Shown here piece after piece: positions 1 through 64,000 of a stretch of DNA of 64,000 nucleotides; within the stretch, counting starts at the first letter, position 1; every line of letters starts with the position of its first letter. Source of the DNA: Polynucleobacter meluiroseus (GTDB taxonomy: Bacteria; Pseudomonadota; Gammaproteobacteria; Burkholderiales; Burkholderiaceae). The notes beneath the pieces were generated by a model that did no database searches, was not told the origin of the DNA, and worked only from the letters and a program-made list of their open reading frames with translations. The translations under genes were made by a program, and so were the position numbers. The stretch lies in the NCBI RefSeq assembly GCF_900205755.1, contig NZ_OANS01000003.1, positions 248,001 through 312,000 of the forward strand, in the 5' to 3' direction.

Positions 1-700
1 TGGCGGATATTTAGAAGTAGATAGCTCCTCCACAATGAACTGGGATGGTTTGCGCGCGCGCATTAAGCAATTCGGTATGCGCAACTCCAATTGCGTAGCT
101 ATCGCCCCTACCGCAACCATTTCCAACATTATTGGTGTGTCTGCCTGTATCGAACCCACTTTCCAGAATTTGTTTGTGAAATCCAATCTCTCTGGTGAGT
201 TCACCGTGGTAAACGAGTACTTAGTGCGTGATTTGAAAGATCGCGGACTTTGGGATGAAGTGATGATTGCCGACTTGAAATACTTTGACGGCACCTTATC
301 GAAGATTGATCGTGTGCCACAAGACTTACGAGATTTGTACGCCACCGCATTTGAAGTGGAACCAAGCTGGTTGGTTGAAGCAGCATCACGTCGTCAGAAA
401 TGGATTGATCAAGCTCAGTCACTCAATATTTACATGGGCGGAGCCTCGGGTAAAAAGTTAGATGACACTTACAAGCTCGCTTGGTTACGTGGCTTGAAGA
501 CCACTTATTACCTCCGCACTATGGCTGCAACCCACGTTGAGAAATCCACCGTAACAAGCAGCCAGTTAAACGCGGTATCGAGTGGCGGCGGTGTGAATGG
601 CACAGATGCAGCCGCAGCCTCAGCGCAAGAAGCCGAAGGACCAGTTTGCACAATGCGTCCAGGCGATGATGGCTTTGAAGAATGTGAAGCATGTCAGTAA
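1..700 (+). CDS. nrdA: Ribonucleoside-diphosphate reductase large (alpha) subunit, 3' part
   Basis: This is the C-terminal ~232 residues of the catalytic subunit of class I ribonucleotide reductase, which reduces ribonucleoside diphosphates to deoxyribonucleotides. The frame is open from base 2, so the start lies outside the window. Visible hallmarks are the [11 protein letters not shown] stretch of the active-site barrel, a Tyr-Tyr pair in TTYYLRTM that fits the radical transfer pathway, and a C-terminal CEACQ whose cysteine pair re-reduces the active site. The Ala/Ser-rich stretch before that tail is the usual flexible linker. nrdB follows 44 bp downstream, so the two are probably co-transcribed. 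Identity is secure; only the 5' part is missing. Confidence 0.97.
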
Positions 701-744
701 GTTTTTTCTTACTGATTTAAAATAAAGAGATTGAGGAGAATGTT

Positions 745-1929
745 ATGTTGAATTGGGATGAAGAAGTTGCTCCGGCAATAGTGAAAGCGGGCCTTGCACC
801 CCAACCCTTTCCTGTGGAGACACAACGTCCACAGCCAGAAGAAGTTGCAATGGCAACTCCGGTTGCTGCACCTGCACCATTAGAGGCTGCCAAGTTGACT
901 GGTGGCGCTGCACTGCGTGTGAACGCAGCGGACAAGCGCGTAATTAATGCAAAGACTGATGTGAACCAGCTAGTTCCATTTAAATATAAGTGGGCGTGGG
1001 AGAAGTATTTAGCAGGTTGCGCAAACCATTGGATGCCACAAGAGATCAACATGAACCGCGATATCGCGCTTTGGAAAGATCCAAATGGTTTAACCGATGA
1101 TGAGCGCAGAATCATTAAACGCAATCTGGGTTTCTTTACCACTGCGGATTCTTTAGCTGCAAATAACATTGTTTTGGGTACGTATCGTCACATTACTGCT
1201 CCAGAATGCCGTCAATATCTATTGCGTCAAGCTTTCGAAGAGGCAATTCATACGCACGCTTACCAATACATTGTTGAATCTTTGGGTTTAGACCAAAGCG
1301 AAATCTTCAATGCGTATAACGAAGTCGAGTCGATTCGCGCGAAGGACGAGTTCTTAATTCCTTACATCGACGTATTAACCAATCCTAATTTCAAGACTGG
1401 CACATTGGAGAGCGATCAAAAATTACTGCGCTCACTGATTGTTTTTGCTTGTGTGATGGAAGGTTTGTTCTTTTATGTTGGTTTTACGCAAATACTTGCA
1501 ATGGGTCGCCAAAACAAAATGACGGGTGCTGCTGAGCAGTATCAATACATCTTGCGTGATGAGTCAATGCACTGTAATTTTGGTATCGATTTGATTAATC
1601 AAATTAAGCTGGAGAACCCGCAGTTATGGACTTCCGCGTTCAAAGACGAGATCAAATCCATCTTCGAAAAAGCAGTTGAATTAGAGTACCGTTATGCAGA
1701 AGATACGATGCCTCGCGGAGTACTCGGATTGAACGCGCCGATGTTCAAAGGTTACCTAAGATACATCTGTAATCGCAGATGTTTGCAAATAGGACTTGAC
1801 GCCATGTTCCCAAATGAAGAGAATCCATTCCCATGGATGTCAGAAATGATTGATCTGAAAAAAGAACGTAACTTTTTTGAGACACGCGTTATTGAGTATC
1901 AAACTGGTGGTGCGCTAAGTTGGGAGTAA
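745..1929 (+). CDS. nrdB: Ribonucleoside-diphosphate reductase small (beta) subunit
   Basis: The beta subunit houses the diiron-tyrosyl radical cofactor and passes the radical to NrdA. The 394-residue product has the ferritin-like helical core. Residues matching the metal ligands and radical site are E166, H169 and Y173 (EAIHTHAY), E239 (ACVMEG), and E273 with H276 (RDESMH). The presence of the tyrosine points to a standard tyrosyl-radical enzyme. About 75 N-terminal residues form a Pro/Ala-rich extension before the core, longer than in E. coli. A good Shine-Dalgarno (gaggag) lies 7-8 nt before the ATG. A strong terminator follows about 150 bp downstream. Confidence 0.97.
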
Positions 1930-2263
1930 TGCAGTAATCCAAAAGCGTGCGGCCGGCTAAATAGGAGATTAGACGGTTGGATAGTTTTAAAGGTCAGCAA
2001 AAACAGGCTCAAATTCGAAAACCCTTGCAAAAGGGCGCCTGGTCTACTCTCCCTGTTTTTTTCAGCAAATTTAAGAAGCCGTTGTCCTCTGGGACAACGG
2101 CTTTTTTTCCAAGATTCATTAGCGTGCAGCACTTAGCATCAAGCCGCGCGCCGATGAATGGCTCGCTCGTCGGATCCAACTCGTCGCAAGATGGGGTGGA
2201 AATGAATGGTCGGGTCTTCTTAATCGGAAGTTTGTACTAATCCTCACGTGAAGGAGCATTACT
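1930..2263. other. Gene-free interval between nrdB and the H1-like gene
   Basis: This 334 bp gap holds no convincing gene. It carries the terminator at 2076-2108. Between that and the H1-like start lies a leader with a possible RNA stem (CCGATGA at 2151-2157 against TCGTCGG at 2167-2173, one T-G wobble). AAGGAG at about 2251 is the Shine-Dalgarno of the H1-like gene. An open frame of 87 codons at 1977-2240 runs straight through the terminator and has no recognisable features, so I do not call it. Confidence 0.6.
2076..2108 (+). terminator. Rho-independent terminator after nrdAB
   Basis: A perfect 10 bp GC-rich stem (GCCGTTGTCC at 2078-2087, GGACAACGGC at 2092-2101) closes a 4 nt loop and is followed by seven T. 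It should end nrdAB transcription and separate it from the H1-like gene. Confidence 0.92.
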
Positions 2264-2533
2264 ATGGCAATCGCCAAAAAGAAAGTTGCTGCAAAGAAGC
2301 CTGCTGCTAAAAAAGTAGCTGCTAAGAAGCCTGCTGCTAAAAAAGTAGCTGCTAAGAAGCCTGCTGCTAAGAAAGTTGCTGCTAAGAAGCCTGCTGCTAA
2401 GAAAGTTGCTGCTAAAAAGCCTGCTGCTAAAAAAGTAGCTGCTAAGAAGCCTGCTGCTAAGAAAGTTGCTGCTAAAAAGCCTGCTGCTAAAAAAGTAGCT
2501 GCTAAGAAGCGTCCTGCTGCAAAAAAAAAGTAA
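2264..2533 (+). CDS. Histone H1-like Ala/Lys/Pro-rich DNA-binding protein (possibly truncated by frameshift)
   Basis: The 89-residue product is almost entirely Ala, Lys, Pro and Val. After MAIAKKK come seven copies of VAAKKPAAKK and a degenerate eighth. Such tails occur in bacterial histone H1-like nucleoid proteins and bind DNA by charge. A Shine-Dalgarno AAGGAG sits 8 nt before the ATG. The frame stops at TAA (2531-2533) straight after an A9 run. The -1 frame continues to 2655 with the same Ala/Lys composition and ends in WPFPTGTRP, a tail I recall from betaproteobacterial H1-like proteins. The full product would then be about 130 residues. Whether this is programmed slippage, phase variation, a real mutation or a base-calling error cannot be told here. 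Confidence 0.85.
   Translation: MAIAKKKVAAKKPAAKKVAAKKPAAKKVAAKKPAAKKVAAKKPAAKKVAAKKPAAKKVAAKKPAAKKVAAKKPAAKKVAAKKRPAAKKK
2285..2494 (+). repeat. Seven tandem 30-bp repeats inside the H1-like gene
   Basis: Seven consecutive 30 bp units each encode VAAKKPAAKK, followed by a partial, altered eighth. Units differ only at synonymous bases (AAA/AAG, GTA/GTT), so the array is close to identical at DNA level. Each unit is itself two similar 15 bp halves. Arrays like this change length by slippage or recombination. Confidence 0.95.
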
Positions 2534-2655
2534 GTAAGCCTATTGCTAAGAAAGCGGGCCCTGCTGCTAAAAAGCCCGCGGCTAAAAAAGTAACTGCTTC
2601 AAAAACCTTGAATCCAGCTGCTGCTTGGCCCTTTCCAACAGGCACCCGTCCATAA
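2530..2655 (+). other. -1 frame continuation of the H1-like gene
   Basis: Read from GTA at 2530, this frame is open for 41 codons to TAA at 2653-2655. It encodes further Lys/Ala/Pro repeats (AAKKPAAKKV) and ends LNPAAAWPFPTGTRP. It would join the upstream frame if ribosome or polymerase slipped by one base in the nine A of 2521-2529. A GC-rich hairpin (GCGGGC 2554-2559, GCCCGC 2574-2579) lies 23 nt past the run, further than the 5-9 nt usual for programmed -1 sites. Composition shows the stretch is, or recently was, coding. Confidence 0.75.
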
Positions 2656-2682
2656 GCTTTTAGTTATTGGCGAGTGGTTTGT

Positions 2683-2711
2683 AAAGGGGTCTCTCACGAG
2701 ACCCCTTTTTT
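2683..2711 (+). terminator. Rho-independent terminator after the H1-like gene
   Basis: An 11 bp stem (AAAGGGGTCTC at 2683-2693, GAGACCCCTTT at 2698-2708) closes a TCAC loop and ends in six T. It lies 28 bp past the stop of the -1 frame, which fits a transcript covering the whole extended gene. Confidence 0.92.
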
Positions 2712-2748
2712 ATTGCTTCATTCGGATTTCGGTGGGCTTGAGCGAGCC

Positions 2749-3708
2749 CTAAAAAGCAAAGCCAAACGCTGTCTTAAACTGATCAGCAATCTCTGTCTTG
2801 CTCACTTGATGATTTTGCGGCCCTTGATGGGTGATTTTGATGGAGCCCATTAAGCTTGCTAAGCGCCCAGTGGTCTCCCAATCCATATTGTTTTCTAATC
2901 CAAACAGTAGGCCCCCACGAAATGCATCACCGCAACCGGTAGGATCCTGAACCTTAGCTACTGAAACTGGTGGAATTGGAATGCACTTACCGTTAACGTA
3001 AATATCAGCCCCTTCGGCTCCTTTAGTAACAATTAAAGCTTTTACTCTCTCGGCAAGCTTCGACAGGCTCAAGCCAGTGCGTTGAGAAAGCATCTCGCCT
3101 TCATAGTCATTTACAGCGAGATAGGAGGCTAATTCAGTCAATTCAAGCAATTCTTCCCCATTAAACATGGGCAAACCTTGTCCCGGATCGAATACAAATG
3201 GAATGTGCGCTTCAGCAAGTTGGTGACAGTGCTCCCACATCCCTTGTCGACCATCTGGGGCAACGATTCCGAACTGAGCAAGTTTTTTATCGTTTTGAAG
3301 ACGCTCTTCAACTACGGCGGAGACTAAATTGAGATGCGATTCATTCATAGCGCCAGGATGAAAGGCGGTAATTTGATTATTGGTTTGATCTGTAGTGATC
3401 ATGGCTTGCGCTGTAAAGGCCTGATTAATTTGACGAATATGACTCACATCAATTTGAAGTTGCTGCAGTCTCGCCATGTATGGTGTGGCATCGCCACCAA
3501 CGGTTGCCATGATGACGGGGTCACCGCCCAAGAGCTTGAGGTTGTAGGCAATATTGCCAGCACAGCCACCAAATTCACGACGCATCGTGGGAACTAAAAA
3601 GGCGACATTCAGTTTATGTATTTGCTCTGGAAGAATGTGATCAACAAATTGCCCCTCAAAATTCATGATGGTGTCGTAGGCTATAGAGCCACAAATCAAG
3701 CTGGACAT
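2749..3708 (-). CDS. PfkB-family carbohydrate/nucleoside kinase
   Basis: This 319-residue ribokinase-fold enzyme should phosphorylate a sugar or nucleoside with ATP. Seen are the N-terminal GSIAYDTI strand, the substrate-side motif GGCAGNIAYNLKLLGG near residue 50, and near residue 255 the C-terminal signature DPTGCGDAFRGG, whose Asp is the catalytic base of the family. Paralogues are often labelled adenosine kinase, but the substrate cannot be read from sequence. It lies 31 bp downstream of the prmA fusion gene and probably shares its transcript. Confidence 0.88.
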   Translation of the reverse strand: MSSLICGSIAYDTIMNFEGQFVDHILPEQIHKLNVAFLVPTMRREFGGCAGNIAYNLKLLGGDPVIMATVGGDATPYMARLQQLQIDVSHIRQINQAFTAQAMITTDQTNNQITAFHPGAMNESHLNLVSAVVEERLQNDKKLAQFGIVAPDGRQGMWEHCHQLAEAHIPFVFDPGQGLPMFNGEELLELTELASYLAVNDYEGEMLSQRTGLSLSKLAERVKALIVTKGAEGADIYVNGKCIPIPPVSVAKVQDPTGCGDAFRGGLLFGLENNMDWETTGRLASLMGSIKITHQGPQNHQVSKTEIADQFKTAFGFAF

Positions 3709-3739
3709 AGATTGCTTTCTTTATAAAAAAGTAAATTAA

Positions 3740-5284
3740 TTAATGAGAATAGAAGATTCTTACCCGATAGCCCGCAGTATTTTGGGGCATTACAAACGCT
3801 AGTTCCGAGTGAATACTTTCCCCAGACGGAGCACCTCGAAGTAAAAAAAGCGGATGCGAGTCTTGCCACGATATAGGCAACCACTCTTGCGGTGAAAATT
3901 GAATCGTTTTAATTTCTGATTCTTCCGCATCAGTAAGGGTAAGCTCTAGGTAAGGAAACAAAACAGGGATAGCTAGACGGTTTTGTATTTCAACTTGCAG
4001 CTTGGATTGATTTGCAGGGATTTTAAGGGGCTCTCCTGAGCTTTCTTGAGCAAGGCTGGCTGAGTTTATTTTCCAAGCAGTGAAATCGCTTACGGAGCGA
4101 TTTATACACCTTAGTGAACGACAGAGTATTTCATCGGTTTTTTGTAATAAAGAAAAAGCACTGACTGCTATTGGAGATGATGTGCCATCAATTCGCGTTG
4201 CCAGCGTCGGCAATAAGGAATTTCTTGAGAGATGCTCGGCGAAAACTAGCAGCACAAGAAAAAAGAGACTGAGTAAAACTAACTTAAGTCTTTTTTTTTG
4301 AGGCGTAGCGATAGATTCAATATGGCTAGGGTTGCTTTGCTCGTTTGATATAGCTGAGAGAAGCTCACCGTGCAGACATACCCAACCTTCACTTTCTTGC
4401 CATACCGATAACTTTAGCCATTGGCTGTAAGTCGCAATCACTTCATCAGCCTGACGCGCAAGAACCCCTGATAGAACAATACGGCCACCAACGCGCATCT
4501 TATTCACTAGGGCTGGCGCAAGAACTTGAAGTGGATTAGCCAAAATATTGGCCATCACAATGTCGTACTTGGTATCCGCTGCCAGTTCAGGAGCATCTTC
4601 ATTGGGCAAAATAAACTGAATCAGTGTGTGGTTGATTTCCGCGTTGCTGCGAGCGGCAACCATTGCTTGCGGATCGATATCGGTACCAACTACGGGATTG
4701 CAACCCAATTTAGCGGCAGCAATTGCCAAAATTCCAGAGCCGCAACCGTAGTCCAAGAGACTCTTATTTTCTAAATCACCATTTTGTTCGAGCCAAAGCA
4801 AGCAGAGATGCGTCGTGGGGTGACTGCCAGTGCCGAAAGCTAAACCCGGATCCACTGCCAGGCAAATGGCATTGGGATCGGTAGGTTTTTCATGCCAAGA
4901 GGGGACCACCCAAATGCGCTTCCCGATTTGAATCGGTGCAAACTGGCTTTGGGTAAGGCGCACCCAATCTTGCTCTTCAACTATTTTTTCACTGGGCTGA
5001 GCAAGATGAAAATCAGATTCTTTTAATGAGGCGAGTAATTCAGGGATGAAGTTAGCCTCACCTGAGTGATCTATTTCGGGATTAAACAGAGCGGTGACTG
5101 CAGATCGGTCCCATGCTTGCACCTCAGGAGAAAGCCCGGGTTCGCCATACAAAGGATTTTCATCGTAGCCGCCTGCCGCTGCATCCTCAACTGTGACGGA
5201 TAGGGCACCCAATTCCAATAAAGCATCCCCGAGAGGTTCTGCGATTTCTGCGGGAACCGTGAAGATCAACTCACGATAAGACAT
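3740..5284 (-). CDS. prmA: Ribosomal protein L11 methyltransferase fused to a membrane-anchored DUF3426 domain
   Basis: Residues 1-~310 are PrmA, which methylates ribosomal protein L11. They include the DPGLAFGTGSHPTT substrate loop (145-158), the SAM motif LDYGCGSG (177-184) and the NILANPL active-site motif (246-252). After a ~20-residue linker comes a KKR cluster, one hydrophobic helix (~334-350) and ~160 residues resembling the C-terminal half of DUF3426 proteins. PrmA is normally soluble and about 300 residues; DUF3426 proteins normally start with a Cys-rich zinc ribbon, and no such cysteines remain here. The frame is continuous through the junction. Predicted topology puts the enzyme in the cytoplasm and DUF3426 outside. 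It lies 28 bp after accC. Confidence 0.88.
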   Translation of the reverse strand: MSYRELIFTVPAEIAEPLGDALLELGALSVTVEDAAAGGYDENPLYGEPGLSPEVQAWDRSAVTALFNPEIDHSGEANFIPELLASLKESDFHLAQPSEKIVEEQDWVRLTQSQFAPIQIGKRIWVVPSWHEKPTDPNAICLAVDPGLAFGTGSHPTTHLCLLWLEQNGDLENKSLLDYGCGSGILAIAAAKLGCNPVVGTDIDPQAMVAARSNAEINHTLIQFILPNEDAPELAADTKYDIVMANILANPLQVLAPALVNKMRVGGRIVLSGVLARQADEVIATYSQWLKLSVWQESEGWVCLHGELLSAISNEQSNPSHIESIATPQKKRLKLVLLSLFFLVLLVFAEHLSRNSLLPTLATRIDGTSSPIAVSAFSLLQKTDEILCRSLRCINRSVSDFTAWKINSASLAQESSGEPLKIPANQSKLQVEIQNRLAIPVLFPYLELTLTDAEESEIKTIQFSPQEWLPISWQDSHPLFLLRGAPSGESIHSELAFVMPQNTAGYRVRIFYSH

Positions 5285-5312
5285 ATTGAATCCTATTGAA
5301 GTTAAACACGGC

Positions 5313-6680
5313 TTAGGCTTTGCCGCGAGTAAGGGCTTGAGCTTCTAAGCGCTGCTCTAAGTAGTGGATGCTAGTGCCGCCCTCAATAAATTTAGGGTCC
5401 ATCATGAGTTCGCGATGCAAAGGGACATTGGTAGTAATGCCATCTATAGCTATTTCTGAAAGGGCAATTTGCATCCGTTTAATAGCCTGCTCACGAGTAT
5501 TGCCATAAGCGATGAGTTTGCCGATCATGGAGTCATAATGGGCAGGAACCACATACCCACTGTAAGCGTGTGAATCCACGCGGATTCCGGGACCACCAGG
5601 CATATGCCACGAACCAATGCGACCCGGACTTGGAGTGAATTTGAAAGGGTCTTCAGCATTTAACCGGCACTCAATCGCATGGCCGCGGAAAATAATCTCT
5701 TTTTGGCGATAGGCAAGTTTTAAACCTGCGGCAATACGGATCTGTTCCTGAACGATATCGATGCCAGTGATCATTTCAGTAACAGGATGCTCAACTTGAA
5801 CGCGAGTGTTCATTTCTATAAAGAAAAATTCACCATCTTCATACAAGAACTCAAATGTTCCAGCGCCTCGATAGCCAATTTTTCTGCAGGCTTCAGCACA
5901 GCGCTCACCAATCTTAGCGATCAAGCGTCGGTCAATTCCTGGGGCCGGAGCCTCTTCAATCACTTTTTGATGACGACGTTGCATGGAGCAATCTCTTTCG
6001 CCCAGCCAAACAGCATTGCCATGGGTATCAGCCAAAATCTGAATTTCTACATGGCGCGGCTTCTCAAGAAACTTCTCCATATAGACTTCAGGATTACCGA
6101 AGGCACGACCCGCCTCCTCTTTGGTCATATTGACCGCATTCAATAACGCTGCTTCGGTATGCACAACACGCATACCGCGACCACCACCACCTCCAGCAGC
6201 TTTAATGATGACGGGATAACCCACCCGTTTAGCGGTAGCGATGATCTCTTTGGGGTCATCGTTGGGTAATGCCCCTTCGGAGCCGGGTACACAAGGTACG
6301 CCTGCTTTGATCATGGCGCGTTTTGCAGACACCTTGTCACCCATGAGGCGAATGGACTCCGCTCTCGGGCCAATGAAAGCAAAGCCAGATTTTTCCACGC
6401 GTTCTGCAAAGTCCGCATTCTCAGAGAGAAATCCATAACCAGGATGAATTGCCTCCGCGTCAGTGACTTCAGCGGCAGAAATGATCGCGGGCATACTCAG
6501 GTAGCTCAGTGTGGAAGCAGGAGGGCCAATGCAAACGGCTTCATCGGCAAGCTTCACATATTTAGCTTCTTTATCGGCCGTAGAGTAAACCACCACGGTT
6601 TTAATCCCCATCTCGCGGCAAGCGCGTTGGATGCGAAGAGCAATTTCTCCCCGATTGGCAATCAGAATCTTAGTGAACAT
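5313..6680 (-). CDS. accC: Acetyl-CoA carboxylase, biotin carboxylase subunit
   Basis: AccC carboxylates the biotin on AccB using ATP and bicarbonate, the first half-reaction of fatty acid synthesis. The 455-residue length is standard. Visible are the start [17 protein letters not shown], the glycine-rich ATP-grasp loop [14 protein letters not shown] around residue 160, the metal and substrate site [16 protein letters not shown] around 285-300, and the biotin carboxylase C-terminal domain. It follows accB by 11 bp, the usual accBC operon; the carboxyltransferase genes are not in the window. Confidence 0.98.
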
Positions 6681-6691
6681 GGAGTAATTGC

Positions 6692-7162
6692 TTAAGTGAT
6701 GATGAAAAGTGGCTGATCGTATTCAACACCTTGGCCGTTTTCACACAAGATTTGTTTAATGACACCCTCTTTTTCAGACTCAATTTCATTCAACAGCTTC
6801 ATCGCTTCAATAATGCACAGCGTTTGACCAACTTCCACACTGTCGCCCACTTTGACAAAGTCGGGCGATTCGGGGTTGGGTGCCCGGTAGAAAGTGCCGA
6901 CCATTGGGGAGCGCGCAATGAAGCCGGTTTCTTCAGTGGCAGCCGTTGCTGGAGCGAGAGTCGGAGGTGCTGAATCGTTCACTACGGCAGAATTTGGTGC
7001 CAAATTTTGTGTAGGGATTGGGTTGGCATAAAAGACTTGATTGCTCGATGCAGGGCCCGCATTAACAATGCGCACACGATCTTCCCCTTCATTCACTTCA
7101 AGTTCTGAAATTCCTGATTCTGAGACTAGGTCGATCAGTGTTTTAAGTTTTCTAAGATCCAT
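6692..7162 (-). CDS. accB: Biotin carboxyl carrier protein of acetyl-CoA carboxylase
   Basis: AccB carries the covalently bound biotin between the carboxylase and carboxyltransferase subunits. The 156-residue protein has an N-terminal helical segment ([13 protein letters not shown]), a Pro/Ala-rich linker (~residues 38-80) and a C-terminal biotinyl domain whose [10 protein letters not shown] motif contains the biotinylated lysine K122. The 'thumb' sequence of bacterial AccB lies near 93-102 ([10 protein letters not shown]). aroQ lies 32 bp upstream and accC 11 bp downstream. Confidence 0.98.
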
Positions 7163-7194
7163 GCGTAATACCTCTTTATATTCTTTTACAGTCT

Positions 7195-7644
7195 TTATTT
7201 ATTCAGGCGGGCTGTGGCTGCTTCAAGTGCTAATTCATAACCCACAGGGCCTAAGCCGCAGATAACGCCTACCGCAATATCTGATAGATAGGAATGCTTG
7301 CGGAATTCTTCGCGTTGATGAATATTGGATAAATGTACTTCGATAAAGGGGATGGCGACACCAGCCAGTACATCTCGTAGCGCTACGCTCGTATGCGTGA
7401 AAGCGCCTGGATTGATGATGATGAAATCAACCATGTCTTGTTTGGCCTGCTGAATCCGGTCGATCAACTCACCCTCATGGTTACTTTGATAGGTGCTTAA
7501 ATTGATTGATTGAGATTTGGCTAGCTCGCCCAGCTTTAGATGGATATCTTCCATAGTGGTGCTGCCATAAATCTGTGGCTCACGGCTGCCCAATAGATTC
7601 AGGTTAGGTCCCTGAATGACGAGAATTGAAATATTTTTTGACAT
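7195..7644 (-). CDS. aroQ: Type II 3-dehydroquinate dehydratase
   Basis: AroQ converts 3-dehydroquinate to 3-dehydroshikimate, the third shikimate step. The 149-residue length is typical of the dodecameric type II enzyme. It shows the [18 protein letters not shown]-terminal block with the catalytic tyrosine, the [11 protein letters not shown] motif, [10 protein letters not shown], and the EVHLSN loop with the catalytic histidine region. It begins the aroQ-accB-accC-prmA series; this linkage to accBC is common in proteobacteria. aroE lies 6 kb away on the other strand. Confidence 0.97.
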
Positions 7645-7769
7645 AGTTCGATGTTTTTAGGGGCAGTTAGATGTTGTTGAAGAAGAAAGGCTTTTCTCTA
7701 AAACTGCTCATCGTGTGACGATATTCATCACTAAGCACCAGCAAAGTATACCCCTTGAAAGCTTTTAGG

Positions 7770-7818
7770 GAGGCTAAAAATAGATAAAATACCCACAAAT
7801 TTCTGGGTTTTAAGCCTC
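7770..7818. other. Nested inverted repeats in the tlpA-aroQ gap
   Basis: The 216 bp between aroQ and tlpA has no gene. It holds outer arms GAGGCTAAAAA (7770-7780) and TTTTAAGCCTC (7808-7818) with one mismatch, around inner arms ACCCA and TGGGT near 7790-7808. On the minus strand the inner stem is followed by ATTTTAT, so it may be a weak tlpA terminator. A TATACT that could serve as a -10 for aroQ lies at about 7745-7750 on the minus strand, without a convincing -35. Confidence 0.4.
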
Positions 7819-7860
7819 TTTTAGCGACAATTGATGTTTATTAAATGGCGTCAAAATACT

Positions 7861-8388
7861 TTATAAAGCTGATTTAATAGCATTTCGTAGCTCATCTTCG
7901 CTTATTTCCCCTAACTTTGAGCTAATAACCTTGCCTTGAGGATTGATCACAACGGTATAGGGCAGCGCTCCTTGAGAATTTCCCAATAACTTCGAAATAT
8001 TGCTGCCTTCAAGACCGCCAATCACAATGGGGTATGAAATAGGTGTTTTTTGTAAGAATTCGCGTATGTTAGTAGGTGAATCAATGCCAATGCCGACAAA
8101 TATCACATTTTGCTGCTGATATTCTTTTTGCAAGAGATTCAATGTGGGCATCTCTTTCACACAGGGAGGGCACCAGGAAGCCCAAAAATTGACTACTAAT
8201 AATTTGCCCTGCCATTCCTGTGTATTTGCTGAGTGACCGTCTGGCGTTTGCCACGAATTAGCAAAAAAGGCTTTTACGCCAGCTTCATCAACACGCTTCG
8301 CATTAGAAATCCATTGCGAGCTCAGCACCCCTGCAATGAGAGCCAAAAAGCTGATTCCAATAATGATGATCCATTGCTTGCGGTTCAT
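7861..8388 (-). CDS. TlpA-family membrane-anchored thioredoxin-like protein
   Basis: With the ATG at 8388 the product has 175 residues: a short basic N-terminus, one hydrophobic helix (~6-24) anchoring it in the inner membrane, and a periplasmic thioredoxin fold. The active site is WASWCPPC (C73, C76), as in TlpA/ResA reductases that deliver electrons to cytochrome c or other envelope thiols. The later ALPYTVVINPQG supplies the cis-proline expected of the fold. An ATG at 8412 is in frame, but a clear Shine-Dalgarno (AAGGAG) precedes the 8388 start. mpl is divergent 26 bp away, so the two may share a control region. The partner is unknown. Confidence 0.88.
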   Translation of the reverse strand: MNRKQWIIIIGISFLALIAGVLSSQWISNAKRVDEAGVKAFFANSWQTPDGHSANTQEWQGKLLVVNFWASWCPPCVKEMPTLNLLQKEYQQQNVIFVGIGIDSPTNIREFLQKTPISYPIVIGGLEGSNISKLLGNSQGALPYTVVINPQGKVISSKLGEISEDELRNAIKSAL

Positions 8389-8414
8389 TGCCACTCCTTC
8401 GTTAAAATTCATAG

Positions 8415-9824
8415 ATGCATATTCATATCTTGGGCATTTGCGGTACTTTCATGGGCGGCATCGCTGCTATTGCTCGGCAGGCCGGACATCGTGTTTCTGG
8501 CTGTGATGCGAACGTCTATCCACCCATGAGTACACAGCTTGAATCCCAGGGTATTACGTTGATAGAGGGATTCTTGCCAGAACAATTATTGCAGTTTGAG
8601 ACGATGCCTGATTTATTTGTCATTGGCAATGTCGTTTCTCGTGGCAATCCTTTGATGGAGGCGATTCTGAATCAAGGGTTGCCTTATATTTCTGGCCCCC
8701 AATGGCTTGGAGAGCAGGTGCTATTTGGTAGGCATGTATTGGCAGTGGCGGGTACGCATGGCAAAACAACTACCTGCGCTATGTTGACATGGATTTTAGA
8801 ATTTAATGGCTTTAAACCAGGCTACCTCATCGGTGGAGTTCCACTCAATTTTTCAGTTTCAGCTCGCTTGGGTGAGGGCTCCTATTTTGTCATCGAGGCC
8901 GATGAATACGACACTGCGTTTTTTGATAAACGCAGTAAGTTTGTGCATTACCGTCCACGTACGGCCTTATTAAATAATTTGGAATTTGACCACGCCGATA
9001 TTTTTAGTGATCTTGCTGCGATCGAAACACAATTTCATCACCTTGTGCGCACTGTGCCAAGTGAGGGCTTGCTTGTAGTTAATGGGGATGAGCCCGCCTT
9101 AGAGCGAGTAATTACTCGCGGCGTTTGGGCGCCTGTAGAGCAGTTTGGACAGAGCAAGGCAAATGCCTGGTCATTGATTGACCAAGAGGACGATGGTTTT
9201 ATTGTGTTGCATCAAGGCAAAGAAGTGGCATCTGTAAAGTGGGCTCCAGATTCAGGGGTAATGGGCCGCCATAATCAACTCAATGCCTTGGCTGCGCTTG
9301 CGTGCGCGAATCATATTGGCATCTCTCCGATAGATGCAGCAAAGGCTTTGGGTGAATTCAAGAATGTGAAGCGTCGACTAGAAACCATTGGTATCGCCAA
9401 TGGAGTCACGCTATACGATGACTTTGCACATCACCCCACTGCAATTACCACTACAGTAAACGGATTGAGACGCCGTGTGGGGAGGTCACGTATTTTGGCA
9501 GTGTTAGAGCCACGCTCTAACACGATGAAACTGGGCATTATGAAAGCGCAATTGCCGCAAAGCTTAATAGAAGCAGATAAGGTGTTTGCTTATGGCGCAA
9601 GTTCTGGCAAAGAGTCATTGGGCTGGGATTTGGCCGAGGTCCTCTCGCCCCTGAATGCTGACGAAGAAAACAAAGCGAGCGCCTTTGATATGCTCACTGC
9701 CTTAGTCGATGCCGTGGTCGCAGAAGCGCAAGCTGGAGACCATATTTTAGTGATGAGTAATGGTGGCTTCGGTGGGGTGCATCAAAAAATATTGACTGCA
9801 CTTAAAGAAAAGGATGGCAGATGA
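8415..9824 (+). CDS. mpl: UDP-N-acetylmuramate:L-Ala-gamma-D-Glu-meso-DAP ligase
   Basis: Mpl reattaches recovered murein tripeptide to UDP-MurNAc, saving peptidoglycan precursors. The 469-residue protein opens with the nucleotide-binding segment [15 protein letters not shown], followed by the Mur-ligase ATP loop AGTHGKTTT (~113-121). Then come the substrate and Mg2+ site [16 protein letters not shown] (~160), [12 protein letters not shown] and the C-terminal domain with [11 protein letters not shown]. It overlaps the next gene by 4 bp (ATGA). Its divergent neighbour is tlpA. Confidence 0.96.
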
Positions 9825-10555
9825 GCAATAGATTGCAAGACAAGATTGCCCTCATTACTGGGGCGGCTAAGGGGATTGGTTTTGCCACTGCTCAACGTTT
9901 TTCCAAAGAGGGTGCCAAGGTAATGATTGCTGACCTTAGCAATGAAGCTGTCAATGCGGCAGTGGAGCAAGTTCCGAACGCCGAGGGTTGTGTCATGAAT
10001 GTTACTGACCGCGCTAGTATTCAAATGGCGGTCGATCAAATTATGGAGCGCCACGGCCGCATCGATATTTTGATTAATAACGCTGGCATTACTAAGGATG
10101 CGCGTTTAATCAAGATGACAGAAGCGCAATTTGATGATGTGATCGATGTCAATCTCAAAGGTGTTTTTAATTGCACGCAATTGGTTGTACCTCATATGTT
10201 GACCGCGGGTTCTGGTGCCATAGTTAACGCTTCAAGCGTCGTGGGCATCTACGGAAATTTCGGCCAAACTAATTACTCTGCAACTAAATTTGGTGTCATT
10301 GGATTTACCAAAACATGGGCTCGAGAACTTGGTCCTAAAGGCATTCGGGTAAATGCGGTATGTCCTGGTTTTATCGCTACTGAAATGGTGACGGCAATGC
10401 CAGAAAATATTCTGCAAGAGATTGAGAAGCGCAGTTGGCTCGGCCGTCTTGGCACTCCAGCTGAAATAGCCAATGCCTATTTATTTTTAGCGAGCGATGA
10501 AGCTAGCTATGTCAACGGAATTGCCCTCGAGGCTAGTGGCGGGATCTCACTCTAA
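9821..10555 (+). CDS. fabG: SDR-family 3-oxoacyl-ACP/acetoacetyl-CoA reductase
   Basis: This short-chain dehydrogenase (244 residues) most resembles FabG. It has the cofactor loop TGAAKGIG (13-20), NNAG (86-89), the catalytic S139 in NASS, Y152 and K156 in YSATK, and the [12 protein letters not shown] block. FabG reduces 3-oxoacyl-ACP with NADPH. Its position apart from a fab cluster, and the PhaB-like reductases common in this group, leave open acetoacetyl-CoA or another 3-oxo substrate. It overlaps mpl by 4 bp, and the ribonuclease gene starts 3 bp after its stop. Confidence 0.88.
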
Positions 10556-10557
10556 AT

Positions 10558-12546
10558 ATGCACCTTTTATATGAAGAAGGTGGCGACATCAAGATCGCTA
10601 CAGTTCAGTCTGCATCAGGCTCAGGCGACACGGAATCATGGCAGGCTTCAAGCCTGACCGGAAAAAAGATTAAGCTCAAGGCCAAAGAGGTTTGGTTGCG
10701 CTTTGAGAAACCAGAGGCTCAACTCGTGATGGATGAGGGTCAAGTTTTATCTAAAGACATCGACTTGCAGTTGCTGTGGGACTGCGCTCCTGAAGAAGAG
10801 TTCAATTTGATAGAGGTTTCTCAAGAGTACTTTGGCGCTCAGGCCAGCATCACTCAACAAGTGGCTTTAGGAATTGCCTTGCAAGGTGCGCCCGTTTTTT
10901 TTCGTCGTAAGGGTCGGGGCCATTTTCAGAGGGCGCCATTAGAACAGCTACAAGCTGGTTTAGCCGCCTTAGAGCGCAAACAAAAAGAGCTCGAACAACA
11001 GGCCATTTGGCAACAAGAGCTGGTATCGGGCGTATTTCCAGCAACCCTTTTATCGAGCGCGCATCAACTCCTTTTTTCTCCCGATAAAAATACCTCCGCG
11101 TACAAGGCCCTGACCGCTGCTTGTAATGAAACAGGAGAATCACCAGCTCAATTGATGATTCGCTGTGGTGCGATTGAGTCGCCCTTGGCGTATCACCAAG
11201 GGATGTTTCTGAAGGCGCATTTTCCGCATGGAAGTGCCCACAGCGATGCAATTGGAGTGGAGCAGGGAGCCTACGATGCAGCGATTGCGGAACTCCCTTT
11301 GGCTGAGGTTGCGGCATTCTCAATCGATGACTCTGGAACCACAGAGATTGATGATGCGCTGTCAGTAACTGCTTTGGGAGAAGGTAAACATCGCATCGGC
11401 ATCCACATTGCTGCTCCAGGTTTAGTGATTGCTAAGGATAATCCGCTGGATCACGTGGCACGCGCGCGCATGTCTACCGTGTATTTCCCTGGCAATAAAA
11501 TCACTATGCTGCCGGACTCAGTAATCCAACAATTTTCTTTGGATGAAGGCCAGCCACGTCCAGCGCTCTCGATGTATGTTGATATTGATAGCGCAGGTCA
11601 GCTCGATCGGGAGTCAATCCAGTTGCGTGCAGAAATGGTGCCAATGGCAGCTAATTTACGCCTCGAAGATCTAGAGCACCAAGTAACTGAGGCGAGTTTG
11701 GCGGATGAAAACGCTAATTATGTTTATCGCCAGGAACTGAGTGTTTTATGGGCAGCAGCCAAGCTACTGCACGCCAGTCGCCAAGCGCAACGAGTTGTGA
11801 ATGGCTTGCGGCCTGAGCAATTAGGGTTAACTGATCCGAATGCCCTAGCGAGGGATTTTCACTTTCAGATTAATGGTGCAGATGGTGAAGAGCGCGTGGA
11901 AATTACCCCTCGTCAGCGCGGATCGATTCTGGATACGATCGTGGCTGAGTGGATGATTTTTTGTAACAGTACTGCAGGCCGTATCTTGGCTGAGCAGGGT
12001 ATACCTGGACTTTTCCGCACCCAAAAAGGTTGGGGTCCTTTGCGCACAAGGATGCAAACCACTCCTGGCCCGCATGAGGGTCTAGGCTTGGAGTTTTATG
12101 CTTGGAGCACTTCTCCATTGCGCCGTTATACCGATCTAGTAAATCAATGGCAGCTATTGGCCGTTGCTAAGCACGGTGTGACAGCCAAAATGGTGGCTCC
12201 GTTTCCGCCAAGGGATGCCACCTTAATGGGGATTGCTGCTGACTTTGAAAACGCGTACCAAGCTTATGGGGAATACCAAGATCGCTTAGAAAAATATTGG
12301 TGTTTGCGTTGGATAGCGCAAGACGGAGGTGCTAAAACGGTATTTGTCCGCCATTTAAAAGAAGGGATGTCGCGCGTTGAGCCTATTCCGCTGCAATTGC
12401 CCATCCCTGAATTAGCAAGTCATCCGCGCTTGACTCGAGCCGAAGTGAGTATTGCCGATGTCGATTTACTGCAATTAAGTGCTGGCGTGAGAGTGATACA
12501 AATTGAAGCAGCTGAAGTTGTTCAGACTGATGCAAGCCCTGACTAA
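10558..12546 (+). CDS. RNB-domain exoribonuclease (RNase II family)
   Basis: This 662-residue protein should degrade RNA 3' to 5'. The RNB catalytic centre is IDDSGTTEIDDALSV (about 256-270), whose aspartates bind the two metal ions. Further family blocks are FPGNKITMLPDS and the STSPLRRYTDLVNQ motif, which includes the conserved arginine pair. The N-terminal ~240 residues are divergent and only loosely resemble the cold-shock domains of RNase II, and no strong S1 domain is obvious at the C-terminus. I would not equate it with E. coli Rnb or Rnr without structural comparison. It starts 3 bp after fabG and overlaps the tonB-like gene. Confidence 0.88.
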   Translation: MHLLYEEGGDIKIATVQSASGSGDTESWQASSLTGKKIKLKAKEVWLRFEKPEAQLVMDEGQVLSKDIDLQLLWDCAPEEEFNLIEVSQEYFGAQASITQQVALGIALQGAPVFFRRKGRGHFQRAPLEQLQAGLAALERKQKELEQQAIWQQELVSGVFPATLLSSAHQLLFSPDKNTSAYKALTAACNETGESPAQLMIRCGAIESPLAYHQGMFLKAHFPHGSAHSDAIGVEQGAYDAAIAELPLAEVAAFSIDDSGTTEIDDALSVTALGEGKHRIGIHIAAPGLVIAKDNPLDHVARARMSTVYFPGNKITMLPDSVIQQFSLDEGQPRPALSMYVDIDSAGQLDRESIQLRAEMVPMAANLRLEDLEHQVTEASLADENANYVYRQELSVLWAAAKLLHASRQAQRVVNGLRPEQLGLTDPNALARDFHFQINGADGEERVEITPRQRGSILDTIVAEWMIFCNSTAGRILAEQGIPGLFRTQKGWGPLRTRMQTTPGPHEGLGLEFYAWSTSPLRRYTDLVNQWQLLAVAKHGVTAKMVAPFPPRDATLMGIAADFENAYQAYGEYQDRLEKYWCLRWIAQDGGAKTVFVRHLKEGMSRVEPIPLQLPIPELASHPRLTRAEVSIADVDLLQLSAGVRVIQIEAAEVVQTDASPD

Positions 12547-13399
12547 ATTTAAAGTAGCCCAACTGCAGCTTCAACAAGTTTGGCGGCGCCACCCATTTGC
12601 ACTGGCATTGGGTGTTTCTTTGGTGCTGCACCTTATTTTTTTATCGATCCGCTGGGGAGTCGCTGAAGTGTCAAGCCGCAGACTCAATACTCCCTTGAGT
12701 GTGGTGCTGGTGAATGCCAGCAAGTCGACCCCTCCAAACAAGGCCAGTAAATTAGCGCAAGCTGACTTACAAGGTAGCGGCAATGTATCGACTCAAGATG
12801 CCACCGCAGTTCATCGTGCCAATTTAGGCGCTGAGGCTAGGCTAGAGCAACTAGAGAAGCAGCAAAAGCAATTGTTGACTCAGCTAGATGCCGCGGGCAC
12901 TCTTGCTAAGGGGCGTAAAAGTGGGGAAGTCAACAAAACCCCTCCGCAGTTAAATTCGCTTGAGGCTGAATTGGCTAAACGTTTGCAGCAGATTGGCAAG
13001 GAGCCTAGGCGAAAAGTATTGACAGGCGCTAGCACTAAAGCGGTTGCATTTGCGAGTTACTACGATGCGATGCGCCAAAAAATCGAGGCCTATGGCAGCG
13101 CCTATTTTCCGCGTGCTAACAATCATCCTTTGTACGGCAGCTTGGTGATCGTGGTGAGTGTTGATGCGCAAGGCCGCATTGCGCGTAATTCACAAGGTAA
13201 GGATGGCCTGAGTATTGGCCGTAGTTCTGGTAATCCGGAATTAGACCGTCAAGCTATTGCCATTGTGCGAGCCTCAGCGCCTTTTGGAAATTTCCCGCCG
13301 CAAATGCGTGATCAAATTGATATTCTGGATTGGATTTCTACTTTTGAGTTCAGCCGTGAAGGCAGTGATCATCTTGAATTGCGACATTTACCCAATTAA
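12530..13399 (+). CDS. TonB-like energy transducer / TonB C-terminal domain protein
   Basis: The 289-residue protein has a basic N-terminus (QQVWRRHP), one hydrophobic helix (~23-42), a long Ala/Lys/Gln-rich and partly coiled periplasmic segment, and a C-terminal TonB-type domain (YGSLVIVVSVDAQGRI, then GNPELDRQAIAIVRASAPFGNFP). TonB proteins carry energy from ExbB-ExbD to outer-membrane receptors, but no exbBD or receptor gene is nearby, and the middle lacks the classic Pro-Lys/Glu-Pro spacer. It may instead serve envelope maintenance. I chose the ATG at 12530, 17 bp inside the ribonuclease gene; a TTG at 12503 is also possible. Confidence 0.78.
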   Translation: MQALTKFKVAQLQLQQVWRRHPFALALGVSLVLHLIFLSIRWGVAEVSSRRLNTPLSVVLVNASKSTPPNKASKLAQADLQGSGNVSTQDATAVHRANLGAEARLEQLEKQQKQLLTQLDAAGTLAKGRKSGEVNKTPPQLNSLEAELAKRLQQIGKEPRRKVLTGASTKAVAFASYYDAMRQKIEAYGSAYFPRANNHPLYGSLVIVVSVDAQGRIARNSQGKDGLSIGRSSGNPELDRQAIAIVRASAPFGNFPPQMRDQIDILDWISTFEFSREGSDHLELRHLPN

Positions 13400-13400
13400 A

Positions 13401-13420
13401 GAAATTCAAATATGAATTTC
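13401..13420. other. Palindrome between the tonB-like gene and aroE
   Basis: GAAATTCA and TGAATTTC are perfect 8 bp arms around AATA, starting 2 bp after the tonB-like stop. No T-run follows, so this is not a standard terminator. It could be an operator or an mRNA hairpin in front of aroE. Confidence 0.6.
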
Positions 13421-13438
13421 CCTTATCCTTGAGTCAAT

Positions 13439-14344
13439 ATGAGTCCATCCCCATCCCCCGAGTTCTTTACTGACCCACGTGACTTTCCGGGGTTAGATGT
13501 ATATGCAGTTGCGGGCAATCCTATCGCCCATAGCAAGTCACCAACGATTCATCAGCTTTTTGCTAAACAGGCCGAGCAAAAAATGCATTACGGGCGCCTA
13601 CAAATTGACTTGAATCATTTTGCAAATGCCGCCCAATCTTTTTTTGCTGCGGGTGGCAAGGGTATGAATGTAACTGTGCCGTTTAAATTAGATGCGCGGG
13701 ATTTTGCGGATCTTCTATCACCGCGCGCGCAATTAGCCGGTGCTGTGAATACCTTAAGTATTCAAGAGGGCAAAATCTACGGTGACAATACCGATGGTGC
13801 TGGTCTAGTAAGGGATCTGCATGCACAGGGAATTGAGCTTCAGGGTAAACGCATTTTGATGTTGGGTGCAGGTGGCGCGGCTCGTGGGGTTTTGGGACCT
13901 TTGCTTGAGCAGTCACCCAAATGTATGACCGTAGCTAATCGCTCAAATGCTAAGGCTACTGAGCTTGTGGAGTTGTTTGGTGAGCTGGCAAAAAAATATC
14001 AAGTCACATTGGAATCTTGTACGCTAGCCCAATTGGAAGATTCTGGCACAACAAATTCGCCATGGGATCTGATTATTAATGCCACCGCGGCTAGCCTGGG
14101 TGATAGCTCGCCAATCGGCAGCCAAGCGGCCAGTAAGATTTTTTCGCCTGGCTCATTTGCCTATGACATGGTCTATGGCAAGCCCACTCTCTTTATGCAA
14201 CAAGCCCTGCAAGGCGGCGCACGGGTTAGTGATGGTCTTGGCATGTTGGTGGAGCAAGCGGCAGATGCTTTTCTGATTTGGCGCGGTAGTAATCTAAGTC
14301 AAGCGATTGACCCCCGTGCCATACTGGTCGAACTGCGTAGCTAA
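13439..14344 (+). CDS. aroE: Shikimate dehydrogenase
   Basis: AroE reduces 3-dehydroshikimate to shikimate with NADPH. The 301-residue protein shows the substrate site GNPIAHSKSP (26-35), NVTVPFK with catalytic K83, DNTDGAG with the paired aspartate near 119, the glycine-rich NADP loop MLGAGGAARGV, and DGLGMLVEQAADAFLIWRG near the C-terminus. The N-terminus carries ~18 extra residues compared with E. coli AroE. It lies between the tonB-like gene and mtgA in one apparent transcription unit. Confidence 0.97.
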   Translation: MSPSPSPEFFTDPRDFPGLDVYAVAGNPIAHSKSPTIHQLFAKQAEQKMHYGRLQIDLNHFANAAQSFFAAGGKGMNVTVPFKLDARDFADLLSPRAQLAGAVNTLSIQEGKIYGDNTDGAGLVRDLHAQGIELQGKRILMLGAGGAARGVLGPLLEQSPKCMTVANRSNAKATELVELFGELAKKYQVTLESCTLAQLEDSGTTNSPWDLIINATAASLGDSSPIGSQAASKIFSPGSFAYDMVYGKPTLFMQQALQGGARVSDGLGMLVEQAADAFLIWRGSNLSQAIDPRAILVELRS

Positions 14345-14351
14345 TTTCCGC

Positions 14352-15095
14352 ATGTCTTGGCTTCGCTATTTTATAAAATGCTTACTTGGTGGCTTGCTCA
14401 TCATGCAGGTGTATTTTGCGCTGCAAATTGCCCTATGGGCCACTGTAAATCCAAGTAGCACTGCATTTAAAAGAGCCGAGCAGTGGCGCCTATGCCACGG
14501 GCCAATTTCTTGCCTGACTCAGTCCCAATGGACTCCTTACCAGCAGATTACGAATAATCTTAAACGCGCGGTGCTGGTGAGTGAAGACGATATTTTTTTT
14601 CAGCATCGCGGTGTGCGAGTTGAGGATATGCAAAAAGCATGGGAAAAGAATCAAATAAAAAAGCATCAAACTGGGCGCACGACTAAAACGGCCTTACGGG
14701 GCGGCTCAACGATAACCCAACAGCTCGCTAAAAATTTGTTCTTATCCTCGGAGCAGAATTATTTACGTAAGGGTCAAGAGCTCGTTATTACCGGATTGCT
14801 CGAGGCTTTTTTGTCAAAGCAACGACTTTTTGAAATCTACCTTAATTCAGTGGAATGGGGAGAGGGTATCTTTGGGATTGGTGCAGCATCCAAACATTAT
14901 TACGGCATTAGTCCTGCCGCTTTATCTAGAGAGCAGGCCGCGGCTTTGGCCTCGGCTTTGCCTGCGCCTAAATGTTTTGATAAAGCCTCTTATTGTCGCA
15001 AGGCTAATATTAATTTCCCGAACCGCCAAGAATTTATTTTGGAGAACTTGGACCGCGTCTCTTTACCACCAAGCCCTAAAAACACGCCCCATTAA
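14352..15095 (+). CDS. mtgA: Monofunctional biosynthetic peptidoglycan transglycosylase
   Basis: MtgA polymerises lipid II into glycan strands at the inner membrane and lacks a transpeptidase domain. From the ATG at 14352 it has 247 residues: one N-terminal transmembrane helix, then the GT51 domain. The domain shows the catalytic-glutamate motif SEDDIFFQHRGV, GGSTITQQLAKNLFLS, RKGQELVITGLLEAFLSKQRLFEIYLN and the GIGAASKHYYG block. A TTG at 14307 would extend it into aroE without adding anything conserved, so I prefer the ATG 7 bp past aroE. It ends 17 bp from the convergent pyrF. Confidence 0.96.
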   Translation: MSWLRYFIKCLLGGLLIMQVYFALQIALWATVNPSSTAFKRAEQWRLCHGPISCLTQSQWTPYQQITNNLKRAVLVSEDDIFFQHRGVRVEDMQKAWEKNQIKKHQTGRTTKTALRGGSTITQQLAKNLFLSSEQNYLRKGQELVITGLLEAFLSKQRLFEIYLNSVEWGEGIFGIGAASKHYYGISPAALSREQAAALASALPAPKCFDKASYCRKANINFPNRQEFILENLDRVSLPPSPKNTPH

Positions 15096-15112
15096 TTGAG
15101 CCACATACAAAA

Positions 15113-15958
15113 TTATTTGAAGGCTGCCGCTCTTAATTGATCTCGGGTGACTTGAGCCACCTTTCTAGCGGCTTGCGCAAAATCACTTCCCGAGCTGGCA
15201 TACAAAATCGCTCTGGAAGAGTTAATCATCATGCCGCTTCCCTGTTTTCCGGGAATGCTTCCAGCCTGCACTGTGGCTTCAATATCACCACCTTGAGCGC
15301 CAATACCTGGAATTAATAAGGGCATCTCGCCCACAATGGCCCTGACTTGGGCAATTTCTTCTGGAAAGGTAGCGCCAACAACCAAGCTAATTTGGCCCGT
15401 GGCATTCCATTGTTGGGCCGCCATTCTGGCAAGATGCAGATAGAGGGGTTCGCCACTGTGAGACACATTAAGCGACTGCAAATCTGAGCCGCCAGGATTC
15501 GAGGTGCGACAGAGAATAATTACCCCTTTTCCTTGGTGTTTTAGGTAGGGCTCAATCGAATCGAAGCCCATGTATGGATTGACAGTTACCGCATCAGCTC
15601 CGTAACGTTCAAAGGCTTCGGCGGCATATTGCTCGGCCGTGCTGCCAATATCGCCCCGCTTAGAATCCAATATCACCGGAAGATGGGGGTAAGTACTTTT
15701 AAGGTAGCCGATAAGCTTTTCTAACTGAGCTTCAGCCCGTTGGGCGGCAAAATAGGCAAATTGGGGTTTGAAGCAGCAGACTAAATCTGCTGTCGCATCG
15801 GCGATTTCCCGGCAGAATTCAAAAATACCGTCCGGCTTTCCTTGTAGTGCTTGGGGCAAGCGCTTGGAATCCGGATCAAAACCAACGCACAGTAGGCTGT
15901 CTTGAGAAGTCCATGCCAGTTGGATTTGCTGGTTAAAGCCATTGGTTTTTGTGTTCAT
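15113..15958 (-). CDS. pyrF: Orotidine 5'-phosphate decarboxylase (type 2)
   Basis: PyrF makes UMP from OMP, the last de novo pyrimidine step. The 281-residue length and the motif [16 protein letters not shown], holding the catalytic Lys-Asp network, mark the longer type 2 subfamily found in many Burkholderiales rather than the ~230-residue E. coli type. [12 protein letters not shown] near the C-terminus binds phosphate. It is monocistronic on the minus strand, convergent with mtgA and divergent from corA. pyrB and pyrR lie 26 kb away. Confidence 0.96.
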
Positions 15959-16030
15959 TAGGTTTGAGCTTCATTTAGTGAAAATGTCATGATGCATAGG
16001 ATAAACTAGCGCATTCCTTAGGAGTTCACC

Positions 16031-16996
16031 ATGATCAACTTGTTCGTCCTGCAAAACGGCCGCCTCTCTCAAGAGCAAGTGGAAGATCGCAATGAATTAT
16101 TGCAATATCAAAACCCGATCTGGATCGACGTTGTAGATCCCGAAGAGGAAGAGCTCATTTGGATTAAAGAGGCTTTTGGGGTCCTCCTACCTGAATTAGA
16201 TGACTTAGGAGATTTAGAGGCGTCTGCCCGTTATTTTGAGGCTGACGACGGCCATCTGCACATCCGCACTGACTTTTTGCTGGATGAAGATGAAACCTCT
16301 CGTAACGTCCGAGTTGCGTTTGTCTTGACCAAGCAAGTTCTGTTCTCTATTCATGATGAAGATTTGCCAGTATTCCGCCTAGTGCGTTTAAGGGCGCGCT
16401 TGCGCCCTGGGTCAGTCAGCAATGCCAAAGATGTCTTGCTTGATCTGTACTCCACTGATGCTGAGTATTCTGCGGATGCCTTAGAAGAGGTATATGAAAA
16501 TTTAGAGCAAGCAGGTAAACGCGTGCTATCCGATCAAATTACGGATGCGGATGCTGCCGAAGTACTGGAAACCATTGCCAAAGAGGAAGATACTAATGGG
16601 CGCATTCGTCGTAATGTGATGGATACACGCCGAGCCCTCTCTTTCTTGATGCGCAGCAAATTACTTTCGGATGAGCAACAAGAAGAGGCGCGGCAAATTT
16701 TGCGTGACATTGATTCTTTAGAGAACCACACCGCGTTTCTGTTCGATAAGATCAACTTTTTAATGGATGCGACTGTGGGTTTCATTAATTTGAATCAAAG
16801 TAAGATCATCAAGATCTTCTCCGTGGTTTCCGTTGCCTTAATGCCACCTACTTTGCTGGCTAGTATTTGGGGTATGAACTATCGCTACATGCCAGAATTG
16901 GACTGGGCTTGGGGTTATCCAATGGCAATTGTCATTATGGTTATTTCAGCCATTATTCCTTTGGGTTACTTCCGCCACAAAGGTTGGATGAATTAA
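16031..16996 (+). CDS. corA: CorA-type magnesium/cobalt transporter
   Basis: CorA is a homopentameric inner-membrane Mg2+ channel. The 321-residue protein has the acidic N-terminal cytoplasmic domain, a long helix, and two C-terminal transmembrane helices (~262-280 and ~295-314). The selectivity motif GMN lies at 281-283, followed by the periplasmic loop YRYMPELDW, and the C-terminus is basic as usual. A Shine-Dalgarno (TTAGGAG) precedes the ATG. It is a single gene facing the convergent pncC-pgpA-thiL set, with only 10 bp between the stops. Confidence 0.95.
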   Translation: MINLFVLQNGRLSQEQVEDRNELLQYQNPIWIDVVDPEEEELIWIKEAFGVLLPELDDLGDLEASARYFEADDGHLHIRTDFLLDEDETSRNVRVAFVLTKQVLFSIHDEDLPVFRLVRLRARLRPGSVSNAKDVLLDLYSTDAEYSADALEEVYENLEQAGKRVLSDQITDADAAEVLETIAKEEDTNGRIRRNVMDTRRALSFLMRSKLLSDEQQEEARQILRDIDSLENHTAFLFDKINFLMDATVGFINLNQSKIIKIFSVVSVALMPPTLLASIWGMNYRYMPELDWAWGYPMAIVIMVISAIIPLGYFRHKGWMN

Positions 16997-17006
16997 GCTG
17001 TAATCA

Positions 17007-17522
17007 TTATTTAACACTCTCAAGCAATGCAAGAAATTCAGAGAGCGCGTAATGACAAGCTTGCACTCTCACTGCTTGACGGTCTCCACCAAAGTGCATG
17101 GTTTTAGTCGTGGTGTTGACCGCGCTGCCATCGCCACTAACTGCCCAACCAAAACACACTGTCCCAACCGGTTTTTCTGGAGAGCCTCCAGTAGGTCCTG
17201 CCACACCGGTGATTGAAATTCCCGCGTTGACCGCGGCTTGCTCGCGGACACCCTCAGCCATCGCCCTGGCTACAGACTCGCTGACGGCACCAAATGATTC
17301 AATGAGCTCAACTGGCACGCCCAAGCACTCTGTCTTGGCTTGATTGCTGTAAGTAACATACCCCCGCTCAAACCAAGTGCTAGAGCCTGGCAAACCGGTC
17401 AAAGTTGCGCTGACTAGGCCGCCAGTACAGGATTCCGCTAAGGCAATAGTCCAGCCTTGCTTGATCAGTCTGCTGGCCACTTGCTCTGCCAAGTCGATGC
17501 TCACATCTGCGGGGTATTTCAT
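17007..17522 (-). CDS. pncC: CinA-like nicotinamide-nucleotide amidohydrolase
   Basis: The 171-residue protein consists only of the CinA C-terminal domain, which deamidates nicotinamide mononucleotide to nicotinate mononucleotide in NAD recycling. Seen are AESCTGGLVSATLTGLPGSS with the catalytic serine, the SESVARAMAEGVRE segment, and the ITGVAGPTGGSPEKPVGTV signature. Full-length CinA would have an additional N-terminal molybdopterin-like domain, absent here. It overlaps pgpA by 4 bp, so it is the last gene of thiL-pgpA-pncC. Confidence 0.93.
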   Translation of the reverse strand: MKYPADVSIDLAEQVASRLIKQGWTIALAESCTGGLVSATLTGLPGSSTWFERGYVTYSNQAKTECLGVPVELIESFGAVSESVARAMAEGVREQAAVNAGISITGVAGPTGGSPEKPVGTVCFGWAVSGDGSAVNTTTKTMHFGGDRQAVRVQACHYALSEFLALLESVK

Positions 17523-18106
17523 AAGAAGGAGCTTATCAGCGTTTGTAAGAGAGCGATGCTCAGTAAGGTGAAAAAAGCGGCGGCAAGATCATCGGCAATG
17601 ATGCCAAAACCACGCCATAGGATTTGCCTCAAACTTGACGGTGCAATTTCATCAATATTCTCGATTTGCTTAAAGTGGCGATCAATCATGCCAATAGGGC
17701 CAGGTTTGACGGCATCAAAAAAACGAAAGAGAGCAAACGCTAAAACTTGCAGAGGAATGTCTGCAGGCATGATGAAAATCAGTACAAGCCAGAAAGCGAC
17801 GATTTCGTCCCACACAATTCCGCCATGATCTTTTTTACCCAATTCTTCGCTGACATGGCCGCAGATCCAGCAACCTAAAAGAATGCCACCGCCAATCATC
17901 CAAAAAATATCTTCGGTGGTAAGAAAAGACTCTGTGAGTAGGAATGCTGCCCAGGCCCAAAGGGTTCCTACGGTGCCAGGTGCTGTTGGGGCAAGCCCGC
18001 TGCCAAAGCCAAAGGCAACAATACGGCTCGCTTTGGCGAAAACCCATTTGAAGTTTGGGGTGACAGGCAGTGACTTAAGTGAGGAGGGGTTGTCTATAGG
18101 GTTCAT
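17519..18106 (-). CDS. pgpA: Phosphatidylglycerophosphatase A
   Basis: PgpA removes phosphate from phosphatidylglycerol phosphate in the inner membrane. The 195-residue protein has the family motifs FGSGLAPTAPGTVGT, KKDHGGIVWDE with the metal-binding acidic residues, FRFFDAVKPGPIG, and GFGIIADDLAAA near the end, spread among hydrophobic helices. It overlaps thiL upstream and pncC downstream by 4 bp each. The thiL-pgpA pairing is widespread in proteobacteria. Confidence 0.95.
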   Translation of the reverse strand: MNPIDNPSSLKSLPVTPNFKWVFAKASRIVAFGFGSGLAPTAPGTVGTLWAWAAFLLTESFLTTEDIFWMIGGGILLGCWICGHVSEELGKKDHGGIVWDEIVAFWLVLIFIMPADIPLQVLAFALFRFFDAVKPGPIGMIDRHFKQIENIDEIAPSSLRQILWRGFGIIADDLAAAFFTLLSIALLQTLISSFL

Positions 18107-19125
18107 GCAAAATGATCAAAAGATTGAAGTAACAATGCTGTCTGACTTTCATCGATAGGCATACCATCCGCGCTCAATACGGTCAAAACGGCTCTCTCGG
18201 ATTGCATAGGCTTGATACGCCCAATTTGAGTTAAAGGTAACTGCAGAGTGCGACCGATCTCCTCAATTTTTGACCGAAGTCTTTGGGGTGCAGTAAAGCA
18301 GAGCTCGTAATCGTCGCCGCCGCTTGCGGCAAATTGATTTTGAAAGTGAATGGCTTGTTTTAAAAGAGTAGGAGACTTGGGTAGTCGATCTAAGTAAACC
18401 TCTGCATCTTTTTGAGAGCCTTCTAGGAGGTGCTTGAGGTCTCCTAATAAGCCATCCGAAATATCCAGTGCTGCATGGGCAACACCTCTCAAAGCAAGGC
18501 CTAGGGCAATTCTCGGGCTTGGCTGATGCATGCGATGTTGGATCGCTTCTAAATCCTGCGGATTTAAATCAAGCTCATGACGCAATGCAGCAAGAGTGAG
18601 GCGCGCATCACCTACGGTTCCAGATACCCAAATGTCATCTTCGACCTGGGCACCCGATCTTTTAATGGCGAGGCCCTTTGGAACGTTACCAAAAGCAGTA
18701 ATGCAAATATTTAAGGGGCCTGCAGTGGTGTCACCCCCAACCAAGGGGCATTCAAAGGCTTGGGCAGCCGCGAAGAGCCCTTTAGAAAAAGACTGAAGCC
18801 AGTTAGCATCAGCCTCTGGCAGGGCGAGTGCGAGTGTAAACCCTAGGGGCTTAGCCCCCATTGCAGCTAAGTCTGATAGGTTGACGGCTAAGGCTTTATA
18901 GCCCAACCACTCTGGGTTGGCGTCGACAAAAAAATGCCTGCCCTCCACCAACATATCGCTAGTGATAGCCAGTTCATCTATCGGGGAAACCCTGAGTAGT
19001 GCGCAGTCATCTCCAATGCCCAGCGCCACTGAGTGAGGCTGCGCAGCAAGCATCGCTTCCGACGCCTCTTTGAAAAAGCGACCAATTAATGCGAATTCTC
19101 CGAGGGGGGTAACTGGGGATTTCAT
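18103..19125 (-). CDS. thiL: Thiamine-monophosphate kinase
   Basis: ThiL phosphorylates thiamine monophosphate to the active diphosphate cofactor, which transketolase encoded 4 kb away needs. The 340-residue protein belongs to the PurM/SelD ATP-binding fold. It shows GEFALIGRFF at the N-terminus, GIGDDCALL with metal-binding aspartates, AVNLSDLAAMGAKPLGFTLAL, GGDTTAGPLNI and DISDGLLGDLKHLL. It is first in thiL-pgpA-pncC and divergent from maeB. I see no TPP riboswitch in the 83 bp upstream of the start. Confidence 0.96.
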   Translation of the reverse strand: MKSPVTPLGEFALIGRFFKEASEAMLAAQPHSVALGIGDDCALLRVSPIDELAITSDMLVEGRHFFVDANPEWLGYKALAVNLSDLAAMGAKPLGFTLALALPEADANWLQSFSKGLFAAAQAFECPLVGGDTTAGPLNICITAFGNVPKGLAIKRSGAQVEDDIWVSGTVGDARLTLAALRHELDLNPQDLEAIQHRMHQPSPRIALGLALRGVAHAALDISDGLLGDLKHLLEGSQKDAEVYLDRLPKSPTLLKQAIHFQNQFAASGGDDYELCFTAPQRLRSKIEEIGRTLQLPLTQIGRIKPMQSERAVLTVLSADGMPIDESQTALLLQSFDHFA

Positions 19126-19208
19126 GCCTCATTTTATGGCTCTTGGAGATCTGTCACTCGAGAGGACTAGAATTATGTCTTTAATGCCTCTTAGTGATGA
19201 ATTTAACC

Positions 19209-21536
19209 ATGAGCAAACCAAGCGATAACAACAAAGAACAGCAAGCAGCAGATCTAAGAGCGGCTGCTCTCCACTATCACGAATTTCCTGTTCCGGGAAA
19301 GATTGAAATTGCGCCAACTAAGCAATTAATCAATCAGCGTGATTTAGCGCTTGCCTACACTCCTGGAGTCGCAGCGGCTTGCGAAGAAATCGCTAAAGAT
19401 CCCGCGAATTCATTTCGCTATACGGCTAGAGGAAATCTAGTTGGCGTTATCACCAACGGTACCGCGGTATTGGGTTTAGGAAACATTGGGCCGCTCGCCA
19501 GTAAGCCAGTGATGGAAGGCAAGGCTGTTCTGTTTAAGAAATTTGCTGGTATTGATGTATTTGATATTGAGATTAATGAGAGCGATCCAGAAAAGTTAGT
19601 AGAAATCATTGCCTCTCTAGAGCCTACCTTTGGTGGCATCAACTTAGAAGATATTAAGGCGCCGGATTGTTTCTTGGTGGAACGCAAGCTACAAGCCCGT
19701 ATGAAAATCCCTGTCTTCCATGATGATCAACATGGAACGGCAATTGTGGTGGCCGCAGCGATTCTGAACGGCTTGAAGGTGGTTGGCAAAACGGTATCGA
19801 ATGTGAAGTTAGTGACTTCGGGAGCTGGCGCAGCTGCCTTGGCTTGCTTGGATTTGCTAGTCGACCTAGGCATACCTCGCAAAAATATTTGGGTTACCGA
19901 TTTAGCAGGCGTGGCATACAAAGGTCGTACGGAATTAATGGATCCAGAAAAGGAGCCATTTTGCCAAGAGACCAATTTAAGAACCTTGGATGAAGCCATC
20001 GAAGGTGCGGACATTTTCTTGGGCCTTTCTGCAGGCGGCGTCCTCAAGCAAAGCATGGTCAAAAAGATGGCGCCTAAGCCATTGGTATTTGCTTTAGCGA
20101 ACCCTACGCCAGAGATTCTTCCTGAAGAAGTAAAGGAAGTGCGTCCTGATGCCGTGATGGCGACTGGCCGAACAGATTACCCAAATCAGGTGAATAACGT
20201 CTTGTGCTTCCCCTTTATATTCCGTGGCGCCTTGGATGTTGGAGCCACGACGATTACGCGCGGCATGGAAGTGGCGGCCGTGAACGCGGTGGCCGAGCTG
20301 GCTCAAGCTGAGCAGAGTGAGGTGGTTACTTCTGTATACGGTATTGAGAATGTTTCGTTTGGCCCTGAATACCTCATCCCTAAACCATTTGATCCACGCT
20401 TAATTACGGTGATAGCACCTGCCGTTGCTAAAGCGGCGATGGAGGATGGTGTTGCGCTTCGTCCAATCAAAGACTTTGATGCGTACCGCAATCAACTCCA
20501 GCAATTTGTATATCACTCTGGTGCTTTGATGAAGCCCTTGTTTGCCATTGCGCAACAGGCGCCCGCCGAGCAGAAGCGCATTGTTTTTGCCGAGGGTGAA
20601 GATGAGCGTGTTCTACGCGCTGTTCAAATCATCATCGATGAACGTTTGGCCACTCCAATCTTGATTGGTCGCCCCGCCGTGATTGAGCATCGTATTGAGA
20701 AGTTCGGCTTGCGTATGCAAATAGCGAAGGACTTTGAGGTAGTGAATCCAGAGAACGATGAGCGCTTCCGTGACTTTTGGCAATCTTACGCAGCTCTCAT
20801 GGAGCGCAAGGGTGTAACTGAGGCTTTTGCTAAGTTGGAAATGCGCCGTCGCAATACCTTGATTGGCGCGATGCTGATCAAAAAAGGAATGGCCGACGGT
20901 ATGGTTTGCGGCACAGTCGGTAATCCGCTGACTCATCTGAAATACATTGACGAAGTGGTGGGTCACAAGTCTAGTGCTAATGTGTACGGCGCTATGTCCG
21001 GCTTAATCTTGCCAGGGCGCCAAGTGTTCTTAGTTGATACCCATATCAACATTGACCCTACTGCTTCAGAATTAGCAGAAATCACGCTGATGGCTGCGAG
21101 TGAAATGCGTAAATTGGGCTTTGTTCCTAAGGTCGCACTAGTATCTCACTCAAATTTTGGTTCTAGCAACGCGCCATCTGCTGTCAAGATGCGGGAAGTC
21201 TTGGCCTTAATACAGGCGGCTGATCCTGCACTCGAGGTGGATGGTGAGATGCATGGTGATAGCGCTTTGGATGCATCCATTCGGGCGGGCGCCGTAACAT
21301 CGTCGCCATTGAAGGGCGACGCAAATTTACTGGTATTGCCTAATATTGATGCCGCCAATATTTCTTATAACTTGCTTAAAACCGCTGCAGGTAATGGCAT
21401 CGCCATTGGGCCTCTGCTATTGGGTGTTGCCAAGCCGATTCATATCATTACCCCAGCGGCAACCGTTCGGCGCATTGTGAATGTGACGACCTTGGCGGTG
21501 GTTGAGGCGGTCAGTAATGCGCGTGGAGTAGCCTAA
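19209..21536 (+). CDS. maeB: NADP-dependent malic enzyme with C-terminal phosphotransacetylase-like domain
   Basis: MaeB converts malate to pyruvate and CO2 with NADP. Residues ~1-430 are the malic enzyme part, with [18 protein letters not shown], the metal site [11 protein letters not shown] and the nucleotide loop [16 protein letters not shown]. Residues ~440-775 resemble phosphate acetyltransferase ([15 protein letters not shown] and [14 protein letters not shown]), which in this family regulates and oligomerises rather than acetylates. GTG 19194 and ATG 19197 are alternative starts; none has a clear Shine-Dalgarno, and I use the ATG at 19209 because MSKPSD fits relatives I recall. It is divergent from thiL. 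Confidence 0.94.
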
Positions 21537-21594
21537 ATCCGATTAAAATGAAGTTAGTTAGCGTTCACTACTATATATTAATCCTATAGATATC

Positions 21595-21622
21595 AATAGC
21601 TTGGGTAAAACAGGCTATTTTT
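21595..21622 (+). terminator. Possible weak terminator after maeB
   Basis: AATAGC (21595-21600) and GCTATT (21614-21619) form a 6 bp stem with a 13 nt loop, ending in a run of T. The stem is short and AT-rich, so this is tentative. It falls in the 129 bp gap between maeB and the barstar-like gene. Confidence 0.3.
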
Positions 21623-21665
21623 GGGCTTGATTTGATGTCACGTTAGGGGTAATCTAGCTCCCATC

Positions 21666-22286
21666 ATGAATAATCGCTCTGAAAATACCAGTACAGGAAG
21701 CTTTGACGAACATAGTCGCGCTGAAAGTTGGGATAGCAATGATCGACTCGAAACCGAATCATCTGCAGCCAATGTTTATGCCCAAGGCGGTTTGTCACAT
21801 TTACAAAACTACGCAGCGAATCAAGTTTCCGGCAAGAAGGTAACATCCTCTTGGCGCGCAGCTTTAGCAGTGCGTGATGCTGGACCCCCTGCGATGTTGC
21901 GCAGTGTGCGCCCTAATATTGTGCAATCGATTCGGGCATTTCGTACTCCAGATCTGCAGGAAGCTGCCACCGAACTTGGTCAGCACTTCATTTATGCGCA
22001 ATGCGCAAATGCTGTCACCAAAGGTGAGGTTCTCGAGTCTATTGCGATTGCTTACAGCTTTACTAAGCAGCAAGCAAAAAACTACGATCCTCTTTTAGAT
22101 GCTTTGACAACCATGATGGACAAAGCTGGCTCACAGCCTGGATTTGTAGTGGTTCTTGAAGGCTTGCCTTGTACTCAAAAGTTTGACAAAGAAGCTCGCG
22201 AAACGCTTTTAGATGTGTTCCGCGACGCCGTAGATTTTTGGGCTGAACGTAGAACACCTTACCGCGTGTTCTACTCATTTGCTTAA
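21666..22286 (+). CDS. Barstar-family protein with long N-terminal extension
   Basis: The C-terminal ~110 residues of this 206-residue protein resemble barstar, the barnase inhibitor: a region starting SIRAFRTPDLQEAATELGQHFIYAQC, then KNYDPLLDALTTMM, QPGFVVVLEGLP and DAVDFWAERRTPYRVFYSF. The first ~90 residues are polar and of low complexity (many Ser, Glu, Asn) with no known domain. I see no barnase-type ribonuclease gene beside it. Betaproteobacteria often carry such orphan barstar-like genes, so it may not be an antitoxin at all. A terminator shared with rsmE follows at once. Confidence 0.75.
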   Translation: MNNRSENTSTGSFDEHSRAESWDSNDRLETESSAANVYAQGGLSHLQNYAANQVSGKKVTSSWRAALAVRDAGPPAMLRSVRPNIVQSIRAFRTPDLQEAATELGQHFIYAQCANAVTKGEVLESIAIAYSFTKQQAKNYDPLLDALTTMMDKAGSQPGFVVVLEGLPCTQKFDKEARETLLDVFRDAVDFWAERRTPYRVFYSFA

Positions 22287-22303
22287 CTCGCTACATGCTT
22301 AAA

Positions 22304-22330
22304 AAAATCGCCTCTACTTGAGGCGATTTT
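22304..22330. terminator. Bidirectional terminator between the barstar-like gene and rsmE
   Basis: Perfect arms AAAATCGCCT (22304-22313) and AGGCGATTTT (22321-22330) are flanked by A- and T-runs, so the hairpin can stop transcription from both convergent genes. It overlaps the last codons of rsmE. Confidence 0.88.
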
Positions 22331-23075
22331 GCATTTCTGGGTTCCAAATACTGTGTACCGCAGTAATAGCTACAACTCCTGCCGTCTCTGTGCGCAATAC
22401 TCGCTCACCCAAGGAAACCAATTGATATCCGGCAGCTTCCGCTTGGGCCTCTTCCTCTGGAGTGTGACCACCTTCAGGTCCAATCATCAACTCGATGGCT
22501 TGAGGACTATTTTCAAGAAGTACTGAATAGAGGCTTTTGCCAGTATCAGGAGTCAAAAGCAATTTAAGCTTCACATCATTTGGTTCGCTAAGGTATTGAG
22601 CGAAAGTTAGCACGGGTAGCACTTGAGCCAAAACAGTGCGATCACATTGCTCGCAGGCCGCCTGAACAATGCCCTGCCAATGCAATACTCGCTTTTGGGC
22701 GCGCTCCATATCGCTTGAACGAGTGAGTTTTAAGACAGAGCGCTCGCATTGCAGGGGAATAATCCTCTGCGCACCTGTTTCAATGGCTTTTTCTACCACC
22801 CAATCCATTTTGTCGCCACCAGCAAGCCCTTGCGCCAAGGTAATGGCATAGGAGGTCTCACGATGGGTGTCTGTGCGAATCTCGCTGAGTTGGACCTGCC
22901 CAGCTTTTCCTGAAAAAGAGTGGAGATTGGCTGATGCAACTTGGCCATTTCCATCGAAAACGGGGAAGATTTCACCCACTTGGACCCGGCGAACGCGCAA
23001 ATGATGGGCGAGCTCGGGTGGAATGGAAGTTGGCTTTTGGGAATCCCACGGCCCGGGAAGATAAAATTGAGGCAT
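22314..23075 (-). CDS. rsmE: 16S rRNA (uracil1498-N3)-methyltransferase
   Basis: RsmE methylates U1498 of 16S rRNA. The 253-residue protein has an N-terminal PUA-like RNA-binding part ([21 protein letters not shown]) and a C-terminal SPOUT knot with [32 protein letters not shown] and [11 protein letters not shown], the trefoil segments that hold SAM. It is divergent from tkt with 45 bp between starts and shares a terminator with the barstar-like gene. Confidence 0.95.
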
Positions 23076-23120
23076 TACCGAAATATAGCGAATTTATTTT
23101 CCCCGAGAGCAAAAATTAAT

Positions 23121-25115
23121 ATGTCGAATCTTCAAAGTAGGATGGCTAACGCCATTCGTGCCCTATCCATGGACGCTGTTCAACAAGCGAACTCTGGACA
23201 TCCCGGTATGCCAATGGGTATGGCCGACATTGCTGTGGGTCTTTGGAATGAGCATTTGCAACACAATCCGACCGATCCCCATTGGGTCAATCGCGATCGC
23301 TTCGTTTTATCGAACGGCCATGGTTCCATGTTGTTGTATTCACTCTTACATCTGACTGGCTACGATTTGCCGATGGAAGAATTAAAAAATTTCCGTCAAT
23401 TACATAGCAAGACTGCAGGTCACCCTGAATACGGAATTACTCCCGGGGTAGAAACTACTACTGGCCCGCTGGGTCAGGGCATTGCGAATGCTGTTGGCAT
23501 GGCCTTGGCTGAAAAATTATTGGCCGAAGAATTTAATCGCCCCGGCTTCGATCTGGTGAATCACTTCACCTATGTTTTTATGGGCGATGGCTGTTTGATG
23601 GAAGGTATTAGCCATGAAGTTTGTTCTTTAGCTGGTACTTTAAAGCTTAATAAGCTGATTGCTTTATGGGATGACAACGGGATTTCAATTGACGGCAAGA
23701 TTGTGTCTTGGTTTAACGAAGATACGCCAAAACGTTTTGAGGCATACGGATGGAACGTCATTCGCGCTGTGGACGGACACGATGCTAATGCGGTATCCAA
23801 GGCAATTGCCAGCGCAAAACAAAGCGATAAACCCACCTTGATTTGTTGCAAGACGGCTATTGGTCAAGGCTCGCCGAATATGGCTGGTAGCGATAAGGTA
23901 CATGGCTCACCACTTGGAGCTGCTGAGATTGCCGCGACACGTGTTGCATTGAATTGGCCATATGCCCCGTTTGAAATTCCGAGCGATGTCTATGAGGCTT
24001 GGGATTTTAAGAAGCGTGGACAGGCTGCTGAAAATGCATGGGATGCGAAATATCAGGCATACCAAAAGCAATACCCTCAGTTAGCTTCAGAATTAGTACG
24101 CCGCATGCGCGGTGAGTTATCGCAAGACTTTACGTCTACTCTAAATACTCTCTTGAAGACATGCCAATCTAAAGCGGAAACGATTGCTACACGTAAGGCA
24201 AGTCAAAATGCGATTGAAGCTTTAGCTCCCGCCTTGCCAGAATTTATGGGCGGTTCTGCAGATCTAACGGGTTCAAACTTAACGAATTGGTCAACCTGCA
24301 AAGCGGTCCGCTCTAATCAATGGGGCAATCATATTAACTATGGTGTCCGCGAGTTTGGTATGAGCGCCATCATGAATGGCATTGCACTCCACGGCGGCTA
24401 TATTCCCTTTGGTGGAACATTCTTAACTTTTTCTGATTACAGTCGCAATGCCTTGCGTATGGCAGCTTTAATGAAATTACGCAGCATTTATGTCTTTACT
24501 CATGACTCTATTGGTTTAGGTGAGGACGGACCAACACATCAATCCGTCGAACAGATAGCTAGCTTACGACTCATTCCTAATATGACAGTTTGGCGTCCGT
24601 GCGATACCACTGAGAGTGCGGTAGCTTGGGGCGCCGCCGTGCAGCGCCAGAATGGCCCGAGCGCATTAATTTTTAGTCGCCAAAACTGTCCTTTTGTTTC
24701 TCGTAGCGAAAAACAGATACAAGATATTGCGCGAGGCGGATACGTTTTGCGAGAATCCAAAAAGTCGAAAATGGATGCCGTCATTATGGCCACAGGCTCT
24801 GAAATTGCCTTGGCTTTGCAATCGGCCGAACAGTTAGAAAAAGAGGGCTTAAGTATTCGGGTGGTGTCGATTCCTTCAACTACTGTATTTGACCAACAAG
24901 ACGCGAAATATAAAGCAAGCATCTTGCCTGCCAAGGTCCCACGCATTGCAGTGGAAGCTGGAGTAACTGATTTTTGGTGGAAGTATGGTTGCGCAGCGGT
25001 GCATGGAGTTGATACCTTTGGTGAGTCTGCGCCCGCTCCCGTGCTTTATGACTACTTTGGCTTAACACCAGAGCAGATTTCGAAAACCGTTCGGCAATGT
25101 ATTGCCAATTCATAA
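23121..25115 (+). CDS. tkt: Transketolase
   Basis: Transketolase moves two-carbon units between sugar phosphates in the pentose phosphate pathway, using thiamine diphosphate. From the ATG at 23121 the product has 664 residues, the normal length, and starts [20 protein letters not shown]. Visible are [12 protein letters not shown], the cofactor motif [27 protein letters not shown]-like [19 protein letters not shown], and [15 protein letters not shown]. The frame is open upstream to 22941, but that part overlaps rsmE on the other strand and has no family similarity. gap follows after 42 bp. Confidence 0.97.
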
Positions 25116-25157
25116 TCAACGCCAGATGAAACACTCAACATTAGCAAGGAAAATGCC

Positions 25158-26186
25158 ATGACAATTCGCGTAGCAATCAATGGTTACGGCCGTATTGGCC
25201 GCATGGTTTTGCGGGCCTTATATGAGGATCAGGTCAATGGCAAGCCACGGCGGGATATCCAGATTGTGGCGATTAATGCCATGGGCGATATCGATATCAA
25301 CGCACACCTGACTCAATACGATTCCGCGCACGGAAGATTTCCTGCAGAAGTAAGGGTAGATGGCGACTGCATGGTGGTCAACGGTGACCGCATTAAAATG
25401 TTTTCCACTCGCAATCCTTTGGAAATTCCTTGGGGCGAACTGGGCGTTGATTTGGTATTGGAATGTACTGGGAAATTTACCTCAAAAGAAAAGGCTCTAG
25501 TTCACATCGCCCAGGGCGCTAAAAAAGTATTGATTTCTGCCCCTGGCGACAAAGATGTCGATGCAACCATCGTTTACGGCGTCAATCAGCAGGTTCTTAA
25601 GCCTAGTGATGTGGTTGTGTCCAATGCTAGTTGCACAACCAACTGTCTAGCACCACTAGTTAAGCCCTTACTCGAGCATATCGGGATTGAGTCTGGGTTA
25701 ATGACAACAATCCATGCTTTTACGAACGATCAAGTCTTAACCGATGTGTATCACCAAGATATGCGTCGCGCTCGCTCCGCTGTCATGAGTATGATTCCCA
25801 CAAAAACTGGGGCGGCCAAAGCCATAGGCTTGGTTTTGCCGGAATTACTGGGGCGTTTTGATGGATTTGCGATGCGCGTTCCTTTAATTAACGTCTCAGT
25901 GGTTGATTTAACCTTTGTACCCAGTCGCGCTACCAGCGTTAACGAAATCAATACCCTTTTGAAGGCAGCCAGTGAAGGTGAGCTCAAGGGCATCTTGGGC
26001 TTTAACACCTTGCCCTTAGTCTCTATTGACTTCAATCATGACCCACGTCCAAGTATTTATGACGCCTCTCAAACCCGAGTATCCGCAGATGGTAAGTTGG
26101 TAAAGGTGCTCTCTTGGTACGACAACGAGTGGGGTTATTCAGTGCAAATGCTGAATGCGGCTGAGGCTTTGATGGCAGTAAATTAA
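25158..26186 (+). CDS. gap: Type I glyceraldehyde-3-phosphate dehydrogenase
   Basis: GAPDH oxidises glyceraldehyde 3-phosphate to 1,3-bisphosphoglycerate with NAD(P). The 342-residue protein starts with the Rossmann loop [10 protein letters not shown] and has the active-site [12 protein letters not shown] with catalytic C159, then [16 protein letters not shown] and [10 protein letters not shown]. The order tkt-gap, 42 bp apart, links central carbon steps that both handle glyceraldehyde 3-phosphate. A terminator follows at 26219. Confidence 0.97.
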
Positions 26187-26218
26187 GTAAAAGCGCTCAA
26201 AATTCGCCAACTTACTGG

Positions 26219-26244
26219 AAAAGACCTCAATTGAGGTCTTTTTT
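26219..26244. terminator. Rho-independent terminator after gap
   Basis: A 12 bp AAAAGACCTCAA/TTGAGGTCTTTT palindrome ends in a T-run on the plus strand. The matching A-run on its left means it may also stop the convergent fur transcript, whose gene ends 26 bp to the right. Confidence 0.9.
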
Positions 26245-26269
26245 CATTAAAAGAGTTTGCATCGCGGTG

Positions 26270-26725
26270 TTAAGCTTTTTTATTGCGACAGTTCTTCTTT
26301 TGGCACTGGCCGTACATTGCTAAGGTGTGTTCTTGTAGCTTAAAACCGAGACTTTTAGCAATTTCTCGCTGTCTTTTCTCAATAGCTTCATCCACAAACT
26401 CTTCAACATGACCGCAATCTAAGCAAACCAAGTGGTCATGGTGTTGACCTTCATTTAGTTCGTAAATTGCCCTGCTATCCCCTTTGCTGGACTCAAAATG
26501 ACTGCGCAGCAACAGCCCGGCCTGCTCAAATTGGGTAAGCACCCGATAAACAGTGGCCAAGCCAATTTCTTGATCATCCTTGGCAAGGGCTACAAAGACA
26601 TCTTCAGCGCTAAAGTGAGTCCCGCCATTTTGATGAAAAAAATCAAGAATTTTCATTCGAGGGCCAGTTGCCTTCAGGCCAATATCGCGTAAATCGGCAG
26701 GAGTAGGGTTTTGGTTCATATTCAT
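26270..26725 (-). CDS. fur: Ferric uptake regulator
   Basis: Fur represses iron-uptake genes when loaded with Fe2+. With ATG 26725 the product has 151 residues. It has the winged-helix segment DLRDIGLKATGPRMKILDFF and recognition region GLATVYRVLTQFEQAGLL, the metal site HHDHLVCLDCGHVEEF with C101 and C104, and a C-terminal Cys-rich tail (CQKKNC). A longer frame to 26770 adds MAGRIIKTLILACKP, which is not Fur-like. bamE starts 97 bp away in the opposite direction, a common Fur-BamE arrangement in beta- and gammaproteobacteria. Confidence 0.96.
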   Translation of the reverse strand: MNMNQNPTPADLRDIGLKATGPRMKILDFFHQNGGTHFSAEDVFVALAKDDQEIGLATVYRVLTQFEQAGLLLRSHFESSKGDSRAIYELNEGQHHDHLVCLDCGHVEEFVDEAIEKRQREIAKSLGFKLQEHTLAMYGQCQKKNCRNKKA

Positions 26726-26822
26726 GGGTTTGCAAGCTAAAATCAAGGTCTTAATGATACGGCCAGCCATGCAAAATTGTCCCTCAGTTTTTTCCTACTT
26801 TTTGAACCCGATTTCAAAAACA

Positions 26823-27377
26823 ATGCACTTTGCCAGATTGGGCTTAACGCTCGCCATGTTTGGTGGGCTAATTGCCATTTCGGGTTGCACCACTTCCGTT
26901 GACGAAACGCAACGAGCTTGGATGAATCAAATTTTTAGGCCGTACGTTCCCGACGTTGTGCAAGGAAATTTTATTTCTAGCGAGCAGTACTCCAAATTGC
27001 AATTGGGCATGAGTCGCGAGCAGGTTCGGCAAATTCTTGGAACGCCATTGTTGGCCGATTACTTTCACGTCAATCGCTGGGACTATATTTTTGAGTTCAA
27101 GCGTGCCGGCCAAACTTTAGGAAAAGAGCGTCGTGTCACTATTTTCTTCGAGGGCGACAAGGTCACGAAATTTGACGGCGATGCCCTGCCAACCGAAGTG
27201 GAATTAGTGGCTGAAATTGATAACTACGCTAAACAAAAACGTTCTTTCTGGCAAATTATTACTGGAACTGGCAAAGGTCCTGTAACCCCAAAGTTACAAC
27301 AACCAGAGTTACTGGTGCCTAGCCCGACCGATAATGCTCCACCAGTCACAAGTAGTCAGACCGTAACCACGAAATAA
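26823..27377 (+). CDS. bamE: Outer membrane protein assembly factor BamE (SmpA/OmlA lipoprotein)
   Basis: BamE is a small outer-membrane lipoprotein of the BAM machine that inserts beta-barrel proteins. From ATG 26823 the product has 184 residues with a signal peptide and lipobox AISGC (lipidated C22). The SmpA domain shows [17 protein letters not shown], the core family motif, and [13 protein letters not shown]. The tail is Pro/Thr-rich. Earlier in-frame starts (26724, 26769) would put the lipobox too far inside, so I reject them. Confidence 0.93.
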
Positions 27378-27405
27378 TTCCCTTTATTACCAAGTGATGA
27401 ATTCA

Positions 27406-30944
<3,539 letters not shown>

Positions 30945-30995
30945 TTGTTCAAATACGAATCTTATAAAAGTCAAAAAATGCACACAGGCTTGAGA

Positions 30996-31517
30996 ATGAA
31001 TCCACTCAAAAGAAGATGGTTGCTGATCTGTGTGCTTACTTGTGCAAGCAGCCTTTTGGCCTGTGGCTATCAATTACGCGGAATGGTTCAGCTGCCTTAT
31101 AAGGCAATTGCGATTACTGGCGTTCCAACACCCCCCATGCGGGCTGATTTGCAAACGGTTATTTTGACGGGAACCAATTTAAAGATAGCCATTAGTCCAA
31201 AAGATGCTGATCTCATTTTAGAAATTACGAGCGATGTATCTGGTCGTGAGATTTTGGCTTACAACTCCAACGGCCAGATTTCTGCATATCGACTGAATAT
31301 TCGCGTTGGGTTTAGGGCGTTTGATCTTTCAGGGGCGGAGGTGGTGCCAGAGTCTGAAATTTACTTAACCCGTGATTTAGACTTTTCTAACTCAACCGTT
31401 TTGGCAACGGACGTTCAGCAAGCGCAATTCTTATCGCAGATGCGTAAGGACCTCTCTGTGCAAATCTTACGTCGCGTTAGCGCTTCGGCAGGCTCTTTAA
31501 AAGCAACCCGTTTTTAA
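30996..31517 (+). CDS. lptE: LPS-assembly lipoprotein LptE
   Basis: LptE is the outer-membrane lipoprotein that plugs the LptD barrel and delivers LPS to the surface. From ATG 30996 the product has 173 residues, with a positively charged signal peptide and lipobox LLACGYQLRG (lipidated C23); the CGYQLRG start is characteristic. The middle matches the LptE fold (LILEITSDVSGREILAYNSNG). An ATG at 30978 is an alternative. Position between leuS and holA supports the call. Confidence 0.92.
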   Translation: MNPLKRRWLLICVLTCASSLLACGYQLRGMVQLPYKAIAITGVPTPPMRADLQTVILTGTNLKIAISPKDADLILEITSDVSGREILAYNSNGQISAYRLNIRVGFRAFDLSGAEVVPESEIYLTRDLDFSNSTVLATDVQQAQFLSQMRKDLSVQILRRVSASAGSLKATRF

Positions 31518-31536
31518 AGAATGATGAAATATTGGC

Positions 31537-32598
31537 ATGGTTAAAAGTGACGCCCTTGCAGTTCATATTAAGTCACTGAGTTCAGCGGCCTCGCTAAAGC
31601 CCCTGTATGTTTTTAGTGGGGATGAACCACTTTTAATGATGGAGGCCATGGATCAGCTCCGGGGCTCTGCCAGAAAATTAGGGTATACCGATCGTGAAGT
31701 GCTGTTGCAAGAACGGGGCTTCGATTGGAGCGCACTTCTCAGCGCCGGTCAGACCATGTCTTTATTTGGAGATAAGCGCTGGGTAGAGTTGCGCATACCG
31801 ACAGGAAAGCCGGGTAAGGATGGGGCTGAGGCGCTAAAACAATTTTCTAAACAAATGGAATCTCAAGCCTTAGGTTCAGATGGTCCCGATACTGTTGTTT
31901 GTATTATTTTGCCAAAGCTAGATGGAAAAACTAAAACTTCAGCTTGGTTCAGCGCGCTTGAAGAGGCAGGCATGGCAATCCAACTGGACTCTCCAGATCG
32001 TGCGCAGTTGCCGCAGTGGATAGCTGGGCGCATGAAAAGGCAGGGGCAAGAAGTTGAGCCAGGGGTTGCTGGGCAGCGCGCCTTGCAATTTATAGCCGAC
32101 CAGGTGGAGGGTAATCTGATTGCGGCCCATCAAGAAATTATCAAATTAGGCTTATTACATCCCGCTGGCGCACTTACTGAAGAGCAGATTCGAGCGGCGA
32201 TTTTGAAGGTCGCACGCTATAACGTGTTTGAGCTCACTGAGGCCATGTTGGCAGGGGATTTATCGCGCTTGAATAGTATGCTCGATGGCTTAAAGGGCGA
32301 AGGTGAGCCCTTAGTGCTCATACTTTGGAGCGTTACCGAAGAGCTTAGGCTACTATCGAAGTTAAAGGCGGCGAATGATGCTGGCGAGTCTGTCCAGCAG
32401 CTGATGCGTGCTCATCGCATATGGGGCAATAAAGAACGCTTGTATCCCGCTGCGTTGAAACGCATCCAGCCTCTTAGACTGCGCCGCGCTATTCAAGTCG
32501 CAGCTGGCTTGGATCGACAGGCTAAAGGCCTATCCGCGGCGGAGTTGCCAACAGATCCTTGGGATGGCTTGCGTTTGGTGGGAAATTTATTGCGTTAA
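31537..32598 (+). CDS. holA: DNA polymerase III delta subunit
   Basis: HolA opens the beta clamp within the clamp loader. The 353-residue protein has the delta-type N-terminal motif LYVFSGDEPLLMMEAMDQLR, the domain I segment with the Walker-like SLFGDKRWVELRIP, ADQVEGNLIAAHQEIIKLGLL, and the C-terminal collar domain. It has no functional P-loop, as expected for delta. It follows lptE by 19 bp. proA starts 59 bp later and is probably separately controlled. Confidence 0.94.
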   Translation: MVKSDALAVHIKSLSSAASLKPLYVFSGDEPLLMMEAMDQLRGSARKLGYTDREVLLQERGFDWSALLSAGQTMSLFGDKRWVELRIPTGKPGKDGAEALKQFSKQMESQALGSDGPDTVVCIILPKLDGKTKTSAWFSALEEAGMAIQLDSPDRAQLPQWIAGRMKRQGQEVEPGVAGQRALQFIADQVEGNLIAAHQEIIKLGLLHPAGALTEEQIRAAILKVARYNVFELTEAMLAGDLSRLNSMLDGLKGEGEPLVLILWSVTEELRLLSKLKAANDAGESVQQLMRAHRIWGNKERLYPAALKRIQPLRLRRAIQVAAGLDRQAKGLSAAELPTDPWDGLRLVGNLLR

Positions 32599-32657
32599 GC
32601 GCAAAATACAGATAGACATAGTTAAATACAGTCATAGGCGAACAGTAAGTCAGAAAA

Positions 32658-33935
32658 ATGAGCACTTCTATTAAACAAATGATGCAGGAGATTGGTCAGC
32701 GCGCAAGGGCTGCGTCACGTGCTATGGCACGTGCTTCAAGCGAGCAAAAAAATCACGCACTGCTGCATATCGCGCAACTGATTCGTCAGCAAGTAAGTGA
32801 TATTGAGCAAGTAAATCGCGGGGACGTGGAGCGTGCTAAGGCGAGCGGTCATGATGCCGCATTTATTGATCGACTCACCATGACCCCAAAGACAATTGAG
32901 TCAATGGCCTTAGGGTTGGAGCAGATTGTGTCGTTAGATGATCCCATTGGAAAAATCTCCGCATTACAAAAGCAAACCTCTGGTATTGAAATTGGTCAAA
33001 TGCGCGTTCCTCTAGGCGTCATCGGCATCATTTATGAGTCACGCCCTAATGTCACCATTGATGCAGCGGCACTTTGCTTAAAGTCAGGTAACGCAGTAAT
33101 TTTGCGCGGTGGTTCAGAGGCGATTGACTCTAATACTTTATTAGCAAAACTCATTCAAGCGGGTTTAACGGCTGCGGGTTTGCCAATGGATGCTGTGCAG
33201 GTGGTAAGCACCACTGATCGCGAAGCCGTTGGTGAAATGATCACCATGACGGAATATATCGATGTCATCGTGCCACGCGGTGGTAAAAGTCTGATTGCCC
33301 GTTTAATGGCCGAAGCCCGCGTGCCGATGATTAAGCATTTAGATGGCATATGCCATACTTATATCGACGTTGATGCCGATGTAGCAATGGCAATCAGAGT
33401 GTGTGATAACGCCAAGACTCAGCGCTATGCTCCTTGCAATGCGATGGAAACTTTATTGGTTAATGCCGATATTGCTCCAAAGGTTCTTCCTGAGTTATGC
33501 AAAATTTACCAAGCTAAAGGAGTCGAGCTACGTGTTGATAGTGCCACTCGGCATACGTTAGAGTCAGCAGGTTTAAAAGATCTGGTGACTGCAAGCGAAG
33601 CGGATTGGCAGACTGAATATCTGGCCCCAATTTTGTCCATTAAAACGGTAGCGGATATGGATGAAGCAATGAATCACATAGAGCAATATGGCAGCAAACA
33701 CACCGATGCCATTATTACCAATAATCAGGATCGAGCTAAGCGTTTCTTGCGCGAAGTTGATAGCGCTAGCGTAATGGTCAATGCCAGCACGCGTTTTGCC
33801 GATGGTTTTGAATATGGTCTCGGCGCTGAAATTGGTATTTCCAATGACAAATTACACGCGCGCGGTCCAGTTGGTTTAGAGGGTCTAACTTCTCTCAAAT
33901 ACATCGTCATGGGTCATGGCGAGATTCGTACTTAA
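32658..33935 (+). CDS. proA: Gamma-glutamyl phosphate reductase
   Basis: ProA reduces glutamyl 5-phosphate to glutamate semialdehyde, the second proline step. The 425-residue aldehyde dehydrogenase relative has [29 protein letters not shown] (in part), the [10 protein letters not shown] loop, [19 protein letters not shown] containing the catalytic cysteine, and the C-terminal [21 protein letters not shown]. proB is not in the window. The hemJ-type gene follows after 20 bp. Confidence 0.96.
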
Positions 33936-33955
33936 TTAAAAGGGATTAATACAAA

Positions 33956-34381
33956 ATGGATAACGCCTATCTCTGGACTAAGACATTCCACTTAGTTTTG
34001 ATCACTTCTTGGTTTGCTGGACTTTTTTATCTCCCAAGAATTTTCGTCAATTTAGCCGAAGAAAAAAATGTTGATGCTTATGCCCGCTTGTTGGGAATGG
34101 CCGATCGTCTATTTCGGTTTATGACAATTTTGGCGGTGCCGGCAATATTGCTCGGCGTTATTTTGCTGGCGTACTTCAAAATTGGCTCGGGTCAAGGGTG
34201 GATGCATGCCAAACTGCTCTTTGTCCTGTTGGTGATTGGCTATCATCACGCATGCTGGAGTTTGTTGAAAAAATTTCGTAAGGGTATGAACACGCGCAGC
34301 GGAGTTTGGTTTCGCTGGTTTAATGAAGTGCCAGTAGTACTTCTCATTGTGATCACTGCCCTAGTTATCATCAAACCCTAA
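33956..34381 (+). CDS. hemJ: HemJ-type protoporphyrinogen oxidase / CopD-like membrane protein
   Basis: The 141-residue protein is nearly all membrane helices (four predicted) and carries conserved features of the HemJ family: an early FHLVLITSWFAGLFYLPR with its histidine, GWMHAKLLFVLLVIGYHH with histidines and lysine, and the C-terminal NEVPVVLLIVITALVIIKP. HemJ oxidises protoporphyrinogen IX during haem synthesis in bacteria lacking HemG and HemY. hemL lies 1.8 kb downstream, which fits. Such proteins are often auto-annotated CopD; I favour HemJ. Confidence 0.78.
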   Translation: MDNAYLWTKTFHLVLITSWFAGLFYLPRIFVNLAEEKNVDAYARLLGMADRLFRFMTILAVPAILLGVILLAYFKIGSGQGWMHAKLLFVLLVIGYHHACWSLLKKFRKGMNTRSGVWFRWFNEVPVVLLIVITALVIIKP

Positions 34382-34428
34382 TTTTTTTCTTTAAATCATT
34401 ACCCATTATTTTTTAGATTGTTAGCCTC

Positions 34429-35895
34429 ATGAGATTTTTTGTTGTTTGCCCCGGCGGACTTGAAGTGCCACTTGCCAAAGAGCTTGCGGCAATTGCTCAG
34501 CGAGCAGACTCTCAGGCATTAGGCGCTTGGGTCATTGATCCAACCCCGACTAGCCCCACCGGCGGTGTCGGGCTAGCGGCACCTCTCTCTGCTGCAATGG
34601 CACTAAATTTGCATTCCCGCATTGCTAGTCGTGTGTTACTGCAGATGGCGGAGTCCCCTTATCGTCAAGAGGAGGATTTGTATAAGCTCGCTAGCGGCTT
34701 GGCTTGGGAGGAGTGGTTTTCTTCTGAGCAAACTTTGCGGGTAGATGTCACAGCGCATCGCTCCCCACTCAAAAGTTTGAATTTCGCAACTCTCAAGATT
34801 AAAGATGCCATCGTTGATCGTTTACGTGATGTTACCGGTGATCGCCCAAGTATTGATACTGCCTTCCCGGATGTTCGAGTGCAGGCCCATTTAACCGCTA
34901 CCCACGTAACGATCTATTTGGATACCTCAGGCGAGGCTTTGTTTAAGCGTGGCTGGCGTGATGAAAAGGGGGATGCGCCCTTAAAAGAAAATCTAGCTGC
35001 TGGCATCTTGTCAATTACTGGTTGGCAAGCAGGGCAAACCTTGTTTGATCCGATGTGCGGTAGTGGAACCTTTTTGATTGAAGCTGCCCAAATAGCCTTG
35101 GCCATTCCACCGGGAGCGATTCGTGCAGGTCTTTATGGCGACGATGCTAAACCGAGTAAATTGGCTTATCGTCCCTTAGTCACATCAGCTCATGGTTTTG
35201 GTTTTCAGCGCTTAAAGCCGTTTCAGACTGGTGCTGAAGAGAAGCGTTGGACAGCGCTTAAGGAAGCGGTTTTACGCGACATGCTTGAGCAGCGTAAACA
35301 CTATCCCGATGCAGCCTCTTTAAGAATTAGTGGTGGCGACATTAATGAGAAATTGGTTGCAATGTTTAAAGGCAATTGGCAGCGCGCACAGTTGCCCGAC
35401 CAGCCTCTCACACGCCAAGTCGATGCATTAGCTTGCAAACCACCCGCCAATAGCCAAGCTGGAGTGATGCTATTAAATCCTCCTTATGGCGAACGCTTGG
35501 TAATTAAAGGCGGTCGCGGTCGAGAGCGTGATTCTGAAAACATAGGTGATGACTACATTGGTCCTGAGTCAGATGACGTAGAAGATCGTTTTGCGCACAA
35601 CCTAGAAACAGGCCGCCAAAGTGCAAAGCGTTCTAGCAGAGAGTCTTTAAAGAAGCTTCAAGCACAGGAAGAGCAGGATCCTAAATTTATTGAGTTTCTA
35701 CAGCAATTTGGCCAGCACCTCAAAGAAGCTTTCGGCGGATGGAATGTGTTCGTTTTAACTGCCGACATGGCCTTACCAGGGCAACTGCGGATTAAAGAAT
35801 CTAAGCGCACCCCATTGTTTAATGGCCCCTTAGAGTGCAGGCTGTTTAAATTTGAGATGCATCAAAAACGAGACCCTGCTGTAGCAACTGATTAG
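34429..35895 (+). CDS. THUMP-domain 23S rRNA guanine-N2 methyltransferase (RlmL N-half-like)
   Basis: This 488-residue protein resembles the N-terminal methyltransferase half of RlmL, which makes m2G2445 in 23S rRNA. It has an N-terminal THUMP region, the KENLAAGILSITGW segment, SAM motif LFDPMCGSGTFLIEAA near 205-220, and catalytic NPPYGERL near 347-354. Between that motif and FIEFLQQFGQHLKEAF lies a ~45-residue charged insertion (many Glu, Asp, Arg, Ser) absent in E. coli RlmL, probably a surface loop. The RlmK-like second half is missing, as is usual in betaproteobacteria. The rubredoxin gene follows. Confidence 0.87.
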   Translation: MRFFVVCPGGLEVPLAKELAAIAQRADSQALGAWVIDPTPTSPTGGVGLAAPLSAAMALNLHSRIASRVLLQMAESPYRQEEDLYKLASGLAWEEWFSSEQTLRVDVTAHRSPLKSLNFATLKIKDAIVDRLRDVTGDRPSIDTAFPDVRVQAHLTATHVTIYLDTSGEALFKRGWRDEKGDAPLKENLAAGILSITGWQAGQTLFDPMCGSGTFLIEAAQIALAIPPGAIRAGLYGDDAKPSKLAYRPLVTSAHGFGFQRLKPFQTGAEEKRWTALKEAVLRDMLEQRKHYPDAASLRISGGDINEKLVAMFKGNWQRAQLPDQPLTRQVDALACKPPANSQAGVMLLNPPYGERLVIKGGRGRERDSENIGDDYIGPESDDVEDRFAHNLETGRQSAKRSSRESLKKLQAQEEQDPKFIEFLQQFGQHLKEAFGGWNVFVLTADMALPGQLRIKESKRTPLFNGPLECRLFKFEMHQKRDPAVATD

Positions 35896-35931
35896 ACAGC
35901 AGAGTAATCATTAAGCGGAAAGAATAGAGCA

Positions 35932-36102
35932 ATGGAATTTAAAACATATATGTGCCTCATTTGCGGCTGGGTCTACGATGAAGCTGCTGGCTATCCTGAA
36001 GATGGCATAGCTCCCGGCACTCTTTGGAGTGATGTGCCCATGAATTGGACTTGCCCCGAGTGCGGCGCCCGCAAGGAAGATTTTGAAATGATGGCGATCT
36101 AA
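35932..36102 (+). CDS. Rubredoxin
   Basis: This 56-residue gene starts MEFKTYMCLICGWVYDEA. Two CxxCG knuckles (C8/C11 in CLICGW, C41/C44 in CPECGA) bind the single iron atom of rubredoxin, and YPEDGIAPGTLWSDVP with NWTCP between them matches the family core. Rubredoxins pass single electrons to alkane hydroxylases, oxidases or stress reductases; no such partner is adjacent. It sits 36 bp after the rRNA methyltransferase and 53 bp before hemL. Family identity is near certain, the physiological partner unknown. Confidence 0.95.
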   Translation: MEFKTYMCLICGWVYDEAAGYPEDGIAPGTLWSDVPMNWTCPECGARKEDFEMMAI

Positions 36103-36155
36103 GGCGCTTCTATTGGCAATGTCTAAGCAGCAAATAGCAGTAAAGGAAAAGTATC

Positions 36156-37463
36156 TTGGGAAAAAATGAAGACTTATTTATACGGGCGCAAAAAACGATA
36201 CCCGGTGGAGTGAATTCTCCAGTACGAGCGTTTCGTCAGGTTGGTGGTATACCCCGTTTTGTATCTAGAGCCAAAGGGCCTTACTTTTGGGATGCAGAAG
36301 ACAAGCGTTATATTGATTTAATTATGTCTTGGGGTCCGATGATCGTCGGTCATGCCAATCCAGAGGTAGTGGAGGCAGTGCAAAGAGCTGCTGCAACCAG
36401 CTTTAGTTATGGCGCCCCCACAGAAGGTGAAATTGAATTAGCTGAACGCATCTGTCACTTAATGCCCAGCGTAGAACAGGTTCGCATGGTGTCCAGTGGT
36501 ACAGAGGCAACCATGAGCGCCTTACGCTTAGCCCGTGGTTACACGGGGCGTGATTTGATTATTAAATTTGAGGGTTGTTATCACGGTCACGCGGATAGCC
36601 TTTTGGTAAAAGCGGGTTCAGGCTTACTGACTTTTGCGGACTCCACCCAAAATGCCCCTTCCTCTGGAGGTGTGCCTCAAGACCTAGTGAAACACACCTT
36701 AGTCCTGCCCTATAACGATATCGCAGCATTGGAAGAAGTATTTTTAAAGCAAGGCGAGCAGGTTGCCGCGGTCATCATTGAGCCGATTACAGGCAATATG
36801 AACTTAATTAAACCCCTCCCTGAATTTTTATCCACACTTCGCCAACTCACCAGTCAGCATGGCAGCGTGCTGATTTACGATGAAGTCATGACGGGGTTTC
36901 GGGTAGCCTTGGGTGGCGCTCAATCTTTACAGGGAATTACACCTGATTTAACTTGCCTGGGTAAGGTTATGGGTGGTGGCATGCCTATAGCAGCATTTGG
37001 CGGCAAAAAAGAAATTATGTCTAAGTTAGCCCCCTTAGGTAATGTCTACCAAGCAGGAACCCTCTCGGGTAATCCGGTGGCGGTCGCTTCTGGCTTAAAA
37101 ACTTTAGAAATTGTGTCGCGCCCAGGATTTTATGAGCAACTCACCAGCCAAACAGAGCAATTGATGAAGGGCTTGAAGTTAGCAGCTGACACCTCTGGCG
37201 TGCCAGTTTCGGTCGACAGTGTGGGGGGTATGTTTGGGCTGTATTTTGCAGATCAGGTTCCCCGTTCTTTTGAAGAGGTCACTCAATCAAATATTGAGCA
37301 TTTCAAACAATTCTTTCATGCGATGTTGAATGAAGGTATTTATTTAGCCCCATCAGCGTATGAAGCTGGCTTTACTTCCATTACACACGACTCTGAAGTA
37401 ATAGAGGCAATCTTAGCTGCTGCACAAACTGCTTTTAAGCAGCTTGCGCGGGATCTTAAATAA
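36156..37463 (+). CDS. hemL: Glutamate-1-semialdehyde 2,1-aminomutase
   Basis: HemL forms 5-aminolevulinate from glutamate semialdehyde, the C5 entry to haem. The 435-residue PLP enzyme shows [12 protein letters not shown] at the N-terminus, [16 protein letters not shown], the [16 protein letters not shown] aspartate motif and [15 protein letters not shown] with the PLP lysine. No ATG fits the conserved N-terminus. TTG at 36156 gives MGKNEDLF and has AAAGGA 8-9 nt upstream, so I take TTG as the start. It is convergent with apaH with 7 bp between. Confidence 0.96.
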
Positions 37464-37470
37464 GCAGAAA

Positions 37471-38310
37471 CTACATCCGCATAGGGTGGTCATAACCACG
37501 GACCTGAATAATCTCTAAATCTTTTCGGCGCTTACCTGATTCTGGAATTTCCATGGCGGTGAGTTTGCCACCCCAAACGCAGCCGGTATCGAGTCCAATC
37601 ACATTATGCTGCTGTAAAAGTCCCAAAGTAGACCAGTGCCCAAAGTAAATGAGAGCGTCCTTAGTCTTTCTTTTGGGAACTTTAAACCAAGGCAAATAGC
37701 CCTTAGGCCCAGCCTCTAGACCTTCCTTGCTCTCAAATTCCATTAACCCCGTTGGAGTGCAAAAACGCATGCGGGTTAAGGCGTTTGTGATTACCCGCAA
37801 GCGCTCATATCCCTTAAGAGAGTTACTCCATTTATTAGAGGTGTTGCCATACATATTGGCCAGAAAGTCTTTGTACGTTTTTTTACGCAGGGCCTTCTCG
37901 ACCTCTTGCGCGCATTCAATCGTTTGACTGATATCCCACTGCGGCAAAACGCCAGCATGCACTGTGAGAACGTTGCCATTGTTTAACGCCAATGGTCTAT
38001 GCCTGAGCCAATCAATCAGTTCTGCTCTATCGGGAGCCTTTAAGATTTTATCGACCGTGTCCAAGCCCCGGGTTTTGCGCAGACCCGCATCGATTGATAA
38101 CAGGTGTAGGTCGTGGTTACCTAAAATACATTCAGCCCGCCCGCTTTCTTGTAGTTTTTTAAGGATGCGTAAAGACCCTAAAGAATCTGGTCCACGGTTC
38201 ACTAAGTCCCCTAAAAAAATAATTTTAGATTTAGGGGGAAGTTTTTTTACCAGATTTTTAAGGGAGGGTGCACAACCTTGGATATCGCCAACGGCGTAAA
38301 TCTTGCTCAA
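37471..38310 (-). CDS. apaH: Symmetrical bis(5'-nucleosyl)-tetraphosphatase
   Basis: ApaH cleaves Ap4A to two ADP and also removes Np4 caps from RNA. The 279-residue metallophosphatase shows GDIQGC, FLGDLVNRGPDSLG, ILGNHDLHLL and VHAGVLPQWD, and near the end GHWSTLGLLQ with LDTGCVWGG. The conserved N-terminus begins at a TTG (MSKIYAVGDIQG), so the start codon is TTG at 38310 with only a distant AGGA upstream. It is 38 bp downstream of the photolyase gene, on the same strand. Confidence 0.95.
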   Translation of the reverse strand: MSKIYAVGDIQGCAPSLKNLVKKLPPKSKIIFLGDLVNRGPDSLGSLRILKKLQESGRAECILGNHDLHLLSIDAGLRKTRGLDTVDKILKAPDRAELIDWLRHRPLALNNGNVLTVHAGVLPQWDISQTIECAQEVEKALRKKTYKDFLANMYGNTSNKWSNSLKGYERLRVITNALTRMRFCTPTGLMEFESKEGLEAGPKGYLPWFKVPKRKTKDALIYFGHWSTLGLLQQHNVIGLDTGCVWGGKLTAMEIPESGKRRKDLEIIQVRGYDHPMRM

Positions 38311-38348
38311 GTGCTTATCTTAAATCCTAAATACATTTAGCAATCAAT

Positions 38349-39833
38349 TTACTCACTAATTAGTGCCGGTTTCTTCACAACGCTATAGCGCACCAAGGTA
38401 TTTTTGCGGGCCTCATCATGGTTCACGATCGGTAATGGATAGTCCCGCCCCAAGACGATCCCTGCCGCCTCCAATTCGATGTGACCTACTTCCCAAGGCG
38501 CATGAATGGATTTTTTCGAGAGTTTTTCTAGTTGCGGCAAGTAACGGCGGATAAATTTCCCGTCAGGATCAAATTTTTCAGATTGAGTTACCGGGTTGAA
38601 GATTCTAAAATAGGGTTGCGCATCACATCCGGAGGAGGAGGCCCACTGCCACCCCCCATTGTTGGACGAGAACTCAAAATCATTGAGATGCTTTGCAAAG
38701 TACGTCTCGCCCCAGCGCCAATCAATTCCTAAGTCCTTCGTCAGAAAGCTGGCCACCACCATTCTTAAGCGGTTATGCATATAGCCACTTTGGTTAAGTT
38801 GATGCATGGCTGCATCTACTAAAGGATAGCCAGTTTTACCCTCACACCACGCTTTGAAGAGTTTCTTTGCATGGGGCCCAGCCTCCCATTGGATATTGTC
38901 ATAGTCTGGTTTAAAGGCGACGCCGTCAGCCAGGCGCGGGTGGTTAGCCATAATCATGAAATAGAAATCACGCCAGATGAGTTCACTCAGCCAGGTAGTC
39001 GCTCCCATGCTGCCAGCAAGCATGCGGCGGTGTGCTTCACGTACTAGCCCCCGTATTGAAAGCATGCCAAAGCGCAAATGAGCCGATAGATAGCTAACCC
39101 CTTTAATTGCGGGAAAGTTTCTGCCGATTTGATATTGATCAATCCGAGTCAGAAAATCTTCCAGAAATTGCTGCCCAGCTTCTGAACCCGCTGGCAAGTA
39201 AGCCTCAATGCCGGTAGGACAAAAGCCCATCGACTCTAGCGAAGGAAAGGGCATCTCTAACTTTTTTGGAATGGCAGCAAATTGACCGGGCTTCGCTTCG
39301 CAGTCATTCGCAGCGATATCGCTTGTTTGGAGACGCTTAAGCCAATTATTTTTATAAGGCGTGAAGACTGAAAACACCGTTTGTGAGTTGGTTAAGACCT
39401 CTTTTTTCTCAAAAATGACCTGATCTTTGAAGTCCTCAAAGCCTATTCCTAACTTGGCTAAAGCTGCTTGTACCTTGGCATCCCTTGCGATGGCACTGGG
39501 TTCGTAATCACGGTTCGTAAAGACAGTTTCAACTCCAAGCTCCTGCGCAATAAGGGGTATGTGTTCAATTGGTTTGCCAAAGCGCACAATCAAACCACCT
39601 CCTTGACTGCGCAATTCAGCATCAATAAGTTCGAGACCTTGCCAAATGAAGTCAACTCGACGATCGGGTGTAAGCCCATCCTGAGTAGATTCACTTTCAA
39701 GCAAGGGGGTAAGGATGTCCGTATCAAAGATAAAGGCCAGCCAGACTTGAGCGCTATTTTTTAGCGCGTGATGAAGTGCTGCTTGATCATAGAGACGAAG
39801 ATCGCGACGGAGCCAAACGAGTGCTTTTTGCAT
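38349..39833 (-). CDS. phrB: Deoxyribodipyrimidine photo-lyase
   Basis: Photolyase repairs UV cyclobutane dimers with blue light, useful for a sunlit-water bacterium. The 494-residue protein has the N-terminal antenna domain (ALVWLRRDLRLYDQAAL) and the C-terminal FAD domain with LSAHLRFGMLSIR, TTWLSELIWRDFYFMIM, GYPLVDAAMHQLNQSGYMHNR and WQWASSSGCDAQPYFRIFNP. The tryptophans expected for electron transfer to FAD are present in the latter blocks. It is divergent from the ydcF-type gene. Confidence 0.95.
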   Translation of the reverse strand: MQKALVWLRRDLRLYDQAALHHALKNSAQVWLAFIFDTDILTPLLESESTQDGLTPDRRVDFIWQGLELIDAELRSQGGGLIVRFGKPIEHIPLIAQELGVETVFTNRDYEPSAIARDAKVQAALAKLGIGFEDFKDQVIFEKKEVLTNSQTVFSVFTPYKNNWLKRLQTSDIAANDCEAKPGQFAAIPKKLEMPFPSLESMGFCPTGIEAYLPAGSEAGQQFLEDFLTRIDQYQIGRNFPAIKGVSYLSAHLRFGMLSIRGLVREAHRRMLAGSMGATTWLSELIWRDFYFMIMANHPRLADGVAFKPDYDNIQWEAGPHAKKLFKAWCEGKTGYPLVDAAMHQLNQSGYMHNRLRMVVASFLTKDLGIDWRWGETYFAKHLNDFEFSSNNGGWQWASSSGCDAQPYFRIFNPVTQSEKFDPDGKFIRRYLPQLEKLSKKSIHAPWEVGHIELEAAGIVLGRDYPLPIVNHDEARKNTLVRYSVVKKPALISE

Positions 39834-39834
39834 A

Positions 39835-39853
39835 GCCCCTATATTAGGGCTAT
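39835..39853. other. Inverted repeat beside the photolyase start
   Basis: AGCCC(C)TA and TAGGGCT form 7 bp arms with one bulged C, starting just past the phrB start codon in the 64 bp divergent gap. A TTTT follows on the plus strand. It could be an operator, a 5' UTR hairpin of phrB or chance. Confidence 0.4.
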
Positions 39854-39897
39854 TTTCAGGCTAGTGCAGTGCTTGCGGGTTAAGATTAAGCGCAAAT

Positions 39898-40707
39898 ATG
39901 GATACGATCTTTTTCATAGTCTCAAAGTTAGTGCAATTTTGCATTGAGCCCCTCAGCTGGGTGATCGTTTTTGTTGTGTTAAGCCTGTTATTTTTGCAGT
40001 TGAGAAAGCCCCAGCTATGTAGACGCTTTTTAATGCTGGCGTTGCTCGATTTATTGCTCATCGGCTGGTTGCCAACCTCTGAAGTTCTTTTGAGGGCCTT
40101 GGAAGATAAGGTGGCTCAGACTGACCTCGCCCAGATCAAGATTCAAGACGTAGGGGGCATCATGATTTTAGGCGGTGCGGTGGAAGGGGGTCAGATCGCC
40201 CGGGATCGTGGTGAGGTCTCGATTTACTCCGCTGCTGAACGTGTTACCAAGGCTTTTGAGCTCATACGCAAATATCCTCATTTACCTTTCATTTATAGCG
40301 GATTCTCCGGGCGACTGTCTCCCACGGGCAAGTCAGAATCGGAAGGATTCCAACAATTGATAAATGAGTAGGGCCTAGCTGACAGACCCGCTTACTATGA
40401 GAATCAATCACGTAACACCTATGAGAACGTGCTCTATGCCAAGCCCATGATTGTGCAAATTGGCGATAAAAGGCTAGACGGAACGCCTAAGCCTTGGCTT
40501 TTAATCACCTCCGCAAGCCATATCTATCGCTCAATAGGGATTTTTCAGAAGCAAGGCATTGAAGTGATTCCCGTGCCAGTAGATTATCAAACGGGGCATC
40601 AACTCCGGTGGCGCTCGTTTGATCTGGAGGAGGGTGTTCAGAATTGGAATCGCCTGAATCATGAAGTAGTTGGTTTAATCGCCTACTGGATTACCGGAAA
40701 GATCTAG
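39898..40707 (+). pseudogene. YdcF/ElyC-type DUF218 membrane protein, interrupted by an in-frame TAG
   Basis: Reading from ATG 39898, the frame encodes two hydrophobic segments (WVIVFVVLSLLFLQL and LMLALLDLLLIGWLP) and the start of a DUF218 domain (GGIMILGGAVEGG, FIYSGFSGRL). It then meets TAG at 40369-40371. The same frame continues for 112 codons with the family's conserved ENQSRNTYENVLYAKP, WLLITSASHIYRS and VIPVPVDYQTG, to TAG at 40705. One base change (for example CAG to TAG) explains it. DUF218 proteins are linked to envelope glycan metabolism. Both halves look otherwise undamaged, so the break is recent or a sequence error; readthrough is possible but unsupported. Confidence 0.85.
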
Positions 40708-40729
40708 TAATTCGGTAAAATGGGCTCAT

Positions 40730-41386
40730 ATGAGCGCGTCTAAAAAAGCCCTAGAGGGTCAAGCCGTTTTTCCTCCTCAAACCGAAGCGAGTGGGTCCGC
40801 GTTCTCTTATTCCGCAGACCATTTGGCTAATCAGTTTTTAATTGCGATGCCGGGAATGCAAGATCCTACTTTTGCCGGCACCGTTATTTACTTGTTTGAG
40901 CATAACGAACGGGGGGCAATGGGTTTAGTGGTCAACAGACCCACTGAAGTTAATTTGGCGACTCTATTTGAGAAGATCGAGCTCAAACTCGAAATCGCCC
41001 CCTTGTTAACTAGTCCAGTCTACTATGGCGGTCCAGTGCAGGCTGAGCGGGGTTTTGTGATGCATGAATCCGCATTAAATAGCAGCTACAGCTCTTCCTT
41101 AGTGGTGCCAGGAGGGCTCACTATGACTACTTCAAAGGATGTACTAGAGGCTGTCGCGCTGGGTACGGGCCCCGAGAAATTTCTAATTACCCTTGGCTAT
41201 GCGGGCTGGGGCGCTGGGCAACTTGAGGAGGAAATTACCTCTAATGGTTGGATGAATGTCCCGGTCTCGCAAGAGCAAATGGCCAATATTATTTTTGATA
41301 CCCCCTCTACGAAACGATACGAGCTGACCATGAGTCACTTAGGCTTTGACTTATCTCATCTCTCAGGTGAAGCAGGGCATGCATAA
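40730..41386 (+). CDS. yqgE: YqgE/AlgH family protein (UPF0301)
   Basis: The 218-residue protein has the family core: NQFLIAMPGMQDPTFAGTVIYLFEHNERGAMGLVVNRP (in part), YYGGPVQAERGFVMH, and GYAGWGAGQLEEEI with NGWMNVP. Biochemical function is unproven; in Pseudomonas AlgH affects alginate, but no general role is settled. The N-terminal ~30 residues are extra and polar. The order yqgE-ruvX-pyrR-pyrB is conserved in beta- and gammaproteobacteria, and ruvX overlaps its end by 8 bp. The ATG lies inside the 12 bp palindrome GCTCATATGAGC, probably by chance. Confidence 0.93.
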   Translation: MSASKKALEGQAVFPPQTEASGSAFSYSADHLANQFLIAMPGMQDPTFAGTVIYLFEHNERGAMGLVVNRPTEVNLATLFEKIELKLEIAPLLTSPVYYGGPVQAERGFVMHESALNSSYSSSLVVPGGLTMTTSKDVLEAVALGTGPEKFLITLGYAGWGAGQLEEEITSNGWMNVPVSQEQMANIIFDTPSTKRYELTMSHLGFDLSHLSGEAGHA

Positions 41387-41795
41387 ACCAGACGAGGTGT
41401 TTACGGTCATGGCTTTTGACTTTGGCACTCGCAGAATTGGCGTTGCAGTTGGAAATACAATTACTCGCGCAGGTCAGGCGCTGAAAGTAGTTGCTGAGGC
41501 TGTCGAAGAGAGGCGTTTTAAGGTGATAGAGGGGCTCCTCAAGGAATGGGAGCCTGCGCAACTGGTGGTGGGTTTACCTTGCCATCCTGATGGCGCAGAG
41601 CATGAAATGACCGCTAAGGCCAAGCGTTTTGGTAATCAGCTACATGGCCGCTTTCATTTGCCAGTAGCTTGGGTGGATGAGCGTTATACCTCGGCTGTTT
41701 TGGAGGGCGATGCGAATATGCGGGACAATTTAGACGCTCAGAGTGCTGCATTAATTTTGGAGCAATATTTTCTTGAAAAGAATGGGATGAATTGA
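41379..41795 (+). CDS. ruvX: Putative Holliday junction resolvase / pre-16S rRNA nuclease (YqgF)
   Basis: YqgF is an RNase H-fold nuclease implicated in 16S rRNA 5' processing. The 138-residue protein shows the first catalytic aspartate block MAFDFGTRRIGVAVGN, VVGLPCHPDGAEHEMT, and WVDERYTSAVLE with the remaining acidic residues. The ATG at 41379 lies within the last codons of yqgE (ATGCATAA overlap). A TTG at 41346 would add residues without similarity. Confidence 0.94.
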   Translation: MHKPDEVFTVMAFDFGTRRIGVAVGNTITRAGQALKVVAEAVEERRFKVIEGLLKEWEPAQLVVGLPCHPDGAEHEMTAKAKRFGNQLHGRFHLPVAWVDERYTSAVLEGDANMRDNLDAQSAALILEQYFLEKNGMN

Positions 41796-41796
41796 G

Positions 41797-42303
41797 ATGA
41801 GTGCCGAACAGTCCTATCTAAAATTATTAGCGGTATTGCTCAAGCGCAAACAGTCTGGCGAGTTATTGGAATTAGCTGGTTTAGCTATGGGCGGTGCTTG
41901 GATTGCGGAACGCTTAGCGAAAGATCTTGCACTCGCACACTTCGGCATTATTAATGTGGCGTTTCATCGGGACGATTACGCTGAGAAGGGCATGACTGCT
42001 TTGCGAACTGCAAGCACCACGCCAACCGACTTGCCTTTCGAAGTGACAGGGGCAAATGTCATCCTGATCGATGACGTGTTGTTCACTGGTAGAACCGTAC
42101 GCGCAGCACTCAATGAGCTATTTGATTTTGGCAGGCCCGCACGCGTGGAGTTAATGGTCCTAGCGGATCGCGGCCACCGTGAACTACCTATCAGTGCAGA
42201 TTTTGTGGGTGAGCAAGTGGATGTACCCGATGAACAAATTTTAGTATTAGAAAAAGACGAGGCTGGCATGTTCTCATTTCAACTTGAGGAGCGTGCGTCA
42301 TGA
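41797..42303 (+). CDS. pyrR: PyrR-type pyrimidine regulator / uracil phosphoribosyltransferase
   Basis: The 168-residue protein is a type I phosphoribosyltransferase with the PRPP loop [21 protein letters not shown] (in part), preceded by [13 protein letters not shown] and followed by [14 protein letters not shown]. PyrR in Bacillus attenuates pyr operons; in gram-negatives the RNA-binding role is doubtful and a uracil salvage activity is more likely. It starts 1 bp after ruvX and overlaps pyrB by 4 bp, the conserved ruvX-pyrR-pyrB arrangement. I saw no PyrR-binding leader hairpin upstream. Confidence 0.9.
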
Positions 42304-43268
42304 GCGCAATAGATCAACAATTTAACCAATTTAATGCAGCCGGAGAGCTTACTCATCTATTGACGCTAGAGGGCTTATCTAAAGAGCACCTTGTTCATAT
42401 TTTGGATACTGCTAAGCAATTCGTAAGTGTCACTGACCCCGCTCGAGAGGTGAAGAAAGTGCCCCTATTGCGTGGCAAAAGTGTCTTCAATCTTTTCTTT
42501 GAGAACTCCACGCGTACTCGTACAACCTTTGAGATTGCCGCTAAGCGTTTATCTGCCGATGTCATCAACTTAGATATTTCTACCTCATCCACCGCTAAAG
42601 GTGAGAGTCTGTTGGACACCATCGATAATTTGGTTGCCATGCAAGCAGACATCTTTGTAGTGCGCCATAGCGTTTCTAAAGCGCCGATTGAGATTGCAGA
42701 GCATGTTCCTGCGCACGTTCACGTGGTGAACGCTGGTGACGGTAGTAATCAGCACCCCACGCAAGGCTTGCTCGATATGTATACGATGCGCCACTTTAAG
42801 CAAGATTTTCGGGGCTTGAGGGTAGCGATTGTGGGTGACATTGTCCACAGTCGAGTCGCTAAATCCAATATTCACGCTTTAACGACTTTGGGATGCGAGG
42901 ATATTCGTGCTATCGGCCCTGAGAGCCTCTTACCAAATGACCTCAATATGCTGGGCGTAAAAGTCTTTCACAATATGGAAGAGGGTTTAAAAGATGTCGA
43001 CGTGGTGATGACCTTGCGTATTCAAAAAGAACGTATGGCAGCAGGACATGTTCCCGAGGGTGCGGCCTTTTTTAAACAGTACGGCCTCACGCCTGAGCGA
43101 CTGGCGATAGCGAAGTCCGGTGCAATTGTGATGCATCCTGGCCCCATGAACCGTGGCGTAGAGATTGACTCAGCAGTTGCGGATGGTCCTCAATCTGTGA
43201 TTCTCAACCAAGTTACTTTTGGCATCGCAGTGCGGATGGCTGTGATGTCGATTGTTGCCGGTAATTAA
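42300..43268 (+). CDS. pyrB: Aspartate carbamoyltransferase catalytic subunit
   Basis: PyrB condenses carbamoyl phosphate with aspartate, committing to pyrimidine synthesis. The 322-residue protein has the carbamoyl-phosphate loop [12 protein letters not shown], the [15 protein letters not shown] lysine loop, [17 protein letters not shown] and [12 protein letters not shown]. Many relatives have a pyrC-like dihydroorotase gene next; here the polysaccharide locus starts instead 28 bp later. No regulatory pyrI is present. Confidence 0.97.
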
Positions 43269-43296
43269 ATCAATAGTGACGAGATAGGTCCAGTCA

Positions 43297-44640
43297 ATGT
43301 CATTAGGTAAACGCTGGTTAATCTTGTCACACGGTTTCAATATGGATGGTAGGGCGGCCAGTCAAACTATTACCGATAAAATTCCCTATTTGCTAGAAGC
43401 TGGAATTAAGCCCACAGTATTTAGTGCGATTACTGGTATCAAAGATCGGCGATTTCCACATCAGCAATTTTTAGCTTGGGGCCCTGCGGCTTTTCGTTTC
43501 GACTTTCGGCATTGGATTGCGAACCAATATGGGCGCGGTATTTTTTATAAAGTGACGACAGGTTTAGTTTCTTTATTTCTTGCGCCTTTCATCGCTCTAG
43601 AAAAGTTGTGCCTAGGGTATTCAAGCCAATGGTCTTGGGCGATGCCCGCCTTCGTTAATGGACTTAAGCTGATTAAAAATCAAGAGATTGACGTCATCTA
43701 TTCAACAGGTGGCGCATGGTCTGCCCACCTTGCCGGTCTGTGGCTTAAGAAGAAGACAGGTCTGCCGTGGATTGCTGAAATTCATGACCCCTTGGTGATT
43801 CGTCATCATCCTCAAGATCAGGGCTTTGATAAACCCTCTAATCGAGATGCACAATTTAGAAAGTATTTAGAGCGACAGATCTGTAAATATGCTGATGACG
43901 TCTGGTGGTTTACTGATGGAGCATTGCATTACGCTCGGACTCGCAACCCTGTCTTGAATACTTTGGGGGGTGCGCGTGGATTTATGGTGCTACCCGGTGC
44001 AGAACCCCCGGGAGGCTTGTATGCTGCTAAACCGCACACTTACTCTGACAAACTTAATCTCTGCCATTTCGGTTCCTTGGCGAATAATCGCTCTCTTTCC
44101 ACAATTCTGAATGCATTAACGCCTCTACTCAAGAAATATCCAGAAGCAAGACAGTTCATGCGTGTGCATGCTTATGGAGCGCCATTAGACTCCTTAACGA
44201 TAGCCGCCCAAAGCAGTTTTGGGTTTGAGGAAGTTTTAATAGCGCACGGGCGCCTTGAAAAAGATCCCTTGACAGGAAAGTCAGGTCGAGAGCAGGTGCT
44301 CGAAAGAATGCAGGCTGCAGATGTCTTGATTTTGTTACATGGGGACGAAGAGTGGTGCGCTGAATATATCCCATCCAAGTTTTACGAATACCTCTGGACG
44401 GGGCGACCCATTTGGGCAATTACGCACCGTAATGACCAGCTCGACAAAATGCTTCAGGAGCGAGGGGCGTATCTTAGTGCTGAAGGCGATACGAATAGTG
44501 TTGCCAAGGCCTTAGAGGCGATTTGGCTTGATTGGCAAAGTAAACAATTAATTGAGCCCAAGTGGTTACCCATCGGCGTAGACCAGGCTGTGAAGCAAAT
44601 CTTGAATGATATTGATTTTAATCAACAGGAGCGCCAGTGA
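43297..44640 (+). CDS. Glycosyltransferase, GT4-like
   Basis: This 447-residue protein has the two-Rossmann layout of GT-B transferases. The N-terminal half contains HGFNMDGRAASQT and DVIYSTGGAWSAHLAGLWLKKKTGLPWIAEIHDP (in part), a GT4-like acceptor region. The C-terminal half has LCHFGSLANNRSLSTILNAL and the donor-site block MQAADVLILLH...EYIPSKFYEYLWTGRPI, whose EY/KFYEYL resembles the EX7E motif. No signal peptide is seen. It opens the surface polysaccharide block and overlaps the next gene by 4 bp. Donor sugar and acceptor are unknown. Confidence 0.8.
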   Translation: MSLGKRWLILSHGFNMDGRAASQTITDKIPYLLEAGIKPTVFSAITGIKDRRFPHQQFLAWGPAAFRFDFRHWIANQYGRGIFYKVTTGLVSLFLAPFIALEKLCLGYSSQWSWAMPAFVNGLKLIKNQEIDVIYSTGGAWSAHLAGLWLKKKTGLPWIAEIHDPLVIRHHPQDQGFDKPSNRDAQFRKYLERQICKYADDVWWFTDGALHYARTRNPVLNTLGGARGFMVLPGAEPPGGLYAAKPHTYSDKLNLCHFGSLANNRSLSTILNALTPLLKKYPEARQFMRVHAYGAPLDSLTIAAQSSFGFEEVLIAHGRLEKDPLTGKSGREQVLERMQAADVLILLHGDEEWCAEYIPSKFYEYLWTGRPIWAITHRNDQLDKMLQERGAYLSAEGDTNSVAKALEAIWLDWQSKQLIEPKWLPIGVDQAVKQILNDIDFNQQERQ

Positions 44641-45539
44641 AGGATCTAGTTCTCTATTGCAAGTCGTATCGCCGCGATTTTTTACGTCTCAAACGTTTGC
44701 TCAATTCCATCAAAAAATATAATGTGGATCAGATTCCTTTTTATATTTCTTGCCCACAAGAGCAGTATGCTGAACTTATTAAAATAATGGGTTCGGAAGA
44801 GAGCTTTCACTGGGTGTCGGATGAGGCGATTATTGCCTCTAATCCACGAGTGGCAGCTGGCATTGAAAAAACAAGATCGGGTGGTTTGAGTCAACAGGCT
44901 ATCAAGTCTGAATTCTGGCGTTTAGGTATCTCTGAGAATTACGTTTGTCTTGACTCGGATTGTATTTTTATTAAAGACTTTGGTGTCAGCGACTTCTTAG
45001 CCTCAGATGGCAATCCCTATACCGTCATTTATCAAAATAAAGAGTTTTTCCAACTCGCCATTAATCGTGGTGAGAATCAGGTAACAACCAACTTAAAAAA
45101 AGAGGGTGATCTCGTCAAAGCCTTATTTGACAGGAAGGGCCCGAATTACTATTGCCCATGCCCCCCATTTATTTGGTCTGCAAAAGTGTGGCGTTCATTG
45201 GATGAATCATATTTGCAACCAAGAAATATGTCTTTTTGGGATATATCAACCGGAGCACATCCTGAATCGTTGCTGTACTTAGAAGCCTTGTTAAATTTCA
45301 GGGCGATTCCTCTGTACCCCATTGAACAACTCTTCAGAATTTATTATTACTCTTGGCAATACTATCTACTCAAAAGAGTGGGTGAAAATCAGGAGAAGAT
45401 AGCGGAGAATTATCTAGGAGTGATTTACCAGTCTAATTGGGATTCTGGCATGGATTATGGAGTCTCTCAGAAACCTTTCTTATCTAGAATACTTAAAAAA
45501 ATAAAAAGTTTTTTACGTTACTTGCAAAGTTTTACTTAG
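44637..45539 (+). CDS. DUF6492-type glycosyltransferase-like protein
   Basis: The 300-residue protein starts at a GTG that overlaps the previous stop (GTGA). LVLYCKSYRRDFLRLKRLLNSI and the acidic motif YVCLDSDCIFIKDF (a DxD-like site for metal and nucleotide sugar) suggest a GT-A fold transferase, as in DUF6492 proteins. PFIWSAKVWRSL and the Tyr/Trp-rich C-terminal part are also seen. The function of this family is not established. Tight coupling to the GT4-like gene and to rmlBDAC points to assembly of a rhamnose-containing glycan. This is family-level recognition from memory. Confidence 0.65.
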   Translation: MKDLVLYCKSYRRDFLRLKRLLNSIKKYNVDQIPFYISCPQEQYAELIKIMGSEESFHWVSDEAIIASNPRVAAGIEKTRSGGLSQQAIKSEFWRLGISENYVCLDSDCIFIKDFGVSDFLASDGNPYTVIYQNKEFFQLAINRGENQVTTNLKKEGDLVKALFDRKGPNYYCPCPPFIWSAKVWRSLDESYLQPRNMSFWDISTGAHPESLLYLEALLNFRAIPLYPIEQLFRIYYYSWQYYLLKRVGENQEKIAENYLGVIYQSNWDSGMDYGVSQKPFLSRILKKIKSFLRYLQSFT

Positions 45540-45560
45540 AGTTTCATCTCAAGGAAAAAT

Positions 45561-46619
45561 ATGATCTTAGTCACTGGTGGTGCTGGGTTTATCGGCGGTA
45601 ATTTCATTTTGGATTGGCTCAGTGAGTCTGGTGCTGAAGGTATTGTCAATTTAGATAAATTAACTTACGCCGGTAATTTGGCAACCTTAGATTCGTTGAA
45701 GAATGATTCTCGGCATATTTTTGTGCATGGGGATATTGGCGATCAAGAGCTGGTTACGCAACTGCTACGTGATCATCAACCTCGTGCCATCATTAACTTC
45801 GCTGCAGAGAGTCATGTAGATCGTTCGATTCTTGGGCCAGCGGAGTTTGTGCAGACCAATGTACTGGGCACCTTCAACTTATTAGAATGTGCCAAACAGT
45901 ACTGGAGCAATTTAGATAGTGCTGCAAAAGAACGTTTTCGCTTCCATCATGTCTCGACCGATGAAGTGTATGGATCTTTATCCGCAACGGATCCGGCTTT
46001 TACAGAAGAACATCCTTATGAGCCAAATAGTCCCTATTCTGCATCCAAGGCGGGTTCTGACCACTTAGTGCGTGCTTGGTTTCACACTTATGGCTTACCA
46101 GTAGTCACCACCAATTGTTCCAATAATTACGGTCCTTATCACTTTCCAGAAAAACTGATTCCTTTAGTTATCCTAAACGCGCTAAATAATAAGCCCCTGC
46201 CGATTTATGGTGATGGCCAGCAAGTGCGCGATTGGTTATATGTAGGCGATCACTGCTCAGCAATTCGTGAAGTGCTTGCAAAAGGACGGTTGGGAGAAAC
46301 TTACAATATTGGTGGCTGGAATGAAAAGGCCAATCTTGATGTGGTGAAGACTATCTGTAGCATCTTGGATGAGCTCAAGCCAAGAGACGATGGCAAATCC
46401 TATGTAGAGCAGATTACCTTCGTTAAAGATCGCCCTGGTCATGACCGTCGTTATGCCATTGACGCCAGTAAAGTAGAGCGTGAACTTGGCTGGCGACCAG
46501 CTGAAACTTTTGATACAGGCATTCGTAAGACAGTGCAGTGGTATTTGAGTAACTCTAAATGGATTGACGGAGTGCTGAGCGGTTCTTATCGTGACTGGCT
46601 ACAAAAGCAATATACCTAA
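45561..46619 (+). CDS. rmlB: dTDP-glucose 4,6-dehydratase
   Basis: RmlB converts dTDP-glucose to dTDP-4-keto-6-deoxyglucose. The 352-residue extended SDR shows the NAD loop [32 protein letters not shown] with the catalytic Asp-Glu pair, [15 protein letters not shown] with the YxxxK motif, [14 protein letters not shown] and [12 protein letters not shown]. It is the first of rmlBDAC and has a Shine-Dalgarno (AAGGAA) upstream. Confidence 0.97.
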
Positions 46620-46633
46620 AGAACAGTTCATTC

Positions 46634-47632
46634 ATGCGCATAATCATTTTCGGTAAAGATGGCCAGCTTGGTAAAGCTTTTGAGGCCTTATTTGATACTG
46701 CCGCGCCAAGATTGCCGAAGTCCATAATCATTCAATATATTGGGCGCGCTCAATATGATCTGAGCGATCAAGAGAAGCTCGCAGATGTTTTAAAACAATT
46801 TGCGCCTCATCTCATTATTAATGCATCAGCTTACACCGCAGTTGATAAGGCGGAGACTGAAATAGACTTGGCTTACGCAGTCAATGCCTTGGCACCTGAG
46901 ATCATGGCGCAGTATGCCGCCCAGAACAGCGCCACTCTTTTGCATTACTCAACAGATTACGTTTTCGATGGTGAAAAATACGGCTTTTACCTTGAGGATG
47001 ATATGCGTAATCCTTTAGGGATCTACGGCAAAAGTAAAGCCGCTGGGGAAGAGGCAATTATTAAAGCATTTAGTGCAGGCACTTCGGGTCAATATGCTAT
47101 TTTTCGGACAAGTTGGGTCTACGGAGTGGGAGGTAACTTTATTCGCACTATTTTGCGTTTGGCAAAAGAACGAGATGAGCTTAAGGTAATTCATGATCAA
47201 CATGGAGTGCCTACCAGCGCGGCCTGGCTAGCTGGCGTTAGTCTAGATCTTGTACTGAATCAAGATGGGGAACTTAAGACATTTCCGTCGGGCATCTATC
47301 ATGCAGTGCCAGCTGGAGAAACGACTTGGTACGGTTTGGCATCATTTGCCGTACAGGTGGCCGCAGAGGTAGGCGCAACATTAAAAGTCACCTCAATTAA
47401 ACCCATTCCAGCAACGGACTATCCTCTGCCTGCACCGCGCCCTAAAAACTCTCGAATGGCAACTGATAAATTGCAAGCCGTTCTGACCCATTCCAAGAAT
47501 TACTTCAGTGACATTTCAATTTCTTATAATGATTTAAATGGTCTGTCCAGTTTTCCGCACTGGGAAGTGATGGTGCAGGATTACGTAAAGAAGTTGGTGT
47601 TGGATGCGTCAACGCAAAATCAATCAAATTAA
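46634..47632 (+). CDS. rmlD: dTDP-4-dehydrorhamnose reductase
   Basis: RmlD carries out the last step to dTDP-L-rhamnose. The 332-residue protein has MRIIIFGKDGQLGKAF, NASAYTAVDKAE, HYSTDYVFDGEKYGFYLEDD, NPLGIYGKSKAAGEEA with the YxxxK motif, and FRTSWVYGVGGNFIRT. It runs ~30 residues longer than many RmlD proteins at its C-terminus. It lies 14 bp after rmlB. Confidence 0.96.
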   Translation: MRIIIFGKDGQLGKAFEALFDTAAPRLPKSIIIQYIGRAQYDLSDQEKLADVLKQFAPHLIINASAYTAVDKAETEIDLAYAVNALAPEIMAQYAAQNSATLLHYSTDYVFDGEKYGFYLEDDMRNPLGIYGKSKAAGEEAIIKAFSAGTSGQYAIFRTSWVYGVGGNFIRTILRLAKERDELKVIHDQHGVPTSAAWLAGVSLDLVLNQDGELKTFPSGIYHAVPAGETTWYGLASFAVQVAAEVGATLKVTSIKPIPATDYPLPAPRPKNSRMATDKLQAVLTHSKNYFSDISISYNDLNGLSSFPHWEVMVQDYVKKLVLDASTQNQSN

Positions 47633-47644
47633 GTTAGGGTAGCA

Positions 47645-48583
47645 ATGACCGCAAACCAAGGGATAAATCGCAAAGGCATTATTTTGGCGGGTGGCTCGGG
47701 TACTCGGTTGTATCCAGTAACCCAAGCCGTCTCAAAGCAGTTAATGCCCGTCTATGACAAGCCAATGGTGTACTACCCATTGAGTACGCTTATGTTGGCT
47801 GGTATCCGCGACATTTTATTAATTTCGACACCGCAAGATACCCCCCGATTTGCCGAGCTCTTGAAAGATGGCTCCCAATGGGGTTTGAATATTGAATATT
47901 GTGTTCAGCCCTCCCCAGATGGTTTGGCGCAGGCATTTACTTTGGGTAAACAGTTTGTTGGCAATCATCCGAGCGCCTTGGTATTAGGAGATAATATTTT
48001 TTACGGTCATGAATTGGTTGCTCAGCTTAATAGTGCAAATGATCGACAACAAGGCGCTTCCGTATTTGCTTATCATGTGACTGATCCAGAGCGGTATGGT
48101 GTAGTGGAGTTTGACAAAACTTACAAGGCACTCTCGATTGAGGAAAAGCCTCTAAAGCCAAGAAGTAACTATGCTGTGACTGGTTTGTATTTTTATGACA
48201 ATCAAGTTTGTGATATTGCTCAATCAATTAAGCCCAGCCCACGTGGTGAATTAGAAATCACGGATATTAATCGCATCTACCTCGAGAAAAACGAACTGAG
48301 CGTAGAAATTATGGGCCGCGGATTTGCTTGGTTGGATACGGGTACCCACGATTCTTTACTCGATGCTGCCGGATTTATTGCCACCTTGCAAAAGCGTCAA
48401 GGACTGATGGTGGCCTGTCCTGAGGAAATTGCATTTCGCCAAGGCTGGATCTCTGCAGAGCTTGTGCAAAAAGTAGCTTCACAACTGAGTAAAAACAGTT
48501 ATGGTCAGTATTTGACTAAAATTTTGCATGAGCTCAAAACTTCCGAGCTCCCCATCTCTTTGACTTCGAAAAAACCTGATTGA
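47645..48583 (+). CDS. rmlA: Glucose-1-phosphate thymidylyltransferase
   Basis: RmlA makes dTDP-glucose from dTTP and glucose 1-phosphate, the first rhamnose step. The 312-residue protein starts with [41 protein letters not shown] (in part), the nucleotide-binding signature. [13 protein letters not shown] holds the metal-binding aspartate; [27 protein letters not shown] and [17 protein letters not shown] follow. It ends in TGATG overlap with rmlC. Confidence 0.97.
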
Positions 48584-49149
48584 TGACTGCCTCCTCAAAA
48601 ATACAAGTTCAACCCACGGCTATTCATGATGTCTTAATCATTGAGCCTAAGGTCTTTGGCGATGAGCGTGGTTGGTTTAGCGAATCCTTTAACGCTGAGG
48701 ATTTTTCATCCGCCACGGGTTTAAATGTGGAGTTTGTGCAAGATAATCACTCCTTTTCTCGCCAATGGACTCTAAGAGGTCTTCACTACCAACTAGAAAA
48801 GACGCAAGGCAAACTCGTACGAGTCATTTCTGGAAGCGTATTTGATGTTACTTTAGATATTCGTCAAGACTCACCCACCTTCGGAAAATGGGTCGGCGTT
48901 GAACTCAGCGCGACCAATCACAGACAATTGTGGGTTCCGCCACAACTAGCTCATGGTTTCTTAGTCTTATCTGAAACGGCAGAGTTTTTGTATAAAACGA
49001 CTGACTACTATCATCCACAGAGTGAGGCTTGTTTAGCCTGGAACGATCCGACGGTCGATATCGAGTGGCCGCTACCAATCGGGATAATGCCTAATATGAA
49101 TGCGAAAGACTCGGCTGGGCTAGCATGGGATGTTGCGCCTAAGTTCTAA
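48583..49149 (+). CDS. rmlC: dTDP-4-dehydrorhamnose 3,5-epimerase
   Basis: RmlC epimerises C3 and C5 of the keto sugar. The 188-residue cupin shows DERGWFSESFN, FVQDNHSFSRQWTLRGLHYQ with catalytic histidine, GKLVRVISGSVFDVTLDIR, WVPPQLAHGFLVLSE, YKTTDYYHP and the C-terminal WPLP. The ATG at 48583 shares a base with the rmlA stop; a TTG at 48580 is less likely. With it the set rmlBDAC is complete. Confidence 0.96.
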   Translation: MTASSKIQVQPTAIHDVLIIEPKVFGDERGWFSESFNAEDFSSATGLNVEFVQDNHSFSRQWTLRGLHYQLEKTQGKLVRVISGSVFDVTLDIRQDSPTFGKWVGVELSATNHRQLWVPPQLAHGFLVLSETAEFLYKTTDYYHPQSEACLAWNDPTVDIEWPLPIGIMPNMNAKDSAGLAWDVAPKF

Positions 49150-49181
49150 GCCTATGGCCTAAAAGATAAGATAATGCTCCT

Positions 49182-50243
49182 ATGAGTGATTTATCTGATT
49201 GGGAAACTACAACATCCCCTAAAATCCTGCTGATCAAACTCTCCTCTTTGGGGGATGTATTGCACAATCTTCCTATTGTTTGGGATATTCGTAGACAGCT
49301 TCCAAACGCTCAAATAGATTGGGTGGTTGAAGAGGCTTACGTTCATCTTCTTGCGCCTCTTTTATCAAAAGAGAGTTTTAAGGGCATTGATCGCATCATT
49401 CCTTTTAGCCTGCGTCGCTGGAAGAAAAATCTGGGCAAGCTCAATACCTGGAAGCAGTTTTTTGCCTTCAGAAAAGAGCTTCGCGCCAGCACTTATGACG
49501 TCATCATAGAAACACAAGGACTCATTAAATCAGCGGTGGTGTGCGGTCTAGCTACAAAAAGCGCCAATGCAGTGATTGCGGGTTTGGCTAATGCAACGCA
49601 GTTTTCAGGATACGAGCCACTCGCCCGAAGCTTTTACAGCAAATCTGTGGCAGTACCTGTTCAGTGTCATGCGATCGATCGCTCGCGTCGAATCCTGTCT
49701 GCCGCGCTAAAGTGGCCGGCAATTGAGCGATCTGTTACTCCACTTTTTTACCCTGAGCAATTCCTAGCTAGCATTCCTGCGCACAACATTCCTGGAATAA
49801 CCGCTCCTTATATGCTCTTTTTTCATTCCACAGCGCGTGAGGCAAAGCGTTGGTCAGACTCGCATTGGATCGCTTTGGGAAATGCCCTAGCAGAGTTGGG
49901 TTATCAAATTGTCTTGCCATGGGGAAATACCGCTGAGCAAAGACTTAGCATGGCGCTTGCCAAGCAGATTCGGGGATCGTTTGTGCCACCTGCATTTTCT
50001 ATTGAGGAAGCGTTCCCTCTGATTGTGGGGGCCACTTTAACTGTTGGGGTAGATACTGGATTGACGCATCTCGCAGCAGTGTTGAATAAGCCTACGGTAG
50101 AGATCTACTGTGACTCCCCGCGATGGAAAACCGAGGGGTATTGGTCGCAGAGAATTACTAATGTAGGGGATATGCAAACCCCCCCTTCTGTTGAAGAGGT
50201 GCTCAAAGCTTGTAAATCTTCGCTCAGCGAAAAGAATGTCTAA
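49182..50243 (+). CDS. waaC: LPS heptosyltransferase I
   Basis: WaaC adds the first L-glycero-D-manno-heptose to Kdo of the LPS inner core. This 353-residue GT9 enzyme starts its fold with KILLIKLSSLGDVLHNLPIVWDIR (in part) and has IDWVVEEAY and DVIIETQGLIKSAV. In the donor half, LFFHSTAREAKRWSDSHWIALGN and GVDTGLTHLAAVLNKPTVEIY mark the ADP-heptose site. It lies 32 bp after rmlC, and probably joins rhamnose supply with core assembly. Confidence 0.94.
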   Translation: MSDLSDWETTTSPKILLIKLSSLGDVLHNLPIVWDIRRQLPNAQIDWVVEEAYVHLLAPLLSKESFKGIDRIIPFSLRRWKKNLGKLNTWKQFFAFRKELRASTYDVIIETQGLIKSAVVCGLATKSANAVIAGLANATQFSGYEPLARSFYSKSVAVPVQCHAIDRSRRILSAALKWPAIERSVTPLFYPEQFLASIPAHNIPGITAPYMLFFHSTAREAKRWSDSHWIALGNALAELGYQIVLPWGNTAEQRLSMALAKQIRGSFVPPAFSIEEAFPLIVGATLTVGVDTGLTHLAAVLNKPTVEIYCDSPRWKTEGYWSQRITNVGDMQTPPSVEEVLKACKSSLSEKNV

Positions 50244-50320
50244 GCAAGGGGTATCTCAGGTTGCCAGCCACTTTGTCAAAACAATAAGTTTGAACCTCAA
50301 CTCGCTATAAACTTAAGCCT

Positions 50321-51172
50321 ATGGAACTGATCTTGTTATTAAAAGCGCTTATTCTCGGCGTAGTCGAAGGCTTAACTGAGTTTTTGCCTATATCTAGTAC
50401 TGGCCACCTGATTTTGGTGGGCGATCTGCTTAATTTCAACGATGAGCGCGGTAAAGCATTTGAAGTCATTATTCAGTTTGGAGCAATTCTAGCGGTGTGC
50501 TGGGAGTTTCGCGAGAAACTGTGGAAAGTAACGACTTCATTCGGGACAAGCCCTGTAGCTCGCCACTTTGCCCTTAATTTAGTGATTGCTTCGATTCCAG
50601 CCCTCGGCTTGGCATTTATTTTTGGAAAATATATCAAATCCTTACTATTTGCGCCGATACCCGTAGCCATGGCTTTTATCGTCGGCGCCCTGGTGATTTT
50701 TTGGGCCGAACGTCGTCAAAAGCAATTTCAAGACACAAACCATAAAACATACATTCATTCGGTAGATGATCTTAGTTATCTCGACGCTTTTAAGGTGGGT
50801 TTAGCTCAATGTGCTGCCTTGATTCCCGGTACCTCACGCTCTGGCGCAACGATTATTGGGGGGATGCTCTTTGGCATTCCACGTGCAGTCGCAACCGAGT
50901 TCTCTTTTTTTCTGGCAATCCCTGTCATTGGCGCCGCCACTGCTTATGAGTCGCTCAAACTTTGGCAATCACCAATAGCTATCTCGGGTGAATATGGCTT
51001 AGCTATTCTCCTAGGATTTGTTGCTGCTTTTTTCTCCGCATTCATTTGTGTGCGTTGGTTGTTGCATTATGTCGCCAGTCATACATTCATTCCCTTCGCT
51101 TGGTACCGTATTATTTTCGGCTTACTAGTACTCATTAGCGCTTACAGTGGACTAGTTTCTTGGTCTCATTAA
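50321..51172 (+). CDS. uppP: Undecaprenyl-diphosphatase
   Basis: UppP (BacA) recycles the lipid carrier for peptidoglycan and O-antigen by removing a phosphate from undecaprenyl diphosphate. The 283-residue integral membrane protein shows the family motifs [20 protein letters not shown] and [21 protein letters not shown], with the catalytic Glu and Arg, amid about eight hydrophobic helices. It has 77 bp of upstream spacing, so it may be separately transcribed from waaC. Confidence 0.96.
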
Positions 51173-51210
51173 ATGTTTCTTAAACTTCATTATTCTTTAT
51201 TGGGATTCGT

Positions 51211-51666
51211 ATGGATGTATCGATAGACGCAATTACCAATAATATTCAGTTGGCATTAGCCCCAGTGTTCTTACTCACTGCGATTGCGACTTTGCTCAAT
51301 GCAATTTCAACTCGACTGGCCAGATCCGTCGATCGTATGCGAGCGATTCAGCACAGAATTCATGATGGAAGCGTGATTAATGAGGCGGCAAGACTGCATA
51401 TGATTTTGGAGGCTGATGAAGCGAAGATTCGTGGCCGCTTGTGTACTGCAGCTATTTTCTTTGATGTACTGAGTGGAGTTTTTATCTCACTCACAGTACT
51501 CGAGTTATTTTTCTTTCAGGCTGGTGCGGTTCGCTCTTTGCAAACCTCATTCGTCATATGGACATTTGTTATGGGGCTCATTTCTTTTATGACCTCGTTA
51601 TTAATTATTTTATTAGAAGTCATCTACGCCTACCGTTCGGCGGGTTGGTTTGATCCGCATCACTAA
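51211..51666 (+). CDS. DUF2721 membrane protein
   Basis: The 151-residue protein has an N-terminal hydrophobic segment (LALAPVFLLTAIATLLNAIS), a charged region (RLARSVDRMRAIQHRI, AKIRGRLCTA) and two further helices (FFDVLSGVFISLTVLELFFF and WTFVMGLISFMTSLLIILLEVIYA), matching DUF2721. The short LARSVDRMR segment after helix 1 is typical. The role of this family is unknown. It sits 38 bp after uppP and 28 bp before the UDP-glucuronate decarboxylase gene. Confidence 0.8.
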   Translation: MDVSIDAITNNIQLALAPVFLLTAIATLLNAISTRLARSVDRMRAIQHRIHDGSVINEAARLHMILEADEAKIRGRLCTAAIFFDVLSGVFISLTVLELFFFQAGAVRSLQTSFVIWTFVMGLISFMTSLLIILLEVIYAYRSAGWFDPHH

Positions 51667-51694
51667 TTTTTATTATCTTGAATAGACTAACTAT

Positions 51695-52630
51695 ATGAAT
51701 AAAATCCTCATCACTGGCGGCGCTGGCTTCTTAGGCTCTCACCTGACCGAAAAATTACTCAAAGAGGGTAATGATGTTTTAGTGGTCGATAACTACTTCA
51801 CTGGCTCCAAGCAAAACGTCGCCCATTTGCTCTCCAATCCCCATTTAGAGTTAATGCGTCATGATGTCACTTTCCCTTTGTATGTTGAAACTAATCAAAT
51901 ATACAACCTAGCCTGTCCTGCATCGCCAGTGCACTATCAATACGATCCAGTCCAAACTACGAAGACTAGCGTACACGGTGCCATTAATATGCTGGGTCTT
52001 GCTAAAAGAACTAGGGCCCGTATCTTGCAGGCCTCTACTAGTGAAGTGTACGGCGATCCAGAGGTGCATCCCCAGCCAGAATCCTACTGGGGGAAAGTGA
52101 ATCCTATCGGCATTCGTTCTTGCTATGACGAAGGTAAGCGTTGCGCAGAAACTTTATTCTTTGATTACCATCGCCAGCACCAGCTCGATATTAAGGTTGT
52201 GCGCATCTTTAATACCTATGGGCCGCGTATGAATCCCCATGACGGTCGGGTTGTGAGCAACTTTATTGTGCAAGCTTTACAAGGCAAAGACATTACTATC
52301 TACGGCGATGGTCAACAAACCCGCAGCTTTTGCTATGTCGATGACCTTATTGAAGCTATGGTGCGGATGATGAATTCTGAAAATGGCTTCACTGGCCCTG
52401 TAAATATTGGTAATCCCAATGAGTTCACGATGCTAGAGCTCGCAGAAAAGATTCTGCAACTTTCGGGAAGTAAATCGAAGTTGGTTTTCGAGCCTTTACC
52501 ATCTGATGATCCAAAGCAGCGTCAACCCAATATTGCATTGGCTAAAGACAAGCTAGCTTGGGAGCCTCGAGTGCAGTTAGAGGATGGTCTCAAAGAAACC
52601 ATCGCTTACTTTAAGAAAGTGGTGGGGTAG
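51695..52630 (+). CDS. UDP-glucuronate decarboxylase (UDP-xylose synthase type)
   Basis: This 311-residue extended SDR resembles UXS enzymes that decarboxylate UDP-glucuronate to UDP-xylose. Visible are [16 protein letters not shown], the diagnostic [16 protein letters not shown], the catalytic [28 protein letters not shown] with the YxxxK motif, [19 protein letters not shown] and [12 protein letters not shown]. The combination with CPASPxHYQxDP favours UXS over epimerases. No UDP-glucose dehydrogenase gene is in the window, so its substrate must come from elsewhere. It extends the sugar supply of the locus to xylose. Confidence 0.88.
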
Positions 52631-52631
52631 T

Positions 52632-53441
52632 TTGGAGCAGGATAAATCTGAAGATAAGATAAGCAAACAACTTACCCGAATTCGTTCATTCGTTCTGAGG
52701 GCTGGCAGAATCACTGCTGGTCAACAGCGGGCCATGGATGAGCTGGGCCCTCAATTTCTAGTGCCGTATCAGCAGTCAAAGGTAGATTTATCAGCCCTGT
52801 TTGAGGGCTCACGAAAACCCAAAATACTTGAGATTGGTTTTGGTATGGGCGAGAGCACTGCTAAGATTGCCGCTCTGAGACCAGAAGATGATTTTCTGGC
52901 AATTGAGGTGCATTTACCTGGCGTCGGGGCGCTACTCAAACTCATAGGTGAGCAGCAACTGACTAATCTACGCCTAATACGCCATGATGCAGTAGAAGTA
53001 TTAGAAACCATGATTGCACCCGATTCGCTTGATGGAATTCATATTTACTTTGCTGATCCTTGGCATAAAACACGCCACCATAAGAGAAGGCTGATTCAGG
53101 CAGAATTCGTCAGGCTATTAGTGTCGCGTTTAAAAACGGGCGCTTACTTACATCTGGCTACAGACTGGCATAACTATGCTGAGCAAATGTTATTGGTGCT
53201 CAACGCTGAGCCTGCCTTGATCAATACCTCTACAGAGCAGGTCGAGATAGCGACCTTTAATGAAAAAGATATTTCAGAGGCGAGTGAGCTCACTAATGAA
53301 TTTCAGCCTACTTTAGCGCAATTAAATGTAACCCATCTTGGCTACGTAGATAGGCCAGCTTACCGCCCCATTACCAAATTTGAAAACCGAGGTCTTAAAT
53401 TAGGTCATGGTGTATGGGATTTGGTGTACAAAAAAAGATAG
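52632..53441 (+). CDS. trmB: tRNA (guanine46-N7)-methyltransferase
   Basis: TrmB makes m7G46 in the tRNA variable loop. The 269-residue protein has [18 protein letters not shown], the SAM motif [52 protein letters not shown] with the catalytic aspartate, and [15 protein letters not shown] use the TTG at 52632, one base past the UXS stop. An ATG at 52584 would overlap UXS by 47 bp and add only unconserved residues. It is convergent with gabD (8 bp). Confidence 0.93.
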
Positions 53442-53449
53442 GCTCTTTT

Positions 53450-54928
53450 TTATAAGCCAAGGCAAACGTACTTCAGCTCTAAGTACTCATCGATTCCATA
53501 AATACTACCTTCGCGTCCCAAGCCAGATTGCTTGACACCACCAAAGGGGGCAACTTCATTGGAAATGATGCCGGTATTGACGCCAACGATCCCATAATCA
53601 AGCGCTTCCGCTACTTTCCAAATCCGGCCAATATCTCTGCTGTAAAAATACGATGCCAAGCCATATTGACTATCGTTCGCCAGCTGAACAACTTCCGCAT
53701 CATCATCAAAGGGAATGATCGGGGCAACGGGGCCAAATGTTTCTTCGTAGCTGATCAGCATATCTGCGCTGACATTACTTAAAACAGTCGGCTCATAAAA
53801 GGTACCGCCTAAGTGAGAACGCTTGCCACCAACAACCAACATAGCTCCCTTGCTTAGCGCATCGGCTACATGCTTCTCAACTTTTTCTAAGGCGGATTGC
53901 TCAATGAGAGGACCCTGATTAATATTCGCCTCCATGCCGTTGCCTACTTTAATAGCCCGCACAGCCCTGGCAAATTTCTCTACAAAGGCATCTTGCACTT
54001 TGCGGTGAATGTAGAAGCGATTAGCGCAGACGCAGGTTTGACCAGAATTACGAAACTTGGAAGCAACCGCGCCAGCTACCGCAGCATCAATGTCGGCATC
54101 TTCAAACACAATAAAGGGCGCATGGCCGCCGAGTTCGAGTGCCAATTTTTTGACTGTGGGTGCGCACTGAGCCATCAAAATACGACCTACTTCAGTTGAG
54201 CCAGTAAATGACAGATGTCGCACTATCGGCGAGGCGCAAAATACTTTCCCTAAAGCAATAGACTGCTCAGCGTCTGCAGTCAAAATGTTGATGACACCAG
54301 CTGGTACACCTGCACGCGAGGCTAATTCAGCTAGGGCGAGTGCAGATAGTGGCGTAAGTTCTGCTGGCTTAATGACTATCGTGCAACCCGCTGCCATGGC
54401 AGGCGCTATCTTGCGCGTAATCATCGCAATTGGAAAGTTCCAAGGGGTAATGGCGACACACACCCCAATGGGCTGCTTGAGTACAAGTAAGCGTTTATCA
54501 CTCCAAGTGGTGCTCGGTATTAATCCAGCGACACGCTTTGCCTCTTCAGCAAACCACTCAATAAAGGATGCCCCGTAAGCAACCTCACCAGCAGCTTCTG
54601 CTAGCGGCTTACCTTGCTCTAAGGTCATGAGTGTTGCCAAATCATGGGTATTTTCGACAATGAGGTCAAACCATTTGCGCATCACAATGGCGCGCTCTTT
54701 ACCGGTTTTACTTTTCCAGCCCTCTAGAGCGTTTTCCGCTGACTGGATGGCAAGCTCAGCATTTTCAGTACTGGTATTACCCACTTCTGCAATGAGCTCT
54801 GCCGTCGCAGGGTTATGCACTGGAAAGCGACTATCGGGGCCCATCTTCAGCCATTGACCGTTAATGTAGGCATCCTCTTTAAAAAGACTGGGATCCTTTA
54901 ATAAACCCCGAATATCTATTTTTTTCAT
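53450..54928 (-). CDS. gabD: NAD(P)-dependent succinate-semialdehyde dehydrogenase
   Basis: This 492-residue aldehyde dehydrogenase most resembles GabD, which oxidises succinate semialdehyde in GABA breakdown. It shows the oxyanion motif TPWNFPIAMITRKIAPAMAAGC (in part), the cofactor loop FTGSTEVGRILM, LELGGHAPFIVFEDAD with the general-base glutamate, and NSGQTCVCANRFY with the catalytic cysteine; the second Cys two residues on is usual in GabD. Neighbours give no pathway. A perfect inverted repeat lies 9-32 bp upstream of its start codon, suggesting its own regulator. Confidence 0.9.
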   Translation of the reverse strand: MKKIDIRGLLKDPSLFKEDAYINGQWLKMGPDSRFPVHNPATAELIAEVGNTSTENAELAIQSAENALEGWKSKTGKERAIVMRKWFDLIVENTHDLATLMTLEQGKPLAEAAGEVAYGASFIEWFAEEAKRVAGLIPSTTWSDKRLLVLKQPIGVCVAITPWNFPIAMITRKIAPAMAAGCTIVIKPAELTPLSALALAELASRAGVPAGVINILTADAEQSIALGKVFCASPIVRHLSFTGSTEVGRILMAQCAPTVKKLALELGGHAPFIVFEDADIDAAVAGAVASKFRNSGQTCVCANRFYIHRKVQDAFVEKFARAVRAIKVGNGMEANINQGPLIEQSALEKVEKHVADALSKGAMLVVGGKRSHLGGTFYEPTVLSNVSADMLISYEETFGPVAPIIPFDDDAEVVQLANDSQYGLASYFYSRDIGRIWKVAEALDYGIVGVNTGIISNEVAPFGGVKQSGLGREGSIYGIDEYLELKYVCLGL

Positions 54929-54936
54929 AGCGCTTC

Positions 54937-54960
54937 TCAGTTAATAAATTGGTTAACTGA
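54937..54960 (-). promoter_or_regulatory. Probable operator upstream of gabD
   Basis: TCAGTTAA (54937-54944) and TTAACTGA (54953-54960) are perfect 8 bp inverted arms 8 bp apart, lying 9-32 bp before the gabD start codon on the minus strand. Size and position fit a dimeric repressor site over the promoter or ribosome-binding region. No regulator gene is beside it. Confidence 0.55.
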
Positions 54961-55002
54961 TTTTATCCCCGATAAGGGATCAAGGAGGTGATGGGATCCT
55001 GA

Positions 55003-55509
55003 CTAGCTCGCTGCGAGCTCAGTAGCCCTGAGTTTTTTTGCTAATAGATCCAATACGCCGTTTACGTACTTATGACCATCGGTACCACCAAAGGTCTTTG
55101 CTAACTCAACGGCTTCATTAATAGCCACTTTATAAGGGACGGAGAGGTCGAGAGCCAATTCATAGGTGCCGATTAATAAAGCTGCGTGTTCAACGGGCGA
55201 GAGTTCATTGATTGGGCGATCTAAGGCCGGAGTGATGATGCCTTCCAACTCGTCTGTGCGTTCCAACACGCCCTCGAAAATGCCATTAAATAAATCGAGC
55301 TGACAGCGCCGAAATCCGGGGTCTTCAGCAAGTTGTTTAGCAATCGCTGAAGCATTAGGCAAGCTTCCGGCTCGACGCATGACTAGGCTTTGGTAAACGC
55401 CTTGCAGGGCGTATTCCCGAGCGCGTCGACGCGGCGTCAAAGAACGTTTGGGCGCACTAGATGCAGTTGTTGTTTTAATGGACAGTGCGTTGGGGGGCAG
55501 ATTAGACAT
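55003..55509 (-). CDS. nusB: Transcription antitermination factor NusB
   Basis: NusB with NusE (S10) binds boxA RNA for rRNA antitermination. The 168-residue all-helical protein shows RRRAREYALQGVYQ, the middle segment ALDRPINELSPVEHAALLIGTYEL, and VPYKVAINEAVELAKTFGGTDGHKYVNGVLD (in part), the core family block. It has a ~25-residue polar N-terminal extension. It lies 7 bp after ribH, the classical ribH-nusB order. Confidence 0.96.
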   Translation of the reverse strand: MSNLPPNALSIKTTTASSAPKRSLTPRRRAREYALQGVYQSLVMRRAGSLPNASAIAKQLAEDPGFRRCQLDLFNGIFEGVLERTDELEGIITPALDRPINELSPVEHAALLIGTYELALDLSVPYKVAINEAVELAKTFGGTDGHKYVNGVLDLLAKKLRATELAAS

Positions 55510-55516
55510 GATGTAA

Positions 55517-56032
55517 TTATTCTTGAATATGATGAATATCGATGTCGATATCCGGTGTGAGTGCTAAGGCTAAATTAGCCATTTCTATAACGGTTCTAGC
55601 GCAGTCAGCCCCTTTGATCTGCACCCGCTCTTCGGCCTGCTCATCCGTATCGCAGGTCAGAACACCGTTAGCAATTGGCAGTTTAGAGTCTAATGAAATG
55701 CGCGTAATGCCCGCTGCGGACTCGTTTGAGACCAATTCAAAGTGATAGGTTTCACCACGGATCACTGCACCTAAGGCGATCAGACCATCAAACTCACCGG
55801 TCTCAACCAGTAGTTGCAGTGCAAATGGAATCTCTAGCGCACCTGGAACGGTGATCACTTTAATATCCTCATGCAGTACCCCCAATTGAACCAACTCAGC
55901 AATGCAAGCATCCCTTAGGGCAACGCAATGATCTTCATTGAAGCGGGCCTGTACGACGCCAATATGCAAGCCCTTACCAGCTAGATCGGCCCCTAAAACA
56001 CCAACAGCAACATCAGAATGGGAAATAGTCAT
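55517..56032 (-). CDS. ribH: 6,7-dimethyl-8-ribityllumazine synthase
   Basis: RibH joins ribitylaminopyrimidine with dihydroxybutanone phosphate to make lumazine, forming an icosahedral or smaller assembly. The 171-residue protein shows [24 protein letters not shown], and [20 protein letters not shown] with the active-site histidine. It lies 21 bp after ribBX and 7 bp before nusB. It uses the product of RibBX, and RibE, encoded 4 kb away, uses its product. Confidence 0.97.
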
Positions 56033-56053
56033 AAGGTCTGTAGAAGAAAAATA

Positions 56054-57187
56054 TTAAGCAATAAAAGGAGTGTAGCCAGTAATTTCTAGGTGGTACCCAG
56101 ACATACTTGGAATAGGATTGGGATTGGCGAGTAAGCGCATTTTGCCAACACCGAGATCTTTTAAGATTTGGGCGCCAATGCCATAACTGCGGAAATCAGT
56201 TTTGCGCGCCAACGGCGCTGCAGTTTTACCTGCGTCAATACTATTGAGTTTTTGAAACTGTGCCAACCAATCCACATCATTCGGTGCAGCCATTCCAGAG
56301 GCATTCAGTAAAACAGCTACACCCACAGGTGAGGCAGCTAATGTTTGCAAAGCTTGGGATAGGGGCCAAGAATGCGTACTGATATTGGTATCGAGGAAGT
56401 CCAGCGCCGTTAAGGGCTCATGCACTCTTACTAAAGTCTCCGTGGTTTCAGAGGGAGTCCCTTTGACTAGGGCGATGTGGATACAGGAGCTAGGTGTATC
56501 CCGATAGACCACCCCATGAAACTTCCCCCAAGGAGTATTGAACTCACGCTCACCCTCGCGAACCACAATACTTTCGTGCTGGCTACGATATTGAATCAAG
56601 TCAGCAATACTGCCTATTTTTAATTGGTGCTCTTGGGCGAACTCCAGCAAGTCTGGCAAGCGAGCCATACTGCCATCGTCTTTCATGATTTCACAAATCA
56701 CTGAGGTTGGTGAGCAACCAGCCAAAGCGGCTAAGTCGCAACCCGCCTCAGTATGTCCAGAGCGAATGAGTACTCCGCCAGGCTGAGCCATCAAAGGAAA
56801 AATATGCCCAGGCTGTACCAAGTCATCTGGTTTGGCTTTGGACGCAACTGCGGTTTTGATGGTGTGAGCACGATCGGCTGCAGAAATGCCAGTCGTAACA
56901 CCGTTAGCAGCTTCAATCGAAACTGTAAAGTTGGTGCCCATGGAGGTGCCATTATCTTTGACCATTAAAGGAAGATTGAGCTGCTGGCAGCGCTCACGGG
57001 TCAGCGTCAGGCAAATCAGCCCCCGACCAAACTTGGCCATAAAGTTGACCGCCTCCGGTGTGACGTGATCGGCTGCCAAAACTAAGTCGCCTTCGTTCTC
57101 GCGATCCTCTTCATCGACTAGGATGACCATTCTGCCTGCGCGCAACTCGGCAACGATTTCTTCAGTACTGGCGAGTGTATTTTGCAT
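56054..57187 (-). CDS. ribBX: 3,4-dihydroxy-2-butanone 4-phosphate synthase with degenerate GTP cyclohydrolase II domain (RibBX type)
   Basis: Residues 1-~205 are RibB, which makes dihydroxybutanone phosphate from ribulose 5-phosphate: [12 protein letters not shown] (24-35), [18 protein letters not shown] and [16 protein letters not shown] (142-157). Residues ~206-377 align with GTP cyclohydrolase II, starting [18 protein letters not shown]. The zinc-binding stretch, normally three cysteines, reads [17 protein letters not shown] with none, so this half cannot be a normal cyclohydrolase. This matches the RibBX variant known in Proteobacteria, which works alongside a separate RibA. I saw no FMN riboswitch upstream. 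It heads ribBX-ribH-nusB. Confidence 0.92.
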
Positions 57188-57282
57188 AGCCTTCTATTTT
57201 AAGCTGATGGGGCGTTTGTCGTTCTTTAGTTCTCCGGCTTTCGTTGCTATATCCGCCGTTTCAGACAAGCAAAAAGGAATTC

Positions 57283-57345
57283 ATGGATTTTTTTCTGAGC
57301 CCAATGCCTAGAAAATGGGCTTATGGCTCTAAATACCAACCCTAA
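57283..57345 (+). CDS. Possible 20-residue leader ORF overlapping the pilV-like start
   Basis: ATG at 57283 has a better Shine-Dalgarno (AAAAAGGA, 5 nt spacing) than the pilV-like ATG at 57323, which has none. The frame encodes MDFFLSPMPRKWAYGSKYQP and stops at 57343-57345, inside pilV in another frame. It may couple translation to the pilin gene. A hairpin (AGCCCA 57298-57303, TGGGCT 57316-57321) lies just before the pilV ATG. Purely sequence-based, no homologue known. Confidence 0.35.
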   Translation: MDFFLSPMPRKWAYGSKYQP

Positions 57346-57640
57346 AGAGGGCTTTATTTTGCTTGAGGCATTGATCGCAATGACTCTGGTAGTGACCAGC
57401 TGGGTGGGTTTATCCCACGCTTACCAAGGGCTTGCATTGAGATTTGGACAGTTGCAAGAGAAAAGAGTGCAAATCGGAAAGGAATCAGATCAATTTGAAA
57501 TACATATACATAGCCTCAACAATGCCCAGCAGGGGTCAGTAAATGAGCCTTCTCGATTGCTTCATAGGGCTAGCCCTGAGCTTGATGCTGGTAAGTCCGT
57601 TACTAAAAACCAGCGCAGAACTGGCAGCAAAACAAATTGA
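57323..57640 (+). CDS. PilV-like type IV minor pilin (type IV prepilin N-terminus)
   Basis: The 105-residue product starts with a class III prepilin leader and cleavage motif: MALNTNPKEG then FILLEALIAMTLVV, with Gly -1 (residue 10), Phe +1 and Glu +5. PilD should cleave and methylate it, and the hydrophobic helix seeds minor-pilin packing. From residue ~73 the frame runs 98 bp into the pilW-like gene and encodes an odd basic tail (RRTGSKTN). In the third frame TGA at 57544 would give the ATGA overlap typical of such operons, so a small indel near the G4 run at 57532-57535 is possible. It is the first of four pilin-like genes. Confidence 0.72.
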   Translation: MALNTNPKEGFILLEALIAMTLVVTSWVGLSHAYQGLALRFGQLQEKRVQIGKESDQFEIHIHSLNNAQQGSVNEPSRLLHRASPELDAGKSVTKNQRRTGSKTN

Positions 57641-58196
57641 GTATGAGAAAGTGCAGTCACTAACCGCAGAAGCGGAACGTGCACTAGAGTTGATCGGGCG
57701 CGCCATTCGCATGGCTGGATTTCGCAATACCCAATCATTGAGCGCTAGTAGCAAAAAAATCTCATCTTCTGCCCCATTTATTTCTCTACAGAAAGGGAAG
57801 GGTTTTAGAGGTTCAGATTCTTTCTTAATTCGCCATGAGCTTTCTGATGGAGTTGATCTGGATTGCGTCGGTAATGTGCTCACCAAAGAGCGTACTAAGG
57901 GTCATTGGGCTCAACAGGGCTTTTTAGTGGAGAGACAGGCTACTGCACCCAAAGGGTTTAAGGTGAATGGCGGCTCATTGATTTGCCAGTCACTAGATCG
58001 CCATGGCAGAATGCAAAACACCACCGTAATGAACGGCGTTAATCAATTATCTATTGATGAGTCATCAACATTATTAGGCAATGCAAACAGATCGAATAGC
58101 GGCAGTCGGTTATTCGTGGTCAAACTGCAGATGACCGATGGTAAGGCCTTGCAACGAGAATTCAGCCGCACCTTTGCCACCCGCAATCCCCAATGA
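57543..58196 (+). CDS. PilW-like minor pilin lacking a leader peptide
   Basis: The 217-residue protein starts MSLLDCFIGLALSLMLVSPLL. This matches mature pseudopilins with the initiator Met at the Phe +1 position and Asp for Glu +5, and a TAA stands immediately before the ATG. No leader or -1 Gly exists, so PilD processing is not expected. The following SAELAAKQIEYEKVQSLTAEAERALELIGRAIRMAGFRN is typical of PilW, and a C-terminal domain follows with SDGVDLDCVGN. It ends in ATGA overlap with the next gene. Whether it is functional or decaying is open. Confidence 0.7.
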   Translation: MSLLDCFIGLALSLMLVSPLLKTSAELAAKQIEYEKVQSLTAEAERALELIGRAIRMAGFRNTQSLSASSKKISSSAPFISLQKGKGFRGSDSFLIRHELSDGVDLDCVGNVLTKERTKGHWAQQGFLVERQATAPKGFKVNGGSLICQSLDRHGRMQNTTVMNGVNQLSIDESSTLLGNANRSNSGSRLFVVKLQMTDGKALQREFSRTFATRNPQ

Positions 58197-58522
58197 TTCT
58201 TGCCTGGGTTTTCTCTTTATTGGTGTTACTTTCTTCTTTGCTAGCCTCCATTGAGCGAATGAGTGCGCTAGAGGTGGTGGGGGTCAATACCCTAGTTGAT
58301 GCCCAAGCAAGATTCATTCTGGCTGAAAATAAGGTCTCAGGCTGTGAAAGCGATCTCGCCAATCTTCTGATTCAGCAAAATCCTGCATGCGACATTTTTG
58401 CCGCAGGAAAGCAGCGTTGGATCATCGCCAATAAAGAAGTGCCTTACCTTGAGGTGTTAGTTTCTCTGGACCCTAAAACGGGCGCAACACACCGTTTGCA
58501 TTGGCGCCAAGACTTTGAATAA
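58193..58522 (+). CDS. PilX-like small pilus assembly protein
   Basis: The 109-residue product begins MILAWVFSLLVLLSSLLASIERM, a single hydrophobic helix, then a short domain with two cysteines (KVSGCESDL, NPACDIF) that could form a disulfide outside the membrane. Like PilX it sits between PilW- and FimT-type genes, but it also lacks a prepilin Gly/Glu leader. Function is inferred from position. It overlaps pilW by 4 bp and fimT by 8 bp. Confidence 0.5.
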   Translation: MILAWVFSLLVLLSSLLASIERMSALEVVGVNTLVDAQARFILAENKVSGCESDLANLLIQQNPACDIFAAGKQRWIIANKEVPYLEVLVSLDPKTGATHRLHWRQDFE

Positions 58523-59060
58523 AGAAACGGGCAGCACCCTCCTCGAGTTGATGGTCGTTGTTTTAATTATCGCCATCATGGCCGCATCTTCCATGCCCAT
58601 GTTGCAACGGCAAATCGCCGCAAGAGAAATCGATACGATTGCACGACGCTTTATTTTGCATGCCCAATTTGCACGCCAACAAGCTTTGCGATTGGGTAGC
58701 TCAGTTCAAATAGCTCCTGTTCATGGCAATTTGTGGGAGGAGGGTTGGGTTGTAAAAAGTGTTTGTTTAGCCAATCAATCCACCGCAACCTGTATTGAGC
58801 GTAACTGGTTTTCTCAAGGGGATATTAGCCCCGCTTACTTTAAGGGAGGGGGGAAGCAATTTATTGATCCTCACACCTCTAAAAGAGGCATCACCTTCAA
58901 TCCCGCCGGAGCGGCGAAGACGCGTCATGGGGGATTTGTTGCCAATCGGTTAATTTTGGGTCATGAGCATGTCCCCAGTCTAGAACGTCAACTCATTATG
59001 GGAAGTGGCGGTCGTTGGCGCATTTGCGACCCTAAGGCAGACCCCAAAGCCTGTAAGTAA
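58515..59060 (+). CDS. GspH/FimT-family pseudopilin
   Basis: The 181-residue protein has a canonical prepilin start: MNKETG then STLLELMVVVLIIAIMAASSMP, with Gly -1 and Glu +5. The REIDTIARRFILHAQFARQQALRLGSSVQI region and the C-terminal GFVANRLILG...GGRWRIC match GspH/FimT. The start codon appears to be TTG at 58515, overlapping the previous gene by 8 bp. Minor pseudopilins of this class initiate type IV pili and aid DNA uptake in related bacteria. It ends the pilin cluster; no pilY1 or pilE gene accompanies it here. Confidence 0.82.
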   Translation: MNKETGSTLLELMVVVLIIAIMAASSMPMLQRQIAAREIDTIARRFILHAQFARQQALRLGSSVQIAPVHGNLWEEGWVVKSVCLANQSTATCIERNWFSQGDISPAYFKGGGKQFIDPHTSKRGITFNPAGAAKTRHGGFVANRLILGHEHVPSLERQLIMGSGGRWRICDPKADPKACK

Positions 59061-59076
59061 GCCCCTTAAATATCTG

Positions 59077-59093
59077 CAAAATTGTAAATTTTG
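59077..59093. other. AT-rich inverted repeat between fimT and ribD
   Basis: CAAAATT and AATTTTG are perfect 7 bp arms around GTA in the 66 bp gap before ribD. GCAAA/TTTGC just outside gives an alternative pairing. It may be a weak hairpin or operator; no FMN aptamer is recognisable. Confidence 0.4.
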
Positions 59094-59126
59094 TCTTTGC
59101 CGCTCACAATCGGTTTTAATAGACCC

Positions 59127-60242
59127 ATGTACAGCGATGATGACCACCAGTGGATGAGCCAGGCCTTAGCCCAAGCCAAAAATGCCCTCTACTTATCCAA
59201 TCCAAACCCCCGTGTGGGATGTGTCATCGTCAAAGATGGTCAGCTTATTGGCAAAGGCTTTACTCAACAGGTTGGCGGTCCTCATGCTGAAATCCAAGCC
59301 TTAGCTGACGCTAGGGCGCAGGGTTTTGATCCAGCTGGTTCAGATATCTATGTCACTTTAGAGCCATGCAACCACACTGGTAAAACGCCCCCATGCGTAA
59401 ATGCATTGATTGCTGCGCAGCCAGCGCGTGTGATTGTGGCAATGATCGATCCCAATCCCCTCGTGGCTGGTAAAGGGCTAGAGCGTTTAAAGCAGGCCGG
59501 AATTGATGTGCACTGTAGCCTCATGGAGGAAGATGCTGAAAAACTGAATCCTGGATTTATCTCTAGGATGACGCGCGGCTTACCTTGGGTGCGACTCAAA
59601 ATGGCTGCCAGTTTAGATGGTAAGACAGCTTTATCAAATGGCCAGAGTCAATGGATTACGGGGCCGCTCGCTCGAGCTGATGGGCATCACTGGCGTGCGC
59701 AAGCGTGTGCCATTCTGTCGGGCGTGGGTACGGTAAAAGAAGATGACCCTAGTCTCAATGTTAGAGAAGTCCAAACCCAGCGCCAGCCCTGGAAGATCAT
59801 TGTCGACTCCCATTTAGAGACTCCGCCGGATGCTAAGTTACTTAAACAGATTGATCAATCAGGAGTGCTGGTGGTTTGTGCTTCTCTTGAATCTGCGGAA
59901 GCGCAAGCAAGAGCTAGGCGCTTGGAGTCAGGCGGAGCGGAGATCATTGCTATGGCAAATCCAAATGGTAAGGTGGATCTACCTCGATTATTTAGCTACC
60001 TTGCGCAAGAGCGGCATATGAATGAAATTCATGTGGAGGCGGGTTGTAAACTCAATGGATCCTTACTGAGAGAAGATTGTGTCGATGAGCTGCTGTTGTA
60101 CTATGCGCCGTTTTTTATTGGTGAAGGTGTTGGAATGGCTAATGTATCCCCACTCGTAGAATTGCAGCACCGCCAAAATTGGAGCATTATCGAACACACA
60201 AGTTTTGGACCAGACCTGCGTGTGCGTTTATTAAAAAGTTAA
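59127..60242 (+). CDS. ribD: Bifunctional riboflavin pyrimidine deaminase/reductase
   Basis: RibD deaminates and then reduces the pyrimidine intermediate of riboflavin synthesis. Residues ~1-145 are the deaminase with NPNPRVGCVIV, GGPHAEIQAL and the zinc site TLEPCNHTGKTPPCVNAL. The C-terminal reductase shows VRLKMAASLDGKTALSNGQSQWITG and LHVEAGCKLNGSLL-like EIHVEAGCKLNGSLL. From the ATG at 59127 it has 371 residues; a TTG at 59091 adds nothing conserved. ribE follows after 9 bp. Confidence 0.96.
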   Translation: MYSDDDHQWMSQALAQAKNALYLSNPNPRVGCVIVKDGQLIGKGFTQQVGGPHAEIQALADARAQGFDPAGSDIYVTLEPCNHTGKTPPCVNALIAAQPARVIVAMIDPNPLVAGKGLERLKQAGIDVHCSLMEEDAEKLNPGFISRMTRGLPWVRLKMAASLDGKTALSNGQSQWITGPLARADGHHWRAQACAILSGVGTVKEDDPSLNVREVQTQRQPWKIIVDSHLETPPDAKLLKQIDQSGVLVVCASLESAEAQARARRLESGGAEIIAMANPNGKVDLPRLFSYLAQERHMNEIHVEAGCKLNGSLLREDCVDELLLYYAPFFIGEGVGMANVSPLVELQHRQNWSIIEHTSFGPDLRVRLLKS

Positions 60243-60251
60243 AATCAATCT

Positions 60252-60869
60252 ATGTTTACAGGAATTATTACTGCCGTAGGGCACATCAAAAACGCACAAG
60301 CTAAAGGCGATGGCTTGCATCTCACTATCGAGACGCCCGCTCACTATTTAGAGGATGTGGTTCTTGGGGATAGTATTGCAATTCAGGGGGCGTGCATGAC
60401 GGCAACGCAGCTTGATGGCAATACCTTTAGCTTTGATATCTCACGCGAGTCTCTAAATAAAACAGTGGGGCTCGATCAGGTAGGGCCAGTAAATTTAGAA
60501 AAAGCGCTGCGTTTAAATGATCGCTTGGGTGGACATTTAGTGAGCGGCCACGTGGATGGAGTCGGTAAGGTTGCGCATTTTTCTGAAGTAGCCCAAGATA
60601 CTTATGGCTCTTGGCTTCTGCAGATCGAAGCCCCAAAAGAGCTGGCACCATTTTTGGCATACAAAGGCTCGATAGTAGTGAATGGCGTCTCACTCACGGT
60701 AAATAAAACAACCGATACCCACACAAGTTGCTTGGTAGATATCAATATCATTCCACATACATTAGAAAATACGACCTTAGGCCATCTCAAGCAAGGAGAT
60801 GTAGTCAATCTAGAGGTTGATCTGATCGCGCGTTACGTTGCGCGGATGCTTGAGACTCAGGTTAAATAA
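60252..60869 (+). CDS. ribE: Riboflavin synthase alpha chain
   Basis: RibE dismutates two lumazines to riboflavin and the pyrimidine. The 205-residue protein is the usual tandem of two beta-barrels: MFTGIITAVG with LGDSIAIQGACMTATQ in the first, and GGHLVSGHVDGVG with GSIVVNGVSLTVN in the second. It completes a riboflavin set with ribD, ribH and ribBX; ribA is elsewhere. It is convergent with queC (22 bp). Confidence 0.96.
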   Translation: MFTGIITAVGHIKNAQAKGDGLHLTIETPAHYLEDVVLGDSIAIQGACMTATQLDGNTFSFDISRESLNKTVGLDQVGPVNLEKALRLNDRLGGHLVSGHVDGVGKVAHFSEVAQDTYGSWLLQIEAPKELAPFLAYKGSIVVNGVSLTVNKTTDTHTSCLVDINIIPHTLENTTLGHLKQGDVVNLEVDLIARYVARMLETQVK

Positions 60870-60891
60870 AAGCTGGAGCTTGAGGAATAGA

Positions 60892-61629
60892 TTACTTACG
60901 GTAGCGAGTTGGATCAACTAACTTTGCGTTTTTAAAGCCGACCTGTCTGAGACGACAGGATTCACACTCACCACAAGCTTCACCCAAATCGTTGGCTTGG
61001 TAACAAGACACTGTCTGAGAGTAATCTACTCCGAGTGTGTTGCCTAGTGCAATGATCTCAGCCTTGCTCATGCTGATGATGGGAGCGTGAACTCTAAAAC
61101 GATTGTCATTATTGACGGCCTCTACGCCAGCTTTGGTCGCTAGATTGGCCATGGTTTCAAATGAGGCCACATATTCAGGGCGGCAGTCCGGATAGCCGGA
61201 GTAGTCCACCGCATTAGCACCATAAAAAATATCTAGACCACCAAGTGATTCAGCCCAGCCTAAGGCCAGTGACAATAAGATGGTGTTGCGCGCCGGGACG
61301 TAAGTGATGGGGATCTCATGCTCCCCTCCTGGGCTCGTAGGTAATTCTATAGAGGCATCGGTAAGCGCAGATCCACCAAAGCGAGTGAGATCTAAGTTAA
61401 TCACTTCATGACGTTTCACCCCCATCTTTTTGGCAATGTGTTTTGCGGCTGCCAATTCAGAAGAGTGGCGTTGGCCATAGCCTACAGATAGCACATAAGG
61501 CGCATAACCTAAGTCTTTGGCAAGCGCCAAGATCGTGGTTGAATCTAAGCCGCCTGAAAATAAAATAACGGCTGGCGCATTCGGTTTTCTAGGGGAGAAC
61601 TGCGTAAATTCTGCAGAGAGTGGTGTCAT
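60892..61629 (-). CDS. queC: 7-cyano-7-deazaguanine synthase
   Basis: QueC makes preQ0 for queuosine tRNA modification. The 245-residue protein has the PP-loop [45 protein letters not shown], and the C-terminal zinc cluster [14 protein letters not shown]. Its start overlaps the stop of cpoB, so it is last in tolB-pal-cpoB-queC. queC or queE next to tol-pal genes is common. Confidence 0.96.
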
Positions 61630-62360
61630 TACTTGGTAGCGGTGAGGAGTTGCTGGGCTTTGCTTGCTGTATCGGTATCGGGAAACTTACTGATGATCTC
61701 GCTGAAGGTTTTTTTGGCCGCTACTTTACTACCGCTCTCAAGCTGTGCATTACCTAAGGTCAACATGGCTGCAGGGATGCGAGGGTGCTCAGGAAACCGT
61801 TTAATCATGCCTTGAAGTTGCGCAATCGCTCCAGAATAGTCTTTATTGGCGTACTTGCTATTGCCGCTCCAGAAAAGTGCTAAAGGGATGTATGGGCTTT
61901 TGGGATAGCGAGTAATGAACGCAGAAAAACCATCCTCAGCCTTTTTAAGATTGCCAGACTGAAATGCACTCAAAGCGTCGTCATAGGCCTTTTTTTCACC
62001 GGGCTGCATAACACCAGTGACACCCTCAATGGTTACGGTGCGGGGCTCAAAATTTCCCAAACGATTATCGAGATCTTGATAGTAGGTTTTCTGAGATGTA
62101 TTAATCTCTTCGCCCTGCTTCTCAAGTTCCTCAACCTTACCGCGAAGCTTGGCATTTTCTGTTTTGAGCGCGTCAATTTGATTTTGCAAGTCGAGTTGAG
62201 TCGTGGCGAGTGATTTGCGTAAATCGAGTATGGCTTTGCGCGCCTCATCATCAGAAAAGAGGGCCCAAGCGCTATTAGATGAGCATAAGCAAACCAGAGC
62301 CGCACTTAAACAAAACGCTCGTGAGAGCGTTTGTTTGCATGAGTAAAAAAACGACTTCAT
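61629..62360 (-). CDS. cpoB: Cell division coordinator CpoB (YbgF)
   Basis: CpoB links Tol-Pal to peptidoglycan synthesis during constriction. The 243-residue periplasmic protein has a signal peptide ([14 protein letters not shown]), a coiled-coil segment (~40-90: [30 protein letters not shown] in part) for trimerisation, and C-terminal TPR repeats with [22 protein letters not shown] and [16 protein letters not shown]. It overlaps pal (TGATG) and queC. Confidence 0.93.
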
Positions 62361-62866
62361 CAGTTGGTGATGTAAACAATGTCAGCGCGGCGATTTTCTG
62401 CCCAAGCCGCCTCGTTGTCGCCTTCGGCTTTTGGTTTTTCTTTACCAAAGCTCACCGCTTCCATCTGATTATCTGTAACACCCATTAAGTTCAATGCCTT
62501 GCGCACTGCGTCCGAACGTCTTTGACCTAAAGCAAGGTTATATTCAGCGGTACCACGATCATCCGTGTTGCCTTGAATAATGATCTTTTGATTAGGGTGC
62601 CCCTTTAAAAAGCTCGCGTGAGCGGACAACTGCGCTTGGTACTTGGTTTGTACCGTGTATTCGTTTAAGTCAAAATAGACGCTACGTTGGTAGAGTGGGC
62701 TGCTAGGATCGTTCCAAGGCTGCGATGCGAAGTTGCCGCCGCTCCCACCATTGGCGCCATCGCCATTTACATCGTCTAATTTAACGCTTGAGCAGGCTGC
62801 CATCAATAATGCTGCCGCTCCCACAATGGCAAATGTTGCCAACCTACGTGCACTTGAAATCTTCAT
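62360..62866 (-). CDS. pal: Peptidoglycan-associated lipoprotein Pal
   Basis: Pal anchors the outer membrane to peptidoglycan and works with Tol. The 168-residue protein has a signal peptide with lipobox LLMAACSS (C25), a short Gly/Asn-rich linker and an OmpA-type domain with VYFDLNEYTVQTKYQAQL, IIQGNTDDRGTAEYNLALGQRRSDAVRKAL (in part) and the NRRADIVY end. It is between tolB and cpoB, with a long hairpin in the tolB-pal gap. Confidence 0.97.
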   Translation of the reverse strand: MKISSARRLATFAIVGAAALLMAACSSVKLDDVNGDGANGGSGGNFASQPWNDPSSPLYQRSVYFDLNEYTVQTKYQAQLSAHASFLKGHPNQKIIIQGNTDDRGTAEYNLALGQRRSDAVRKALNLMGVTDNQMEAVSFGKEKPKAEGDNEAAWAENRRADIVYITN

Positions 62867-62922
62867 GATCTATCCTTTATCCCGCAAACGAAGTAACTTA
62901 AGCTACCAATATTCATCATTAT

Positions 62923-62970
62923 GCCCCCGCACGCAGTAAAAGTGGTTAATTCAAAGTAGCGGGCAGGGGC
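62923..62970 (-). other. Long GC-rich hairpin between tolB and pal
   Basis: Arms at 62959-62970 and 62923-62934 pair over 12 positions with one mismatch and one G-U wobble, closing a 24 nt loop in the minus-strand tolB-pal transcript. No T-run follows, so it is probably not a plain terminator. It may tune pal expression or protect or process the mRNA. Confidence 0.55.
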
Positions 62971-62990
62971 TTTCCGAGGCGTATGGGGTA

Positions 62991-64000
62991 TTAATCCATA
63001 AATGGTCCCCAGGATGGCTGACGTACATCAGATCCTGGAATGCTTAACACCTGCTTCGAATTTCCATCGACTGAAACGGCTGCCAATACCCGCTTGCCGC
63101 CCACCTTAGTTGAATAAAGTACATAACGGCCGTTTGCCGCAAAGGAGGGGGATTCATCACTACTGCCGTCAGTTAAAGCCCTGGATTCTCCGGTAGCCAA
63201 GTTAAGAATATAGAGACGGAATGCGCCACCAAGGTTGGCAATGTAGGCCAAGTACTTACCATCTGGTGAAATTCGCGGCGAGGTTACAAAGCCTTGTTTA
63301 AACGTAACGCGCTTAGCGCCGTCAGCTTGCTCACCCTCTGCGCTCATGCGATAGATTTGGGGATTGCCACCCCGATCGCTAGTGAAATAAATATATCGTC
63401 CGTCTGGTGAATATTGTGGTTCCGTATCAATCGTATTACCGCGAGTTAAGCGTTGCAGGCCAGTACCGTCCGCATTGATGCTGTAAATTTGCGTGTTGCC
63501 ATCCTTCGATAGAGAGATGGCTAATTTTTTTCCGTCTGCAGACCAAGCTGGCGCACTGTTATTACCCTTTTGGTTAGAAAGTGAAATACGTCGACCTGTA
63601 GCTAACTCGTGAACATAAATCACTGGCTTACGATCTTCAAATGAAACGTAAGCTACTTTTTTGCCGTCTGGTGACCATGATGGAGAAATCACAGGTTCCC
63701 CACTACTCAATGCATTACGCATGTTTTGACCATCTGCATCTGAAATCACGAGGCGATATCGTTTCCCTTCTTTCACCACATAAGAAAGGCGAGTAGAGAA
63801 GATACCGCGCTCACCGAGTAATTTGAAAATAATGTCATCAGAAATTTTATGGGCTACCGCGCGCAAATTATCTGCGCTGGAGTTGAGATTGAGGCCACCC
63901 AAGCTTTGTGACTTCCGAATATCGAACAGTTTGTAACGAATCTCAAACTGGTTGTTTGTTGTTTGAACAACAGAACCTACTACCAGAGCATCTGCACCGC
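62991..64000 (-). CDS. tolB: Tol-Pal system protein TolB, 3' part
   Basis: TolB is a periplasmic protein that links Pal to the inner-membrane Tol complex. The visible ~336 residues run off the window edge; the frame is open to base 64000 ([10 protein letters not shown] upstream). It shows the start of the propeller with [14 protein letters not shown] and repeated blades with [44 protein letters not shown] and [11 protein letters not shown], the WD40-like PD40 repeats. It is the first seen gene of tolB-pal-cpoB-queC. Confidence 0.97.

Follow-up and report, generated by a model that had tools for sequence, protein, structure and literature searches.

A conserved run of nine adenines at the junction of a PrmA–DUF3426 fusion in Polynucleobacter, and a proposed recoding that would yield soluble and membrane-held PrmA

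In the 64,000-nucleotide window of the Polynucleobacter meluiroseus genome analysed here, one open reading frame on the reverse strand (positions 3740–5284; 514 codons from its ATG start to its stop, no internal stops; 514 aa, 56.3 kDa) joins PrmA, the ribosomal protein L11 methyltransferase, to a DUF3426 domain. The locus raises two questions: is the joined frame real, and does the gene make the membrane-tethered methyltransferase alone, or a soluble one as well?

PrmA, a membrane helix and DUF3426 in one frame

The initial annotation described a complete PrmA followed in frame by one membrane helix and a DUF3426 domain, and Pfam, NCBIfam, Kyte-Doolittle hydropathy and an AlphaFold2 model bear this out. 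PrmA occupies residues 3–306 (4367–5278, minus strand), where PF06325 matches with an E value of 4.6e-83 and 279.6 bits (cut-off 22); TIGR00406 (prmA) scores 225 bits against a cut-off of 183.15, and the top Foldseek matches are the PrmA structures 3cjt and 2nxe (3cjt_A, E 3.6e-18). Judged by family and fold, the domain is complete and is an L11 methyltransferase of predicted activity. The stretches DYGCGSGILAIAA and ANILANPLQ are among those invariant in an alignment of 49 fused sequences. Only one full-length PrmA match is present in the genome, the fused frame itself; four other PF06325 matches above the cut-off are partial (30–43 bits) and were rejected as a second copy.

After PrmA comes a linker (residues 313–330; 4295–4348, minus strand) that has low confidence in the AlphaFold2 model, is probably unordered, and differs in length and letters among relatives. 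The membrane helix follows at residues 335–353 (4226–4282, minus strand), with a Kyte-Doolittle peak of 2.36, and corresponds to a helix at residues 331–361 of the model. The DUF3426 domain takes up residues 359–509 (3758–4210, minus strand; Pfam E 6.6e-10, or 7.8e-11 in a scan limited to the C-terminal part), and its C388 and C393 are invariant among the same 49 sequences. The model of the whole protein, in which a beta-rich domain follows the helix, has a mean pLDDT of 82.6 and a pTM of 0.45, so that the relative placement of the domains is unsure. Predicted alone, DUF3426 gives a good, beta-rich model (pLDDT 90.3), for which no PDB match was found at E ≤0.001 (best 3.2e-3). It is the only DUF3426 match above the cut-off in the genome; a sub-cut-off match of 12 bits contains a stop and was set aside as a second copy.

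Basic residues flank the cytoplasmic side of membrane helices, according to the positive-inside rule. Because the basic QKKRLK, with its KKRLK stretch, immediately precedes the helix, PrmA is predicted to lie inside the cytoplasm and DUF3426 outside it, in the periplasm. The expectation that the fusion, read straight through, would tether PrmA to the inner membrane is supported. The zinc ribbon that usually precedes DUF3426 is gone, as first noted; none is found by Pfam in the fused protein. A single helix followed by a predicted periplasmic DUF3426 is the arrangement of ZitP-type proteins (zinc ribbon, helix, DUF3426), but here the cytoplasmic ribbon is absent and PrmA stands in its place. 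In Caulobacter ZitP, according to those parts of PMC5182063 and PMC5182065 that concern the two domains, DUF3426 can act in pilus assembly from a predicted periplasmic place, and the cytoplasmic ribbon binds PopZ.

By Pfam, the genes for the biotin carboxyl carrier protein (accB, 6692–7162, minus strand) and biotin carboxylase (accC, 5313–6680, minus strand) sit close upstream of the fused gene, accC directly so with a gap of 28 bp, and a pfkB-family sugar kinase (2749–3708, minus strand) lies directly downstream.

Spread of the fusion and order of events

The fused protein has matches in 149 of 151 Polynucleobacter genomes (all but G009 and G092), mostly with 74–81% identity over the whole protein in named relatives. 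Leaving aside one weak match (G140), we read 157 loci. Comparison of the frame that begins in PrmA leaves 154 distinct ones, 146 belonging to the genus and eight to the outgroup. A single frame extends beyond residue 430 in 127 of the 146, a count that includes one frame stopping at 431 (L085), one ending with its contig (L086) and one without the first 28 residues (L050). The remainder comprise 12 loci with separate genes, five split after fusion (L080–L084) and two cut by contig ends (L185, L186). The same open frame recurs in many genomes, including single-contig assemblies, which rules out an assembly or sequencing error at the junction, and the stop or missing segment that might have been suspected at 4,290–4,360 is absent. 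The PrmA–DUF3426 fusion is real and, on this comparison of sequences, it is old and has been kept across Polynucleobacter.

Outside the genus we surveyed 38 loci of the family, and in 31 of them the DNA retrieved included a match to PrmA. All 31 carry a free-standing prmA, none a fusion, and in 29 the next open reading frame carries a CxxC...CxxC zinc ribbon, as expected of relatives with adjacent separate genes. In its whole domain, fold and TIGR00406 assignment the Polynucleobacter enzyme is like PrmA, whereas the C-terminal membrane anchor is an addition relative to these free-standing proteins. A strict search (1e-100) of relatives of G005 matched a single genome from outside the genus, over residues 1–301 only.

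The 12 separate-gene loci (L068–L079) come from genomes of 2.3–3.1 Mb and have a prmA of 308–313 aa with an adjoining DUF3426 frame of 142–161 aa. They form one group (support 99) beside all other members of the genus, in a quickly built tree that, rooted at its midpoint, separates the eight outgroup rows from the genus and has 24 of its 147 inner branches starred. In the 620 bases that follow prmA, no frame of any of the 12 contains a CxxC...CxxC motif, and in the two scanned with Pfam DUF3426 stands alone, with no ribbon. One deletion removing the junction and the zinc ribbon together, the origin first suggested for the fusion, is therefore judged unlikely: since these unfused sisters already lack the ribbon, it was probably lost before the fusion and not through it, the stop being lost later. 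The simplest order for these sequences is thus separate genes with a ribbon, then loss of the ribbon, then fusion. The alternative order, in which the ribbon was lost by fusion and the 12 sisters split again later, is possible but less simple.

Nine adenines and stops in both shifted frames

At the junction the coding strand reads CAA AAA AAA AGA, a run of nine adenines (A9; 4291–4299, minus strand) that we propose as a slippery site; this conserved run, with its stops in both other frames, had been missed in the initial annotation. Exactly nine adenines stand at the junction in 111 of 132 distinct post-fusion sequences, the others having ten (L044), eight (L084) or, in 19 cases, no run of at least eight. 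The codon context is CAA AAA AAA A(G/C)x (QKK followed by S, T or R) in 100 sequences, GTA AAA AAA AAC (VKKN) in four, AAA AAA AAA (KKK followed by L, W or V) in five, and GAA (EKKR) or CTA (LKKK) in one each. Where the residue before the run changes, the following codon differs too, and the count stays nine.

Both frames that a slip would open are closed at once. A TAA at 4284–4286 (minus strand) stops the frame entered with one additional A (333 aa product) and a TAG at 4279–4281 (minus strand) stops the frame entered with one A fewer (334 aa product), 1.3 and 3.0 codons after the run. Among 107 fused A9 sequences, both shifted frames end within eight codons in 94 (101 for the +A frame, 97 for the −A frame), against 20.0 expected from synonymous codon resampling after the run (sd 3.9; maximum of 200 runs, 33). 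When each cluster of similar downstream DNA is represented by a single sequence, the count is 36 of 43 where 7.0 (sd 2.3) would be expected, a value that none of 1000 resamplings attained. The sequences share ancestry, so that these figures are not independent and are not true probabilities. Across all codon positions in the same genes, the both-frame stop share is 15.3%. Immediately behind the run, the +A-frame stop is present in 83 of 100 A9 sequences with this phase and absent from the other 17, while the residues written over it range through LK, FK, PK, IK, VK, SK, TK, SR, PE and FE, with TAA, TAG or TGA as the stop accordingly. To judge from this pattern, what is conserved here is the off-frame stop more than the protein.

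We propose that RNA polymerase slips on the nine adenines of the linker, so that part of the messages would enter a shifted frame and meet an immediate stop. The product would be a short, soluble PrmA of 333–334 aa and 36 kDa, the whole enzyme with a floppy tail, and straight reading would give PrmA–helix–DUF3426 (514 aa, 56.3 kDa), its PrmA part cytoplasmic and its DUF3426 part periplasmic. In the other version of the proposal the ribosome would shift by −1 at the A AAA AAA that lies in frame. We infer the occurrence of slippage, its rate, the two products and their topology from the sequence, and consider it likely that recoding of one sort or the other at A9 provides both a soluble PrmA of about 36 kDa and a membrane PrmA of 56 kDa. 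As to purpose we can offer guesses: a fixed ratio of free to membrane-held L11 methyltransferase or, alternatively, enough free PrmA while an envelope protein with DUF3426 is kept.

Polymerase slippage seems somewhat more likely than the ribosomal version, and is favoured because of the exactly nine adenines and the closure of both frames, neither of which (the exact count, and stops in the other shifted frame) a −1 ribosomal shift would need. A ribosomal shift on A AAA AAA/G with a stop one or two codons on, which forms part of the likelihood just given, is itself only a tentative reading. The heptamer (X XXY YYZ) is in phase in the zero frame of all A9 contexts examined, and the −1 frame stops within two codons in 83 of 100, but RNA folding around the run is weak, with no clear hairpin upstream or downstream in the 18 sequences sampled (mean z −0.64 and −0.99 against base-shuffled sequences).

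The conserved A9 and the stops in both other frames also make a single, always-fused product unlikely. If the 514-aa tethered PrmA were all that the gene makes, which we consider rather improbable, the run would simply follow from having a lysine-rich linker beside the membrane in a gene that prefers AAA, and the off-frame stops would be due to chance or could be mere damage limitation. These genes do encode lysine more often by AAA (1700) than by AAG (550), the run is absent in 19 of 132 sequences, and some lysines of DUF3426 are as purely AAA as those of the run. Yet A9 is scarce in these genomes and could be broken by one silent change, and nine adenines have been kept through several contexts; both-frame stops lie far above the resampled expectation, and the frame-flipped relatives described below keep DUF3426 intact.

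On both strands of the 1,885,561-base genome there are eight matches to A9, one at the prmA junction and one in a histone-H1-like gene; by a simple listing of open reading frames, the other six lie outside open frames or at their very start. One of these (near base 1498 of L247) coincides with the beginning of an open frame of 328 codons (LQKKIYIAGHRGMVG) that resembles a sugar-nucleotide epimerase. In 36 relatives searched, with overlapping matches counted, the number ranges from 3 to 83 (3–31 in 32 genomes of the fused group, 33–83 in four of the unfused group).

Codon conservation was considered as proof of selection for A9, but it is only moderate and by itself establishes little. AAA–AAG changes on the tree number 2 and 3 at the two lysines of the run, 6–17 at six well-filled lysines of PrmA and 14, 3, 3, 0 and 3 at DUF3426-side lysines, so that four of the latter change no more than the run lysines; some glutamines outside the run are as purely CAA as the run's own.

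The 19 fused sequences with no run of at least eight (L055, L059, L160, L161, L163, L169–L176 and L179–L184) are apparently always fused and live with the fusion alone, and make useful natural controls.

In three genomes (L080, L081, L082) the run comes directly after PrmA and a zero-frame stop lies three codons beyond it (KKKLLN), the DUF3426 part continuing in the +A frame (498 aa), a state that rests on the run length in three draft assemblies. In L044, which is sister to them, the run is A10 and the fusion is read in the zero frame. No further flipped-frame member was found among 121 relatives of G005, whose members of the genus had all been seen already. In the flipped genes dN/dS of DUF3426 is 0.20 (L081/L082) and 0.12 (L080/L081), with saturation for L080/L082, compared with 0.07–0.31 in eight fused pairs; because these values are low, DUF3426 is probably still translated there.

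It might be translated from a start of its own, in which case recoding would be unneeded in these three genomes, a reading that we hold to be unlikely. All three have a TTG within the last part of prmA that opens the DUF3426 frame, and after the run L080 has a GTG and L081 a TTG. However, L082 has no ATG, GTG or TTG from the run to the helix in the DUF3426 frame, no clear ribosome-binding site precedes these starts as judged by eye, and from the upstream TTG the A run must be read through anyway. Nor do the five fused sequences that were compared have a common start codon in the linker from which a free DUF3426 could begin.

The different run lengths might also mark a phase-variable contingency locus, at which replication slippage toggles lineages between fused and unfused states. 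A8 (L084), A9 (most) and A10 (L044) do all occur, and the fused L044 is sister to the unfused L080–L082. A switching locus, however, should mix lengths among close relatives, and A9 is found in 111 of the 113 runs of at least eight, with 108 of the 111 A9 sequences passing the junction in the zero frame; we regard such switching as very improbable.

In two single-contig genomes, G017 (L084; 1.6 Mb, A8) and G023 (L083; 1.8 Mb), PrmA is intact and DUF3426 is broken, and a draft genome (G128) has an internal stop in DUF3426. The first two seem to have let DUF3426 go, and from the three together the domain appears dispensable at least in some members of the genus.

A second A9 gene and comparison with known systems

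The other A9 within a gene, at 1.8 kb from the prmA junction, points the same way as the proposed recoding. A histone-H1-like KAAKK gene (2264–2655, plus strand) has its A9 at 2521–2529 (plus strand), followed by G and an in-frame TAA, so that the zero frame ends AAKKK with TAA right behind the run (89 aa, to 2533). With one extra A the product would be 130 aa long and end AAAWPFPTGTRP, its stop ending at 2655. Among 98 distinct loci chosen by their WPFPTG tail, the tail is out of frame in 82, behind A9 in 72, A8 in nine and A10 in one. It is classed as in frame in the remaining 16 (one of which, L191, is truncated where its piece ends and is of unsure class): eight with A10 and one with A11, all relatives from the unfused group, one with A9 (L224) and six with no run, namely five outgroup loci and L049. 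When loci were instead chosen by the run, 99 of 100 distinct ones had WPFPTG within 330 bases and the last had WPFPTV.

It is difficult to see why a tail lying out of frame should be so well conserved if it is never produced, and on this ground we propose the H1-like gene as a second recoding gene. It is the stronger candidate in the genus, and it supports the prmA case. The gene keeps A AAA AAG followed by TAA even where its run is A8 (nine of the 98 loci), a point in favour of the ribosomal shift. Taking both genes together, we lean towards programmed A9 slippage at two sites 1.8 kb apart, which would make PrmA in soluble and membrane-anchored forms, with PrmA replacing the cytoplasmic part of a zinc-ribbon envelope protein, and the H1-like protein with and without its conserved tail; the default frame of the fusion would flip by one A (A9 to A10) with both products kept.

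The junction most resembles dnaX of Thermus thermophilus, where, in the passages of PMC1088944 and PMC5009743 dealing with this gene, A9 with nearby stops in both other frames gives two proteins, tau and gamma, by RNA polymerase slippage. As there, A9 lies late in the coding strand, the unslipped message encodes the long protein and both other frames stop close by. The gene is a different one, however, the added part here is a membrane helix with a predicted periplasmic domain, and slippage here is proposed from sequence. The dnaX gene of Escherichia coli reaches the same end through a −1 ribosomal shift, and by analogy the layout of the prmA junction fits both types. Nine is also the run length at which, according to PMC1088944, a large proportion of genomes give evidence of selection against such runs.

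A membrane protein is already represented among poly-A slippage genes: tssM1 of Citrobacter rodentium and tssM3 of Yersinia are described, in the portion of PMC4256274 devoted to them, as giving two length variants, with an A11 run and slippage of about 20–25% in tssM1. There too, whether the long or the short form is made depends on the poly-A run, and tssM1 and tssM3 differ as to which form requires the slip. Unlike prmA, tssM1 has A11, and these genes encode a secretion component, not an enzyme.

In the open-licence PMC literature searched, we found no report of a PrmA–DUF3426 fusion or of its recoding. According to PMC1088944, genes whose slippage yields a shorter product are difficult to detect comparatively, because no extensive new coding stretch is gained. 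Two traces make the proposed slippage visible here, namely off-frame stops kept through amino-acid changes and frame-flipped relatives. If the proposal is true, Polynucleobacter would provide an example that spans a genus and concerns cellular genes belonging neither to mobile elements nor to secretion systems, and an enzyme that modifies the ribosome would reach two locations from one gene. Annotations that read prmA and the H1-like gene straight through would then, in this genus, list only one of two products for each.
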